The notes below the pieces were generated by a model. It made no database searches and was not told the origin of the DNA. It was given only the letters and a program-made list of their open reading frames with translations. Below are positions 1-64,000 of a stretch of 64,000 nucleotides of DNA, one piece after another; the first letter of the stretch is position 1, and every line of letters begins with the position of its first letter. Location: assembly GCA_011033025.1 (NCBI GenBank), contig WFMF01000071.1:62001-126000 (forward strand), read 5' to 3'. A program made the translations under genes and the position numbers. The DNA is from Beroe forskalii. Lineage: Eukaryota > Ctenophora > Nuda > Beroida > Beroidae.

Positions 1-421
1 TTGTTCCTTCTTTAAACCTCCCCTCCCCCAGGTGCAATAGAAGATGGCTTGTTCCTTGTTAAATTTCCTCTCCCACAGGTGTTATAGAAGACACCAGTAC
101 CCATGTTCCAGCTTTCTGTATAGGTAGGATAGTGTGCATAGTTTCCCTGATGCGTAGTACTCTGGTGTTGCTCAGTGCTGCAATCTGGTCGTGATTCCAG
201 CTTATCTGCTGGACCATTGAAAGATTGGAAGGAGCTGCTTCTAGCGGATCATGATCCGTTAGAAATTTCAGTTTTACGCGAATTGTTACACAGGATGGCT
301 TGTTTTTTGCTAAACCTCCTCTCCCACAGGTGCAAATTTAGAGATGGCTTGTTTCTTATTAAACAGGTGCAATAGAAGATGGCTTGTTCCCTGTATCACC
401 TCCTCTAGTCCTCTCCCACAG
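1..421 (+). repeat. Tandem copies of a ferlin 3' splice junction
   Basis: Four acceptor-like junctions (pyrimidine tract, CAG, then GTGCAATAGAAG or a variant) lie before the real exon, with exon-like starts at 32, 79, 330 and 367; the genuine one is at 422. The copy at 79 keeps the first dozen or so codons of the exon (reading VIEDTSTHVP) before diverging; the others keep only about 12-20 bases. They look like decayed tandem duplications of the intron end. Whether any is used as an alternative acceptor cannot be told from sequence. Confidence 0.7.
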
Positions 422-524
422 GTGCAATAGAAGAAACCAGTGTCCATGTTCCGGACGAGGGAGAGCAGGAGATCGAGGTGGCTCCAGGAGAGACCCAGGG
501 GGCTGCCAAGAAAAAGAAGAAATC
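422..524 (+). CDS. Ferlin exon: C2A-C2B linker
   Basis: First ferlin exon visible. It follows a CTCCCACAG acceptor and ends at a GTAAGT donor in phase 2. It encodes an acidic stretch followed by a lysine run (GAAKKKKKS). Linkers of this kind lie between C2A and C2B in ferlins, so C2A and the usual start codon should lie upstream of the window. The assignment rests on position and phase: it joins in frame, directly or through the micro-exon at 895, to the exon at 12337 that leads into C2B. Confidence 0.65.
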
Positions 525-894
525 GTAAGTAGGACGATATGTTGTGTAGTGCGTACTTAGGAACCCTCTCTAGTCTCTGCTTTTAGTAGACTCACAGTAC
601 CAACAACTGTTTTGTCATAGAAACAAATTACTTGGTTCATTCTTCATTGATCGCCTTTTAACACCTTTTACTATTCTGTTTCTTTAAATTTTGAAAGTGA
701 GAATTTTGTTGTCTACCATGTTCCTATATTCTGCAATCCTTAAATAGCCATTATCAGCTAAATGAAAGCATTATTATTAAAAGTATTGCTTGCTCACAGT
801 ACTGCTAGTAAAAAGCATTGCAATGATGCTGTGCCTTCTTGAGCACTTTGTGAGATCACTGACTCATCGGTTCTAATATCTGTTTCTTTTAAAG

Positions 895-933
895 CCAGTC
901 AAAACAACGAAGTAATGATAACAATAACAACTC
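895..933 (+). CDS. Possible ferlin cassette micro-exon
   Basis: A 39-nt block between a TTTCTTTTAAAG acceptor and a GTAAGT donor. It begins and ends in the same phase as the exon at 422, so it can be included or skipped without changing the frame. It encodes a polar, asparagine-rich 13-residue insert (SQSKQRSNDNNNNS across the joins). There is no family motif; support is only the two splice sites and the phase match. Confidence 0.45.
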
Positions 934-1454
934 GTAAGTTATCTTGTTATGCTACTTTTTGTTTGAGCTATCCATGGCACTTGCATGCACCATCAGATCT
1001 TATCAAATGCATGTGTCACCGATATCTGATGATCAGAATCGTGTCATATAAAAGCATAGTGACAAAGACTATAATTGTCATTATGAGAAGCACTGTCATA
1101 AACTTTCATTTAAATATCTTATATCAATATTTGATAAATCTATTAATGAACTCACCTGAGTCAATGAGTTAAACCAGCTGATTGCTATACTAAACATCGC
1201 ATGAAATTCTTCAGAATACGGCTGTTTGTACCAAAAATCAAATCGTGCAGTAAATTTTAATGTGATATTCCTTCTTCAGCACTGCTTAATTGGACGACTT
1301 TGCCTCAAATTCAAGTGCACGTCAGTCAATTACTGAGTTACCATTGGTATTTAATAATTTTACATGTGCGCTAGTGACTAATAAAATAATTCGGTTTGTT
1401 TAATGTGCAGCGTTTAGTAGCCCCGCCTCACATCCTTGCTTCTTCATGGTGCAT

Positions 1455-1650
1455 TACCACTATTACCGAGTACCACACCACTTTTACCACGTACCATACC
1501 ACTATTACCACGTACCACACCACTTTTAACACGTACCACACCACTTTTACCACGTACCACACCTCTATTACCACGTACCACACCACTATTAACACGTACC
1601 ACACCACTTTTAACACGTACCACATCACTATTACCACGTACCATACATCC
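1455..1650 (+). repeat. 21-bp minisatellite, about 9 units
   Basis: Nine or so units of the pattern ACCACGTACCACACCACTTTT with small substitutions (TTT/ATT alternations). Because 21 is a multiple of three, all frames stay open and give artificial heptapeptide-repeat ORFs on both strands. Confidence 0.85.
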
Positions 1651-4154
1651 ATGAGATGTTTAGAGGTATTGGGTAGTGTGTACAGTGGGGTGCTTGTTTT
1701 TGAGCTTCTTCCATAGTGTCTCCTCCAGTGTTTGCTCTAACTCACATCTCAAATAGTGTATCTCAACAAATTAGATAGCCTTCACATCGGTGATAAGAAT
1801 GTTCTTTATGAAATAATATGAAAAGTATCAAGCTGTTAGAAAGTTTTTCCTGGATTCAGTACGGTGGCTCAGCGCGCCATCAAAAACTTTCAGTTTATAA
1901 ACTAGAGATTAGAAAGTTAGGAGAAGCTGTTGCTGTCAAGAGATACGGAACAACTCAACTTGACTAAATATCTTAGTTTTGTCCTTGATGCCTTGACCAT
2001 CTCCTTCATACCGGCACCAATATCAAAACCTACCCTCTCCCCTTGCTCTTGCATTAGCCAGCTTTTATTGATCTGCGGGCTTATCACGTACTTCAAGACC
2101 AAATTACAAGACAAATAACGTAAAATAAAATTTTGAAGAAGTCGTCTAGAGTGTAAGACGTTTGATTAAGAAATCAACAGAATTTAAAACTGGCTTATGT
2201 CTGTTTAAAGACCAACGCCTCATTTATTTGATGATGAACTTATCAACCAGACAGTAATCATTTAATTGGTACAACAATGCAATTCAACATTTGAGTTTCA
2301 ATCTTTTGTCCTTTTCAATTTGGGCAGCTTAGATTTTGTCCAAAAAGGCTTGGAATTTAATTAAGTTCTTGATACACTCACATAAATTTTTCTCTCCATC
2401 AATATCCCAATATGGATTGTACTTATGAAATATAAGGAGTGACAGACGTATGGTAAGGCCTGAAGATGCCCGATTTGAATATTTTTCTGTAAAATATCCT
2501 TCGTAAATCTCGCGCCTGAAACGGTTTCCTCATTTACTGTCCGCTCTTATTCCAATAAGAGATCAATTAAAAGACGATATTAATGATAATATATTTTGTC
2601 AGGCAATAATATTTTGTTCCTTGTCAATGTAATGTACGCCGTTTCGTCCGGTGACTTTAGTATCTCGTCTCCGAGGCTCCCCTTTCGTGGCACAATGTCT
2701 GTGTGACGAAGTTTGATTTTCTGTGATCCAGTGAATCAGTACAAACTGTTCGATCAATAACTTTGATTTGGAGGATAAACTGCTGGTTCCTTTTGACTTT
2801 CGTCCGATCCTAACCATGTGTCCGCTTATCCTGTTTAGTTACTTTCACCAATTAAACAGATCAGTAATTGGACATCGAATTACTTCGGTTGGTGTGAACT
2901 GTGAGTGGTTTGGCGAAACAATCGCGTTTAGACAAAGGTCGAGATATCAAGGGACTTTCCTGTCCTGTATTTAAGTATTTACTGGTGCTTATGGCGTACT
3001 GCACGCGACAAAACGCTAAAAATAGACTACTAAGCGCAAATGCCCTTGTTAGAGCGCTTAGAATAGAATACGGTAAATTTGAGCTTTATTTCTCTTTTGT
3101 AATGACTTCTCGAGAATGCCTTGAGGACGCTGCACACGTACTGAAAAGCTCGTGCCTGATATGAACAAGCTCTATCGAACCTAACTAGCAGTAGTACTAG
3201 TCACTGTTTGAGTTATGAAGAGCAGGAATCTCCGTTAGGGGATATGATTATCTATGAGAACTGTTTCCTGGTTTTTACTTTTTAGCAGGATACCACCAGA
3301 AATCCTCGCAAAAATATCAAATATAGATTTCTCGGGTAGGAACAGCACTGCTTCATCCTGAAACTGAGACAAATCCCTCAAATGGGACGCCTCATGATAT
3401 GGGACATATTATTGTGGAGTTCCGCCAGGGCGAAAGGCACGTTATATATTGCTTTCTGTAAACACGTTATCAGCCAGCAAGCTGCAATCATTTCTCTCTG
3501 ACGTTCATTATACGTGGCTGATCACTGCGTTCATTATAGTGATCAGTGATTGCCTCGGCCTCCTATGAACATGCGACAACGACGCAGAATGTCATGTTTC
3601 AGGGGACCTGGTCCCTCGGAGATAATTATCGAGCTGAGAAACTCGGGCAACTATGCCTTAAATATTACCTTCTCTAATCTCCTCCAGATTTATATTACTC
3701 CTCTCAATTACGTAGAATAATATAGCGGCCAAGTAAAGCAGACCCCTCATCATATAACATACAAGTCTTGTGGCTGATGTTGAGCTGAAAACCCATCAAG
3801 CGTATTGTTTAGCCGGATGATTAAGACAATATAGGATGGGTGGAATACTGCACGGCAGATCCTGTAGTAGCATCTGCTGCTGCTGGTTAGATCTGCGCAT
3901 CACTCAGTCACTTGGTAAACGAGAGCGGGAGATGATGGGAGAGTAATTTGGTTTTTATTTTCTCTTCGTCTCCTCTCCTCCTCCTCCGCCTGCACACACG
4001 TCCACTAGTTATATAGGTTTATTTATAATGCTACTGTTTATTTATAATGTCAGAGTCTGACCATTGTGTATAAACCCCGCCCCTATATCAAAGTTGTCTT
4101 AATTGACGTCAGAGTCCTTGGCCCAAGTCTGTTATATACATCCAAACCTGTAAC

Positions 4155-4510
4155 GGTGCCCTACGTGCACGCAGTTTCAAAGTTCCGTAACCCCGCCTTA
4201 ATTGCACACAGTTTCCAAGTTTCGTAACCGGCCCAAGTTGCACATTCCAAAGTTCCAAAACCTCCCTAACGGTTCCAAAGTTTACTTGTACAGTTTCAGA
4301 GTTCCAACGTTCACAGTTTCACTGCCCTACTTGCACACAGTTTCAAAGTTCCTTACCCTGCCCTACCTTCACAGTTTCAAAGCTCCTTAACCCGCCTTTC
4401 TTGCCCACAGTTTCAAGTTTTCGTAACCCCGCCGTAGTTGCAATCAGTTTCAAACTTCTTTAACCCCTTACCCTACTTGCACACAGTTCTAAAGTTCCGT
4501 TACCCTGTCC
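4155..4510 (+). repeat. Degenerate ~37-bp tandem repeat
   Basis: Eight or nine imperfect units sharing GCACACAGTTTCAAAGTTCC followed by a variant of GTAACCCCGCC. Units are noticeably diverged and of unequal length. No coding capacity. Confidence 0.75.
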
Positions 4511-7500
4511 AGGATCCCAGTTGTACTTATAGTTCGCAAATATCCCGTATTTGTTTACCCTAGTAACCCCTACCGACTCAACCTTGATAATGTTGCTAAC
4601 CTCCACCTTGATATTGTTGCTAACCTCCACCCATGGGTTACCTCATAGATGGGTAAATTTGCGTAATTGATGAGTAATTACCTACTCAGGTCAGAGTGGC
4701 AAAGTCGCGTACTTCTTTACAAGTACAATCGATTAGCGGGGTGGGGTGACATCGTAATTACTGCTCCGAATAAGTAAATTATTAATGGCGTCGGGTCTTC
4801 TTTTGAAGGTGCAGTGGGGCGAACTATTTGTTGTCATCTATAAGAAGGTAAGAGCTCCTCATATTAATCTTCATACCATGCGATGGTTGTATCCATTTGA
4901 TAAGTTGCATCCCTACCCGGAATCGCTTATCACTCGAGCAATGATTTTGAGTATTGTCATTGCTCCGGCCTAATATTTCGCTCTGTCACGTGACGGTGTA
5001 TAGACGAAGAATTGGTGGGCTTATCAATGACCTGCGCCGAGGGAATCATTTCATCATCAGTTACATGTTTGCTGGTGTGGTCTAGGTTCTTTTAATATGT
5101 GTTATGTGTACCTAGCACCAAAAACATAACGTTAAATATGTAATAGGTTCGAGACTCGAGCTTAGGTTTAGGTTTTTCCAGGATTTCAGCAAGCCGGACT
5201 GGGTTGAGGGTGGTCCCAGTAACTTTTTTCATGTTTCACTGAGCTTTGGAAGCACTTTATGCACTTTTATTTTCTGTACGTTAAAATTGATTTAAACTTC
5301 GGTAGTAAGTTAGTTCGCTTGAAGATTATGATTTTCAGTGCTCAGCACACTTGACATTCTCAGAGTTTCAAGGAGGTTTGTTGGTCGCAAAATAGAACAG
5401 AACAATCTTCTTGTTTTGATCAATTGATCATTACCCGAACAAATTATACCTCGATCGGCTTTTTCGACTGTGTCGTTAGCTACTCAAAAGAAAATTGATC
5501 GGAAATACGGAATTCTGACAGTCATTATTTCAATCATTCTGATAACACGATCCTTTCCTTCAAGTCAGTAATAGGGACTAATTTGCTTTATTATTTCCTT
5601 TGAACGTTACTTTAAGTACGGCAGTACGCCAAGCCACTGCACTGACTTACTGTTCCCATTGAAGTATCTCTGAGGGTGCCAAAAGCATCCTGGTTACGCT
5701 GTTATAGTGGTGTCCCGTGGTCTCTGTGCTGGGAGTTCCCAACAGGAACTGTCCCCCATCTTAGGGATGACAATACAAAACAATACTAATTGATAACCAT
5801 ATCAATGATGGTACGCTTGATCAACCCGTCAGTCCACCAACTTCATAAACCACACGTCGCCAACCTCATCTACCTATTGTTTGAGCGCTAAGTCTGCGGA
5901 TAGGTATTCTCATGATTCCCCCCTACGGCCCTCTATCTGTAAGGGAGTGTAGTGATACTATTGATGATGTTCCGATGTTGCAACTTCAAATTGACACAAC
6001 TAATTCACAGGCTGCAGTTTGTCGTTAGCTGAATCAGGTTCCTTCGACATAATAGATTACTGGAGTAGTTGTTTCAATGAACATCCAATATAGTTCCTCC
6101 GTTGAGTCCGTAGTTTCGACAGTAACTCTCGAGTCTCGACACTTAGGCTACTTTGTAATCAAAATATCACTCAAGCAGCTTTTTAAGGTTTTCTGGAGCC
6201 GCTGGCTCATTATCAGATAACGAACTAATTACCTGCCTGATGCCAGGTCATTAGCTGTTCTGATGCTAATCATAGTTCGGTTAATCGCTTAATGTCGAAT
6301 TCATCACTTAGTTTGAAACTTACCTGGGCGTTAAGCCAAAGGTATGGCATGTCTAATTGGAAAGTAATTGGCAGTTGCCCAGATTTGATGAATTGATTGT
6401 GGCCAGATAATTCCCGTTCAAGTTATCAAGATGCTTAGTGGACCGGATGTGCGTTGGGAAGGGGCCTCTATTCAGTATCTTAGAAAAAACGGGAAAGTTG
6501 TAACAATTTACCAAAAGATTTACGATACAGTTAATTGGCGGTGGCCAGTGGCCAGAACATTTTTGTTGTGAAATGATAACCGGCGTGGATACAATTAGCA
6601 AATCATACTGATGATGAAAAACAACAGATCAACAATTTACGACCCATGAATGATGCTCTAATTTGAACGTTAGCCTGAAAGATTCTTCTTTGGTATTGAT
6701 TGAGTTTGTAGACTGTAGATTGCTCAAAAATCTCAGTTCAAAAGTATGTTGATTTGTGTGGGAAATGATCAGTGAACTCTTAGCTTGCCGGAAGTAGGTA
6801 AGGGAATATTTAAGATTTACAAGGCTCAATCTGCATTGGATGCAACCACATTACAAAAGCTAGGCATTGTTCGTCAGCGTCCTTTTACCTTGATATACTG
6901 GATTTCTCTTACCTAGATGTACTCCTCTCTCTCTCTATCTGTAGATTTATATTCATGAGTTTCTCTCCTGTCTTTAGAGTCTTTGTATTTGTTAAATTGG
7001 AAACCTCTTATCGAGGGTGGGGTCTGGGGACACGGTTATATGCACCATTTATGAAGAATATATAATGTCTTATCCGCCACCATTCGTTGCTACGTCTAGT
7101 TATTGTTGTAATAGGAATATAACCGATATCAACTTAGTCGCGGCAACCCCTCCCCCAACATGATCACTGTACGCACACAGTTGAGAGGAGGAGTAGTCTT
7201 ATTAGGTCCACTATATTCCTGATGAGAATGTCGCCCCAATAACAACCATCCTCGGTATGGTCACGCACATGTCCACATTGTAATGTATGATAGGTGAGAG
7301 CAGCTACAAGCGAAGTGATAACTCAGTCTTCCCCCTATAACTGCCATGTATATTAAAACACATGGGTCACACAATAAAGCCATTACATTTCCCGCTATAA
7401 CCCTCCTCCCCACGGCACCCTGTATTTGAGACGATCTATACAGGCGAGAGTAATGATAATACACTGATAAGTCACTCTCTCTCCTCCGCTCTTTCTACAG

Positions 7501-8730
7501 GCCTCGCCCTGGATTTGTCTTATATATACTCAAAATACCCCAGTATAATCTATATGCTTGCTTGTATGCTGTGAAGGGCCAGCTTTACATATATATAATA
7601 TAGGAGCTAAAGACGTACGATCATCCCGCGCAGCTAGCAGCTGCTTATAGTGACCTCTGAGAAGAGGAGCCTCTAACTGCTTCTGCTGCTGCCGGTGTGT
7701 ATTCATTACATGCCTCCTTCCCCTCTTCTCCAGACAGTGTATTCTTTGCTGCTTCCTCTCTCTCCTCCCTCCCTCTCGCTTTGTAGTTACACTAATGTTA
7801 GATTATTTACGCTGTGTATTATTCGTAGAGTACGGGACGCAAGCAGTGTAAGCGTGCTTGTAGTGCTATAACAGGGGGTGCAGTTAGCTTCATGTTGCTT
7901 GAAGTGCTATTAGTAGGGGGGTGTATATTAGGTTGCTCCATCAAGCAGCATGTATAGAATGCGCTCCTCCTCCTCCAATTGCTACTCCTCTCCTCCTACC
8001 ATCCTCCTCTTATCTCCTCCTATCTCCCTCCTATCTCTCCTCCTCTCTCATCCCCCAATCCGGTGTACATGCCATCATGTTCGCTGTGATCTGCTGACGT
8101 CACGACAAAGCAGTGTGCGTCACGACAGGATCGCGCGTGCGTCACGCCGTCCTTCTGTTGTTGTTGTTGTGCGCGGCGCACGACTTCTTCCACTCCGACT
8201 CCGCTGACGTAGGACGCGCACACACACACACAGATGAAACACGTGACCAGTCCTCAGTAAATCTAAATATTCTCTAACATTATCTGACCCGACATATAGA
8301 ATATATATAGCTAGTCCGCGTAGTATGTAGTATATATATTTATATATATGGTCCTAAGTTGTCTATATACTAATGTTTCATATAATCACTGAAGAAAAGG
8401 GCGTGTCCTCTGAACAATTAGCCTCTTCTTTCTCTCTCTGGAGGAGGAGGAGGAGGAGGAGGATTTATCCCTGTTGTTTCTCAGACATCCCACTCGACCT
8501 ATACCAAACTCTTGCTGCTCAGTACTACATACTTCACATAACTACAGCATATATATAATATACTTGGTGCGCTCTCTTACAACGCTTGTTTTTTCCTACT
8601 TCTCCTCCCTCAAGATCATCCGCCGTAATTTCTGAGTTGCTATCGTCAGAACGCGCACGTCGCTTGCGGGCACACAACCACCCTTATTCGTTAACGGGCA
8701 TCATCCCGATAGAGTACCATGGAAACGGGT

Positions 8731-8738
8731 TATAAATA
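8731..8738 (+). promoter_or_regulatory. Candidate TATA box for alternative 5' exon
   Basis: TATAAATA preceded by a GC-richer segment with CRE-like TGACGT motifs (8090-8230) and followed by a very pyrimidine-rich stretch. It lies on the ferlin strand 1.25 kb upstream of the spliced, ATG-bearing exon at 9987, so it could drive a non-coding first exon for it. No transcription start is visible directly. Confidence 0.3.
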
Positions 8739-9986
8739 GCTGTCTACAGTTGTGCGGTATTATCCACTGCCATCATCCACTTAGACCTAGCTCTCTCTCT
8801 TCTTCTTCTCCGTCATTATAAACTGCTTGCTTCCTTCATCTGCAGTTCGCTCACTACTCAGCAGCAGCAACCCTCGGTCTCCATTGTTCACACTCTCACG
8901 CTCTCTCCCTCTCTGCTGCGCGCGCGCACCCAGCACCCACGTGCTTCCTACTCCCCACCTTCCTAACTCCCGTGTATTTGTATCTCCGTATGCTTTGAAA
9001 ATTTACAATTGAGAGGCGTACTTTAAGCTACACCGTTTATCCTGTTAGTGGACTACGCTTTAATTTGAACCACCCAATGGACGGCCGTGCAGTGCTATTA
9101 GGTCCATGGAATTGCGAGGGAGTTGCGTTGCCGACCGACTGCCCGAAAGCATGAAGAGCAAAAGCCTGATGACGTCTGGATCATACCTTTCGTGGCTGTT
9201 TCTGAGTCTAATGGGAGTATAATCTGCGGAGTTCATGTCACAACTTCGCTGCACACGTACACAAACACAGCTCATTCTCTCGAGAACTTTAACTTTCCTT
9301 TTGTTCTGATATAAACTTAATGCAGCGTAATAGCCAGGTATTTTACATTGTACCCAGAGTGTTTGCTTAAATGCTTGAAATAACCAACCACGATAATCAC
9401 TTTTTATACTTAGTTCGATCATTTAACGTTACCATTATTGGCTTGCTTTTAGTTTGATGGTTGGGGAGCAGTGGTGCTGGCGTTAGCTCGAAATATCACT
9501 GAATAGTTCATTATAATTTGCGCTGGTTATCGCTGCCCCTACCCTCTCACCCCTGACCCCAGGTCCTTTTTTAACCCCTTAATACATGGTCTCATAATAA
9601 AGTAGTAACATTTCTTCTTCAGTGTTTCCCCCTTTTAAACGTGGTCAATGATATTCCTCGGTCCCAGTCCTTTTCAGCTTTCACTCTTTTAAGTTTTAGT
9701 ATCTAAATCAGTGAATGAATATATGGGTCATGATAAGCGATAAAATCTTGGAATTGTTCGGATTGTTTGTTGATTCAACAAGTTGTTCATTTCAATGTTT
9801 TTATTGAACACGTTCTAGATCGTCCTTTTTTCGAATCCAGTTGACTTTGTTTTTACACTGCAATGTTATTTGGAGAGCGTTAGGATCTGTTATTTTGTTG
9901 TAACAGCCCCATCCGACCCGTCTAGACCGTCTTTCCGTCGAATCGTATTTGTTCTTTACTCCACTGTATACCTGTCTCCTCCGCAG

Positions 9987-10336
9987 TATGGCACAATGGT
10001 GTGAGGTATGAGTGACAAGGGCAGCAGAGTGGTGGAGTATGACGACTACGTTATCGAGGTGGATGACGAGGGGGGTCTGGCCGAGGAGGACGACTTTGTG
10101 GACGATGAGTCCTACATGTACGAGGATGAGATCATAGACCCGCGGGAGCGGAAGAAGGACGGACGGACGGTGGTGGTGCCGGCCAAGGAGAAGCGGCTGG
10201 GCGGCAAGAAGGCGTATAAGGAGTACATGGATTCGATGAAGAACCAGAAGAGGAACCTGCCGATGAACACGGAGAATCTGCCTCTCAAACACAAAATAAA
10301 GAAAATATTCAAAAATGATCACAGATACTACGGCAA
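9987..10336 (+). CDS. Possible alternative ferlin N-terminal exon A (acidic)
   Basis: The segment follows a TCTCCTCCGCAG acceptor. All three frames stop shortly after the acceptor except for the frame reopened by the ATG at 10008, which then runs 109 codons to a GTATGT donor at 10337. The product starts MSDKGSRVVEYDDY, continues with a strongly acidic stretch of about 35 residues, then a lysine/arginine-rich helix-forming tail. The donor is phase 2, exactly what the exon at 12337 requires, so it could replace the upstream C2A part of the ferlin. I recognise no domain. It could instead belong to an unrelated short transcript. Confidence 0.5.
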
Positions 10337-11500
10337 GTATGTAGATCGGTGGCGATTGTATGGTGAATGGTACCAAATTTTCCTCAGCTACTAATATTTA
10401 TGTGAAACAACATTCATTTAAAGTTCAAAAATCAGTTTAAATCGGGCACCATCGCGATTTTAGCTGCCAATCAACCTTGAGACATTTCACTCCTAACCGA
10501 CGGTCACCCATCCATCTCGCTCGAACTTGTTCGCCAAAACCTTTCTTCTTCTAACGGTATTATTCGGCAGAGCCCGTAACAGTTTAAAATCAGTGTGAGC
10601 CCGAAAGGGCGAAAATCACTTGTTCGTTCCCTCATGAAAGTACAACCTACGCGGCTTTTCCCTCTTGACCGACAGTCGCCCATCAAACAACAGCCAAAAA
10701 CAGTGACCCTGAAGTCTGAAGAGACTGCAAGATGAGATATATTAACTGCTCAGTATCACCAACAGTATCACCAACATATTATGTTCTCCTCTAAGCTTAC
10801 CACGTGTATCACATGAATGGTGGGAAGTGGGATATGGCCATATCATCATTTATCAGCGTTAGATTGGCTGTCTGTGCCGAATATGATTGATGATATCTAT
10901 TTGACTGAAGTCCAAAAATAGGGCTGGTAATCCATGCCATTATATCTGGCTGTCTTGGCTAAATGAAATTACTATCTGCTGCATACTGTGATGCCCATAA
11001 TATTCCAGTGACGATCAGAACGTTTTTACTTCCATTCAAACCGATTATTCCTTGGCTCATCAGCTCTGCCTAGACGGCTTTGCTGAGTAATTTAGGGTTG
11101 CGTACCTGCCCACCACGCCCAATGACGAGGTAACTGCTCGAGTTTGTAATCAGCTAACAAGCTGCTCCCTCTCCAGTGAGTAGGCACCGTATTCAATACA
11201 ATTATTGGCACACCTGTCACCGGATTCTGATTCTAATGATATTAACTGCCGACCGGACTAGACTCCAGCGTCCCTTCCCTCGGACTCATTCCGCAATGTT
11301 TTACTTCACGCCCACCTCTCTATCCGCCGTACACGGAGCCTAAACCGGGAGGAAATTAGGCGGCCGCGTTTGCAGGTGATCTAGCCCTAGATAATTAACA
11401 GACAGTTATTCCATGCTCGACCTAACGAATCTAGCTTGTTACTCGTGATGATAACAGCTGTCCATCACGCATGGCACGCCGTTCTTACTTCACATCACAC
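10337..11500 (+). other. Intron, nothing recognised
   Basis: Unique, moderately AT-rich sequence with no coding exon, repeat or strong motif that I can support. Confidence 0.5.
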
Positions 11501-11514
11501 GATTTGGTGACGGA

Positions 11515-11551
11515 CCAATCAGAGCCCTCCCCACCTCGCTCTACAACCAAT
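11515..11551 (+). promoter_or_regulatory. Paired CCAAT boxes
   Basis: Two copies of ACCAATCA followed by GAGCCCTCC/CAGCCCTCC are 32 bases apart (CCAAT at 11515-11519 and 11547-11551), about 300 bases before the ATG at 11843. Tandem CCAAT boxes with GC-rich flanks are typical of TATA-less promoters, which makes a start site for the exon at 11843 plausible. Confidence 0.35.
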
Positions 11552-11842
11552 CACAGCCCTCCCCGCCCGACACTACCTAGATTTTAATTGCCAATCTGAG
11601 AAGTGGTTATGTGATGGTGTGTACGGATAAACTGTCAGCTCAACCGCTTGTGTCGATATTTCAACCGTACTAAGTTTTGTGAGAGTAGTTAGGATTAGTA
11701 TACTAAGTGTAAATAAAGTGGTGCCGAGAGTTAGTTTAGTAACTCTACAAGTAGCCCGGGTGTTTGAAAGTCAGTGCTCAGCAGCACCCCTTAGGATTTA
11801 TTAGTTTGTGTTTCTCGCGGCGTAAAGCTGAGTGCTGTTTCC

Positions 11843-11952
11843 ATGGACCCTGAGCTGGACGATGAGGAGGAGGTCTGTGTCGAGGTCTCAGGACAGCCTC
11901 ACAGCACCCAGTCCGAACCGGCGGAAAAAATGAAAAATTCACAATACGACGA
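11843..11952 (+). CDS. Possible alternative ferlin N-terminal exon B (acidic)
   Basis: An ATG in good context (CCATGG) opens MDPELDDEEEV and 36 codons, reaching a GTATGA donor-like site at 11953 in phase 2, just before an in-frame TAG. Phase 2 again matches the exon at 12337. Like exon A it is acidic at the start. The donor is weaker than most in this gene. If unspliced it would be only a 39-codon ORF. Confidence 0.4.
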
Positions 11953-12336
11953 GTATGAATAGTTTTCATACACTTTTTTGCTGCATGGATTGAAGGGTCT
12001 ATTGGCATTTTATGAATTATCTATCTTGGCCAATGGTCCCTTGTTTGCATGAATAACATGTCGTTCTCATTCCATCATTCATTTCTGGATCAGAACTTTA
12101 TGCCATTAAGATATTGATCTTCTTGAATTCTTTAATTATCTGTTGCCCATCCTCAAAGACCTCTCTTGCCCACAGAGTTTGTTGTGTTTAATAGCATGGC
12201 ATATATATACGTTGTGTATTTGTACAAATTATACATCGCATGTACAAGGCACTCAGAGACTAATAAGCCCACTAATATTTTGAGTAATAAGACAGAAAAC
12301 TTAGCTTTCCAACCACTAAACTCAACCTATTTTCAG

Positions 12337-12403
12337 TGTCATAGCAGCGCCCAGGTCCACCATGGACCGATCGAAACTATCCACCAAAAAACAGGACTTC
12401 CAG
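12337..12403 (+). CDS. Ferlin exon leading into C2B
   Basis: It starts after TATTTTCAG and ends at GTCAGT. With one base completing the incoming phase-2 codon it reads VIAAPRSTMDRSKLSTKKQ then DFQ. The QDFQ ending immediately before VRVNVHEGRKL is the usual approach to ferlin C2B. This is the exon on which the upstream linker exons and both alternative 5' exons converge. Confidence 0.75.
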
Positions 12404-13378
12404 GTCAGTTGACTCCTCCTCCATCTCTTATCCTTTCCGTGCTCGTGAAACAGCGGATAGGGTGTCCTTAGTTCACCATTCTTGAACCATGATAATGACG
12501 TCATCCTAAATCACCCGGTGTTCGTAGGAGACGCACTTAAATTCGCTCCGTTTAAAATAATATATGATCTCGTATAATATTCAGTTAATCCTCCTCTTCC
12601 TCGAATTATAGCCGAGTAGAGGACAGAAACTCCTGCATAATGAGATAATGTTTTATGCCTTATTTTATATTCTCCCAGCTGAGGTATATTTTTAGACCAA
12701 TGCATATTCTAAAATAGAAAATGACGTTTAATATAAGAATATAAGTGGACTGGAGAGGAGTCACGTAAATGAGTCACGTATTTTTCTCTTTCTCTGGCCC
12801 TTCCATCTCTTCCTTCATCTACTGTCTTCTCATCATCCCATGATCATTGGCTCCATCCTTTCTGTCTTTTTCTCTCTCTACTTTTCTACTTCCTTTCAGA
12901 CTCCCCTCCTCTCAATATCCCGCTAGACTTCCCTGATCCCCTCTCTCATAGTCTCATATTCGAGGATCTCTACGACACCATTAATTAATTATTCTCCTGT
13001 CACGATTTTCTTCATTAACTTTACCTATCTTCTCTCCCCTCCTCTTCCTTCTTGTCTCCCTTCTCCAGGGACAGTCTTTTCTCCTCTCCTCTTCCATTCT
13101 TCCTTCTTGTCTCCTGTCTCCTTTCTCCTCGGACAGTGTCATTACCAACCCTCAGTTTACAGGTGAGAGTGAATGTAGACTCCCCTTCTAGCTCTTTGTC
13201 ATATCCCATACTTTGTACTTCTCCACTCAACTCCTCTCCCTTCTTCTGTCTTTCTGCTCTCATGTCTCCTGTCTTTATCTACCCAATGTTCAGCTTCTAT
13301 CTTCCCTATCCTAACCCTGGAGTCTGGAGACTTAATTCTCACTAAATTAAACGTAATCCACTCCCTCTTTCTCTGCAG
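12404..13378 (+). other. Pyrimidine-rich intron with a junction copy
   Basis: From about 12780 the plus strand is dominated by CT-rich sequence, including an internal duplication of a TTCCTTCTTGTCTCC block (13040-13130). At 13164 there is an ACAG followed by GTGAGAGTGAATGT, a 14-base match to the start of the true C2B exon at 13379 before it diverges: one decayed copy of the acceptor junction. Confidence 0.7.
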
Positions 13379-13510
13379 GTGAGAGTGAATGTTCACGAAG
13401 GGAGGAAGCTGCTCGGTGGAAATATCCACCCAGTCTGTAACGTCCATGTTGGGAAGCAGTCCAAACATTCCAGAGTTCAGAAATCAACAAACAAACCTCT
13501 GTGGGACGAG
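13379..13510 (+). CDS. Ferlin exon: C2B, first half
   Basis: Between CTCTGCAG and GTATGT, phase 0 at both ends, 44 codons. It reads VRVNVHEGRKLLGGNIHPVC, the first strands of ferlin C2B, and continues through the QKSTNKPLWDE segment that precedes the next strand in dysferlin and myoferlin. C2B of ferlins takes part in membrane and protein contacts. Confidence 0.9.
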
Positions 13511-13974
13511 GTATGTTCATTGTAAAATTCCAATCCTTTTTCTCTGAAATTCAAAATATATTCGCACTCCATCTGCTGTAAATTCCTTACAGCCTTTCAC
13601 AAGAGTCGGAGTGCTGCTAATTTCAAAAGAAGGAAAATTATCTCCTTTCTGTCTTATCATTCATTTTCATTTCCAACGCCACGGAAAATTATAATACAAT
13701 TCAGATTTCCCTGCTCTGGAAAGAGAGAAATTTCATGAAATTTTCACTGCCGCTCTTCGCGTGATTATATATATTTTCCTTTGACATCTTACCTTCCAAA
13801 AGGAAAAATCCCCTCGGTTACACCATTCCAAATCCCCTCACTTTCAATCAAAATTTTTCATGTTTTCTAAGGCTCCCCTAAGTTTCAAAGATAATAGGGC
13901 CCGCTTGCTTTTCTCACAAAAGCACTAACAATTAACAAGTGCAAGGCAATTTTTGATTCAGAATCCCTACTGTC

Positions 13975-14545
13975 CCTTTTAGGCGCCGCAGGCGAAATTT
14001 TTGAAGGTTTTACATCTGAGACTGTGTGTAAGATAAATTAAGTAACATAATTTGATCACAATTCACTGTTCACAACAGCTCGCCGCAGGCGAAAATTTTC
14101 AAGGTTTTACCTCTGAGACTTCGTATGGAATCAGTTCAGTAAAATGATTTAAATACAACAGCCCGCCGCAGGCGAAAATTTTCAAGGTTTTTTGCTCATG
14201 AATCTGCCTCTAACATCAATTTGGTAATGAATAATTTGTTTACAACAGCCCGCTGCAGGCGAATTTTTTAAAGTTTCACATTTCTGGGTGTGTCTAAGAC
14301 TGAAGGTCAAAATTTTCAAGGTTTTACCTCTGAGTTTCGTATGGGATCAATTCAGTGAAATGATTTGATCGCAACAGCCCGCCGCAGGCGAAAATTTTCA
14401 AGGTTTTTTGCGCATGAATCTGCCTCTAACATCAATTTGGTAATGAATAATTTGTTTACAACAGCCCACTGCAGGCGAATTTTTCTAAAGTTTCACATTT
14501 CTGGGTGTGTCTGCAGGTGAAAATTTACAAGGTTTCACATCCGAA
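13975..14545 (+). repeat. Tandem intronic repeat, ~85-bp units
   Basis: About six imperfect units carrying CCGCCGCAGGCGAAAATTTT, CAAGGTTTT and a following AT-rich half. A higher-order pattern is visible: a two-unit block around 14085-14275 recurs around 14290-14490. Confidence 0.8.
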
Positions 14546-14559
14546 GCTGAATTTTGATG

Positions 14560-15020
14560 GGAAAAGGCTCTTATTCAAAAGATTGCAGGGTGACAGAACA
14601 CCCTCACTTCTTCCAAATTGATTGGAAAAGGCCCTCGTGCAAATGATAAAAGTGAGGGCTCAAGTGAAAAAACACTCACTCTTTACAAGTTCATACTAAA
14701 TGGCTCTCATTCAAATGATAAAAGTGAGGGCTCAAGTGAGGAAACAGTAAACACTCACTCTTTACAAGTTGATACTGAAAGGCTCTCATTCAAATGATGA
14801 AAGTGAGGGCCAAAGTGAGATAACACTTTTGATACTAAAAGGCTCTCATTCAAATCATAAAAGTGAGGCCCACGTGAGAAAACACTTACTTGTTACAAGT
14901 TGATAGGAAAAGGCCCTCATTCAAATGATAAAGTGAGGGCAAAAGTGAGACAACACTACTCATCGAAATTGATAGGAAAATGCTCTCATATCTCTTAAAT
15001 TGATGGAATTGAGGCCTTCA
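14560..15020 (+). repeat. Tandem intronic repeat, ~77-bp units
   Basis: Six or so units with GGCTCTCATTCAAATGATAA, AAGTGAGGGC and AACACTCACTCTTTACAAGT, directly following the previous array but unrelated to it. Confidence 0.8.
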
Positions 15021-15165
15021 TTTTGGGCTCTGGTTCACGCACAAGTAAGTTTGTCAAAATCCCCTCACTTTTGATAAAAATCCCCTCGGTTACAGTGTAA
15101 CCCGTGCAACCCAACTTTGGAAGGTAAGTTTGACATAGACCGGTTCACTTATCTCCTTTACTCAG

Positions 15166-15310
15166 GTTCTGTTCTTCGACTTCAACTGCTCTGCTTTGGA
15201 CTTGTGTGATGAGCCGGTTACCATTGAAGTTTTGAACTCAAGAAAAATCAGATCTGACTCGCTGATTGGAGCCTTCAAATTCGACCTTGGCTTGGTCTAC
15301 GAGTCAACAG
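15166..15310 (+). CDS. Ferlin exon: C2B, second half
   Basis: It follows TTTACTCAG and ends in phase 1 before GTGTGG. It reads VLFFDFNCSALDLCDEPVTI and then the LNSRKIRSDSLIGAFKFDLG segment, the last C2B strands with the conserved LIG turn. Joined in phase 0 to the exon at 13379. Confidence 0.9.
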
Positions 15311-15625
15311 GTGTGGTTGTGAGCTGTATTTAGGTCACCATATTGCTGATCATGTGAACCTGTTCTCATTGAACATTATCATTGCTCTATGGCCAGGTAT
15401 TGTTTTAGCCACGCCTACTCGAGATCATTCACCATTATCCATTATTTATACCTACCCTATCATTCTGAGTACCATATTAATACCCATAGTAAAATATTGA
15501 ATGAACTTGGGGCAACTCACAGCATTGTTTTAGACGTGTGGGAGCTTACACATTCCCCTTTCCTCGCCCTATTATTTTAAAAAGGAGTATTTTAAAATCC
15601 ATTACACCTCCCCTTCCTCCCTCAG

Positions 15626-15871
15626 ATCATCAGTTTGTACACAAATGGGTGCTTCTTACCGACCCGGAGGATAAGGACTCAGGAGCCAAGGGGTATGTTA
15701 AGATTTCCATCTCTATCTTGGGACCTGGAGACAAGTTGAAGATCCCTCCCAAGTCCTCCTCTACCGATGATCTGGTGGATATTGAGAGCAACCTCCTGCG
15801 ACCTGCTGGAGTCCAGCTCCAACCTGCTACTTACACTGTCAAGATTTACAAGGCAGAGGACGTGCCAAAGA
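15626..15871 (+). CDS. Ferlin exon: FerI and start of C2C
   Basis: Acceptor CCTCCCTCAG, donor GTGAGT, phases 1 and 1. It encodes HKWVLLTDPEDKDSGAKGYV, the post-C2B turn found in all ferlins, then the FerI motif with IESNLLRPAGVQL, then the first C2C strand (YTVKIYKAEDVP). Confidence 0.92.
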
Positions 15872-16483
15872 GTGAGTGGGGCGCGGTCAGGGGACCTTTG
15901 TTAATCATAATATAGTAATTGAGTAATGAGTAATTTGTGTATGGGCAAACGACTAGAATCTTTGGATCCGACATTTAACTTAAGCAAGGAGCTGTTCCAC
16001 AGAAATGGAACATCAGGATTTTTACCATGATGTAAGCATGTTCGGTCATTACTAAGAATCTTTTAATTATGATTACCATCCCTCTGAATAGCTTCAAACT
16101 CATTTAGATTAATTATGTGCATTATTAAAACATCAAAATGGTTGATTACGGACTGTCCATCCATCCTGCAATATGAGAGCTGCGCTGCCCCTATTTGAGA
16201 ATCAATTAATTGCCACAATTTTGTCATTACACGCTGCGCATCTTACTCTCCCATTTCTTGGTGCATCATTAATATAAGCCTGATTTTAAAAGATTCGAGG
16301 TGCCTTAGTATTTGAACATAATTCCCCTCCCCCTAATTTGATGTTGACTCATCCAAAGAAGTTTAGGTAACATTTATTCAGCTAAATTGTCCTTTCATTA
16401 CGACGAGGAATCTATTCAAGATCCAGCCTATAACCCCTCTCTCTCCCCCTCTAGAATTAAACCTCTAACCCTTACTCCCCCAG

Positions 16484-16700
16484 TGGACACGGATTACCTG
16501 GAGGGCATGAAGAGAGTGCTGCGGCTCCAGCACGGGGACCATGACCTCGTGGACCCCTACATGATAGTCAGCTTCGCGGGGAAGAAGCTCAAAACCAAGG
16601 TCATGTACAAGACCTACACGCCCGAGTGGGACCAGGAGCTGAACATCGGGGTGCAGATGCCTTCCATGTGCGAACAGCTCATGTTGAGACTCATGGACAA
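16484..16700 (+). CDS. Ferlin exon: C2C core
   Basis: Acceptor TACTCCCCCAG, donor GTGAGT, phases 1 and 2. It encodes the C2C core with HDLVDPYMIVSFAGKKLKTK and PEWDQELNIG followed by FerI-family-like MPSMCEQLMLR. The DPY segment is at the position of the calcium-loop motif of C2 domains. Confidence 0.92.
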
Positions 16701-18829
16701 GTGAGTGGACGAGGGGGTGTTTCGGGACTCCTCAATACCATGGGCGAGGGGCATTGTTTTATTTTGAGGAGGTGTCCGCGCCTTAGCGTCCACACAAGGA
16801 ATTAGGCCCTCGTGAGGATAGAAAGGGCGTGGCAGTATCGGCAACGGGAACGCTGGCTGCCCCATTGAATAGGGAGCCAGAACTTAGTTGCTACTCGGAT
16901 TATTGTTCAACTCGGCCAAACGTTTCATGAGCTCATAAAATCAACCAAAAAATATTTCCTTGTGTTTAATCAAGGTATATCAAATTTTCCATAATCAGCC
17001 CATTTTTTATTATTTCACCCTCTTTCATATCTCCATAAGTTTGGCCAATAACCAAGTTTCAAATTTAGTTTGATGTTTTTCGTTCAGATACTTCTAAACT
17101 TACGTCGGTTAAAAAATCATTTATGCTTTTTGGGCGTATACGCCTTTGTTAGACCAGTAGACCATTGATAAAATTTTTATGCCAAATTACTGCCCACCAA
17201 AACAAAATTTCAGTCGGCAATTTCTGTGAAGAAGCATTTAGAAGATCCTCATATCTCACAATATATCTTACAATATTTGTTTCTCACAAGCGTTTGAGTA
17301 TTTATATTTACCTCACGATATACTGATAGTTTGAAATGCCGGGTAAGAACCGTGTAAATGTTCCGTTAGTTGGTTGACAGCATCCCTGATGTGGTAAATG
17401 TAGCAGAGTCGGGGAGCGGGTGGCACAAACCGTTTATCTCAGCCGGGAGAGAAGGGGAAGCGTCTTCGGAAGGGGAGGCTTTACTTTTATATTCTCTTTT
17501 CAGTCTAAGTACTCCCTCTCATTTGTAGCACATAATTGAAATGAAAAGCATCCATATTGTGTACTAAAAGCATCTAATTACTCACTGGTTAAATGTTTGT
17601 TGGACTAAAAAACATATATTCCTGTTCTACGATTTAAGCATATTATGATTCTTTATGCTCATTAAATGGTATGTAATATTTGTAATATATAAGGTCGGAT
17701 TCCCTATATTTAACCACTTAGCAATTATATACCCAAGGTTTGTTATAAAGTTACACCCACGCATTATGCGGAATATAGCTGACACAATGGTTGCATGACC
17801 CCTATCTTGCTTGGCTACCAAGCACCTCCTCCACGGGATGGTTATGTAATTTTGAGATTACACGAGCCCTACCCTACTTCTGTAGTGTAATGTAGAGGTG
17901 GTACACCATTGTGAGCGTATTGTTCTGCTGGGGTCATGTGACCAGGTCACGTGACATGTGATCCAAGTCAGGTCCACGTGTTCGTGTCCCATTCTTATCT
18001 CCCTGTTACCCTGACAACCCACCACTATTTGGGTCTTGTTGGAAGGAGTCAGGGAGGAGATGGTGGTAGCTACTTATATGCAATCTATTCTTATCTGCAG
18101 AATGCAGCGTGCGGGAGTTTCAGAAAACACTGCGGTGTAATTATCAACTGTCGTATAGTATCATTACCCAGATAATTACTCTCACCACTCCCTCTTTGTC
18201 GTCATCGCACAGCAGGGCTATTTCATGTGCCATTTCCTCCCGTCACGTGGCTTTTTAGCCATCCAACGCCCACATACAACTTCAGCTAATTCTCCCGTAA
18301 TCACGCCACTTAGCTCGGGTATAATTAGAGCTGCGTTTTCGGCGGTTTAAGACGCTTTCTCCCCGAGGAGACTACGGGAATCCTGAAACGGGTTTTAAAA
18401 ACAGGAAAAGATCGACCATCATCAGCCAATTATTATTCCTGGATGTGTCCAGGTTTACGAAATCATGGCTTGTCTAGCTCGAATTAGGGCGTAGCTAGCT
18501 TAACTCTGTATCACAATATTTGGCACAGAATTTGTTTTCCGTGGATGATATAAGAATACGTGACATGAATACGTGGCCTGTCCTGAGGAAATTATTTGAT
18601 TACCTACTAATTTAGCACTTGATCATGGTATAAATGCTATTCGTAATTTACTGATCATATGGGAAGTTCGTTTAGTCTGGTTAAGACTTAAGAAGAGATG
18701 CTTGATGCCGATAGACATTATCTGCTCACAAAGAGTCAATCCGAAATAATCAAGAGAAGGACCAAAGTTAATTTTTCATGATTATTCAACGTTAAACTTA
18801 AAACAACTTCCCCCTATAATCTCTTGAAT
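16701..18829 (+). other. Intron without recognised features
   Basis: About 2.1 kb of unique AT-rich sequence. It contains one perfect GTCACGTGAC palindrome (17946-17955) and two other E-box-like sites, but no exon, repeat array or mobile element that I can support. Confidence 0.5.
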
Positions 18830-18962
18830 TTGCTCAAATTCTCTCTAACCCCTTTTATCCCACGCGGATTTCCATAGTCTCTGACCCCTTTTATCCCCCG
18901 TAATATCATTGTAACCCCGTTTATCCCACGGTATCTCATTTTAGCCTCTTTTCTCCCCTCAG
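18830..18962 (+). repeat. Junction-like repeats before the post-C2C exon
   Basis: Three or four ~32-bp units of the form CCCCTTTTATCCCACG plus a decayed ATCATTT-like segment precede the true acceptor TTCTCCCCTCAG with exon start GGATCATTTCAACC. The units resemble intron end plus exon start, like the other junction arrays in this gene, though more decayed. Confidence 0.55.
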
Positions 18963-19143
18963 GGATCATTTCAACCGAGATGACATCATCGCGACCCACT
19001 TCCTCCAGCTGACGCGTCTCTCCTCCGCTGATCCCGATGACGAGGGTTTCCTCCCAACATTCGGTCCGGCCTACGTTAACTTCTATGGAAGTCCACGGGA
19101 GAGCATCGTGGATGACGAGTTGGAACCCCTCAACCGTGGATGT
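18963..19143 (+). CDS. Ferlin exon: end of C2C and following segment
   Basis: It runs from phase 2 to phase 0 before GTGAGT. The product reads DHFNRDDIIATHFLQLTRLS, then LPTFGPAYVNFYGSPRE, a highly conserved ferlin signature just after C2C. Confidence 0.92.
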
Positions 19144-19371
19144 GTGAGTGGAGATTCCATGAATTTACGATTAATTTTATCAAGAAAATTAGTGACATTA
19201 AGGCAATGGCGCCACTCTCATCCAAGCTGAATTTAAGGGATGAAATGTCTAAGAACAAAAAAAATACCCGCTTCGTTAAATTCTCAAATGCAGTCAGACC
19301 TCAGCGTTTCCTCTTTTACTGTAGTGATCTCCAATTAGCTCCTGTACTCACCTCTTCTTCCCTCTACCCAG

Positions 19372-19591
19372 GGAGAAGGATGCTCGTTCAGAGGTCGTGC
19401 TTTGGTCGAGCTGACCGTCAACATCGGACAAGAGCCCGGCAAAGACGAGCTAATCAGAGACATTGACAGCGAGGACCTGCTCAGAGTCCAGCCTTTCCAG
19501 AGGAGAAGGAGATACCGACTCTTTGTAGGCTTCCTGGAGGGCACCATGATCCACCCGGTGGATGCGCCCGTGGAGTTCGAAATCAGCATAG
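19372..19591 (+). CDS. Ferlin exon between C2C and FerA
   Basis: Acceptor CTACCCAG, donor GTTGGT, phases 0 and 1. It encodes GEGCSFRGRALVELTVNI, an acidic segment, then RRRRYRLFVGFLEGTMI and VEFEISIG. The RRRKY-like block and FE-SIG ending match the region before FerA in dysferlin and myoferlin. Confidence 0.92.
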
Positions 19592-19770
19592 GTTGGTTTA
19601 ACTTTGGAAGTTCACCCAGTTATATAAGCCTGAGAACAATTCAATTCCCTCCCAATTCTCTAATCCCTCTAAGTTTCTCTGATTCGGGATAAGTTTAAAC
19701 CAGAATAAGGATACTGTATTCCATGCATAAAAAACATAAAAGCCCCCTAAGTAATTATTTTCCCGTACAG

Positions 19771-19977
19771 GTGAATACGGCAACAAGTTCGCCAGTACGA
19801 CCCTCCCTGCTCCCTCCACCACCCAGCCCACTAACCCTGTGTACGATGGTTCCCACTACTACTACCTGCCGTGGGGCCAAACCAAGCCCTGCGTCATGCT
19901 CAACTCCCAGTGGGAGGATGTCATGTTCAGGATCGAGAGTCTTAACCTCATCTGCAGGACCATCGACAGACTGGAAG
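19771..19977 (+). CDS. Ferlin exon: start of FerA
   Basis: Acceptor TTTCCCGTACAG, donor GTCACT, phases 1 and 1. It carries YGNKF, then the conserved YYYLPWGQTKPCVML and SQWEDVMFRIESLN motifs that lead into the FerA four-helix domain, which in type-I ferlins is proposed to contact membrane. Confidence 0.92.
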
Positions 19978-20640
19978 GTCACTCGAGGCGGCTTTCGAGT
20001 TGGTTTTTATTTATGAAGTTCAAGTTAAATCCATCTTAAAATTCAATTGAACATAAAGGTCACTTGAAATTATATTTGCGGGAGATTAGCTCAATTTTGC
20101 TTGTGAGCATTATGACCTCCAGTGATCTGTGTAAAGTCAGTGTTTATTATCCATGCGTGGCTTCGTATAACTATTGCGTAATCGTAGATTATTGACATCA
20201 TTAATTGTAGTAGAGCAGTACCTACTAATTTTGGGTATATCTCCTTGTTAATCACTTGAGATAATACCAACTCCCTACCCTACCTCTTGCGCTTATACCC
20301 AACTTCTGGCCTTATGCTGCACCCCATATCCAGATATCAAGATACAAGATACTAGTCTCCCCACAATGATGCTAATTGTTGGATGTTGTGCCAACTCTGT
20401 CCTGACATCCTTCTTGCCTGTATCCCTAACTACTCCACCATTGATACGTTGATAACAAGGCACTGAATTTTGTTTCTAAGTCTAAATTCCATGTTCCTCT
20501 TCACAGGACCCCTACCCTCTATGTCAAATATATCAGTTATCTGATTAGCCCCACTAAATTACAAACCTCCATAAAATCACTAAGCCCCACTAACCCACTA
20601 AACCCCTGCCCCTCTAATCACACACATCTCCTACAGGAAG

Positions 20641-20823
20641 GTCATCTGAAGGACGTGAAGTATCTGATGAGAGCTAAAGGCTCCTCTGGCTGAGAGTGCA
20701 GGGAAGCTGATAAAGCTCCTTGACGAGCTGATCATTGACCTGAACCAGCCCCTGCTGGAGCTCCCTCAGAAGAACATCACTGAGCTGGATAAGAAGCTCT
20801 ACGCCCTCAGAGACGACGAGATG
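20641..20823 (+). CDS. Ferlin exon: FerA helices, with a frameshift
   Basis: The acceptor is taken at GGAAG just before 20641, because only this gives EGHLKDVKYLMRAK in frame with the preceding exon. At 20691 the frame meets TGA. One base away, the frame LAESAGKLIKLLDELIIDLN continues and leaves the exon at GTGAGT in phase 0, as the next exon needs. The exon length is exactly one base too long, so there is either a real single-base insertion near 20689 or a sequence error. As given, the ferlin reading frame is broken here. Confidence 0.8.
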
Positions 20824-21632
20824 GTGAGTCCTGAGGGGGTTTACATGGACTAGATAACTCCTGATGTGAGTCCTGATGGAAGTGTACGGTAGAATTCATG
20901 CAGTAGAAAACACATGATTTGAATTGTGAGTCCTTTACAGTAGTTCCCTGATGCGCAGACGTCATTTCAGATCCTGAGATAACATAAGACTGATTTTACG
21001 GCCATAATGTTCACGAAATTAAATTAATTTACATGGCGAATTGTTGCTACTACTCAGGCCATTGCTCTCCAACCTCGGTCCAATACTGAATACTGGCTGG
21101 GCTGCTTGGTACACTTCACTGAATATGATCCTTGTGTTTATGCATTTCCTCGAATATACCCAAAGTTACTCTACTTAATTCTAGGAATATTGTATATCAT
21201 ACTTAAGTACTTAATGATATCTACTAATTATGAAATCATAAGGTTAAATGCACATGATAAATTTGAGTGCGTAATTACGAGCTCGTGTCGTCATTTGTAC
21301 TGTAGCTCAGGAACCCTACAAAGCATTGGTTTGTCTGTGTCAGATGGCAGATTCGTCAATCCCAAATTTCACTCCTCCGTGCGTGATGGCAGGGGAAATA
21401 ATTCGCTCGTCAGAGCGTCATTAACCTTCTCCGGAATCAGTAAATTAATAATTTAAAGTAGGACATATTTAATTCCCGCCAGTAAATGTGTACTCTTTCC
21501 TTTGCTGGGGAGAGCGAGGGTGGGCGCGGGGAGGCTAATGGCCTTTGTATTTCGCAATGTACTAGCATTTCTGGATATATATTCCCCTCTGATTATGTAA
21601 TTAGCTCTGCTAATTAATGATCCTCCTCCCAG

Positions 21633-21743
21633 AAACGAATTCTCATCGAGGCAGTTAATCTGCGGGAAAACGCCAGGGACATTGACGTGGCCATTAACGA
21701 GATAGACAGTTACATCTACAGACTCCAGCAAATTGCTACAGAA
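21633..21743 (+). CDS. Ferlin exon: FerA last helices
   Basis: Phase 0 at both ends, 37 codons between CTCCTCCCAG and GTGAGT. A charged helical segment (NLRENARDIDVAINEIDSYI) placed directly before FerB. Because both copies of the FerB exon also start in phase 0, this exon can join either. Confidence 0.85.
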
Positions 21744-22269
21744 GTGAGTAGTATACGCCTAATAGTAGTTTACCCATAGTGCCGAGGATTGACCAGTCTG
21801 TGTGCAGGAATCGTTTGCATCTGCTTCCTGATTGGTCGTGCCACAAACTGCTTTGGGTAAAATAGTGAAATGAGTAACAAACCAGCAGCAGCTTACTGAT
21901 GACAGCGGTTATGGGAGGTCAAATCTGACAGATTAATGTCAACTAATTATTAAAGTATTAATAACCGGATCGTATTGGGTGTTGGGCATAAAATTAAGAA
22001 TTATGGGTTACCGATAATGCCTGCTTTGCATAATCACAGAATTATCTTAGACTCAGGACCGGTTGCACTGGTTAATTTCCAATTAGCGAGATGGCAATGT
22101 TACAAATTATCTAAGCGGAACTTCCGACGGTTAGACAGATTTTGTCCGCTAAGCCAAATAAATATAAAATCATAACTCTGTTGACGTTGTAACAAAAAAC
22201 CAAAACTCCCCCTACTACATTTCCCAAGAAGAAAAAGGGACAAATAATACGTCAATGATATTGACCTCA

Positions 22270-22341
22270 TCATGCTCGAGTACTGACACTTACCCCTTGT
22301 GTTCCAGCCTCAGAACTGACACTTTTCCCCTTGTGTTTCAG
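22270..22341 (+). repeat. Doubled acceptor before FerB copy 1
   Basis: A 32-bp unit, CTGACACTT.CCCCTTGTGTT.CAG plus CCTCAGAA, occurs twice in succession; the second runs into the real exon. Copy 2 of the duplication has only one (about 25669-25703). Confidence 0.85.
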
Positions 22342-22802
22342 CCTCAGAACAGCATCCCCGACGTGATAATCTGGATGTTGTGCGGTAACAGGAGGGTTGC
22401 CTATCACCGCATTCCCTCCCACCAAGTGATGTTCTCCCCTAAAACAGACTGCTGTGGTAAGCTGTGCGGTCATGTGTTCAGTGTTTTCCTGAAGCGACCC
22501 TCAGTCCCTGACAAGAGCAATGCTAAGCGACAGTGGAAGCTGCCAGCTAAACTACAAGTCTTCGTGTGGATGGGTCTGGAGGACCATGCTAAGGGGATCC
22601 AGCACAAGCCTCTGGATGGGAGATCTCAGTGTTCGCTGAGACCTACGAACATGATCTCCCTGCTCAGCAAGTGGACCATCAGAGCCATGCCCCGGCCCAA
22701 GTGGTCGGACATCACAGGTCAGCTGAAGTTGCCTAAGGAGTCCTTCACCACTCCCCCAGGCTGGAGATGGGATGGCGAGTGGTTCATCAACCCTAACCTC
22801 AG
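22342..22802 (+). CDS. Ferlin exon: FerB copy 1
   Basis: Acceptor TTGTGTTTCAG, donor GTGGGT, phase 0 to phase 2. It encodes FerB: PQNSIPDVIIWMLCGNRRVA, then YHRIPSHQVMFS, paired cysteines (CCGKLCG), and a C-terminal GWRWDGEWFINPNL leading to DysF. Compared with copy 2 it lacks one G near 22620 and two bases near 22650; the losses cancel, so ten residues in between are replaced by an unrelated sequence and the rest is in frame. Confidence 0.9.
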
Positions 22803-22884
22803 GTGGGTAGTCCCAGTACTTCCCTAATGTTGCCTAATGCACATCATCTCTCCAATTCATCTTCACCTACTGTTTCCAATTTCC

Positions 22885-23361
22885 ATTCTAGATCTCCTCA
22901 GTCATCACTCTACTACACCTCATATTCCTCCTAATTCCTCACCATTCCTCAGTCATCACTCTACTACACCTCATATTCATCCCTAGCCCCTCACCATTCC
23001 TCAGTCATCACTCTACTACACCCTTTCCTCTCTAGCTCCTCACCATTCCTCATTCATCACTCTAATACACCTCATATTCCTCCCTAACTCCTCACTATTC
23101 CTCAGTCATCACTCTACTACTTCCCTTTCCTCCCTAACTCCTCACCATTCCCCAGTCATCACTCTACCACACCTCATATTCCTCCCTAACTCCTCACCAT
23201 TCCTCAGTCATCATTCTACTACACCTCATATTCCTCCCTAACTCCTCACCATTCCTCAGTCATCATTCTACCACACCTCATATTCCTCCCTAACTCCTCA
23301 CCACTCCTCATTCATCACTCTACTACTTCCCTTTCCTCCCTAACTCCTCATCACTCCTCAG
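22885..23361 (+). repeat. ~51-bp acceptor-bearing tandem array
   Basis: About nine units of CCTCAGTCATCACTCTACTA, a short CT-rich filler and CTAACTCCTCACCATT. Each contains an acceptor-like CCTCAG|TC identical to the real junction CTCCTCAG|TCTGAGC at 23362. Copy 2 of the duplication has a single unit (about 26255-26312), so the array expanded or collapsed after duplication. Confidence 0.9.
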
Positions 23362-23714
23362 TCTGAGCTACGACCTAGACAGCGGACTGAGCACCTTCCA
23401 AGACGACGTGTTCGAGAACCAGCTCCGAGTGCCAGGCAGTGACTGGCCCACCAGCAAGCTCTTCTGGACTGATGTTACCGGGGAGGAAGCCCAGAGCAAG
23501 GAGGAGATCATGTGTCCCACCGGGTGGGAGTGGACGGACATCTGGACAGTGGACCTGAACAGGGCTGTGGACGAGGAGGGGTACGAGTACTGTCTGGACC
23601 AGAGTGTCGGAGGGTTCGTGCCCGTGGAGAAGACCTACCATCTGTGTAGGAGGAGGAGATGGGTCAGGACCAGGAAGAGGAACCCAGACCTCAGACAACA
23701 GGCTGCTCATGTGA
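23362..23714 (+). CDS. Ferlin exon: DysF N-part, copy 1
   Basis: It encodes the outer DysF segment: FQDDVFENQLRVPG, CPTGWEWTDIWTVDLNRAVD, then EKTYHLCRRRRWVRTRKR, the arginine/tryptophan motif typical of DysF. Two overlapping donors exist: GTGAGT at 23711 (phase 0) and GTATCA at 23715 (phase 1). Only the second joins in frame to the canonical acceptor of the next exon, so I end here. Confidence 0.85.
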
Positions 23715-23880
23715 GTATCAGGGATACGCAGGCCCGGGGACCTTTCTTATTCTCTAAAACATGTCTCAATATGGGGGGGGGGCAATATGTTATTTATTCA
23801 AAAGATATTCATTGTTTTCTGGAGTTGCATTGTCTTTCTCCCTCACTAACACCCCCTCCATCAACGAATGGTCCGGGCAG

Positions 23881-24044
23881 CGGAAGAAGGCTGGGAGTAC
23901 TCACGACTCTTCACCACCAAGTTCCACCTTAAGCAGCGGACCATGGATATGGTTCGGAGGAGGCGCTGGCACCGGAAGATGGTGGCTGATAACCCGGATG
24001 CGGATGCCATCTTTATCATAGACCCTACCAGTGACACCCACGAG
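23881..24044 (+). CDS. Ferlin exon: DysF C-part, copy 1
   Basis: It reads EEGWEYSRLFTTKFHLKQRT and then RRRRWHRKM, the C-terminal DysF repeat with its WEY and RRRRW motifs, and ends in phase 0 before GTAAAC. The acceptor used is GGTCCGGGCAG. Upstream residues VRAA also read in frame from 23871, which would need a non-AG acceptor (AATG). Confidence 0.85.
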
Positions 24045-24199
24045 GTAAACGAGTGTTCGGTGTGACGTGTGTGTGTTTCCGACCTCAAGTAAAACGAGTG
24101 AAATCTTAGTAGAGCTCTTAAAAATATGATTTATACTGCTCCTGATCTTTTTTCTCAAACAATGTGTTTTGCAAGTCTTCAGTACATTTTGTAATGTAG

Positions 24200-24262
24200 G
24201 AGGAAGATGTCAAGGGGAGTAAGATATCTAAGGCAAAGACTTTATTATTTGATCCGTATGAA
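24200..24262 (+). CDS. Ferlin exon: post-DysF linker, copy 1
   Basis: A 21-codon, phase-0 exon (EEDVKGSKISKAKTLLFDPY) between GTAATGTAG and GTAAGT. Identical in copy 2. Its phase-0 end allows a direct join to FerB copy 2, skipping the broken exon at 25111. Confidence 0.75.
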
Positions 24263-24599
24263 GTAAGTTATATAGTGCTGAGCGCCCTTGCATGGGGGAA
24301 GCTGAACTAATAATATGTCACGAAATCGAGCCTATGATTCTATACCGTTTGGCCTAGGACAAAACTGTAGTTGTTGAAACCCCAGAAATTTAATCAGGTA
24401 GGTTTTGCAGTCTTTGTGTGTTTAGATGAATCTGCAAATTGTGGAACGCAGACATCACTATGATTGGTCTGAATGATTAGATTTAATGGCTCCAAAGTTG
24501 ACTTCTGGGACATAATCTCTAGAAAAAATCTCCATTAATTTACATACCTAGTTTGTTTGCTTTGAATTAAAAGACGAATCAAACTTTAGACTTTTAGAT

Positions 24600-24690
24600 A
24601 AACCTTGGATCACCACAAAAGACTCCCGCAATTTACATTGATACCGAATCCTCCAGCGCTTGCTTTCAAAGTCGGCGGGAGTCTTTTATG
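24600..24690 (+). repeat. Inverted repeat within the duplicated intron
   Basis: AAAAGACTCCCGC and its complement GCGGGAGTCTTTT are separated by about 45 bases; the structure recurs in copy 2 (about 27555-27637). It may be a small miniature inverted-repeat element that predates the duplication. Confidence 0.6.
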
Positions 24691-25110
24691 GGCGGTCTTT
24701 TAAATGCAAATTCTGCTGAATCTACCTCTCAGCTGTAAAATGTTCGTGATATTGGCATGTCTGTGTAACCCATGCAACTCTATGTAGGCGGTGGCTGTAA
24801 GTAGCTCGAAGAGCAGTTCGCGAGGCAAGCAGTCTGACGAAGACCACCTCCACCAACGAACCATGATAACGCCCACTGTTTTCTTGACTTACAAAGGTAT
24901 ACCGAGGCTAGCCCGTGGTACGGCACACCTCTTCCGTGGCAACTCACGCGTGTGAATGTAATCCGTAACGCTGGACTTGTCACGTGATGGCAACACGAAG
25001 GCGTCACGTGACGTGTCACGCGTTGCGATGGCAACAACAAGGTGTCACGTGCCGTACCACGTGATCTCTCCATCTTATATATTCATCACATTCACGCACC
25101 ATCTTTTTAG

Positions 25111-25142
25111 AGCAAAGAGGACAAGGAGAGTGGAAGGGACGG
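25111..25142 (+). pseudogene. Truncated duplicate of the SKED exon
   Basis: After ATCTTTTTAG the first 22-23 bases (SKEDKESG) match the exon at 28068, then the sequence changes at the duplication breakpoint and reaches a chance GTAACT at 25143 in phase 2. Phase 2 does not fit FerB copy 2, so this remnant is probably skipped. Confidence 0.7.
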
Positions 25143-25695
25143 GTAACTTAATGGGCGAGGCTCGACCAGTCTGGGTGCAGGATTGGTTTGCATCTGCTTC
25201 CTGATTGGTCGAGCCATGGACTACTGTGGGTAAAATAATGTTGCGTTCTTACTGAAATGAGTAACACACCAGCAGCAGCTTGCTGATGACAGCGGTTATG
25301 GGAGGTCAAATCTGACTGATTAATGTCAAATAATTATTAAAGTATTGATAGCCGGATCGTATTGGGTGTTGGGCATAAAATTAAGAATCATGGGTTACCG
25401 ATAATCTCCGCTTTGCATAATCGCAGAATTATCTTAGACTCACGACCTGTTGCTCTGGTTAATTTCCAATTAGCGAGATGGCAATGTTACAAATTATCAA
25501 AGCGGAACTTCCGACGGTTAGACAGATTTTGTCCGCTAAGCCAAATAAATATAAAATCATAACTCTGTTGACGTTGTAACAAACAACCAAAACTCCGCCT
25601 ACTACATTTCCAAAGAAGAAAAAGGGACAAATAATACGTCAATGACATTCACCTCATCATGCTCGATTACTGACACTTTTCCCCTTGTGTTTCAG

Positions 25696-26159
25696 CCTCA
25701 GAACAGCATCCCGGACGTGATAATCTGGATGTTGTGCGGTAACAGGAGGGTTGCCTATCACCGCATTCCCTCCCACCAAGTGATGTTCTCCCCTAAGACA
25801 GACTGCTGTGGTAAGCTGTGCGGTCACGTGTTCAGTGTTTTCCTGAAGAGACCCTCAGTCCCTGACAAGAGCAATGCTAAGAGACAGTGGAAGCTGCCAG
25901 CTAAACTACAAGTCTTCGTGTGGATGGGACTGGAGGACCATGCTAAGGGGATCCAGCACAAGCCTCTGGATGGGGAGATCTCAGTGTTCGCAGAGACCTA
26001 CGAGAACATGATCTCTCTGCTCAGCAAGTGGACCATCAGAGCCATGCCTCGACCCAAGTGGTCGGACATCACGGGTCAGCTGAAGCTGCCCAAGGAGTCC
26101 TTCACCACTCCCCCAGGCTGGAGATGGGATGGCGAGTGGTTCATCAACCCTAACCTCAG
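25696..26159 (+). CDS. Ferlin exon: FerB copy 2
   Basis: Same boundaries and phases as copy 1 but 464 nt, one codon longer, with the uninterrupted EISVFAETYENMISLL segment that is normal for ferlins. This is the intact FerB module. Confidence 0.93.
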
Positions 26160-26312
26160 GTGGGTGTTTCCAGTACTTCCCTAAATAATAATATGTTGTC
26201 TAATGCACATTCTCTCCCCAAGTCATCTTCACCAACTGTTTGTACTCAATTTTTCCTCAGTCATCACTCTACTACACGTCCTATTCCTCCCTAACTCCTC
26301 ACCACTCCTCAG

Positions 26313-26665
26313 TCTGAGCTACGACCTAGACAGCGGACTGAGCACCTTCCAAGACGACGTGTTCGAGAACCAGCTCCGAGTTCCGGGCAGTGACTGGCCC
26401 ACCAGCAAGCTCTTCTGGACGGATGTCACTGGAGAGGAAGCCCAGAGCAAGGAGGAGATCATGTGTCCCACCGGGTGGGAGTGGACGGACATCTGGACAG
26501 TGGACCTGAACAGGGCTGTGGACGAGGAGGGGTACGAGTACTGTCTGGACCAGAGTGTCGGAGGGTTCGTGCCCGTGGAGAAGACCTACCATCTGTGTAG
26601 GAGGAGGAGATGGGTCAGGACCAGGAAGAGGAACCCAGACCTCAGACAGCAGGCTGCTCATGTGA
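26313..26665 (+). CDS. Ferlin exon: DysF N-part, copy 2
   Basis: Near-identical to the exon at 23362, with the same GW-W, NRAVDEEGYEYCLDQ and CRRRRWVRTRKR motifs and the same pair of overlapping donors (GTGAGT at 26662, GTATCG at 26666). Confidence 0.87.
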
Positions 26666-26824
26666 GTATCGGGGATGCTTGGCACGGGGACCTTGCTTCT
26701 TATTCTCTAGAACAATAGAACATGTCTCAACATAATTTATTCAAAGGATATTCATTGTTCTCTGGGGTGGCATTGTCTATCGCTCTCACTAACACCCCCC
26801 TCCATCAACGAATGGTCCGGGCAG

Positions 26825-26988
26825 CGGAAGAAGGCTGGGAGTACTCGCGTCTCTTCACCACCAAGTTCCACCTCAAGCAGCGGACCATGGATATGGTTCG
26901 GAGGAGGCGCTGGCACCGGAAGATGGTGGCCGATAACCCGGATGCAGATGCCATCTTTATCATAGACCCAACCAGTGACACCCACGAG
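26825..26988 (+). CDS. Ferlin exon: DysF C-part, copy 2
   Basis: Encodes the same WEYSRLF and RRRRWHRKM motifs as copy 1, with nearly identical bases. Ends in phase 0 before GTAAAC. Confidence 0.87.
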
Positions 26989-27143
26989 GTAAACGAGTGT
27001 TCGGTGTGACGTGTGTGTGTTTCCGACCTCATGTAAAACGAGTGGAATCTTAGTAGAGCTCTTAAAAATATGATATTCAGCTCCTGATCTTTTTTTTCTC
27101 AAACAATGTGTTTTGCAAGTCTTCAGTACATTTTGTAATGTAG

Positions 27144-27206
27144 GAGGAAGATGTCAAGGGGAGTAAGATATCTAAGGCAAAGACTTTATTATTTGATCCG
27201 TATGAA
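27144..27206 (+). CDS. Ferlin exon: post-DysF linker, copy 2
   Basis: The 63-nt phase-0 exon repeated without change from copy 1. Here it is followed by the complete SKED exon at 28068. Confidence 0.8.
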
Positions 27207-28067
27207 GTAAGTTATATAGTGCTGAGCGCCCTTGCATGGGGGAAGCTGAACTAATAATATGTCACGAATTCGAGCCTAAGATTCTATACCGTTTGGCCTA
27301 GGGCAAAACTGTAGTTGTTGAAACCCCAGAAATTTGATCAGGTAGGTTTTGCAGTCTTTGTGTGTTTAGATGAATCTGCAAATTGTGGAACGCAGACACC
27401 ACTATGATTGGTCTGAATAATTAGATTTAATGGCTCGAATGTTGACTTCTGGGACATACTCTCAATAAAAAACCTCCGTTAATTTACAGGCCTAGTTTGT
27501 TTGCTTTGAATTAATAAAGGACGAATCAAACTTGAGACTTTTAGATAAACCTTGGATCACCACAAAAGACTCCCGCAATTTACATTGATACCGAATCCTC
27601 CAGCGCTTGCTTTCAAAGTCGGCGGGAGTCTTTTATGGGCGGTCTTTTAAATGCAAATTCTGCTGAATCTACCTCTCAGCTGTAAAATGTTCGTGATATT
27701 GGCATGTCTGTGTAACCCATGCAACTCTATGTAGGCGGTGGCTGTAAGTAGCTCGAAGAGCGGTTCGCGAGGCAAGCAGTCTGACGAAGACCACCTCCAC
27801 CAACGAACCATGATAACGCCCACTGTTTTCTTGACTTACAAAGGTACCCATACCGAGGGCTAGCCCGTGGTACGGCACACCTCCTTCCGTGGCAACTCAC
27901 GCGTGTGAATGTAATCGTAACGCTGGACTTGTCACGTGATGGCAACACGAAGGCGTCACGTGACGTGTCACGCGTTGCGATGGCGACAAGAAGGTGTCAC
28001 GTGCCGTACCACGTGATCTGCCCTCATCTTATATATTTCATCACATTCACACGCACCATCTTTTTAG

Positions 28068-28167
28068 AGCAAAGAGGACAAGGAGAGTGGTCGTAAGGAT
28101 AGTGCGGTGGGGGAGAAACCCTTCCTGCCTAAAGTCCAGGCTCCTAGAATGTTTATTACATTTAAAG
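28068..28167 (+). CDS. Ferlin exon: linker into C2D
   Basis: Acceptor ATCTTTTTAG, donor GTTTGG in phase 1. It reads SKEDKESGRKDSAVGEKPF and ends PRMFITFK, the strand that introduces C2D. Complete version of the exon truncated at 25111. Confidence 0.8.
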
Positions 28168-29480
28168 GTTTGGAAGGGCGCGTGAGAGCATCGATCTGCA
28201 CGTGTGCTGATGTATCTGCTGGCCCCCTTCTTTGCCGACTTTCATTATCTTCTCAGATTGTAATTTGCAAATAAATGTTTCTAGTAGGAGTAGTAGGGAT
28301 GGCAAAATCATACTTTGAAAAAGACATGTATTAATGCAACAGTAACCATGCACGGTATTTTAGCAAAACTTCTCCTGATTAAGATTTGAAATAGAGCAAC
28401 CTTCAACTCGATATTTAGCAACAAAATCCTTACAAGATCTACTGCTTCCTTCATAAAATATGATTGACAGAACTGGATTATAAATCTAATTTTGAAAAAT
28501 GCCAATCTTAGGAAAAATCTTCAATGCACCATTGTATCTACTCTTTACAACTTAAAAAGTTTGAATCCTTAGTTGGAATCTTTTGCTGCTGACACTTTGC
28601 TTTCTCTTGAAATTTCAGCATGATTTGATACCAGAACTAATTTTGCGCTGCATAAAGCGGTCTCTTTGTATCATATCGCCATTGGGGATTCCCCTTGAAC
28701 CATATTATCCCCATGTTGAATTGACAGAAATCATCACTTCACTATAAGCAGTAACCGATCATAGAATCGAGTTTCCTATCCAATGTTTTGTGTCTCAAAT
28801 ATCGTTCTTTTTTGTACACCAAAATCAATGCTCTTCGGAAATTCGATAGAGGAACTGTCCAAGTAAAACATTCGAGACCTCTCCTGGATTCTTTTACATG
28901 GCAATATGTTCATAAAATCCCCTCAATAACCTTTATTTGGCACTTTGCCATCGTTTACTATTTGTAGAGTGAGTCGCTGTTCATTTAAACTTAAATATTA
29001 CTGTAAAAATGAATCCTTGATGATCAAACAAAGTCTAAAGAGTTTTAAAAGAATGGCGAAGGAACAAAATATACTTTGATCATGTATTCAAAAACATCAC
29101 TATGCTATACTCTTCCTAAGAAGATATGAAAGTATGAGTTCTCTAATGGTGGCAAATGTAGCGATTTGCCAATGAAAGGGCGTAATAAAGTAAGAGAAAT
29201 CAGAAAACCTCATTGAATAATTGTAGGCTTTGTTAGTTTGAAATTTGGCTGTTAATTGATCTCTCATTTAAAACTATTATGTCGTCTGAATGGAGTTATC
29301 GCTGTGATGTTTCGCTGAGTAATTCTGGATCTTGTCCTGTCCCGAACAGAAAGAAAGTGTATCGTCATCCTCATACTATCATCCTCAGACCATCATCACC
29401 GCTTATTCCTCACATTTTATCAATTTAACCCCATCCCCCGTCCCCTTCCCTCCTCCTAACCCCTCCATCACCCCTCTCAG
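28168..29480 (+). other. AT-rich intron, nothing recognised
   Basis: About 1.3 kb of AT-rich unique sequence with no supported feature; the last 120 bases become C-rich toward the C2D acceptor. Confidence 0.5.
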
Positions 29481-29740
29481 AACCGCACACCTACCAACTC
29501 CGAGCGTACATCTACCAAGCCCGGGATCTCTTCAGTGCGGATCCCTCCGGACTCTCCGACCCCTACGCTCGGGTTGTCTTCTCCCGGCAGAGCCAGCGAA
29601 CCAAGGTCCTCAACGAGACGCTCTGCCCGACCTGGGACCAGACCCTGGTCTTCGAGGAAGTGGAGTTCTTCGGGAACCCGACCATGCTGGCTGAGAGTCC
29701 TCCTATTGTGGTGGTGGAACTCTTCGACTACGACACAGTT
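29481..29740 (+). CDS. Ferlin exon: C2D
   Basis: Acceptor CCCCTCTCAG, donor GTAAGT, phases 1 and 0. It encodes [20 protein letters not shown], then [24 protein letters not shown] and [11 protein letters not shown]. The aspartates in [11 protein letters not shown] and FDYD occupy C2 calcium-loop positions. Confidence 0.94.
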
Positions 29741-31098
29741 GTAAGTTACTAATACCACTCCTTCTCCTTTTAAGTCATACAGTTTGATGTGTTTGGATGC
29801 TGTTCCTCGAATATATACAATCTCTTCATACAATTCTCTTATCTTGTATGAAACAAATCTTGATATCTTTACTTCATGATATGATATTGATATATTCATT
29901 GATTCACATAATGACCAATCTTTCAATAATCCAGGGCGTAAGAAGATTAACGTTATTAATACACGAGACCTCGTCACCTGTCCACTTCATCTCTCAACGC
30001 GTATATCTCACGATTGTATGAAAACTATCCGAACATGACGATCACGAGATGAAGTGGATGGGCTGGTCGGGGTCTTTTCACCAAGTTCTGTAAGTCAAGT
30101 GTTCTGGCTGAGTTTTTATCAGTGATTCTCTATAACCCAGTGTGGGCGAATTCTTTCTGTCCTTGTCCCCCTTTTACCATCATCGAGTTATAGAACGCTT
30201 GGCTTAGAGACTAGTTCAGGGCTTCGTAAACATATTTCTACCTTTGCAGCTTCTAGAACAATGGGTAAGCATATTTTGGAGAGATTTTACCGGCTCTTAG
30301 ATGCTGTACCTCGCATTGTGAGCAGCTGCATGACGGCTTTATTAATTTTGTCTGCCGTGTGACATTGGCCATTTGCCAAATTACAATCAAACGGCCGAGT
30401 GACGAAATTTTCACTTTCGGCATTACCGAACCACTGAGCCGACCTTAGCTAATATTGGCTAATCATAGAATTAATGATCACAATCGGCACTACTGATCAA
30501 CTGAACCAAACGTGATTGTCGTTGATGACAGTGTTGTGTAGCAGTTCTAGGCTCTTATTTCTCAGTCTTCAAACTTGAAACCCATTGTTGATATGATACT
30601 GCAAATGCAGAACCGATCCCGGCCATGGACTGAGGAACTTCAACTGAATATTGATATTTATTTAATTTGTATAACTTTAAACATTTTCGAGCACTTTTGT
30701 GTTTCAGAATGTTTATGTTGAATGATAAATGTTTCTAAATTAATGTAGAAATGTATGTACCTATTCTGCAATTTGCAAAATAGTGCTCGAAGATTAAAAA
30801 CAAATTATCTGATAAGACTCTGTTTAAATAGAATGTTAACTACTTTGACATGTCTTGTTTTAACTATAGAACAGGGTGGCTGATCGAAGGAAACTGCACT
30901 AAAATCAGCTTTGTGCAGATCCTCCAATAAGCCATACCTGAGTTTTGTGATTTAGCTACGAACGGCTAAGCTGGTGGCCGAATGTATCTTTATTTTAATG
31001 AATGTGGAATGTACATGTTAATTAATGAGATGTGTGTATATATCTAGTGTAGGTATTACACCCCACACCGGGACCCTAACATCCTTCTCCCCACTCAG
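29741..31098 (+). other. AT-rich intron, nothing recognised
   Basis: Unique sequence without exon, repeat or element that I can support. Confidence 0.5.
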
Positions 31099-31341
31099 GG
31101 TTCAGATTTCCTAGGTCGAGCCATAGCGACCCCCATTGTCAAGCTGGGAGGAGAGCACCAGATGGCTAAGCTGAACTGGCACCCGATCACCAGGGGTGGG
31201 GAGCCTGCAGGAGAACTCCTGGGAGCCTTTGAGCTGTACCTGAACGAGGGGGCTGAGCTGCCGTTCATGCCACCCACCAGACAGGACGTGTACCAGGTGC
31301 CGAGTGGTATCCGACCTGTCATGCAGCTCACCAGGATAGAG
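31099..31341 (+). CDS. Ferlin exon: C2D end to C2E entry
   Basis: 81 codons, phase 0 at both ends, between CACTCAG and GTGAGT. Contains GSDFLGRAIATPIVKLGG, LNWHPITRGGEPAGELLGAF and YQVPSGIRPVMQLTRIE, all ferlin signatures at the C2D-C2E boundary. Confidence 0.93.
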
Positions 31342-31499
31342 GTGAGTGATGCGTGACCTTTATAGGTTCATTGGAAAGATTAATAACGATTCGAAACAGA
31401 TTTTTATCTAGGTTCCTAATTACTAATTAGCTTCCCTGATTCAACCAACCCACCTCCTATCCCTGGTACTGACATTTCCGAACATGTTTTGTCATTCTT

Positions 31500-31564
31500 C
31501 GCAGGTTTTGATCCTTTAACGCAGGTTTTTACCCTTTGTCGCAGGTTTTGACTTTTTGTCGCAG
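31500..31564 (+). repeat. Four acceptors in a 20-bp tandem array
   Basis: Units of about CGCAGGTTTTGA plus a T-rich spacer place AG dinucleotides at 31504, 31524, 31544 and 31564, exactly 20 bases apart. The last one starts the real exon (GCAG|GTCTTGACA). Each copy repeats both the acceptor and the first exon bases. Confidence 0.88.
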
Positions 31565-31726
31565 GTCTTGACATGGGGTGTGCGCCACATGAAGAAGTTC
31601 CAGCTGGCAGCAGTCAACTCTCCAAGCATTGAGATCGAGTGTGGTGGTGTCGTGCTGTCAACCATCAAGATCAAGAACGCCAAGAAAAACCCTAACTTCG
31701 ATACCTCTTCCATGCTCTTCGATGTG
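31565..31726 (+). CDS. Ferlin exon: C2E first part
   Basis: 54 codons, phase 0 both ends. VLTWGVRHMKKFQLAAVNSP and IECGGVVLSTIKIKN with NPNFDTSSMLFDV match the C2E of dysferlin and myoferlin closely. Confidence 0.93.
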
Positions 31727-32486
31727 GTAAGTTTGAGAGATCGGACATTAGATCTGTACATAAGTCGGCAGCTCACTCATTCTTACTTCATTCTTACAGC
31801 CCCCATTTATTTGATGCGCATATTTATCGGAAAATCTGTCATCTGTCATGTTTTTGAGTACATATTTACGTAGAATATCTCAAATCAAGCTGCCAGCAAA
31901 GCACCTGTTATCCTTAAATGGCAATCCCCTTAAGCTTAAATTTCTTTGAGGATTACAATCTCTATTAGATTTCTGAAGTATGCTTTCGTTTTATGCAAGC
32001 TTTTATATTATCGATATCCTTGATTTGTTGGGATATGCCTTCGCTACTTAACGTTGAATTGCAGGTAAATATTACCATTTTGGGTTTAAGGGACAGATTT
32101 TTGGATTGAAAAGCTTTGACATGTTTACGTATTTCGAAAACAAGAATTATAAATGACAATAAAATCTCATGATCATAAGTTCATAAAACATGGCTTTTAA
32201 TTTTACTATTTCTAACATCATTCGATAGACATACACACAAAGCTAATATCATCAGTATTTATATGATGTTTTGTGCCATAAAACGTAATTGAAATATTTC
32301 TAAAATTTCCCCTAAAAATCCCCAATTTATTTCTATATCTTGTAACGTCTCTTGTATTTCTAATTTCTAACTTCTTTTTTCTAACATCTCGTTTCGTCAA
32401 ACCTAATGTATCTTCTAACCCCCTCTCCTAACACTTATCTACCATAACCTCTCTGGACCCCCTAACACCCCCCTCTCCCTCCTCAG
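31727..32486 (+). other. Intron, nothing recognised
   Basis: AT-rich for most of its length, C-rich in the last 80 bases before the acceptor. A short chance ORF overlaps its start; no supported feature. Confidence 0.5.
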
Positions 32487-32718
32487 TTCCTGCCAGTAGA
32501 GGAGCTGTACACGCCACCCCTCAACATCCGGCTTCTGGACCACAGGTCCTTCGGAGTGAAGCCCCTGGTGGGGACCCACATGATCAAGTCACTTGTTTGG
32601 ATTGACAGACAGGACCCGTTTCGTAGCCATGGTCCAGACTATCAGGGAGAAGATGCTATTTCTAACAATCATCATTTGTGCATACACACAAAACTTGCTG
32701 ATGATGTGTCTGTTATTG
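32487..32718 (+). CDS. Ferlin exon: C2E end and linker
   Basis: It begins FLPVEELYTPPLNIRLLDHR, then SFGVKPLVGTHMIKSLV, the end of C2E, followed by a variable linker ending DDVSVI. The donor is taken as the first GTATGT (32719), phase 1, because it joins in frame to the exon at 36188. The same donor is repeated every 34 bases downstream. Confidence 0.85.
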
Positions 32719-33010
32719 GTATGTGTCTCATACTGATACTTGTCTGTTATTGGTACGTGTCTCATGCTGATACTTGTCTGTTATTGGTATGTGCCTCATG
32801 CTGATACGTGTCTGTTATTGGTACGTGCCTCATACTGATACTTGTCTGTTATTGGTATGCGCCTCATACTGATACGTGTCTGTTATTGGTATGCGCCTCA
32901 TGCTGATACGTGTCTGTTATTGGTACGTGCCTCATGCTGATACGTGTCTGTTATTGGTACGTGCCTCATGCTGATACGTGTCTGTTATTGGTTGTGGTAC
33001 GTGTCTCATG
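32692..33010 (+). repeat. 34-bp minisatellite repeating a splice donor
   Basis: Nine units, each containing TGTCTGTTATTG followed by GTATGT, GTACGT or GTATGC. Donor-like GT dinucleotides fall at 32719, 32753, 32787, 32821, 32855, 32889, 32923, 32957, with a diverged ninth at 32991. The first unit is the real exon-intron border. As 34 is not a multiple of three, use of a later donor would usually shift the frame. Confidence 0.9.
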
Positions 33011-33377
33011 CTGATATGTTTCAGTTGTTGGTACATGTTTGATACGTGTCCGTGTTGTTCTGATACGTCTTATAATGAAACTAACGTATCCCATCATTGA
33101 TCAATGAATTGATAACCCTCTCAATCTTCATTGGTACTTAAGAACTCCTAAAAGGAAAGGTTGTTGTCTGTAATCTGTTAAACTGCGACCAAGGCAAACG
33201 TTGTCATGATTCGGTTTTGCATTTGATCTGGGAATCGATTCATTCGACAGTTTTTTCGTCAGGCCGGATAAACGGCTTTGAATCTGATCCGGGAATCGAT
33301 TATTTTTCTTAGATCTCCTGAATCACAAAAAGAGCAACACCTTCATCAGATCTCATTTCATCTCTAATCGCACTATT

Positions 33378-33731
33378 TCACGTGTGGTCCTTGACCCCGT
33401 TGTTGCACTCGATGGAGTCCTTCACCTTGTGAGGTACTTCCTCCCCTCCGAAGGTGATGCGAAACCTTCCCTTCTTCCTCTTCTCCTTGATACTGGGTGT
33501 CCCTCTATCGCTCCCATTGAAGCTACTGAAGAGGGTGTTGCGTTTGGGGAAGTTGAGGCCGTTAGGTCTCCGTCTAGCAGAGAGTTCCTCCACCCTCCTG
33601 CTCCGTCTGATGCCCTTGAGCAGGATGAGGAGGACTGTGAAGACCAGGACGGTAACGACCACGGAGAACACCAGCCAGAATACCCACTTCTTGTTCATGC
33701 AGCACTCGTAGTCGCAGCAATACGAACTGTC
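33378..33731 (-). CDS. Nested Cys-rich membrane protein, exon 2
   Basis: Minus-strand exon after a CGCTCCCAG acceptor, ending at a stop at 33378. It begins DSSYCCDYECCMNKKWVFWL, runs through a hydrophobic span of about 23 residues (VFSVVVTVLVFTVLLILL) and then a basic cytoplasmic-type tail (KGIRRSRR) of about 75 residues. Paired cysteines immediately before a W-containing membrane span resemble the WBP1/VOPP1 and Shisa-like small membrane proteins, but there are no PPxY motifs, so the family is uncertain. It sits within a ferlin intron on the opposite strand. Confidence 0.65.
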   Translation of the reverse strand, partial: DSSYCCDYECCMNKKWVFWLVFSVVVTVLVFTVLLILLKGIRRSRRVEELSARRRPNGLNFPKRNTLFSSFNGSDRGTPSIKEKRKKGRFRITFGGEEVPHKVKDSIECNNGVKDHT

Positions 33732-34021
33732 CTGGGAGCGAGGGATGGTTAGGGTGGTTGGAGGAGGAAATCCATTGTTAGGCGAGTTAGGAGTAGTTAA
33801 GTCACACCATGGGAGAAATAGGGGTTGTTTACCGACTCATCTTGGAAAAATATTGTTTCTTAACAAAAAAGACAGCTGGAGAGTTCCTTTGCCACGCAGG
33901 GTGGTGAGTTAGTTGTGTTGTAACACCATGGAGAGAAATAAGAAATGTTGTAGGAATATGGGTGTCTGCACTAAAACGTGCTAATAGAGTGTAAGTTTTT
34001 GAGGCATTTCTTCACACTTAC

Positions 34022-34225
34022 CTTGCAACAGAGTATAGCCACTTCGTGTCTACAGCTCGTCCCATTGCTGACACAGTTCAGTATCCCTGACTGAGACCTG
34101 ACACAGTTGTCCTGCATCTTCTCCCGACACTGGTCCTCCACGTTATAGCAGCAGAAGCTGGAGTAGAAACACCCTGCACTCTGGAAACATGTCTTGTTCA
34201 TGGAAAACACTCCCAGGAAAACCAT
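34022..34225 (-). CDS. Nested Cys-rich membrane protein, exon 1
   Basis: The ATG at 34225 is preceded by an in-frame TGA, and a good acceptor (TTTCCTTCAG) at 34250 implies a non-coding upstream exon. The 68 codons end in phase 0 at GTAAGT, joining to 33731 across a 290-bp intron. The sequence is rich in cysteines, mostly paired (SSFCCYN, ILCCK), consistent with a disulfide-bonded extracellular part. The N-terminus MVFLGVFS is hydrophobic but short for a signal peptide. Total protein 185 residues. Confidence 0.62.
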
Positions 34226-34250
34226 TCAGAGTCACTTCATCGCACTACCG

Positions 34251-36187
34251 CTGAAGGAAATAATTACAACACGGTTAGCGGGTTTTAGGGCTCCCATTTA
34301 ACGAATTACAAGAAAGGTCAGCCATACCATGGACTATAGATAAGAAATTCAAGGGGCTAGATGATATTCAAAGATGCATTTCCAGGGACCAGATATGCGA
34401 TACAAGGAACAATCCGAGGCCTGTACAATATCAACATATGAGACAAGAAGTTAAATTCATAGTAAGGAAATAACCAAGTATTTTAAAGCAATGAAGGACT
34501 ATGTATCTTAAACGGAACAAGCATGATCTACAAGGGCTAGCAATCAAATTAAAACCTCTGTGACAAATCAAACGGTTGAATGGACATTTTATATCAGGGG
34601 CTGTGACGATGAAGACCCGATATATAGTCAACTTCAACTTCCATGGATGGTCAGCACAAGTCTGTAAATAGACTTTTAATTGAAGTTAAATTCTCTATGT
34701 CAGCAATGTGTCTTCATGATTTATATTAACGGTCAACGGGCAAGTCCGTCAAGAGGTTAAATATCAGTGTTATTTATAAGTTTTGTTTTTTATATCATAC
34801 ATAAGCGAGCTGGTGGAGTCTAAGACCCGAGAAAACCAAAACTATGACATGGTCGAATATGATATGACCCCCATTCAGAACTAGTGGTACACACTGCACA
34901 ATGATCATGATAATGGTCATGAATCAATGGAGTTGCTCAGACCGCGTCTCAATAAACTTGACCACCATGGTGCTAAATGTGACTACCATCAAACCGCAAG
35001 TTGGAATAGTGGTGTAACACCGAGAACAATAAGCACCGCTCAGTGGTGTAGTGACCCTTAGTGACGCATTTCTCACGATCCCAGCTACCGGTGTAGCACG
35101 GTAAACACGGGTATATCTGCCGGTAGTATTCCAGTGATTAGGGGGCTGAGAGTGACGTCATTATCAGGGTTTAATATGGAGTCCTGTGGACATCAGACCG
35201 CCTATATGATATCGTACGTCTACACAGCAAAACGAATACAATGTGTGGCAGCTATTATTATATACCGAGTGTGATTGAGCAGTGTACGCACTAAATTCAT
35301 TTGCGTATAAACGTTCGTGGGTGCAACAGAATATCGCGTGTTTAAGCTCAGTAGCGTACCATCTCATGGCACTCATCCCTCTGTTTGGTCATGTGACTCT
35401 GAGTCACGTGACTTTATTAGCGTGGCCCTGGTCACGTGGCTCACACAGATTATCCCTAATCCACTGATCAAAGCCTTTTCCTCACGCAGATGTTTCTTCA
35501 GAGCTTCCAATGGATTTATACACGGGGTGGTGCCCCCAATTTCACCTTTACAACTCAGCAGCTCCGCCACCCTACCACGGTACACATTGCCTCAAATTAA
35601 TAGAAAGACCGGGGAAAGGACTTACGTTGTGAATGAAAAAAGCTTTCACAAATTACAAGCTCGGTTGCGCAATTTCATTATATTCCGGATATAGAAAAAA
35701 GCAATTTAATTTTGAAAGTTTTCTCCGCGACCACATGTCAAGTATTCAGTAACGAATTAGTCATATCGTCAACACAAGTTCACTCCTACAAGCAATCACA
35801 TTTGTGACATTGGGTCCTCCAATCAGAAGGGAGTGTACAGATCACGTGCCGTCCTGTTGCTAAGTGTTTTCATGGTGACCTAGTTGTTCTCATGGTGACC
35901 TAGCTGGTTGGGAATCTTGTTGGGATTTCAAACCACTGATTATATGACGGGCTGCTAACTGATTAGAAACTGGCTCGAGTATTGACCGATATCAGCAATG
36001 AAAAGGCTATATTCTTATGTCCCCTGTATCTTTTGGGCGAATATTTGGCCTTGCAACTGTCAGCGTCAAATACTATCATTGGTATCTTAAAATTATTGTC
36101 TGTTATCACCAATCAATAAATGTGCTATACTAGAGCATTTCGTATAATTTTTTGCTTGTTTAAAATGCTAACAAGAGTCCGTTTCAG
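34251..36187 (+). other. Intron remainder upstream of the nested gene
   Basis: No coding exon seen. It would contain the nested gene's promoter on the minus strand. It holds one perfect GTCACGTGAC (35403-35412), a nearby GTCACGTGGC, and a TGACGTCATTATCAGG segment (about 35153) shared with 47646. Confidence 0.5.
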
Positions 36188-36258
36188 GATTTGGTGAGGC
36201 TGAGTATTCTTTGGACATGGAATTCGCTGATCAGGCTGTCGACCCTGCCCCGCCTCCG
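36188..36258 (+). CDS. Ferlin linker exon before C2F
   Basis: 71 nt after CCGTTTCAG, phase 1 to phase 0 before GTAATA. Acidic then proline-rich (EAEYSLDMEFADQAVDPAPP). This corresponds in position to the acidic linker before the DWWSK motif in dysferlin. The donor is weak. Confidence 0.65.
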
Positions 36259-37154
36259 GTAATAGCCAGTGTTTTTAATTTGTTTGTTGTGTGTTAGCGT
36301 GTTTGTATGATTTTATGATAATGCCTATATTGTGTTCTATAAACTGTTTTTCTGTGTCCCACTCAATATCAAACTCAAAGCCTTTATTTAAAGACCCATA
36401 ATATGTGGCAACTGACAAATAGAAATGAAGTACAGTTGAACTGAATTGCAGCTGCTTTTGTAAACGGACTCTCCACACCAATCCCACATTGCTACGACTC
36501 CTCACTTTGTACTTCAATCCCACAGCCACCACTTCACTTAATTTGCTGCTGACCACGTTGCTACCTCTATTATTACCTAGCTTTTCCTTCCAGGGGGTAT
36601 GTTTTCCACAAGTTGACTCCATTCTGGAGAAATAGGTGCTTCATCAATGAGCCATTTCAGATTGTGATAATGATGTTCATGTCATTCAGCCGCCAATTTG
36701 CCGTGTGGCAATTCCAGCAACTTCATACCGAACTAGTGCTATTGGTGTAGAACACTAGAACGTAGTATGAACACTGAACACTGAACAGTTAGCGTATAAT
36801 CCAGCATCCATTGTCAAGTTTTGGATGCAAATTCACTGTATCATGAAATTAGGAAGAGGTCAAGATGAATAACCAACGTAATCAGCTTGGTAGCTTGAAA
36901 AGACCCCATTGGTTAATAGAACATTTTGACAGTCTCTGAAAAACCCTCACCCTTGAACACCTTCAAGATAACCAATTCGCACTACTTCCTCCAGACCCTA
37001 GCCTTGTTCAGTGTCCACTCTTCCCTAGTCCTTAGTCCCTACTCAACCCCAACCTCTCTCCCATAGACCACACCCTCCATTCCTAATAAACCAAAGCCCA
37101 CATCCCACTGACCAGACCCCATCTGTCCAGTGACCACCTGTCCATTGCTGATCA
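36259..37154 (+). other. Intron, nothing recognised
   Basis: Unique sequence, becoming C-rich from about 36950. A 115-codon minus-strand ORF near 36275-36622 has no recognisable domain and is probably chance. Confidence 0.5.
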
Positions 37155-37565
37155 TTCGTCCCTGCAGGCACCGACCAGCAGCTCCACTCCCTCCCCTTCC
37201 CCTTACTCCCACTCCCTGACTATATCCCCTGCAGGCACCGACCAGCAGCTCCACTCCCTCCCCTTCCCCTTACTCCCACTCACTACTCCACTGCAGGCAC
37301 CGACCAGCAGCTCCACTCCCTCCCCTTCCCCTTACTCCCACTCTGACTATATCCCCCTGCAGGCACCGACCAGCAGCTCCACTCCCTCCACTCCCCCCTA
37401 CTCCCACTCCCTGACTATATCCCCCTGCAGGCACCGACCAGCAGCTCCACTCCCTCCCCTTCCCCTTACTCCCACTCCCTGACTATATCCCCTGCAGGCA
37501 CCGACCAGCAGCTCCACTCCCTCCCCTTCCCCCTACTCCCACTCTCTGACTATGTCCCCCTGCAG
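37155..37565 (+). repeat. Six upstream copies of an acceptor junction
   Basis: Six 65-69-bp units, each with CTGCAG|GCACCGACCAGCAGC, followed by CT/C-rich intron-like filler; the seventh copy is the real junction at 37566. Junctions lie near 37167, 37234, 37296, 37362, 37428 and 37498. The copied exon part is 19 bases, reading APTSSS. Spacing is not a multiple of three in at least the last unit (68 bases). Confidence 0.92.
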
Positions 37566-37826
37566 GCACCGACCAGCAGCTCCAGCGAGGAGGGAGAGTT
37601 TAAGGAGGACGTTGACTGGTGGAGCAAGTACTACAGCTCCAGTGGGAACGAGCAGCTAGGAAGAGTGTACCGAGAGAAGGGCTACGAGAACATGGTGGTA
37701 TTTGAGGAGGAGCTGGAGAACTACTTCGACAACTTCACAGACCTCGCTCAGAGCTTCCCCCTCTTCCACGGCAAGAGACACGAGGACGAGGATCTAGATG
37801 AGGATAAGGCTGTCGGATACTTCAAG
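37566..37826 (+). CDS. Ferlin exon: DWWSK linker before C2F
   Basis: 87 codons, phase 0 both ends, GTATGT donor. It opens APTSSSSEEGEF, then VDWWSKYYSS, a motif present in nearly all ferlins, and FEEELENYFDNFTDLAQSFP with KRHEDED and AVGYFK. Confidence 0.94.
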
Positions 37827-38013
37827 GTATGTGGGCAGGGCTGCAATATCTTGTTCTAAGTTTACAGCATAAGGAGTGTATGGTTTTGGTCATATTATCT
37901 GGTTACACTCCATACCCACTACCCTTAGACATTATTATTCCCATGTAATGACCCCATGTTGGTTGTCCAACTCCCTTCCCCACTCCCCCTCTAAACTCTC
38001 CTCCTCCCTGCAG

Positions 38014-38429
38014 GGTACATTCCGTGTGTATCCCCTGCCAGCAGACGGCAGTGACCCACCCCCAAGAATGCTGAAGAACGTCCCCTGCAACCAGCTAGTG
38101 GAGGTCCTCGTCAGGGTCTACATTGTCAAGGCCTTCGAGCTGCAGCCCCAGGACCCTAACGGACTCAGCGACCCCTACCTGGCCCTCAAGCTAGGTCGCT
38201 TCAAGGTCAAGGACAGGGAGAACTACGTGCCTAAGAACCTGAGCCCAACCTTCGGTAAGATGTTCGAGTTGGACGGGACACTGCCTCTGGAGTCTGAGCT
38301 CAGAGTCCAGATATTCGATTACGATCTGCTGTCTGGAGACGATCTGATCGGAGAGACGAAGATAGATCTGGAGAACAGATTCCTGAGTGCTAGGAGGGGA
38401 GTCTGCGGTCTGCCCAAGAGATACTACAT
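38014..38429 (+). CDS. Ferlin exon: C2F
   Basis: Acceptor CTCCCTGCAG, donor GTAAGT, phase 0 to 2. GTFRVYPLPADGSDPP, then LVEVLVRVYIVKAFELQPQD, PNGLSDPYLALKLG, FDYDLLSGDDLIGETKIDLE and CGLPKRYY. A complete C2 domain with all aspartate positions of a calcium-binding C2. Confidence 0.96.
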
Positions 38430-39153
38430 GTAAGTTTTTCTTGGTATTATTAAGGTGAGGTGTTCTTCATATCAATCCAAAGCTATAAAAGTATAGACCT
38501 CGTAACGGAAAATGGCCCAATCATCATTGTTTTGATAGAACTCTAACCTATTTTAGATGCAAGTAAGAGCAAAAGAAAAGAATAAATTTATTGAAAATTT
38601 CATGCAAGTTAAAATTTATTTCAACTGTGAAATTTGTCTTAATTAGTCAACACCCGTTAGTGAATCAAAGCAAGGCTGGTTTATATTCTTTTGCAGCATT
38701 TTGTGATTTCATCATATTCTTTATTTAACCTCTTCCACTCTACCAGTACGCCTAAATACCATGCTAGATTTGTCGAGGATTTGTAGAATTTACATTCGCT
38801 ACGTAAGCTCGACAATGTCATAATCATTATTCATTAAAACCGCTGCTAGGCCACGCCCTCATAACTTAGATTTGAGTTAATTGCTAATTAACTGCTCTAT
38901 TTGCTGGTTGCTCCTTTGTCAATGATGGTTCATGGTTAACTAGACCCGCCAACTCATGCACAAGGCAAAGTTATGTGGTTTTGTCCGGTTATTAGTGCCA
39001 GACACCTAGCCTCTATTCATAGGGCAGTAAATCCTGAGTGTGGTATGTGAGCCCTCTTCTCGCCTCGAATCTGTAGATTTTACAAGATCCACTACCAGTG
39101 AATCCATGGAATTTCCAGCTGTTAGATACATTCTAATGCAACCCCCGTTTCAT
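38430..39153 (+). other. Intron with a non-AG 3' end
   Basis: Starts with a strong GTAAGT. The homology-fitting exon begins at 39154, where the intron would end in TTTCAT instead of an AG. No convincing micro-exon restoring the phase to a canonical AG (for instance the one at 39168-39169) was found. Confidence 0.55.
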
Positions 39154-39299
39154 TGCTGGTCCCTACAAGTGGAGGGATGCCGAGCTGCCCAGACAGATCC
39201 TAGAGAAATGGTGTGCCACTCAGGCGCTCCCGGCGCCAGTCTGGCGAGGCAATTCACAAGTTTATGTTAACGGAAAAACATGCTGTCTAAGAGACTACG
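39154..39299 (+). CDS. Ferlin exon: end of C2F region
   Basis: From the phase-2 join it reads AGPYKWRDAELPRQILEKW, matching the SGPNQWRDQLRPSQLL region of dysferlin, then QVYVNGKTCCLRDY, and ends in phase 1 at GTACGT. The start is the uncertain point: only 39154 gives the right phase and homology, yet the preceding bases are AT. A TAA at 39134-39136 prevents extension upstream. Confidence 0.7.
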
Positions 39300-39404
39300 G
39301 TACGTATGGGAGTAGTTGCAACACAATCCTAATCCCCTTGCACTCGTATGTCAAAATTCAATAAATGCATTCCTGGAAAAATTCAAGGCCCTGCTTGCAC
39401 TTGA

Positions 39405-39707
<303 letters not shown>

Positions 39708-39852
39708 TGAGTCATGCCATTCTCAAATCTTGCATTCCGTTTATCTTCTCTTTTCTCGGTGATGTTTTAGCATATCTTATAGAAGTTAAATTTACCTTTT
39801 TCTGCATCTCTCAATGAAACGAGGATCGAGCTCCTAGTCAGGGACGAAATGG

Positions 39853-42800
39853 AATCCCGTGCTTTTTTCGTGTTAATGGACAGTTAGGAGTGGTTCTAGG
39901 TATTTTAGGCTATGCTGAATCGATCTAGCTATGCCGACATTTTTTATTTTGATGACGACACCGAGTTTTGGCCACGCCCATTTTTGCCCCGTATGCGCAA
40001 GCCATAGGATCGAAAAATTTTCATTTTGCACTTCAAATGGTGTATAATAGATCGAAATAGGGTTTTTCGACACGAGAAACACGATGCAATCCTCAGATTT
40101 GGCTCAAAATGTTCACAGAACGGTCTAGAGGTGACCACACCCCTTTTTAGACCCACGCGTGAGCCCAAAATGACAAAATTCCCATTTCCTGATACCCATG
40201 GCATGTGATATGTCAAAATAGGGGTTTTTCGACACGAGAAACACGATGCAATCCTCAGAATTGACCAAAGAGGTTCATAGAATGATTAACAGGTGACCAC
40301 ACCCCTTTTTAGGCCCATGTGAGTTCCAAAAATTACTCGAAAATTCCATTTCCTGACACCCATAGCATGCGATTTGTCGAAATAGTGCTTTTCTGGCACG
40401 AGAAACACAATGCAATGCTCAGATTTGACCAAAAAGGTTCACAGAACGATTTAGAAATGACTACACCCCCTTTCTTAGGCCCATGTGAGACACCAGAATG
40501 CCAAGATTACATTTACTGATACCCATGACAGGAGAAACACGATTCTCTATTTAGCTTCAGCCTAAAATGCTCCCATCAATCATTCAGAATGAAAGATCCA
40601 GTTTAAAGCAAAATATCGACATTATTGTGAATCTACTACTGGACCCAGGCGGCACCCAGGAGAGGGAGTTTCAGGCCGAGAGGCGGAGACGAGCGCTCCC
40701 ATGCTCTTGGGCCCCCGGATGGGACTAGAGTCCCGTTCCTCCCCAGTTGCCACCCTGCCAGAGCAGGATGACGTTGTCAGCTGAGCAGCGGGGTCAGGCT
40801 CCTTCCCTGGTGACCGGAGCGAGGGCTACCTCCGCGACATCCTCTAGGGACAGCTAAACTGTTATCCTGATACCCAAGACACTTGTCCCGAGGGATAGAG
40901 AGAGTCATCGCCAGTTCTCTTAGACACAAGGCGACCAGCCTAGTTAACGTCTAGCTAACGACCCTGTTAAGTTTGAACCTGTCCACGATGTCGGTGTTTG
41001 CACAGTACTATTCACAAATTTTGGATTTGGATTTGGATTCAAAATTTGCACATAACTCCCTGTATTTTGCGGTCCAATTGTTGTCCCGCAGCTTTTCATA
41101 CCTCTTACGAGACTCCTTCCTTCAGGTATCAAGTTCCGAATCCCGAGGTATTTTCCGTTGCCTTCTCCTTATCTTTGCCCTCAAGTCCCTCCTGGCTTTC
41201 TTCACCTCAGGCGCATCCCACGGAAGTGGTTTAATCTTCGCTGACACATATGTCAGTTCAGTCGCCGAGTTGAAGGCACCATGAATAGACGACGAGAGCT
41301 CAGATGCCGATGTGTCCATTTTTTCGACAGAGTCAATATTCCTGAACACCTCTACTACAGATCATGATGAAACATATTGTTATGCCATCAATAATGTTCT
41401 GTTACATAGTTTCAAATGTTCTGAGGGATGACAGAGCATTCAAAATTTGGTCGTTGTCACTAGAATCTTAGAATGCTTCAAAAAGTCTTGAATGGTCCCT
41501 GTTTTTCAACTATACCTATGTAGCTTCCTGAATCAAAATGATCACATCATCTAGAAAGAGGATGCAATTTCGAGGCAACACAGAAATTGTGTGTCAGCTT
41601 AAAGTGATCGTGGCCACTGAAAACCCATTTTGGTAAGTATGTGCTAATAATTGTAAGTCCATAAGCTACAACATATGGAATTGACAAGAATTCATTACAA
41701 AAATAACTACAAAATACATAAGATAAATATCATTGCCCCATGTTTTATCATTGTCACATCTTTTATCATTAGAGTTTACTTTAGCAAAAAAAGGAATATG
41801 ATTATAGCTTCAGTAGCCTCTTTGATATTGGGCTGCTAAGATGGTTATTATATTCAAAGCACCAAGTTGGTGGAGAGTTGCCACCAACACCAGTCCCCAC
41901 ATACATTTAAGTTAAATATTTCAGGTGCAGCTTAATTGCTCTGGTTTAAAAACGAAAAATCAGATTTCTTCCAGAATGCTCAATGGAGTTGGCGATATGC
42001 ATTTGTAAACTTGTACAAAGAAACTGAGTGCTCTCAAGGTGCATATGTGCCATACATAACTTCCAGTGTTCTGAAGTATGTGGTAGGTGGTGGCCATGAC
42101 TGACGACTGCACTGTGAGGATAAGGATGGAGGAAACTTGTTTTGAAACTGTTGATTGTGTGAATATAAAAGGGAAAACTTCTTCATTTGAAAGTGATTCA
42201 CAACTGGATCATTCATTTCAAAAAATTCAGTATCAGTCTCATTCAAGACAGAAGCATTAGAGATCCTTTTACCGACTGTGTTTTGTTTTTTCATGTGTAT
42301 CCTTAATCAAAATCATGATAAATAAAATCAAAATCATGATAAATAAAATCATGAATAAATAAATAATCATGAAATAATAAATATCCAGGATATCAATTTT
42401 TGTTGATTTTTCGCATGCAACATGGGGCTACATTCGACAAAATGGATTTGGCGTTCTGAGCGATTAATGGCAGCATTTCAGGCTTGAATTAAAAGATTAA
42501 ATATAGAGTTATGTTTCTCGTTACATAGAACCACTATTCCTCATGCCATGGTTAGGTATCAGGAAATGTAACTTTTGTCATTCTAGGGTCTCGCGTGAGT
42601 CTTTAAAGGAATTAGGTCACTTATAAATCGTTCTGTGAACCTTTTTGGTCAAATCTGAGCATTGCATTGTGTTTCTCGTGCCAGAAAAGCACTATTTTGA
42701 CATATCACTGTATGCTATGGGTGTCAGAAAATGGAATTTTTGAGTAATTTTTGGAACTCACATGGGTCAACAAAAGGGGTGTGGTCACCTGTTAATCGTT

Positions 42801-43229
42801 CTATGAAGCTCTTTGGTCAATTCTGAGGATCGTATTGTGTTTCTCGTGTCGAAAAACCCCTATTTTGACATATCACATGCCATGGGTATCAGGAAATGGG
42901 AATTTTGTCATTTTGGGCTCACGCGTGGGTCTAAAAAAGGGTGTGGTCACCTCTAGACCGTTCTGTGAACATTTTGAGCCAAATCTGAGGATTGCATCGT
43001 GTTTCTCGTGTCGAAAAACCCCTATTTCGATCTATTATACACCATTTGAAGTGCAAAATAAAAAATTTTCGATCCTATGGCATGCGCATACAGGGTAAAA
43101 ATGGGCGTGGCCAAAACTCGGTGTCGTCATCAAAATAAAAAATGTCGGCATAGCTAAATCGATTCAGCATAGCCTAAAATACCTGGAACCACTCCAAACT
43201 GTCCATTAACACGAAAAAAGCACGGGATT
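39853..43229. mobile_element. Foldback-like element with long inverted arms
   Basis: The left arm (39853-about 40591) is repeated inverted at about 42455-43229, starting at the same terminal sequence AATCCCGTGCTTTTTTCGTG. Each arm is itself made of about four ~180-bp tandem units with TTTTTCGACACGAGAAACAC and GGTGACCACACCCC. The middle (40592-42454) shows no transposase; it contains a LINE remnant. Long arms made of tandem repeats recall foldback (FB/TU-type) elements. No clear target duplication was seen. It lies inside the C2F-C2G ferlin intron. Confidence 0.8.
41000..41349 (-). pseudogene. LINE remnant, endonuclease-RT linker
   Basis: On the minus strand, two overlapping frames read IKPLPWDAPEVKKARRDLRA and later ESRKRYEKLRDNNWTAKYRE. 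The pattern PW-W-like/D-x-x-V-x-x-A-R followed by basic RRxR and KYREL is usual between the endonuclease and reverse transcriptase of non-LTR elements. A frame change separates the two parts. Confidence 0.5.
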
Positions 43230-43280
43230 TCTATATTGACCAATTGGGCCTTGACTATCCGTTGAAATAATCCATTCTAA

Positions 43281-43897
<617 letters not shown>

Positions 43898-43960
43898 TAA
43901 AGCGTCAGATTTTGCTAATTATTCGTTACACGCGATCAGACACTAATCTCCTTTCTGCAG

Positions 43961-44151
43961 GGCTTCTAGAGCTGAACCTGAACTTCATGCCGAAAGCCAA
44001 CAAGTTCCCAAAGAGCGTTACGCTCGATGACTTGCCGGACAACGAGAAGGGTAAACCCGTACCGATGGTGTCGCTCTTCGATCAGAAGAACGTGAAGGGC
44101 TGGTGGCCCATGTACGAGGAGGGAGGTCCTGATACTCCGCGTGAACTTACC
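43961..44151 (+). CDS. Ferlin exon: C2G end
   Basis: Acceptor CTTTCTGCAG, donor GTGAGT, phases 1 and 0. LLELNLNFMPKANKFPKSVT, then VSLFDQKNVKGWWPMYEE. SLF-QK-VKGWWP is a ferlin hallmark. Confidence 0.95.
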
Positions 44152-44169
44152 GTGAGTTGACACGCTTGA

Positions 44170-44240
44170 GTGCGTTACATGTGACGCGTTAGTGCGTTAC
44201 ATGTGACGCTTTAGTGCGTTACAATTTACATGTGACGCGT
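44170..44240 (+). repeat. Short tandem repeat after a donor
   Basis: Three units of GTGCGTTACATGTGACGCGT or close variants begin about 20 bases after the preceding splice donor. Confidence 0.7.
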
Positions 44241-44421
44241 TAAATGTGTCGCAAGAGATCTCATGGCGCAAAATACTTGATTAATTGTAATTATAAGAAA
44301 AAAGTTAAGAAAACAAACAATCCCAAATAGTGATTCTGAATTCCTGGAATATTTCTAAACAATAATTGATTATGAAATATGAATGTTAATTCGACAATAA
44401 ATCCATTGTCAATTTACCCAG

Positions 44422-44531
44422 GGAAAAGTTGAGATGGAGCTTGAGATACTGTCCAAGGAGGACTCAGAAGCAAAACCCGCTGGTAAAGGCCAGGAGGAGC
44501 CCAACGAAAACCCGCATCTGGACCCTCCAAA
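44422..44531 (+). CDS. Ferlin exon: pre-membrane segment
   Basis: Acceptor TTTACCCAG, donor GTAAGA, phases 0 and 2. GKVEMELEILSKEDSEAKPA, GKGQEEPNENPHLDPP: matches the GKVEMTLEI and PAGKGRDEPNMNP run in myoferlin. Confidence 0.93.
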
Positions 44532-44708
44532 GTAAGAATAAACTTGAGTTATTTCTTCCCGAAAAATCGAGCTAATGTCCGTTCTTCAAGTTTATTATTA
44601 TTATTTTATCTGTTAAAGTCTTTCGTGTGTCTGATAAAGAGTAGGACTGGAGACTGTTCTTGGAAACATATTGTTGAGTTCTACTTAGTCTAAATGTAAA
44701 ACTTTCAG

Positions 44709-44856
44709 CCGTCCCGCGACGTCCTTCCTGTGGTTCACGTCCCCGTGGAAGTCTCTGCGTTACATCATCTGGAACAACTACAAGTGGTACATCATCGGGG
44801 GCCTCATCCTGCTCCTGATACTGGCCATGGTCGGCCTCTTCATCTACTCTGCACCG
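44709..44856 (+). CDS. Ferlin exon: membrane anchor
   Basis: It reads RPATSFLWFTSPWKSLRYII, then WNNYKWYIIGG and the hydrophobic span LILLLILAMVGLFIYSAP. RP-TSFLWF plus a single C-terminal membrane helix is the tail-anchor of ferlins, leaving the C2 domains in the cytosol. Ends in phase 0 at GTATGT. Confidence 0.96.
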
Positions 44857-45020
44857 GTATGTCACGAGTTTATAGTGTAGCTGTTGATTTTAATCAACTT
44901 TATTACTGTGCAACAATTGATATATGCTTTCAATGAATAATCAACCAAATTTTCCATTGCGTATTTCTTTTATTCCAAAAAGCGACCATTGCTTACCCTT
45001 AACACTGACTCTTCTTGCAG

Positions 45021-45056
45021 GGCGCTCTGTCAGAGAAGATTATTGCAAAACTATGA
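45021..45056 (+). CDS. Ferlin last exon and stop
   Basis: After TCTTCTTGCAG: eleven residues (GALSEKIIAKL) and TGA. A short luminal/extracellular tail, as in other ferlins. Confidence 0.92.
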   Translation, partial: GALSEKIIAKL

Positions 45057-45103
45057 GTGTCGGATAAAATCCTCTTCACTTCATACCGCCCAACATCTCA
45101 CCC

Positions 45104-45109
45104 AATAAA
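45104..45109 (+). terminator. Polyadenylation signal of the ferlin gene
   Basis: AATAAA 48 bases after the ferlin stop codon, the only canonical signal close downstream; it implies a very short 3' UTR. Confidence 0.7.
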
Positions 45110-46329
45110 ACGTTTTATAAAAATCAAACTGAATTTTAATAATTTATTTTACATGTTTTAGTGCTCGATTATTTAAAAAAAATCCAGAACAGTGATGTTG
45201 TACTTTGAAATTGCTCGTGATTAAAGTGCAAAGAACGATATAGATTTATTGATTTAGTTTATTAGATCAACGGATGTTTTCAAAATACTGCTTAGCCGTA
45301 TTTTCCTGCAAAATAGAACTGCGCAAAAATGTGGTATCCGTGAGCAAATAACATACTAACATACGTTGATAGAAATGAAATAGCGTATCTGCTGTGCCCT
45401 CTTTCATTATATCTTTTGTTTGTGTTGTTTGTTTTATTTTGATACATTTTATTAAAATGAATCGTTGAATCGCATTGTTTTTGGTGTGTTCGCTACAATT
45501 TGTCCCACAGAGTAGCGAAACACCCCGAAACATTTGAATTCAATGATCGCTCCTATCAGAATGTGATATTAGCGATAAGAAGATTTCAAGTGAATGATTT
45601 AATATTATTTTATTTGAAATATCTGAAAATATCTAAGTTTAGAATGTATATAAAGACAAAATGTAAATAAAACAAATCTTTTCAAGCTGGTCTTGGAAAT
45701 GCTTTTGATGGACTGTAGGACATTTTGCCGAAAGTTGTATGTTTTTCGGACAACCGTGAATATAGTTTCACTAAGATTTTTGGTTTTGCTAATTTAAATA
45801 TTGTGTTAGTTAATGAATATGATTTGAATTAATTACAAGTGTTGAAATTTGCATTCAATTGAACTGTTAATTCACTCTGCCTCTTGTAAAACTTCATTGT
45901 TTCATTAATTATTTCAGTCATTTTTAGGTATTTATATATTTGAATAACCTTGTTGCAGTTGAGTTTATATGCTTTCCAAATTTTGAATATTCGTTGCAAC
46001 AAAAATTAGCTTTAGAACGAGCTAGCATTTTGTAAAATACGTTAAAACTTATACTACAAAGTAGATCAATTCATCAAGATTATCATGATTCAATTATTTA
46101 TGATTAATGTTCCACCCTTTTATCATTGATGACCATTTGATCTAACCTATTTAAGTTATGATTGTATTTATTTGTTTGTAAATTGTGTTGTATTTCAAAA
46201 TATCTTGCTACTGCTGTATTTTAGTTTGAAATTGAATCATTCCATAATTGCTCCAAACGTCAAGATTTCGAGTTTCACTTGTCTGAATATAATTATAAAA
46301 CCTATCGGTCGTATGATTATGATACCGAT
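45110..46329. other. AT-rich intergenic DNA
   Basis: Nothing coding or repetitive that I can support in the first 1.2 kb past the ferlin gene. Confidence 0.5.
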
Positions 46330-46667
46330 GGCGAGGGGTCAGACAACCTCTGACAAGATACTTAGATACCGCCATTTGGTTCAACTTCAAGTTCAACTGT
46401 AGAGTCCCAGTACTTCTAAACAAGCGCGGCGGGCGCGCGCGCCCGCCGAAGCTGGCTAAGGGGTCAGACAACGTCTGACAAGTACGATGTATGACACGTT
46501 GAGGCCGCTGACGCCAGCCGCGATGAGAATCAGCGCCGCGCGCGCGGAGCTGATTCTCGAGAGGGTCTGTCAACGGCAGACAACCATCATAGCTAGGTGG
46601 TTGTTCTCGTTGTCAGGCGTTTTCCTAAGCCCGCATAGGTGTGTGTACGCGCCGCGCGAGCCGGCTA

Positions 46668-46901
46668 GTGTCCCATATAACTCTGGGCTCTTCATTATCT
46701 ATGATAATGACGTCAGTCAGAAAAATATAGTTAAGCGCACCTAGCGCTTTAAGGAATTGGGTTAGGGTCACGATTAAGGTCAGGATTTGTTAGGGTTAGG
46801 ATTAAGGTTAGGTTTTTGGTTAGGGTCATGGTTAGGTTTAGGATACAGAAAAATTGACCTTCAGGTCTGTGACGTCACTCAGCCGGAGTTATATGGGACA
46901 C
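46668..46901. mobile_element. MITE-like inverted repeat
   Basis: GTGTCCCATATAACTC (46668-46683) and its exact complement (46886-46901) flank about 200 bases; both arms also contain a TGACGTCA further in. No ORF. Consistent with a miniature inverted-repeat element. Confidence 0.55.
46755..46845. repeat. Degenerate telomere-like TTAGGG run
   Basis: GGGTTAGGGTCACGATTAAG, TTAGGGTTAGGATTAAGG and similar, lying in the loop of the inverted repeat. Interstitial TTAGGG-like sequence, too degenerate to be a telomere. Confidence 0.6.
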
Positions 46902-47640
46902 ATACCCGCGAGCCACACAGGGATATACGTGTTTAGCAATCAGGCGTTGCTTGACTTGTAGGATGTTACCCTACCCTCCGCCGCGCACACAAGGTTTTCC
47001 GCGGGGAGTATGCAACACGACCCTCCAAACTTCCGAGTGTTGCGCGCTTCCCCTAACCAGGGGTGTCGCGAAACGCAAGGCGCGGCGCGCGCGTAAAACT
47101 AGGGATCTGGTTAGAGCAAGTTGCGCGCTAGGGATGCAGATGGGAGAAATCCATCAATGCTTGACTTGTCAGACGTAGGGGTCTGACAACGTCTGACAAT
47201 GCTTGACGTCAGACAATGTTCTCGTAGGATGTTACCTTGCTAAACACGTAAATCCTGTTTGACTCGCGCGGCGGCGCGGCGCGTACACAAACATGACACA
47301 CCTAAGCTATGCGGGCATAAGAAGATACTTACCCTACACTCGCTTGTCTGACGTCGTGAGGGGGTCAGGCAACGCCTGACAAACACTCGCGCACGGCGCC
47401 GCGCAACCTTCCACATTTGGATTTCCTAAGCCTGCATAGGTGTGCGTACGTGCCGCGCAACTCAGACAGGGATATACGTGTTTAGCAACATTTGGACGTC
47501 ACTTAGCGCTTTCGCGAGGGGGGCAAGGCTGCAACGCCTGGCAACGCGAAACCAGGGTTTACACTCGTGCAAATTAGGAAGGGAGTTAAACACTGGATCA
47601 TCGGATCAGGACCACAGGTCGTACAAATAAAGTAGGCGGG

Positions 47641-50306
47641 TGAAAATGACGTCATTATCAGGGTTTAGAATGGTGTGTTAATGAAGTCAGAATCGCCTAT
47701 GCTTCGTAAGCAACCTATTTCATTACCGGGATATGATAGTTTGGAATGCGAGTGTAAGGTTATTAGATCAGACTGTCCAAGTAATACACACGGTAACCTA
47801 ATTTAAGCTGGAAGAGCAGGAAATTCCCCGATAAATTTAAGTTTGTTATTGATTCGGAGTGCTATTTATTTTTGAAATCCTGAAAAAAAAGGAAACATTG
47901 ATACCAATATCGGGCCAATTATTCCAGAAAAGAATTTTCTCTCTCAACTCCCCTTCCTAGTTCCGTACACTGCTAGATAACAGAGGACTGCTAAATTAGA
48001 TTTGAATTGGCCCCCTCCATACTTTTTAATTGTTTGAATTACCACCTCCCATAGAATTTAATACACTAAATTCCATTGTTACACTCACACCCAGAGGCCA
48101 CAGCACCCAGACATGTTGCACCCTATGATAAAGAAGAAACGAGTGTAATTAGATCATGCTACACCAAGATAATTCTAGAGATATTGAGCGGATAATATCA
48201 CAGCATTTTTCTGTGGTCTGTGGAATTAAGTTAAAATAGGCATCTCGTACACATTCAGCCCAGAGTCGATTTCAGGCCCATTCTGTCAACTTTGCTGTGT
48301 TATTTATAGGCAGAAGCAACTGCAGTACCCACACTTTGAATTCTTGGCGATTTGCCACTGCAGAAAAAAAGGAATAATGTTATCAGTTACACGCCCATCT
48401 CAACTTCTGAACTTCTCAAGTCTCAAATGAGTGCGTTTCTCCAGAAAACATATTCCTTTCGGCCTTCGGGGACTGTTTTCTCTAGAAAAGGATTGGAATA
48501 TAATCCCCACATAATATTGAAACAGGTGGCAAATTATCATAAAACTTGATAGCTACTGAGCCTTGAACCAGAACCAACATTCTCTTTGATTAACATTTAA
48601 CAAGAACTAATATAAGGTTCTCTTTGATTAACATTTCATTTGGAAATCATTCCGGAGAAAACATCTTCTTCAAATCTTTGTAAAGATTATGAACGTTGAT
48701 TACAACCATAGTTCGTATGGACCATAGCATTTCTAGACTTAAGAACTCTGTATTTTCAGAGCAATACACTAATTCAGGGTAACAATGATTTGCAAAGCTT
48801 AACAATGGGGATGATTCAGCTTATGTTTGTATGTACACACATAGCATAATCATAGCTTTTTGAGTCATTGGGGGAATAATACAAGAACTTGTACAAAGAC
48901 ATTCTGTTGTATTGAAGTAATATAATTTGGGGTCAAAATTCATCACTTACATACTGTAGTCAAAAATAATATTTTGAAACATTTTGAAATATTCTGATCA
49001 ATGCTATTTCTAAAATTTGTATGGTGCAAAACTCTCAAAGAGAATTGCCGATCTTCAAATTTCATAAGGCAAATGATCTGATATAATTCTCTGCATAATA
49101 TTCGGCCGATGAAAGCATATAAAATTATGAAATAATCTTTAAGAACCGTTCTAAAATATCATATTCCAACGCTGCTTCGAGTTGTAATCTTGCAGGAGCA
49201 TTCGTTTACTGACAATCAGACACTTTAAATTTTACAGCACTACTCTATTCAACCAAATATTGGAATAAAAGTGAGGAAGGCTATTGTTGGTGGTACCTAT
49301 AAACACTGCTAGTTATTGATTAATGGCAGTCCACAACTATGGGACCAATATTTCCATTGAAGCTTCATTCACGGCAGGATAAGTACAGCTAAGTCCTGTA
49401 CATACCGTTGTACTGAATTTTGTACGGATAATGGTTTACCGTTTTCCAATGTGGAAAGAGATTTATACGAGAAGTTCTCAGAGTTTTGCTGAAATCCGAC
49501 AGTTTGAGACCCTCAACTCATCACTTTAAGTTATGATAATGACGTCACTCTCAACCGCCTATTGGATGGACTGCAACAGTGGAAGAAGCTAGGAAGAATA
49601 GTAATTGCATAGACTCATAAACACACACTCTATAAAGATAAGTGGTTTCAGTAAATATCCTAAAAGTGGGCGTATATATCGAATGTATATTCCGGAAAAT
49701 CAAAAAGTTTACCTACTTCAGGTTGAGTAAATAATGAGCGCACATTTACACATGAAACTTGGCATCTATAGTGGCTTATCATTTCTAAATATAACTCCAC
49801 TCGGAGATTTTAATTCGTGGATAAAGAACAATAGCCCTCATTCAGGATCAACTATCCAGTGTGTATCTCTTTACCTATTCTTTTATCCAAGGTGGCAGTG
49901 GTCCCAAATGAACAATACCTTAGTGGTAGAAATTAAGAAGTGTACTATTCAAGGCAGTAAGCAATTTTAGTGCCTTAAATAGTACACTCCTTAAATTCTA
50001 CAAGTCTTAATTTCTACCTACCGTAATTTGTACAATACCCAAATTTTAGAAAATTTTGTTTAAGTAAAGATTTGTACATCTATGCCTATCTTTTCTTTCA
50101 CTACAATATCAAGGCATTCTATTTTCTCTCAATACAGGTTCAGAATTTTTCAGCGATAGCATCACTGCAATCAAAATTGAACTTGAAGTTGATATGATAA
50201 ACAATTATCACTCGATTAAAATTATAGGCATTTCTTCAGCTTCTTCGTCTTCCTGCACATCTTCCATAATCCATATCTTCCATCTCAAGCCCAATAGAAC
50301 CATCTT
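47641..50306. other. Intergenic DNA, one hairpin
   Basis: AT-rich with no supported gene. About 49923-50021 forms a large imperfect inverted repeat: GGTAGAAATTAAGAAGTGTA and its complement-like TACACTCCTTAAATTCTACA further on. A TGACGTCACTCTCA segment near 49540 is an inverted relative of the one at 35153. Confidence 0.5.
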
Positions 50307-50474
50307 CGATGTCTATTGTCTTCTTTGATGTTTTCATCAGGAAACAAGGCCTTCAAAATTTCAGCGGAATCATCGGCCAATCTTTTGATCAAACGGAGGC
50401 AGTGAAACGTTGCAAAGAACATGGTGTTGACTCTAGGATGTTCATTGACCCATTTGCTAATCTGTTTCGCAAGA
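50307..50474 (-). pseudogene. Broken ORF fragment cut by an LTR
   Basis: On the minus strand one frame reads LAKQISKWVNEHPRVNTMFF, FATFHCLRLIKRLADDSAEI and LKALFPDENIKEDN, then a stop near 50307. The composition looks like real coding sequence, and the frame is cut abruptly at the edge of the LTR at 50475. I do not recognise the family. Confidence 0.35.
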
Positions 50475-50927
50475 ACGCCTAGTTTTACTGTTGTCTATAT
50501 TCTATAGATCCCAAATAAATTGTGTTGTAGGTAGGATATTATAATCCAGGACATTTTAGTACATAAACGGGCCGGGATTTATCATAGGTTTGAATGGGAA
50601 TACTTTCACCGTGTTTGTGAGTACAAGGGCGTGATAAGCCTTATCTTTTCTTAATAATAATATTGTTATTCATCTTACCCTGTCACTAGTAAATACATGA
50701 TAGATTGTACGAAGTAATATGCGTGACAGCCTATTTGTGAGAATAAGATAAATGTTGTTATCTTGTTTGATAAGGAGTTAAAAATAAGATGATGCTTGTT
50801 AACGTGTCGTATAAAAGCGGCTTGTTAGTTTAGTCGAGAGCTTAGGCTGTTGGTTTAGTTACAGAAGGAAATGCTGTCGTAGTAATTCTACACCAGTGAT
50901 ATTCTGCGGGAAGTTGGTCAAGGTAAT
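50475..50927 (+). mobile_element. LTR copy A of the outer element
   Basis: 453 bases that recur, as far as I can see without change, at 51828-52280. It contains a TATAAAAGCGG segment near its 3' part, fitting an LTR promoter on the plus strand. Between the two copies lie only 900 bases with no gag-pol. Confidence 0.8.
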
Positions 50928-51827
50928 AACCATTGTAAAGTGACACTTGATATTTATCTAACTAAGCTACACAATAATAAAACTAACAACAGAAATCTAT
51001 GCATCCTTTTCAAAATAATTACTGGACACAATAACCTCAATAGTCACCTACACAGATTGAATATGGCACTTGGTCCTCTTTGATTACTGTGACTTACAAA
51101 ACTGCGGAATTGACCCCATTTTCTGCCCGGATGAGACAGCAATTCAGCCTTCTCCTACAGAGAATTTTACCACTTCCAAGACCATAATATTAAACTATAA
51201 GACATAATTAACTCTAAGCAGCCACTATCAACAACCCTGCACAAAATAACAAAATTCTTCCACCAAATCCGCCTGCTTCAATAAAATCCCACAATTTACA
51301 GAGCCCATATCTCCAAGAAGATGAAATCCTGATAAATAAAACCAAATATAACAATATAACGTCCCAAAATACACACTTCTACCTACTTCTTATTTGGTCT
51401 CAAAGAGCCACTAACTCTTTGGGCTGGGTTTATGCCCTTTTGTACCTGGCTGAAGCTGCATCTTTGTGCAGTCAAAACAGAAGGGACTCTATGTTTTCAG
51501 ACTACTGATGCAGACCATCTCGTGCATCATTAGTCGGAGGGAGGTGGTACATAGCCACCTTCGGCTGATAGCTGACCTAATCTGCAGGCACGCCCTGACT
51601 TGCTTTGCAGTCTGTTTGAAGCCACGGGCGTTGGTAGAATTCCAGACCTGTGTGGTCCAGGACTGGGTTCTGCTCTCAGCTCAGGATATAACCCGGCAGT
51701 CGGGTGGCCTAAAAACCACCTAGGAGTTCACACCCTTGGCCTAGTGTATAGGGAAGTCTCTATGCTCTGCATGGCTGCCACCGGCCTGGTTGATTAAACC
51801 GACCTTGGCCATTTTACTAAGACTAAG
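50928..51827. other. Sequence between twin LTRs
   Basis: The first 450 bases are AT-rich and anonymous. About 51400-51827 has a different, GC-richer composition (CTTTGGGCTGGGTTTATGCC onward) and ends in CTAAGACTAAGA, like the 3' end of a SINE or LINE. No intact ORF. The right boundary coincides with LTR copy B. Confidence 0.5.
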
Positions 51828-52280
51828 ACGCCTAGTTTTACTGTTGTCTATATTCTATAGATCCCAAATAAATTGTGTTGTAGGTAGGATATTATAATCC
51901 AGGACATTTTAGTACATAAACGGGCCGGGATTTATCATAGGTTTGAATGGGAATACTTTCACCGTGTTTGTGAGTACAAGGGCGTGATAAGCCTTATCTT
52001 TTCTTAATAATAATATTGTTATTCATCTTACCCTGTCACTAGTAAATACATGATAGATTGTACGAAGTAATATGCGTGACAGCCTATTTGTGAGAATAAG
52101 ATAAATGTTGTTATCTTGTTTGATAAGGAGTTAAAAATAAGATGATGCTTGTTAACGTGTCGTATAAAAGCGGCTTGTTAGTTTAGTCGAGAGCTTAGGC
52201 TGTTGGTTTAGTTACAGAAGGAAATGCTGTCGTAGTAATTCTACACCAGTGATATTCTGCGGGAAGTTGGTCAAGGTAAT
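51828..52280 (+). mobile_element. LTR copy B, 5' LTR of the outer element
   Basis: Identical in length to copy A. It is followed by an 820-base leader and the gag start at 53103, so it is the 5' LTR of a plus-strand LTR retrotransposon that runs past the window end. Confidence 0.8.
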
Positions 52281-53102
52281 TATTGAGTAACTGCTCAATT
52301 TGTCCTCAAGCCTTGACAGAAACTTATACACTGCAGTAGTGGGATTAAAGGAGATCACATTCCAGATAATTATTGAGTGATTACTCTGTTTTTACAGTTG
52401 GCTCAATTCGTTCTCAAGTCTGGTTAAATAAACTCCGAGTAAAAGTAACACCGAACCACAAACAGCATCATTCTAGTCGTCTTTAAGTATCGAAATACGT
52501 TTGTCAAATTATAGTTGTTTTAAATTCACTAAAGTATCCAACTCGTATCCTTTGGTTTCTCTAGTAGAATTAAAGTACTAAAATACTTCGGTACGCCCCC
52601 TTAGACCGCTCGAGACCACGTAGACCACAGTCATTTAAATAGACTAAAATCCCTTTTCAACATATTGGTGGCCTCGTTTTTGCCTAAAATCTATAACTTG
52701 TTACTTAGCTTAGTCATGGTACTTGAAACAACGGTGAGCTTCGTGTAGTGACGTAGATTTATCTCCTGTCATCGAATTCTGAGACAGATTCTGTTTGTTC
52801 TGAGTTACTTAATATTTTGACCTAGCATAGTACCTTTTTCGTTTATTAGGAGTTAAATAACCTATATTATTTTTCTCGTTTGCATCATAGAGCATCAAAT
52901 TCTAAACCTTATTCTCGGAGGGATTCGACTGTCACTGGGTCATTAATCCAGCTGTTCGTAGTGGTTCGTAAGCCCCCTGATACTACGTTCACGTCAGGAA
53001 ATTCTCAACAGTTTACCCCGAGTCAAAATTCATAAGGAACGGTGAGTGGTTAATTCTTACTTTATCCGTTTTATCAACACGTCCTGGTATTGATAATACA
53101 TC
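52281..53102 (+). other. Leader of the outer retrotransposon
   Basis: Non-coding stretch between LTR and gag. Two related segments (TTATTGAGTAACTGCTCAAT near 52281 and TTATTGAGTGATTACTCTGT near 52370) form small repeats. I could not identify a convincing primer-binding site. Confidence 0.5.
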
Positions 53103-53261
53103 ATGGGGGAGCCTTCGGTAAAGATTAATTTCGAAGACTGGGCTAGTACAATAGAGAGGAGGGCGATGTTTAAGGGCAAAATGGAGTTTGCTAAGGAAAG
53201 TCTGAAGGGGCTGGAGAAATCAGATCCCAAATTTGCTGACACAGAAACCATGATAGTTGTG
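53103..53261 (+). pseudogene. Outer element gag, 5' part (interrupted)
   Basis: It starts MGEPSVKINFEDWASTIERR and runs in frame to 53261, where the inner element is inserted. The frame resumes at 62576, after one copy of the 5-bp target duplication TTGTG is removed. It encodes the N-terminal, charged helical part of Gag. As it stands the gene is disrupted. Confidence 0.8.
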
Positions 53262-53627
53262 TATTGTAGTTTGGTCTCGCGGTCCGAGTAGAGTAAGACA
53301 GTAAGACAACGTTCTATAGTAACTCTGATATAGTGAAGAAGAACTCCCGAATGTACAAAAACGGACCTTATATACTCGAGCACCGTTACCGCCTCTCACG
53401 GTAACGCGTGTGACGTACCTCAATAGATAAACATGACGTCACTAAACAAGCAACACGCTAACCTGCTCCGACCCTCGGGCAGTAGAAACAATAACACGGA
53501 ACTTCTAACTTCTAACTTGACAAACTAACCCAATTAGCTACGTAGGAAGAGGAGCTAATTAACCCGGCTATCTGCGTATACATACTATACACTATACAAG
53601 CTAAACGTGTAATACCAAGGTACAACA
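53262..53627 (-). repeat. 3' LTR of the inner element
   Basis: Matches 62201-62570 through most of its length, with scattered substitutions and small indels. In element sense it begins TGTTGTACCTTGG. Confidence 0.92.
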
Positions 53628-53642
53628 ACCCCCCACACGAGG
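53628..53642 (-). other. Polypurine tract of the inner element
   Basis: In element sense the bases directly before the 3' LTR read CTCGTGTGGGGGGT. A G-rich tract at this position primes plus-strand DNA synthesis in LTR elements. Confidence 0.6.
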
Positions 53643-54300
53643 GTTTGAAAATATTAAACTCAAAAATTAATATTTTCACTCACTAGACCTTCTAACTTTC
53701 TAAAATACTTTAATCTATAACTTAATGTGTCGTAAAAAGATAAAGCATAATAAAGGTACTAAAAATACGCAAAATATAATCCGAACTATACTTCCCTGAA
53801 AAGATCGCAGAAATGAAAAATACGTAGTAGAGAATCGTCTAAATACATGGTCAAATGCTAAATACTGCTCATAACTGATACTACTAAATGATAAAACAAG
53901 TAATGCTAAAATTTTCAAATATATAATGAATATAGAACCTCAAAACGGCTAAAGATACGTAATCAAGAAAAGCACATGACATTCCCCCATACACAGACTG
54001 AAAATTTTAAGTAACAAAAATAGGCTAATTAATTAATCTGCTAACTTCAATCCTCCAATAAGTTAACCCTTCTATGAAATTACGTATGAGAATTTTTACC
54101 TGCATAAATCCATGCAATAACTAAAATCACATTACGCTAATAATGTCAATCATGTAACTGTCAAACATTACATAGTACAGTATCAATTAAAGTTAAAATT
54201 ACAAAAATTACAAATAGCATGCAACAATCACGGTTTCTCGTAAACCGGAGAACTCATCAGGGTCGTATTTCTGTAACAGGCTCATATGCCCATATGTCTC
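53643..54300. other. AT-rich 3' non-coding part of inner element
   Basis: No ORF or repeat that I can support; lies between the polypurine tract and the hairpin cluster. Confidence 0.5.
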
Positions 54301-54306
54301 ATCTGT

Positions 54307-54536
54307 GCATTCCAGTGAGGAATGCCGTACGTCATATTAGGAGAAGTCGTCACAGTGAGTGACGTCACAGTGAGTGATTTAGGAATTCTGGAGTAAGGAC
54401 CGTCGCAGTGAGCGACCAGGTAGAGGACTGTCACAGTGAGTGACCTAGGAGTAATGAAAATCGCAGTGAGCGATTTATGAGGAAGGAATGCCGCATTGAG
54501 CGACTAGACTAGGAGGGGTCCGTCACAGTGAGTGAC
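54307..54536 (-). ncRNA. 3' cluster of eight AGTGA-loop hairpins
   Basis: Eight short inverted repeats (starting 54307, 54349, 54364, 54402, 54430, 54458, 54490, 54522) of the form stem-AGTGA-stem, such as GCATTCC.AGTGA.GGAATGC, GTCAC.AGTGA.GTGAC and AAATCGC.AGTGA.GCGATTT; one has ATTGA. Stems differ but remain paired. In the element's RNA the loop reads UCACU. The same loop is used in the leader array at 61241-62160. Function unknown. Confidence 0.8.
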
Positions 54537-54670
54537 CGGGGGAATCCAATGACGTCCCGATTGGTTGAAGGGGTCTTTAGTTACCTGAACGAGCATGATC
54601 ATTGCATGACAGGAAATTGGAGAGGAGTAGCCTGTTAGGTTAATGATGGGTCATTGAGATGAGTCTCCAG

Positions 54671-54677
54671 TATAAAA
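54671..54677 (+). promoter_or_regulatory. TATA box on the antisense strand
   Basis: TATAAAA opposite to the element's own transcription, 95 bases before the ATG at 54766 of an ORF on the same strand. Spacing suits a start site around 54700 with a ~65-base leader. Confidence 0.5.
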
Positions 54678-54765
54678 CAGCAGCCATTCCGTGGATGTCA
54701 GCTCTGGCTTCTACCGACGAGTATCCCGTTCCTCTACTCATCAACTCCTGAAACTACAACCCGCT

Positions 54766-55284
54766 ATGGCTTCATCCCCTGTTCCTGATGACTGCAGCGA
54801 CGTTACCTTCCCGCCCTTCTCTAAGGAGCTGCTGCACAGTAAACTATTGCAGATATGGAGCGTTGAACCCTCTAGCGCTCGGCTGAGGAAGTTGAACAGA
54901 TCGCATCTCCAGTACGCCTCCAGGTCGCTGTGGGTAACCTCTGAAGGACGCAAAGTCAGGGAGCTGGTGGTTAAATACCGAGCAACCTTTCTGAAGAAGC
55001 TCGTCGAGGCGGCGACGCAGGACGACGTTGATGTTGCCTGCATCGAATTCTCTGCGAACCTCCATCAGTGGGTTGAGGAGATGAAGCTCTTTGCCAAACG
55101 CCACTGCAAGGGAGCCCGGGAGAAGAAAGCTACCCTTTTGGAAATCAAGCATCGAGCTGACGGGTTCACCTACAACTCCGCTCTTCTCGAGTTCGCCGTG
55201 AAACCTTGCCGGAAGACACTCCGAAAGCTACGTCATAGCTTGATGGAGCTATGGGTGCTTCGCCACATCGAGGCTGACATCTGA
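54766..55284 (+). CDS. Antisense ORF within the inner retrotransposon
   Basis: 172 codons starting MASSPVPDDCSDVTFPPFSK and ending VLRHIEADI. The open frame actually reaches 54691, but 54766 is the first ATG. The product is predominantly helical and basic, with LRKLNRSHLQYASRSLW, VVKYRATFLKKLVEAA and CRKTLRKLRHSLMELW. I recognise no family. It is on the strand opposite gag-pol, between pol and the 3' LTR, tail-to-tail with pol and about 140 bases from its end. It has its own TATA box. Antisense ORFs at this place are known in some plant Ty3/gypsy lineages; I know of no relation to those. Confidence 0.55.
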   Translation: MASSPVPDDCSDVTFPPFSKELLHSKLLQIWSVEPSSARLRKLNRSHLQYASRSLWVTSEGRKVRELVVKYRATFLKKLVEAATQDDVDVACIEFSANLHQWVEEMKLFAKRHCKGAREKKATLLEIKHRADGFTYNSALLEFAVKPCRKTLRKLRHSLMELWVLRHIEADI

Positions 55285-55424
55285 AGGACATTTTCCGAGA
55301 ATACGAGATCCATTTATCCTCAGTGGCTTATGTATTACAGGCAATAATTATGTAGTATACTAACATATCCAGATATGTCATTATTGCCGAGTATATTCTG
55401 TTATAGCTTATAATAATTTACCCT

Positions 55425-58400
55425 TTAACAATAGAAGTATTGTTTCTGCCTTGGGTCGACCTGGAACCGGACAGTGGTTTTCCGTTTCCGCTTGGGGCGG
55501 TTAACAACGTTAGGGTCTGGACTGGGGTTTTGTGGGTGGGTGGTGGTTTGTGAGGGGCTCTGTGCATCATGCTGGGTCTCATCCTCTGGATCCAATTCCG
55601 GAGGATTCCCACTGTTCTGATCGGCGACGTCGTGGTCATCTCCTTGGGTTTCAGGGTCAGGGGTAGGGGTACGAGTGTCAGACCCTTCATCAGCACCATC
55701 ACGTCCACCCATTCTAATACTCAGTCCTGTACTACCCTGTGAGCTAGTCGTATTCTCCTTGCTACCCACACCGTCTTTGGCAGGGGTAAACTCAGCTGCC
55801 TGGGGGTTGAGGCTGGGAGAGAATTTGTTAGAGTTGTACCTCTTTAACTTAGAGATATTTACCAGTTTCTCGGTATTTCCGATCTGCACCACATAGACGT
55901 GTTCGTCTATGGCTTTGACTATCCTCACCGGCCCATGCCAGCGGGGGCTGAACTTATGGGTGGGACATCGGATTTGTACATAGACAAGATCCCCAGTTGA
56001 GAACGGTGCATTCCTTATGCCCTTGTTGAAAGAGATGTCCGAGTAGGCAAAGTAGCTGTTGAGATTCTTTCTCACCTTGTGAATCACCTCTCTGTAGGCT
56101 TTGTGTAGTTCATAAGCCTTCTGATCATATTGGACGTCAGAGTAGGATCCAAACACATCTTCCTTGTCACCATTCTCCAACAGTAAGCTCATTGGGGTAT
56201 TGAGCTCGTGGCCATATACGAGGTAGTTAGCACTATACCCAGTTGCCCGGCTTTTCATGCTGTTGAGCGCGGCACACACATAATCTAGGTACCTATCCCA
56301 AGTCTTGGGATCTTTTCCCTCAAGGCATACTCTCAGACTCGTGTTGAGGCGCTTATTGGTACGTTCGGCCTTGGAAGTACTTCTACATTCGTACGGCAAG
56401 CCATGAGATATCTTGCATCCTAGGGACTTGAACACGGAGTTATAGAACTTAGATGCAAAGCCCGGGGCGTTGTCAGATATTATATTCCTAGGGACACCAA
56501 ATCGTAGTACCCAGTGATGCATAATTAGGCGTATGTTCTCCTCAGATGTCTGATGTTTGGTGGCAACAGCAACGACGAAGCCTGAGAACACGTCCGTCAT
56601 TGAGAGGAAGTACTTGTTTTTTCCTGCTGTGATCCCCAGCTTCTCAGCCTCGTCGTGGTCAATCTGGAGGATTTGGTTAAACTCGTGAGCTATGATGTGT
56701 TTCCTGGTTGCCTTGGAGTAACTTTGGGGTTGCTTTGACCTCCCACAAGTGACACAGGCGTTAACGTATAGGGTTACATCCTCAGACATTCCTGGCCAAT
56801 AGAAATATCGGCGGCAGATTTCCAGTGTTAGTTGCGTGCCTGGGTGATTGGCCATCAGTGAGGAGTGGCACATTTGTAGGACTGCTTCCTGTTTCTGTTC
56901 TGGAACGCACACGAGGATCCTCGTTCCCTCCTGGGTACCCTTGTTGATGGGGATCCACTGCCTGCAGATGACTCCGTCCTTCAGCTTCAGAAGACTGAAC
57001 TGCTTGTAGTAAGACACCAGTTCCTTTGGAGCTCGATAAGCCTGGATAGTACTAGGCTTTTCGCCCTTTAACAGCCACTCTCTAACCACGCTCAAAATGG
57101 GATCAGCAGCTTGATCTGCCCTGGCCGTGGCAGGCGACAAATCTGGAGTGAAGTCTGGTATCTGTTCCGAAGTGCTAGATGGCTGCTGAGTGGTGGTTGA
57201 GCTATCCTGTTGCGGCAAATCCACTGTGTCTGTAGTGATGAGATTACAGGTACAACCATCATCTTCTGGTGCTTTAGGAGCCATTGTCACTTTACTGCCT
57301 CTCAGGACTCTGCTTTTCCGAGAGAAGAAGCTAGGGGGAAACATTCTTTCCTCACCAGCTGTGTCGTCGTCGTCAGGAGTAGTGCTGGATTCCTCCGAAC
57401 AGTGGTGGAGCACCGAGTTGACCTCATCCGTAGACGTCTGCTGGATCTCAGGTGCCGCCTGGGGAACCGCAGGTGTGTCCGGAGTGATGTTCCCCTTATC
57501 CTCTCCGCACTTCTCTGTGACCGTCTGCTTGGTAGCCCTGTGGCTGCAACCCTTCCTCTGATTTTGGGTGTCGCAGATCTGAGATACCTTCTCGATTAAC
57601 TTTGCAAAATCACAGCTATCCGCCGTGATAGCGGCAGTCATGGGGTTACCAAGGACACTCCTGTCCTCTCCACACTGAACTGCCACATCTTTGAACTTCT
57701 TCTTGGCCGGTAAACGGGACAAGTAGTCGGCAATGGAGTTCTTCTCTCCTGAGATGTGTTCTATGTCGAAGGAGAATTCCGAAAGTTTCTGCACGAGATT
57801 CCTCATATCAGGGTTGTTCCTAGAGAAGATGGTCTCCATCCTGAGGAGGCTAAGGCAGTCCGTCTTAGCCTTGAAATGGGTTCCCTTCAGGTAAGGTTCC
57901 CAGAACTTCGTGGCATGAACTAGGGTAAGCAATTCAAGCTTAGTCTGACCCCATTCACGCTTATGAGGCGGTACAGCCTTGGAGAAATAGCCGACAATCC
58001 GTCGTTCTCCCTTGATCCTCTGAGATAGGTGGGCTCCCATCCCGAACTTACTCCCGTCAACCACTAGCTCGTAGGACCTCTCCTTGTCGTACAGGTCAGG
58101 TACACACAAGGTCACGCTGCTTTTCACGGCTTCCTTAAGTTTCTGTAAGTTCTCATCGCAGGTTTGGGTCCACTTGAAAGGTGTCCCCTTCTTCAGCAGC
58201 TGGAACATGCAGTGGGTGAGTCCAGCGTAGTGGGGGATCCACTTACGATTAAATCCGAAGAAGCCTAGCAAACTCTGGAGTTGCTTCCTGTTAGTAGGGG
58301 CTTTTAGCTCAGTGAGAGCCTTAACCCTGTCATCAGTTATCCTCAAGCCTTCCCCAGACAGTGTTATTCCCACAAACTTAACCTCCTTCCTCAGGAAGTT

Positions 58401-60017
58401 AGACTTTGATGGTGAGAGCTTCATTCCAGCCGCCAACAGTCTCTGGAAAACAATTTCCAGTCGCTGCAAGTGCTGTTCTACCGTATCTGATGCCAGTAGC
58501 AGGTCGTCCAGGAAGTATACGAGCTGTGAGAACGGTAGGTTGTACATGATCTTTGACATGCAGCGACTGAATTGAGCCCCGCTCGTCTTGTGACCCATTA
58601 TAAGCCGTTTGAACCAATAACGGCTGCCATTTGCCGTTGTGAAGGCCGTAAGGGGGCGCGAGGCCTTGTTATATTTGATTTGATGGAATGATTGGCTGCA
58701 GTCAAACGTGCTGTACCAGCTATGCCCACCAACTTTGTCTACCACGTGGCCGATGAGAGGCATTTGGTAATTGTCGGGTAGACATTGGGCATTCAGAGCA
58801 CGCATATCCACGACAAATCTCATTTTATCCGGCTGATTGGGCTTCTTAACAAGGAAGATTGGTGAGTTGAACAGAGATTTCTCTGTGCAGGGTTCAATAA
58901 CGTCGGCTTCTTCAAGTCCCCTGATCTGTTCCTCCATCTTATCTCGTAGCAAATAGGGAATGGGTCGTGCTGGAACCCACGTGTGTTTGAAATCAGGCTT
59001 CAAGTTGATTTCCCCTTCGTACATGTTACACTCTCCGAGGTCAAAGGGGCTGGACGAGAAACAGTCTCTGAACCGCCACACCAGGTCTTTGAGCTGATCC
59101 CGCTCTGTGTTGGAGATACCCTTGATACTAGAGAGCTTCAGTTCATCCCACAACCTTTGCTGTGTCCAGGGTCTCTTGGTAGGCTTTGAGGTTTCGTGCT
59201 GGATAGCGCTCACGTGGTGGGGAGTGGAATCAGTGACCTTAACTCCCCTGAATCCGGTGTCACAGCTGCTATCCACTGGGTAAAAGGTACCTAGGATCTT
59301 GTTCTTGTAAACCGTGATTGGGTTATCAGTCAGGTTGGAGATCCTGACTGGCACGGATTTCCTGTCGGTGAGACACATGGCACTGTCTAGGAGTAGACCC
59401 TTATCCAGCAACAAGTTGACCTTGGGTTCTATGAACCCACTGTAGGAGCCGTCGGTGTCGTCCAAATCAGGTACTTTAGCACTGATAAACATCACCGTGT
59501 TAGCCGGGATTGTGTGAGGCTTAGCAGTCCGGATGACACACGTCTTCCTTAGCTGATGTATACTTCTTAAACAAGGAGCTTTACCCGTTGATGACGTAAT
59601 ACACCCGTTAACTACATCAATGTTGAATTGATGCTTTCTCAAGAAGTCGAGACCAATCAAACAGTGGGTGTCGACCAGGTCGGTGACAATCATCCTGTGT
59701 TTGACGTGGGCTCCCGCGAGCTCGATGTCCAGTGTAACCTCGCCGTGTGTCCTGATCTCATTACTGGTGAATGAGGATAATGTAAGCTTGGTAGGCTGAA
59801 GTGAGAGACCTAATGCCGTCACCAGAGACTTACTGACGAGCGAAACGGAGCTCCCGGTGTCGATAAAGAAAGTGGCATGAGTGCCATTGCAGGTGCCACG
59901 AACGATCAGCTGTTTCTCTGGGTCAGATGACAACTTGTTAATCTGCTGCAGATCCGAGGGTTGCGAGGTTGCAGCGTCATCCGTGCAACCCTCTAGAAGT
60001 TTAAATCCACCGTGCAA
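55425..60017 (-). CDS. pol: Inner element Pol polyprotein
   Basis: About 1530 codons in the -1 frame relative to gag. In order: aspartic protease with FIDTGS (residues about 51-56) and a second hydrophobic CLIGLDFL; reverse transcriptase with MRFVVDMRALN and the catalytic YFLDD near residue 510; RNase H with VVDGS, KLELL, TDCLSLL and NSIADYLSR; a long low-complexity acidic spacer; integrase with the HHCC zinc site (NHPGTQ, CVTCG) and D,D-35-E core (LSMTDVFSG, IISDNAPGF, SKAERTNK); a GPY/F-like module (RWHGPVRIVKAI); a disordered proline-rich tail. It makes the replication and integration enzymes of the element. All catalytic residues I can check are present. Confidence 0.93.
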   Translation of the reverse strand: MHGGFKLLEGCTDDAATSQPSDLQQINKLSSDPEKQLIVRGTCNGTHATFFIDTGSSVSLVSKSLVTALGLSLQPTKLTLSSFTSNEIRTHGEVTLDIELAGAHVKHRMIVTDLVDTHCLIGLDFLRKHQFNIDVVNGCITSSTGKAPCLRSIHQLRKTCVIRTAKPHTIPANTVMFISAKVPDLDDTDGSYSGFIEPKVNLLLDKGLLLDSAMCLTDRKSVPVRISNLTDNPITVYKNKILGTFYPVDSSCDTGFRGVKVTDSTPHHVSAIQHETSKPTKRPWTQQRLWDELKLSSIKGISNTERDQLKDLVWRFRDCFSSSPFDLGECNMYEGEINLKPDFKHTWVPARPIPYLLRDKMEEQIRGLEEADVIEPCTEKSLFNSPIFLVKKPNQPDKMRFVVDMRALNAQCLPDNYQMPLIGHVVDKVGGHSWYSTFDCSQSFHQIKYNKASRPLTAFTTANGSRYWFKRLIMGHKTSGAQFSRCMSKIMYNLPFSQLVYFLDDLLLASDTVEQHLQRLEIVFQRLLAAGMKLSPSKSNFLRKEVKFVGITLSGEGLRITDDRVKALTELKAPTNRKQLQSLLGFFGFNRKWIPHYAGLTHCMFQLLKKGTPFKWTQTCDENLQKLKEAVKSSVTLCVPDLYDKERSYELVVDGSKFGMGAHLSQRIKGERRIVGYFSKAVPPHKREWGQTKLELLTLVHATKFWEPYLKGTHFKAKTDCLSLLRMETIFSRNNPDMRNLVQKLSEFSFDIEHISGEKNSIADYLSRLPAKKKFKDVAVQCGEDRSVLGNPMTAAITADSCDFAKLIEKVSQICDTQNQRKGCSHRATKQTVTEKCGEDKGNITPDTPAVPQAAPEIQQTSTDEVNSVLHHCSEESSTTPDDDDTAGEERMFPPSFFSRKSRVLRGSKVTMAPKAPEDDGCTCNLITTDTVDLPQQDSSTTTQQPSSTSEQIPDFTPDLSPATARADQAADPILSVVREWLLKGEKPSTIQAYRAPKELVSYYKQFSLLKLKDGVICRQWIPINKGTQEGTRILVCVPEQKQEAVLQMCHSSLMANHPGTQLTLEICRRYFYWPGMSEDVTLYVNACVTCGRSKQPQSYSKATRKHIIAHEFNQILQIDHDEAEKLGITAGKNKYFLSMTDVFSGFVVAVATKHQTSEENIRLIMHHWVLRFGVPRNIISDNAPGFASKFYNSVFKSLGCKISHGLPYECRSTSKAERTNKRLNTSLRVCLEGKDPKTWDRYLDYVCAALNSMKSRATGYSANYLVYGHELNTPMSLLLENGDKEDVFGSYSDVQYDQKAYELHKAYREVIHKVRKNLNSYFAYSDISFNKGIRNAPFSTGDLVYVQIRCPTHKFSPRWHGPVRIVKAIDEHVYVVQIGNTEKLVNISKLKRYNSNKFSPSLNPQAAEFTPAKDGVGSKENTTSSQGSTGLSIRMGGRDGADEGSDTRTPTPDPETQGDDHDVADQNSGNPPELDPEDETQHDAQSPSQTTTHPQNPSPDPNVVNRPKRKRKTTVRFQVDPRQKQYFYC
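59945..60005 (-). promoter_or_regulatory. -1 ribosomal frameshift signal, gag-pol
   Basis: In element sense a slippery heptamer T TTA AAC (59999-60005) lies in the gag frame just before the gag stop. After a 5-base spacer comes GAGGGTTGC (59993-59985), perfectly complementary to GCAACCCTC (59964-59956), loop 20 bases. GCTGCA in the loop (59975-59970) can pair with TGCAGC downstream (59950-59945), giving an H-type pseudoknot. The frame after slippage (FKLLEGCTDDA) is pol. Confidence 0.88.
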
Positions 60018-61195
60018 TGCCTTGCCTTATGATTCAACTCATTGCATTTGTAGCACCTCATCTCCTTCCTGGTATGTCTATTATTCCGGTGCTGATTCGG
60101 CTGCGGCTCCTCGTGTTCTCCCCTCGCAGGCCTGTTAGGAGAGTCCTCACTCTGATTTCGGGGTTGCTGATCTCTAGAAGAACCGGGAGAGCTATAGTTT
60201 TGCCTTCGATTTCCTCCCCTGAAGTGGTTCCTGCGACCCCGGTTGTTGCCATTATACCCAGTGTTCTGACTCTGTCTATATCCCTGCTGTTTATCAGCAC
60301 CATCCGTGGAGTGTACAGCAAGCACGTCATGGTCGTCCTCAGTTGACTCCTGCGACGACGTCAATCCCAGTGAGTTTCTGATAACTTCAAGGCGGCCAGC
60401 TTCCTCTACTGCTTTTTCAAACGTATCTATCGACACATCTTCGAGGATCTTCATCTTCAGGGTAGGGTCCTTCAGTCCCTTCCTGAACGTGGACAAGCAG
60501 GCATCCTCACGAAGAAGGTCCTGTGATTCTGAGAAGGCTCTCGATGCAGTCTCCGAGATACGAAATGCGAAGTCCTCCACACTCTCTCCGCTTGGTTTCT
60601 GCTTCAATTCCGCAAGCATAGTTCTGAATGTCCCGCCCTCATGGGGTGGACACATTTTCTTCATGTATTCCTTCAGGAACGATGTCGCATCCTCTCTCTG
60701 GCCGGGAGTGAGCGATACTTTCTTCAATTTCTCTCTGGTGAAGTCGTCCACCAACTGTAAGAAGATCAGGGGTAGGTTGTCCCCTTCAATGTTCCCTAGC
60801 GTGACATACTCAAGGAACTTGTCACAAAACTTCGAAAAGTTTTCCCCTCTTTTGAACTTCTCCAGTTGGGGTAGTTTGAAGCTAAGGCTCGACTTGGAAC
60901 CCTTGGTTCTCTTCTCTGTGCTGGATACCGCCACTGGTTGTGTAGTTTTACTACCAGCGTCAACATCAGAACCTCCAACGAGGTGGGTACGAGCCACTGC
61001 ACGGCATGCATCTTCAGTCTTCTTCAATTCCATCCAATCAGTAGTACATTTGTCAAACTCTTCTCTGGCGGCTTCCTTGTCCTCGGTGGCATCATCATCC
61101 AATTTCTGTTGGGCAGCCACAAGCTTCTCGTGGGCGTCCTGGGACAACTGAATGGCTTCCAGTAGCTTAGACAAGTTCTGGAACTCTGCCGCCAT
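59993..61195 (-). CDS. gag: Inner element Gag
   Basis: 400 codons from ATG at 61195 to TAG at 59993. The N-terminal 90 residues are charged and likely coiled coil (LLEAIQLSQDAHEKLVAAQQ). A central capsid-like region follows (FSKFCDKFLEYVTLGNIEGD, VEDFAFRISETASRAF). There is a basic Arg/Asn-rich stretch, then a single zinc knuckle CYKCNELNHKARHC (CX2CX4HX4C). It forms the particle and binds RNA. Its last codons overlap pol at the frameshift site. Confidence 0.92.
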   Translation of the reverse strand: MAAEFQNLSKLLEAIQLSQDAHEKLVAAQQKLDDDATEDKEAAREEFDKCTTDWMELKKTEDACRAVARTHLVGGSDVDAGSKTTQPVAVSSTEKRTKGSKSSLSFKLPQLEKFKRGENFSKFCDKFLEYVTLGNIEGDNLPLIFLQLVDDFTREKLKKVSLTPGQREDATSFLKEYMKKMCPPHEGGTFRTMLAELKQKPSGESVEDFAFRISETASRAFSESQDLLREDACLSTFRKGLKDPTLKMKILEDVSIDTFEKAVEEAGRLEVIRNSLGLTSSQESTEDDHDVLAVHSTDGADKQQGYRQSQNTGYNGNNRGRRNHFRGGNRRQNYSSPGSSRDQQPRNQSEDSPNRPARGEHEEPQPNQHRNNRHTRKEMRCYKCNELNHKARHCTVDLNF

Positions 61196-61240
61196 CCTAG
61201 TAGCTGCTCTGAAAGTGATTCGGTAGGAGCAGTAAGACGT

Positions 61241-62160
61241 GTAGAACTGACAGTGAGTTTGTTCTACGGCAGGACACTCTCGAACTAACAGTGAGTTTGT
61301 TCGAGACGAAGAACTCCGGTAACTAACAGGGAGCTAGCTTACCCGGCAGACGTGTCTATACCAACAGTGAGTTGATGCTAGACAAGGGAGGTTCTAGAGC
61401 GAACAGTGAGTTCGTTCTAGAAGGCAGAAGTGTCTTGAACCAACAGTGAGTTAATTCGCGACGAGAGGGAGAAGTATCTCGAACTAACAGTGAGTTAATT
61501 CGCGACGAGAGGGAGAAGTATCTCGAATTAACAGTGAGTTAATTCGCGACGAGAGGGAGAAGTATCTCGAATTAACAGTGAGTTAATTCGCGACGAGAGG
61601 GAGAAGTATCTCGAACTAACAGTGAGTTAATTCCGAGATAAGAAGGGACGCAGACGGGTTTTAGACCGAACAGTGAGTCCGTTCTAAAAGCAGAAAAGTC
61701 TCCTACTAACAGTGAGTTCGTTTGAGACAAGAAGGTGCCTGTAGAACAAACAGTGAGTTCGCTCTGCAAGCAGGGGTATCTGAAACTGACAGTGAGTCGG
61801 TTCCAGACGAAGGTTAGCAGAACTAACAGTGAGTTAGATCCACCAAAGAATGTAGGGCAACCAGTGAGTTCACTCTACGAGAAAAGGGTCTAGAGCTAAC
61901 AGTGAGTTTGCTCTGGACTGGAGGACGTAGAACTAACAGTGAGTTGGTTCTACGAAGCAGAGAAATCTAGTACAAACAGTGAGTTTATCCTAGAAAGAAG
62001 AACAATGTAGACTTAACAGTGAGTTAAAACTACAAGACAGAAAGATCTAGAACAAATAGTGAGTTTGTCCTAGGAGCAAGAAGATTGTAAAACTAACAGT
62101 GAGTTAGCTCTACGGAGCAGAACAAGAAAAGTGTAGACTAACAGTGAGTTAGGCTACAAG
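61241..62160 (-). ncRNA. Leader array of 23 AGTGA-loop hairpins
   Basis: Almost the whole 1-kb leader between 5' LTR and gag is an array of about 23 inverted repeats roughly 40 bases apart. Each has the plus-strand core AAC-AGTGA-GTT with arms of 8-13 bp. Examples: TCTAGAGCGAAC/GTTCGTTCTAGA, CGTAGAACTAAC/GTTGGTTCTACG, CGAATTAAC/GTTAATTCG. Arms vary from unit to unit, but opposite changes keep pairing (with some G-U). The loop is constant except one AGGGA. In element RNA each loop is UCACU. Three or four middle units (61480-61630) are near-identical recent duplicates. Confidence 0.88.
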
Positions 62161-62181
62161 GTTAAGCAAGAAAGGAAAGTT

Positions 62182-62199
62182 CGAAAACCGGGCCACCAG
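62182..62199 (-). other. Primer-binding site of the inner element
   Basis: Next to the 5' LTR the plus strand reads TTCGAAAACCGGGCCACCA, which looks like a tRNA 3' end (T-loop, acceptor strand, CCA). In element sense it is the complementary TGGTGGCCCGG, two bases from the LTR. I cannot name the tRNA. Confidence 0.7.
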
Positions 62200-62200
62200 T

Positions 62201-62570
62201 TATTGTCGTTCGGTCTCGCGGTCCGAGTAGAGTAAGACAGTAAGACAACGTTCTATAGTAACTCTGATATAGTGAAGAAGAACCCCCGAATATACAAATA
62301 CCAACTTTATATACTGGAGCACCGTTACTGCCTCCCATGGTAACGCGTGTGACGTTCCTCAATAGATAAACATGACGTCACTCAAACAAGCTACACACTA
62401 ACCTTCTCCGACCCTCGGGCAGTAGAAACAATAACACGGAACTTTTAAGGTACTTACCCGATAAACTAACCCAATTAGCTACATAGGAAGAGGAGCTAAT
62501 TTAAGCCTGGCTATCCGCGTATACATACTATACACTATACAAGCTAAACGTGTAATACCAAGGTACAACA
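62201..62570 (-). repeat. 5' LTR of the inner element
   Basis: 370 bases, matching 53262-53627. In element sense it starts TGTTGTACC and ends ACGACAATA, next to the primer-binding site. Confidence 0.92.
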
Positions 62571-63703
62571 TTGTGCTGCAGAGGCAAATAGGGGATCTGG
62601 AGGTTTTGGAGGCCAAATTAAGAGCCCAGATAGTGGTGGCTCCTCAGCCTAATTTTGAGGACACATTTCGGGCTCCTCACCCGACGCACGCCGCTAGTGT
62701 TCCTAAGCCTGAAAAACCTCCTAAATTTGAATCAGGCAATAATTTTACACGGTTTGCCAAACGGTTTAAGGAACATGTTTTGCTATGTAACCTACAGGGC
62801 ACTAGGTTAGATTTATACATGCTCTCCTTCGTTAAATGTGAGCAAACATGGGAGAAATTACAGGGTCTTTTTCTAAGGGATAACGAGAGGTTTGATATTG
62901 ACCTCCTCATCAAGCGTTACACTGATGAGTTGTTCCCTCCTCTCGAAGCTACGGCTACTAGGGCCGAATTGCTGTCTGTTAAACAGAAAACTGGTGAAAC
63001 TGTGGGACAGTTTTGTTTTCGGATCAGTGATTTGGCCAGCAGGGCGGGATACGACACCAGTCAAAGCATGGAGGACAGTTGCCTGAATGCTTTGATTTCA
63101 GGTGCTACAGAGCCCCGTGTTAGGGAACGTATTCTCGAGAACAATATTCGAGACTACAAAGAGGCGGTAAAAATTGCTACGCAAACAGAGCGTATTAAAG
63201 CGATTGATAGTACTAGTACCCCCAATAATCGTGAGGCTGATCATTCCCTCTACTCTTTAAGTGGTAATAGGCAGGACGAGTCGAACGAAAATTATATTAG
63301 TCAGGGTATAGAGGCACCTTATAATTCTAATATCGGTGAAATTAATGCGATTCAGAATTTTAGTGGAGGACCATATTTTGATAGGGTAAATTCAGCTGGC
63401 TATTCTAGACTTGAAAACTCTTATCAGAATATTCCTCAGCAAATTGGCCCTGCTAATGATAGGTGGGAAAATTATGGACATGATTTTCATAGTAATCATG
63501 AACCTGAAATGTGGGGTAATGACAGACGTCATAATTATGAAAATTACGGCCGGAATAATCGGTATAGAGTAAGTTGCTGGGAATGTGGGGGCAATCATTT
63601 CAAAAGGAATTGCCCTCAAATCAGTCAGTTAAGGGAGAATTTCGATGACGATAGCACTTATCATAGGCTTCCTTTAAACGGACAATGGATGGCAGGTCAG
63701 TAA
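62571..63703 (+). pseudogene. gag: Outer element gag, 3' part
   Basis: Continues the frame broken at 53261 (LQRQIGDLEVLEAKL) and is open for about 376 codons to TAA at 63701. It has a capsid-like core (FTRFAKRFKEHVLLCNLQG, VGQFCFRISDLASRAGYD), an Asn/Tyr-rich region, and a zinc knuckle CWECGGNHFKRNC with spacing CX2CX3HX4C, one residue shorter than usual. Related in plan to the inner Gag but clearly different in sequence. Disrupted only by the nested insertion. Confidence 0.85.
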
Positions 63704-63723
63704 CTTGTCCTGAAATGTCATCC
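63673..63723 (+). promoter_or_regulatory. Likely -1 frameshift signal of the outer element
   Basis: T TTA AAC (63673-63679) in the gag frame, 7 codons before the gag stop; the -1 frame leads straight into the protease reading. GGACAA (63680-63685) can pair with TTGTCC (63705-63710), and GGATG in that loop (63687-63691) with CATCC (63719-63723). The stem follows the heptamer without the usual spacer, so the structure is less certain than the heptamer. Confidence 0.65.
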
Positions 63724-64000
63724 ACTAAAAATGAGAAGGACAAGGGGGCTAGTAATACTACATGTTACCGTGTAGGGGAGAGTAAGGTCGATCAATGTAT
63801 AATGATCAAAGGAAAATGTTGTGGTAAACCCATCAGCTGCTTCATAGATACAGGATCAACTGTATCGATTGTATCGATTTCCTTTGTTAAGTTTATGAAA
63901 AAGGAAAAGGATATGGAACCCAGCTCCCTGAAATTAAAAGCTTTTTCAGGAGATAGTGTTAAGATTTATGGTCAAATTAACCTCCCAGCCGAATTAGCAG
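63680..64000 (+). CDS. pol: Outer element Pol, start (runs off window)
   Basis: Open in the -1 frame relative to gag. It reads GKCCGKPISCFIDTGSTVSI and SVKIYGQINLPAELA: a retroviral-type aspartic protease with the catalytic DTGS. The remainder lies past the window end. Confidence 0.85.

Follow-up and report, generated by a model that had tools for sequence, protein, structure and literature searches.

Layout of the element and its leader

The window analyzed here is a 64,000-nucleotide stretch of a Beroe forskalii contig, and it raises the question of why the leader of a retrotransposon lying within it is filled with hairpins that share one loop, and what might read them. This inner element is encoded on the minus strand. 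Its 5′ LTR (62201–62570; 370 bp), with a TATATAA box in sense orientation read from the sequence near 62313, is 91.6% identical to its 3′ LTR (53262–53627) and is adjoined by a primer binding site (PBS), TGGTGGCCCGG, at 62188–62198. Pfam matches in the 1,530-aa pol (55425–60017) follow the order protease, RT, RNase H, and integrase, which, with the flanking LTRs and the PBS, assigns the element to Ty3/gypsy (Metaviridae). The 400-aa gag (59993–61195) encodes one putative CCHC knuckle after an R/N/G-rich stretch; the zf-CCHC match falls under the curated Pfam threshold (E 0.0022, 18.4 bits against 20.8), and residues C381, C384, H389, and C394 are nearly invariant in an alignment of 14 Gags.

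From the PBS to the gag ATG the leader measures ~1,000 nt, and the main array fills 61240–62159 with 23 hairpins whose stems reach up to 12 bp and whose median spacing is 40 nt. A degenerate 24th hairpin (61204–61232), with an outer stem of 6 bp and an internal loop, lies a few bases before the gag ATG. Seven further hairpins with the same loop, on stems of 4 to 7 bp, form a second cluster (54310–54545) between pol and the 3′ LTR. An outer gypsy element appears to have been interrupted in its gag region by the inner one; the gag-like frame of the outer element resumes at 62573 on the plus strand with 33% identity to the inner Gag over 304 columns. An antisense ORF of 197 aa (54691–55284, plus strand) was also observed between pol and the 3′ LTR, its 5′ side facing the 3′ hairpin cluster.

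Pairing and covariation in the leader array

With small departures allowed, the core AAC-AGTGA-GTT occurs in 23 units on the plus strand, with loops starting from 61252 to 62143. This matches the original prediction of about 23 hairpins with a constant five-base loop, the degenerate hairpin coming in addition, and the three stems cited there as examples were located at 61926–61954, 61278–61306, and 61659–61689. Because the element is on the minus strand, the core in leader RNA reads AAC-UCACU-GUU and the loop is UCACU, again as proposed. A scan of the window for at least four hairpins with a common loop and a net stem score of at least 6 flagged the leader array alone, though at this score it misses the 3′ UCACU cluster, where stems are shorter.

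To measure pairing, right arms were reassigned among units in 5,000 deals and Watson-Crick pairs were counted. At positions 4–12 from the loop, 147 of 207 cells were paired with a unit's own arm, against 106.5 ± 5.8 expected, and no deal scored as high; the variable stems with retained pairing described earlier are thereby borne out. Near-identical units are explained by a tandem expansion of one 44-bp array unit at 61422–61633 (96% matches), and with the three near-copies removed (20 units) the count was 124 of 180 against 91.2 ± 5.2, again with 0 of 5,000 as high. Pairing ends at position 12, since positions 13–16 are at chance level (14 of 92 against 14.4 expected). Across 22 distinct units, 84.8% of cells were paired, compared with 71.3% when shuffled and at most 39.8% when slid, and two-sided changes were present at 10 of 12 pairs; shuffling gave 6.4, and 3 of 500 shuffles scored as high. 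The covariation score was 0.426, against 0.202 ± 0.022 shuffled (0 of 500 as high) and at most 0.129 when slid. Compensatory changes, which had been put forward as the check on this structure, are therefore in excess of shuffles both in arm dealing and in the covariation score. Units share a conserved loop and three conserved closing pairs; their outer arms vary and covary.

A simple satellite is ruled out by these 22 distinct 29-nt units with compensatory changes, the 44-bp expansion excepted. None of the Rfam covariance models matched the leader at E ≤ 0.5, the sole weak match lying in pol, and a search for DNA relatives of the leader array returned only the array itself, as did the same search with the leader of one relative (C157).

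Arrays in related elements of the same genome

All comparisons between arrays come from one genome, in which 93 Gag matches were found. For the best 30 of these, 1.5 kb of upstream sequence was inspected, and longer stretches were read for 20 regions plus three more. Arrays were called by script and by eye, with loops picked from the very sequences being classified. The closest sister, C458, is 88–100% identical to the window element over RT stretches, 72% over the first 400 aa of pol, and ~60% in Gag. Its leader has the same architecture, with UUACU for UCACU in 18 units between PBS and gag, and almost no leader similarity; this array contains 32-nt tandem units. The array predicted to recur in sister elements is thus present as an architecture, with other loops, and in the closest sister almost without nucleotide similarity.

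Between PBS and gag we also observed arrays in C446 (loop UCAUU, 10 units), C547 (UCAACGG, 5 units), C691a (UCAACGG, 6 units), C157 (CUG-N7-CAG, 15 units), and C160 (19 hairpins, L037:250–1045). The C160 hairpins have a 4-bp CACU/AGUG stem with a single unpaired base below it (G in 16 of 19) and a GYCUN loop in 13 of 19; the last one abuts the gag AUG, an arrangement that recalls phage coat-protein operators. In other relatives the array falls within the LTR, ahead of the PBS: C691b and two C481 copies have 9 to 12 units with the loop UUAACUA, a third C481 copy (L031) has five TTAACTA sites in an interrupted layout that we counted as an array, and C289 has 12 units with the loop UCUU. In C691b, C481a, and C289 the first loop follows a TATA-like box at a distance of 63 to 68 nt; no such box was seen at the corresponding place of the second C481 copy. 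In C360, the open frame spanning the gag match (799 aa) contains 15 GACCU loops, and in C157b, 13 GACCU loops, partly in 51-nt repeats, lie within a 400-aa open frame in a phase other than that of the gag match. The GACCU hairpins in open frames (L063:700–1450 and L033:478–1560) keep a single phase within each. The position of the array therefore differs among lineages (leader, LTR upstream of the PBS, or open frame).

Arm dealing was applied to ten relative arrays, leaving out the two GACCU arrays and L031. Of 5,000 deals, the number scoring as high was 12 for C458, 1 for C446, 0 for C691b, 0 for C481a, 17 for C481b, 2 for C289, and 0 for C160, and it was 8 for the inner pairs of C157. The weakest results were those of C547 (91), C691a (86), and the outer stems of C157 (232).

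Some repeats were not counted as arrays. Those upstream of gag in C299 (L057:2091–2830) are a palindromic satellite of 19–23 nt with a GTTACAGC core, and "TCTG" repeats in C469 (L017) and tandem repeats in C436 (L030) were also set aside. Most relatives with an array have TGGTGGCCTCG or TGGTGGCCCGG as their PBS. Outside this genome, scans of viral contigs with pol and with the Gag alignment yielded no relatives, and a Gag search returned 13 homologues without genomic context.

The distribution of arrays was then compared with a Gag tree of 28 rows, drawn from the best 30 of the 93 matches after dropping L013, another piece of C458, and L027, regarded as another piece of C691a; the C691a and C157b arrays lie outside these rows. 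Arrays are present in 12 of the 28 rows, counting the interrupted L031, and cluster on the tree, which requires 3 changes compared with 9.3 under shuffling, none of 500 shuffles being as low. The 16 rows with no array form one clade of 12 in the midpoint-rooted drawing, plus L011, L017, L023, and L026. Inspection of the upstream stretches of these four revealed no array; what lies upstream of L026 in the window is not its own leader but the window array in antisense, which was left uncounted. No array was observed in L061 or L062 either. The 5′ ends of the four array-less rows outside the clade, and of L061 and L062, may have decayed.

Hairpins in coding sequence and 3′ of pol

Perfect 5-bp hairpins in coding sequence were counted against dinucleotide shuffles, and the median ratio was 3.22 in the 12-row no-array clade versus 1.53 in array elements (one-sided Mann-Whitney p 0.0015, with phylogeny ignored). 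Ten of the 12 rows in the clade (L015, L018, L020–L022, L028, L030, L032, L035, and L038) displayed this excess; the exceptions were L034, with neither array nor excess, and L019, whose total of 12 against 8.5 was no excess. The contrast is not strict, as array elements L025, L029, and L031 also have a coding excess, with ratios of 2.2–2.4. In the coding parts of L018, L022, L030, L032, and L038 the excess comes without a fixed loop.

Synonymous codons were also shuffled (40 shuffles, open frames of at least 150 aa). No shuffle was as high as the observed count in L015, L018, L020, L022, L030, L032, and L038, which have no array, or in array elements L009, L025, L029, L031, and L033, and there was no clear excess in L019, L021, L028, or L034. 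Observed and shuffled counts were 6 and 2.1 for the pol piece of the window element, and 7 and 2.2 for L033.

In two lineages the coding hairpins share a loop. In L021 and L035, 8 of 19 AACAA sites have at least 5 paired bases on their flanks (base rate 0.0049), and in L015, L019, L020, and L028 the same holds for 6 of 19 ATAACA sites and 5 of 14 AAAACT sites. The stems differ, and all of these counts come from homologous copies that are not independent. On a fetched C227 pol piece, AACAA had at least 4 bp at 4 of 13 sites (binomial 6e-6, local rate) and 5 bp at 1 of 13. On the C636 piece, AAAC or TAAC had at least 5 bp at 5 of 45 sites (8e-6); for the longer motifs named beforehand, stems of at least 5 bp were found at 0 of 3 sites for ATAACA, 1 of 11 for AAAACT, and 0 of 5 for TAAAC. 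The antisense motif TTGTT on the fetched pol pieces gave 0 of 19 at 4 bp. A third fetched piece, C603 (L065), proved to be repeat DNA with no AACAA sites.

Of the 12 TCACT sites 3′ of pol in the window element, 7 have flanks that pair over at least 4 bp, compared with 1 of the 11 in gag-pol. All seven of these hairpins (~54310–54540) have the form C-UCACU-G on variable stems, on the same strand as the leader array. Downstream of pol in C458, one UUACU hairpin was present among 8 TTACT sites. No 3′ cluster was found in C446, C547, or C160, the C547 piece perhaps stopping short of the pol end, and these four elements do not support the cluster as a general feature of array elements.

Strand bias and selection at the RNA level

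Folding of a 925-nt stretch gave −300.6 kcal/mol in sense against −208.7 ± 5.4 in 20 shuffles (z −16.9), versus −294.8 against −242.0 ± 6.1 in antisense (20 shuffles; z −8.7). We also counted embedded mismatches, meaning those with Watson-Crick pairs on both flanks, in eight array sets, with C157 left out. On the sense strand G·U accounted for 38 of these and A·C for 11, with 47 of other kinds. The G·U share was 0.776, whereas dealing arms gave 0.632 ± 0.050 (3 of 2,000 deals as high), though the number of embedded G·U lies under the dealt-arm mean in three of the eight sets (UUAACUA, GACCU, and C160). This count was adopted after a G·U comparison over all cells had proved weakly asymmetric: across all stem cells of the eight arrays without C157, G·U numbered 47 against 78 expected and A·C 29 against 58. 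Because G·U is nearly as depleted as A·C relative to dealt arms in that comparison, the case for an RNA bias rests on the embedded mismatches and the contrast between sense and antisense folds.

In six leaders (window, C458, C446, C547, C691a, and C157) the gag start is the first AUG after the PBS, with none upstream in 1003, 645, 708, 277, 280, and 763 nt, respectively, and in the window no AUG occurs over 1,095 nt from near the expected cap site (62290) to the gag ATG. The reverse complement CAT is present 3 to 25 times in the five leaders counted to the start codon, in which array units are not independent. The C160 leader has one AUG in 949 nt. As the leader is without AUG, ribosomes probably scan through the array. 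Collectively, the embedded G·U bias, the stronger sense fold, and the AUG-free leaders support the earlier claim of a selected RNA structure rather than a satellite, and RNA-level selection on the array is well supported.

Pairing could also be kept without selection if tandem-repeat dynamics were combined with palindrome correction through template switching during reverse transcription. The local 44-bp expansion in the window and the 32-nt tandem units of C458 would agree with such dynamics, but a sense-strand G·U bias and a strand-specific absence of AUG are not predicted by them, nor are a constant loop over many distinct stems and loop-sharing hairpins in coding sequence, and we consider this account very improbable.

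A second account places the signal in the DNA, as an insulator or as sites for a transcription factor. In Drosophila gypsy a cluster of sites for Su(Hw) sits in the 5′ untranslated region. Twelve such sites make up that cluster, according to one paper (PMC6385973), and the present repeats are similarly clustered in a 5′ non-coding region. The gypsy sites are DNA-binding sites and would each be expected to keep a conserved DNA sequence, whereas here it is mainly outer-arm pairing that is conserved while the outer arms vary and covary; the signal is biased toward the RNA sense strand in embedded G·U and in folding; and relatives have hairpins inside open frames and scattered in coding sequence. 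We therefore reject the gypsy-type insulator as a class for this array and regard a DNA-level function more broadly as extremely improbable.

The array might instead modulate scanning or translation of gag, by slowing, by shunting, or by setting the balance between translation and packaging, with the loop sequence incidental. Six leaders free of upstream AUG and the last C160 hairpin abutting the gag AUG would agree with such a device. Against it, loop identity is constant through each array while stems vary, the GACCU hairpins of C360 lie within an open frame that includes gag, and UCACU hairpins occur again 3′ of pol, so that we judge a translational role improbable. Because array position is flexible, an RNA-binding signal fits better than either a promoter or a start-codon device.

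Candidate readers of the array

We propose that the array serves as a multivalent recognition signal in the element's genomic RNA, most likely read by the element's own Gag for packaging, a proposal in which we place roughly even confidence. The original reading had likewise suggested a multivalent site, for Gag or a host protein. Each hairpin would display a UCACU loop closed by C-G, with few constraints on stem sequence beyond pairing. The nucleocapsid part of Gag would most likely occupy neighboring loops at intervals of ~40 nt, and this binding would pick the element RNA over other RNAs and nucleate particle assembly on the array. Gag as the reader, packaging as the step served, and specificity between loop and Gag are our inferences. 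Gag is favored because loops differ among lineages and because hairpins lie in the gag frame and 3′ of pol.

A host RNA-binding protein acting in export, localization, stability, or translation, comparable to those of constitutive transport elements, could also bind the hairpins. A constant loop on variable stems is a signature of protein binding, and the array lies within a long AUG-free 5′ UTR. However, at least eight loops occur in co-resident lineages, where one shared protein would predict one loop; an element-encoded reader seems preferable to a single common host factor for this reason, and we consider the host protein unlikely. Dimerization through kissing loops was rejected for most loops, as UCACU, UUACU, UCAUU, UCUU, GACCU, and AACAA are not self-complementary; UUAACUA contains UUAA.

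Extending Gag recognition to the relatives, we tentatively suggest, with somewhat under even confidence, a loop code for a group of Ty3/gypsy elements, in which each lineage marks its genomic RNA with many copies of a hairpin loop peculiar to it, and the Gag of that lineage recognizes the loop. The mark would be laid out as a 5′ leader array, in the LTR-derived 5′ end, within the open frame containing gag, or scattered through gag-pol on differing stems. Gag and loop would co-diversify, so that the differing loops could prevent co-resident families from packaging each other's RNA.

Comparison with known systems

Full-text searches of one literature collection found no description of an LTR element with such a hairpin array. 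Retroviral packaging signals are often located between the PBS and gag, and the leader array similarly provides structured RNA in the 5′ region of the predicted genomic RNA. To our knowledge, retroviral psi and the packaging regions of Ty1 and Ty3 are not arrays of a repeated hairpin. They are likewise structured, lie near the 5′ end of the genomic RNA, and are thought to be recognized by Gag, and in Ty1 and Ty3 RNA the packaging sequences and Gag sites are not precisely defined, as stated in one review (PMC4974528).

The multiple dispersed packaging signals of single-stranded RNA viruses such as MS2 resemble the array: numerous stem-loops differ in their stems but have a loop motif in common. 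A review of these signals only suggests that assembly might proceed similarly for Gag-like proteins (PMC6281560). Many stem-loops with the same loop are what we observed here, including the coding AACAA and WAAC hairpins, and the unpaired base below the loop stem in C160 resembles the bulged A of the MS2 operator. Unlike in MS2, the protein here is a retro-type Gag with a putative CCHC knuckle, the hairpins are clustered in an array in the lineages studied, and contact with the coat protein is putative.

Sirevirus LTR elements also contain symmetric motifs in high copy; these are mostly CGG-CCG palindromes upstream of the TATA box and are possibly regulatory in the authors' reading (PMC2829016). 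The present arrays differ in covarying and in their position, which is between PBS and gag or, within the LTR of C691b, C481a, and C289, 63–68 nt past a TATA-like box. Assignment of the window array to the Sirevirus RM boxes was rejected, since it is outside the LTR, 3′ of it in sense, with a core of AAC-UCACU-GUU.

The window leader thus offers a candidate signal repeated ~20 times, with a loop legible by eye, and the natural variants with other loops in the same genome make loop-swap tests of Gag specificity simple. If Gag recognition is correct, multivalent assembly on packaging signals would extend from small RNA viruses to LTR retrotransposons, as relatives of retroviruses, and the lineages would hold natural multi-copy pairs of RNA tag and binding protein.

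Other repeats in the window

Further repeats were observed elsewhere in the window. Two tandem arrays with a period of ~165 bp (40052–40526 and 42555–43027) lie ~2 kb apart; the units of one appear to be reverse complements of those of the other, an arrangement resembling a foldback-type element. A repeat with a 41-bp period bearing CACGTG occurs twice, at 24974–25065 and 27926–28017, 2,952 bp apart, and the two copies are possibly the LTRs or terminal repeats of another element. Finally, upstream of the nested elements, there is a 453-bp direct repeat whose copies, at 50475–50927 and 51828–52280, are 100% identical.
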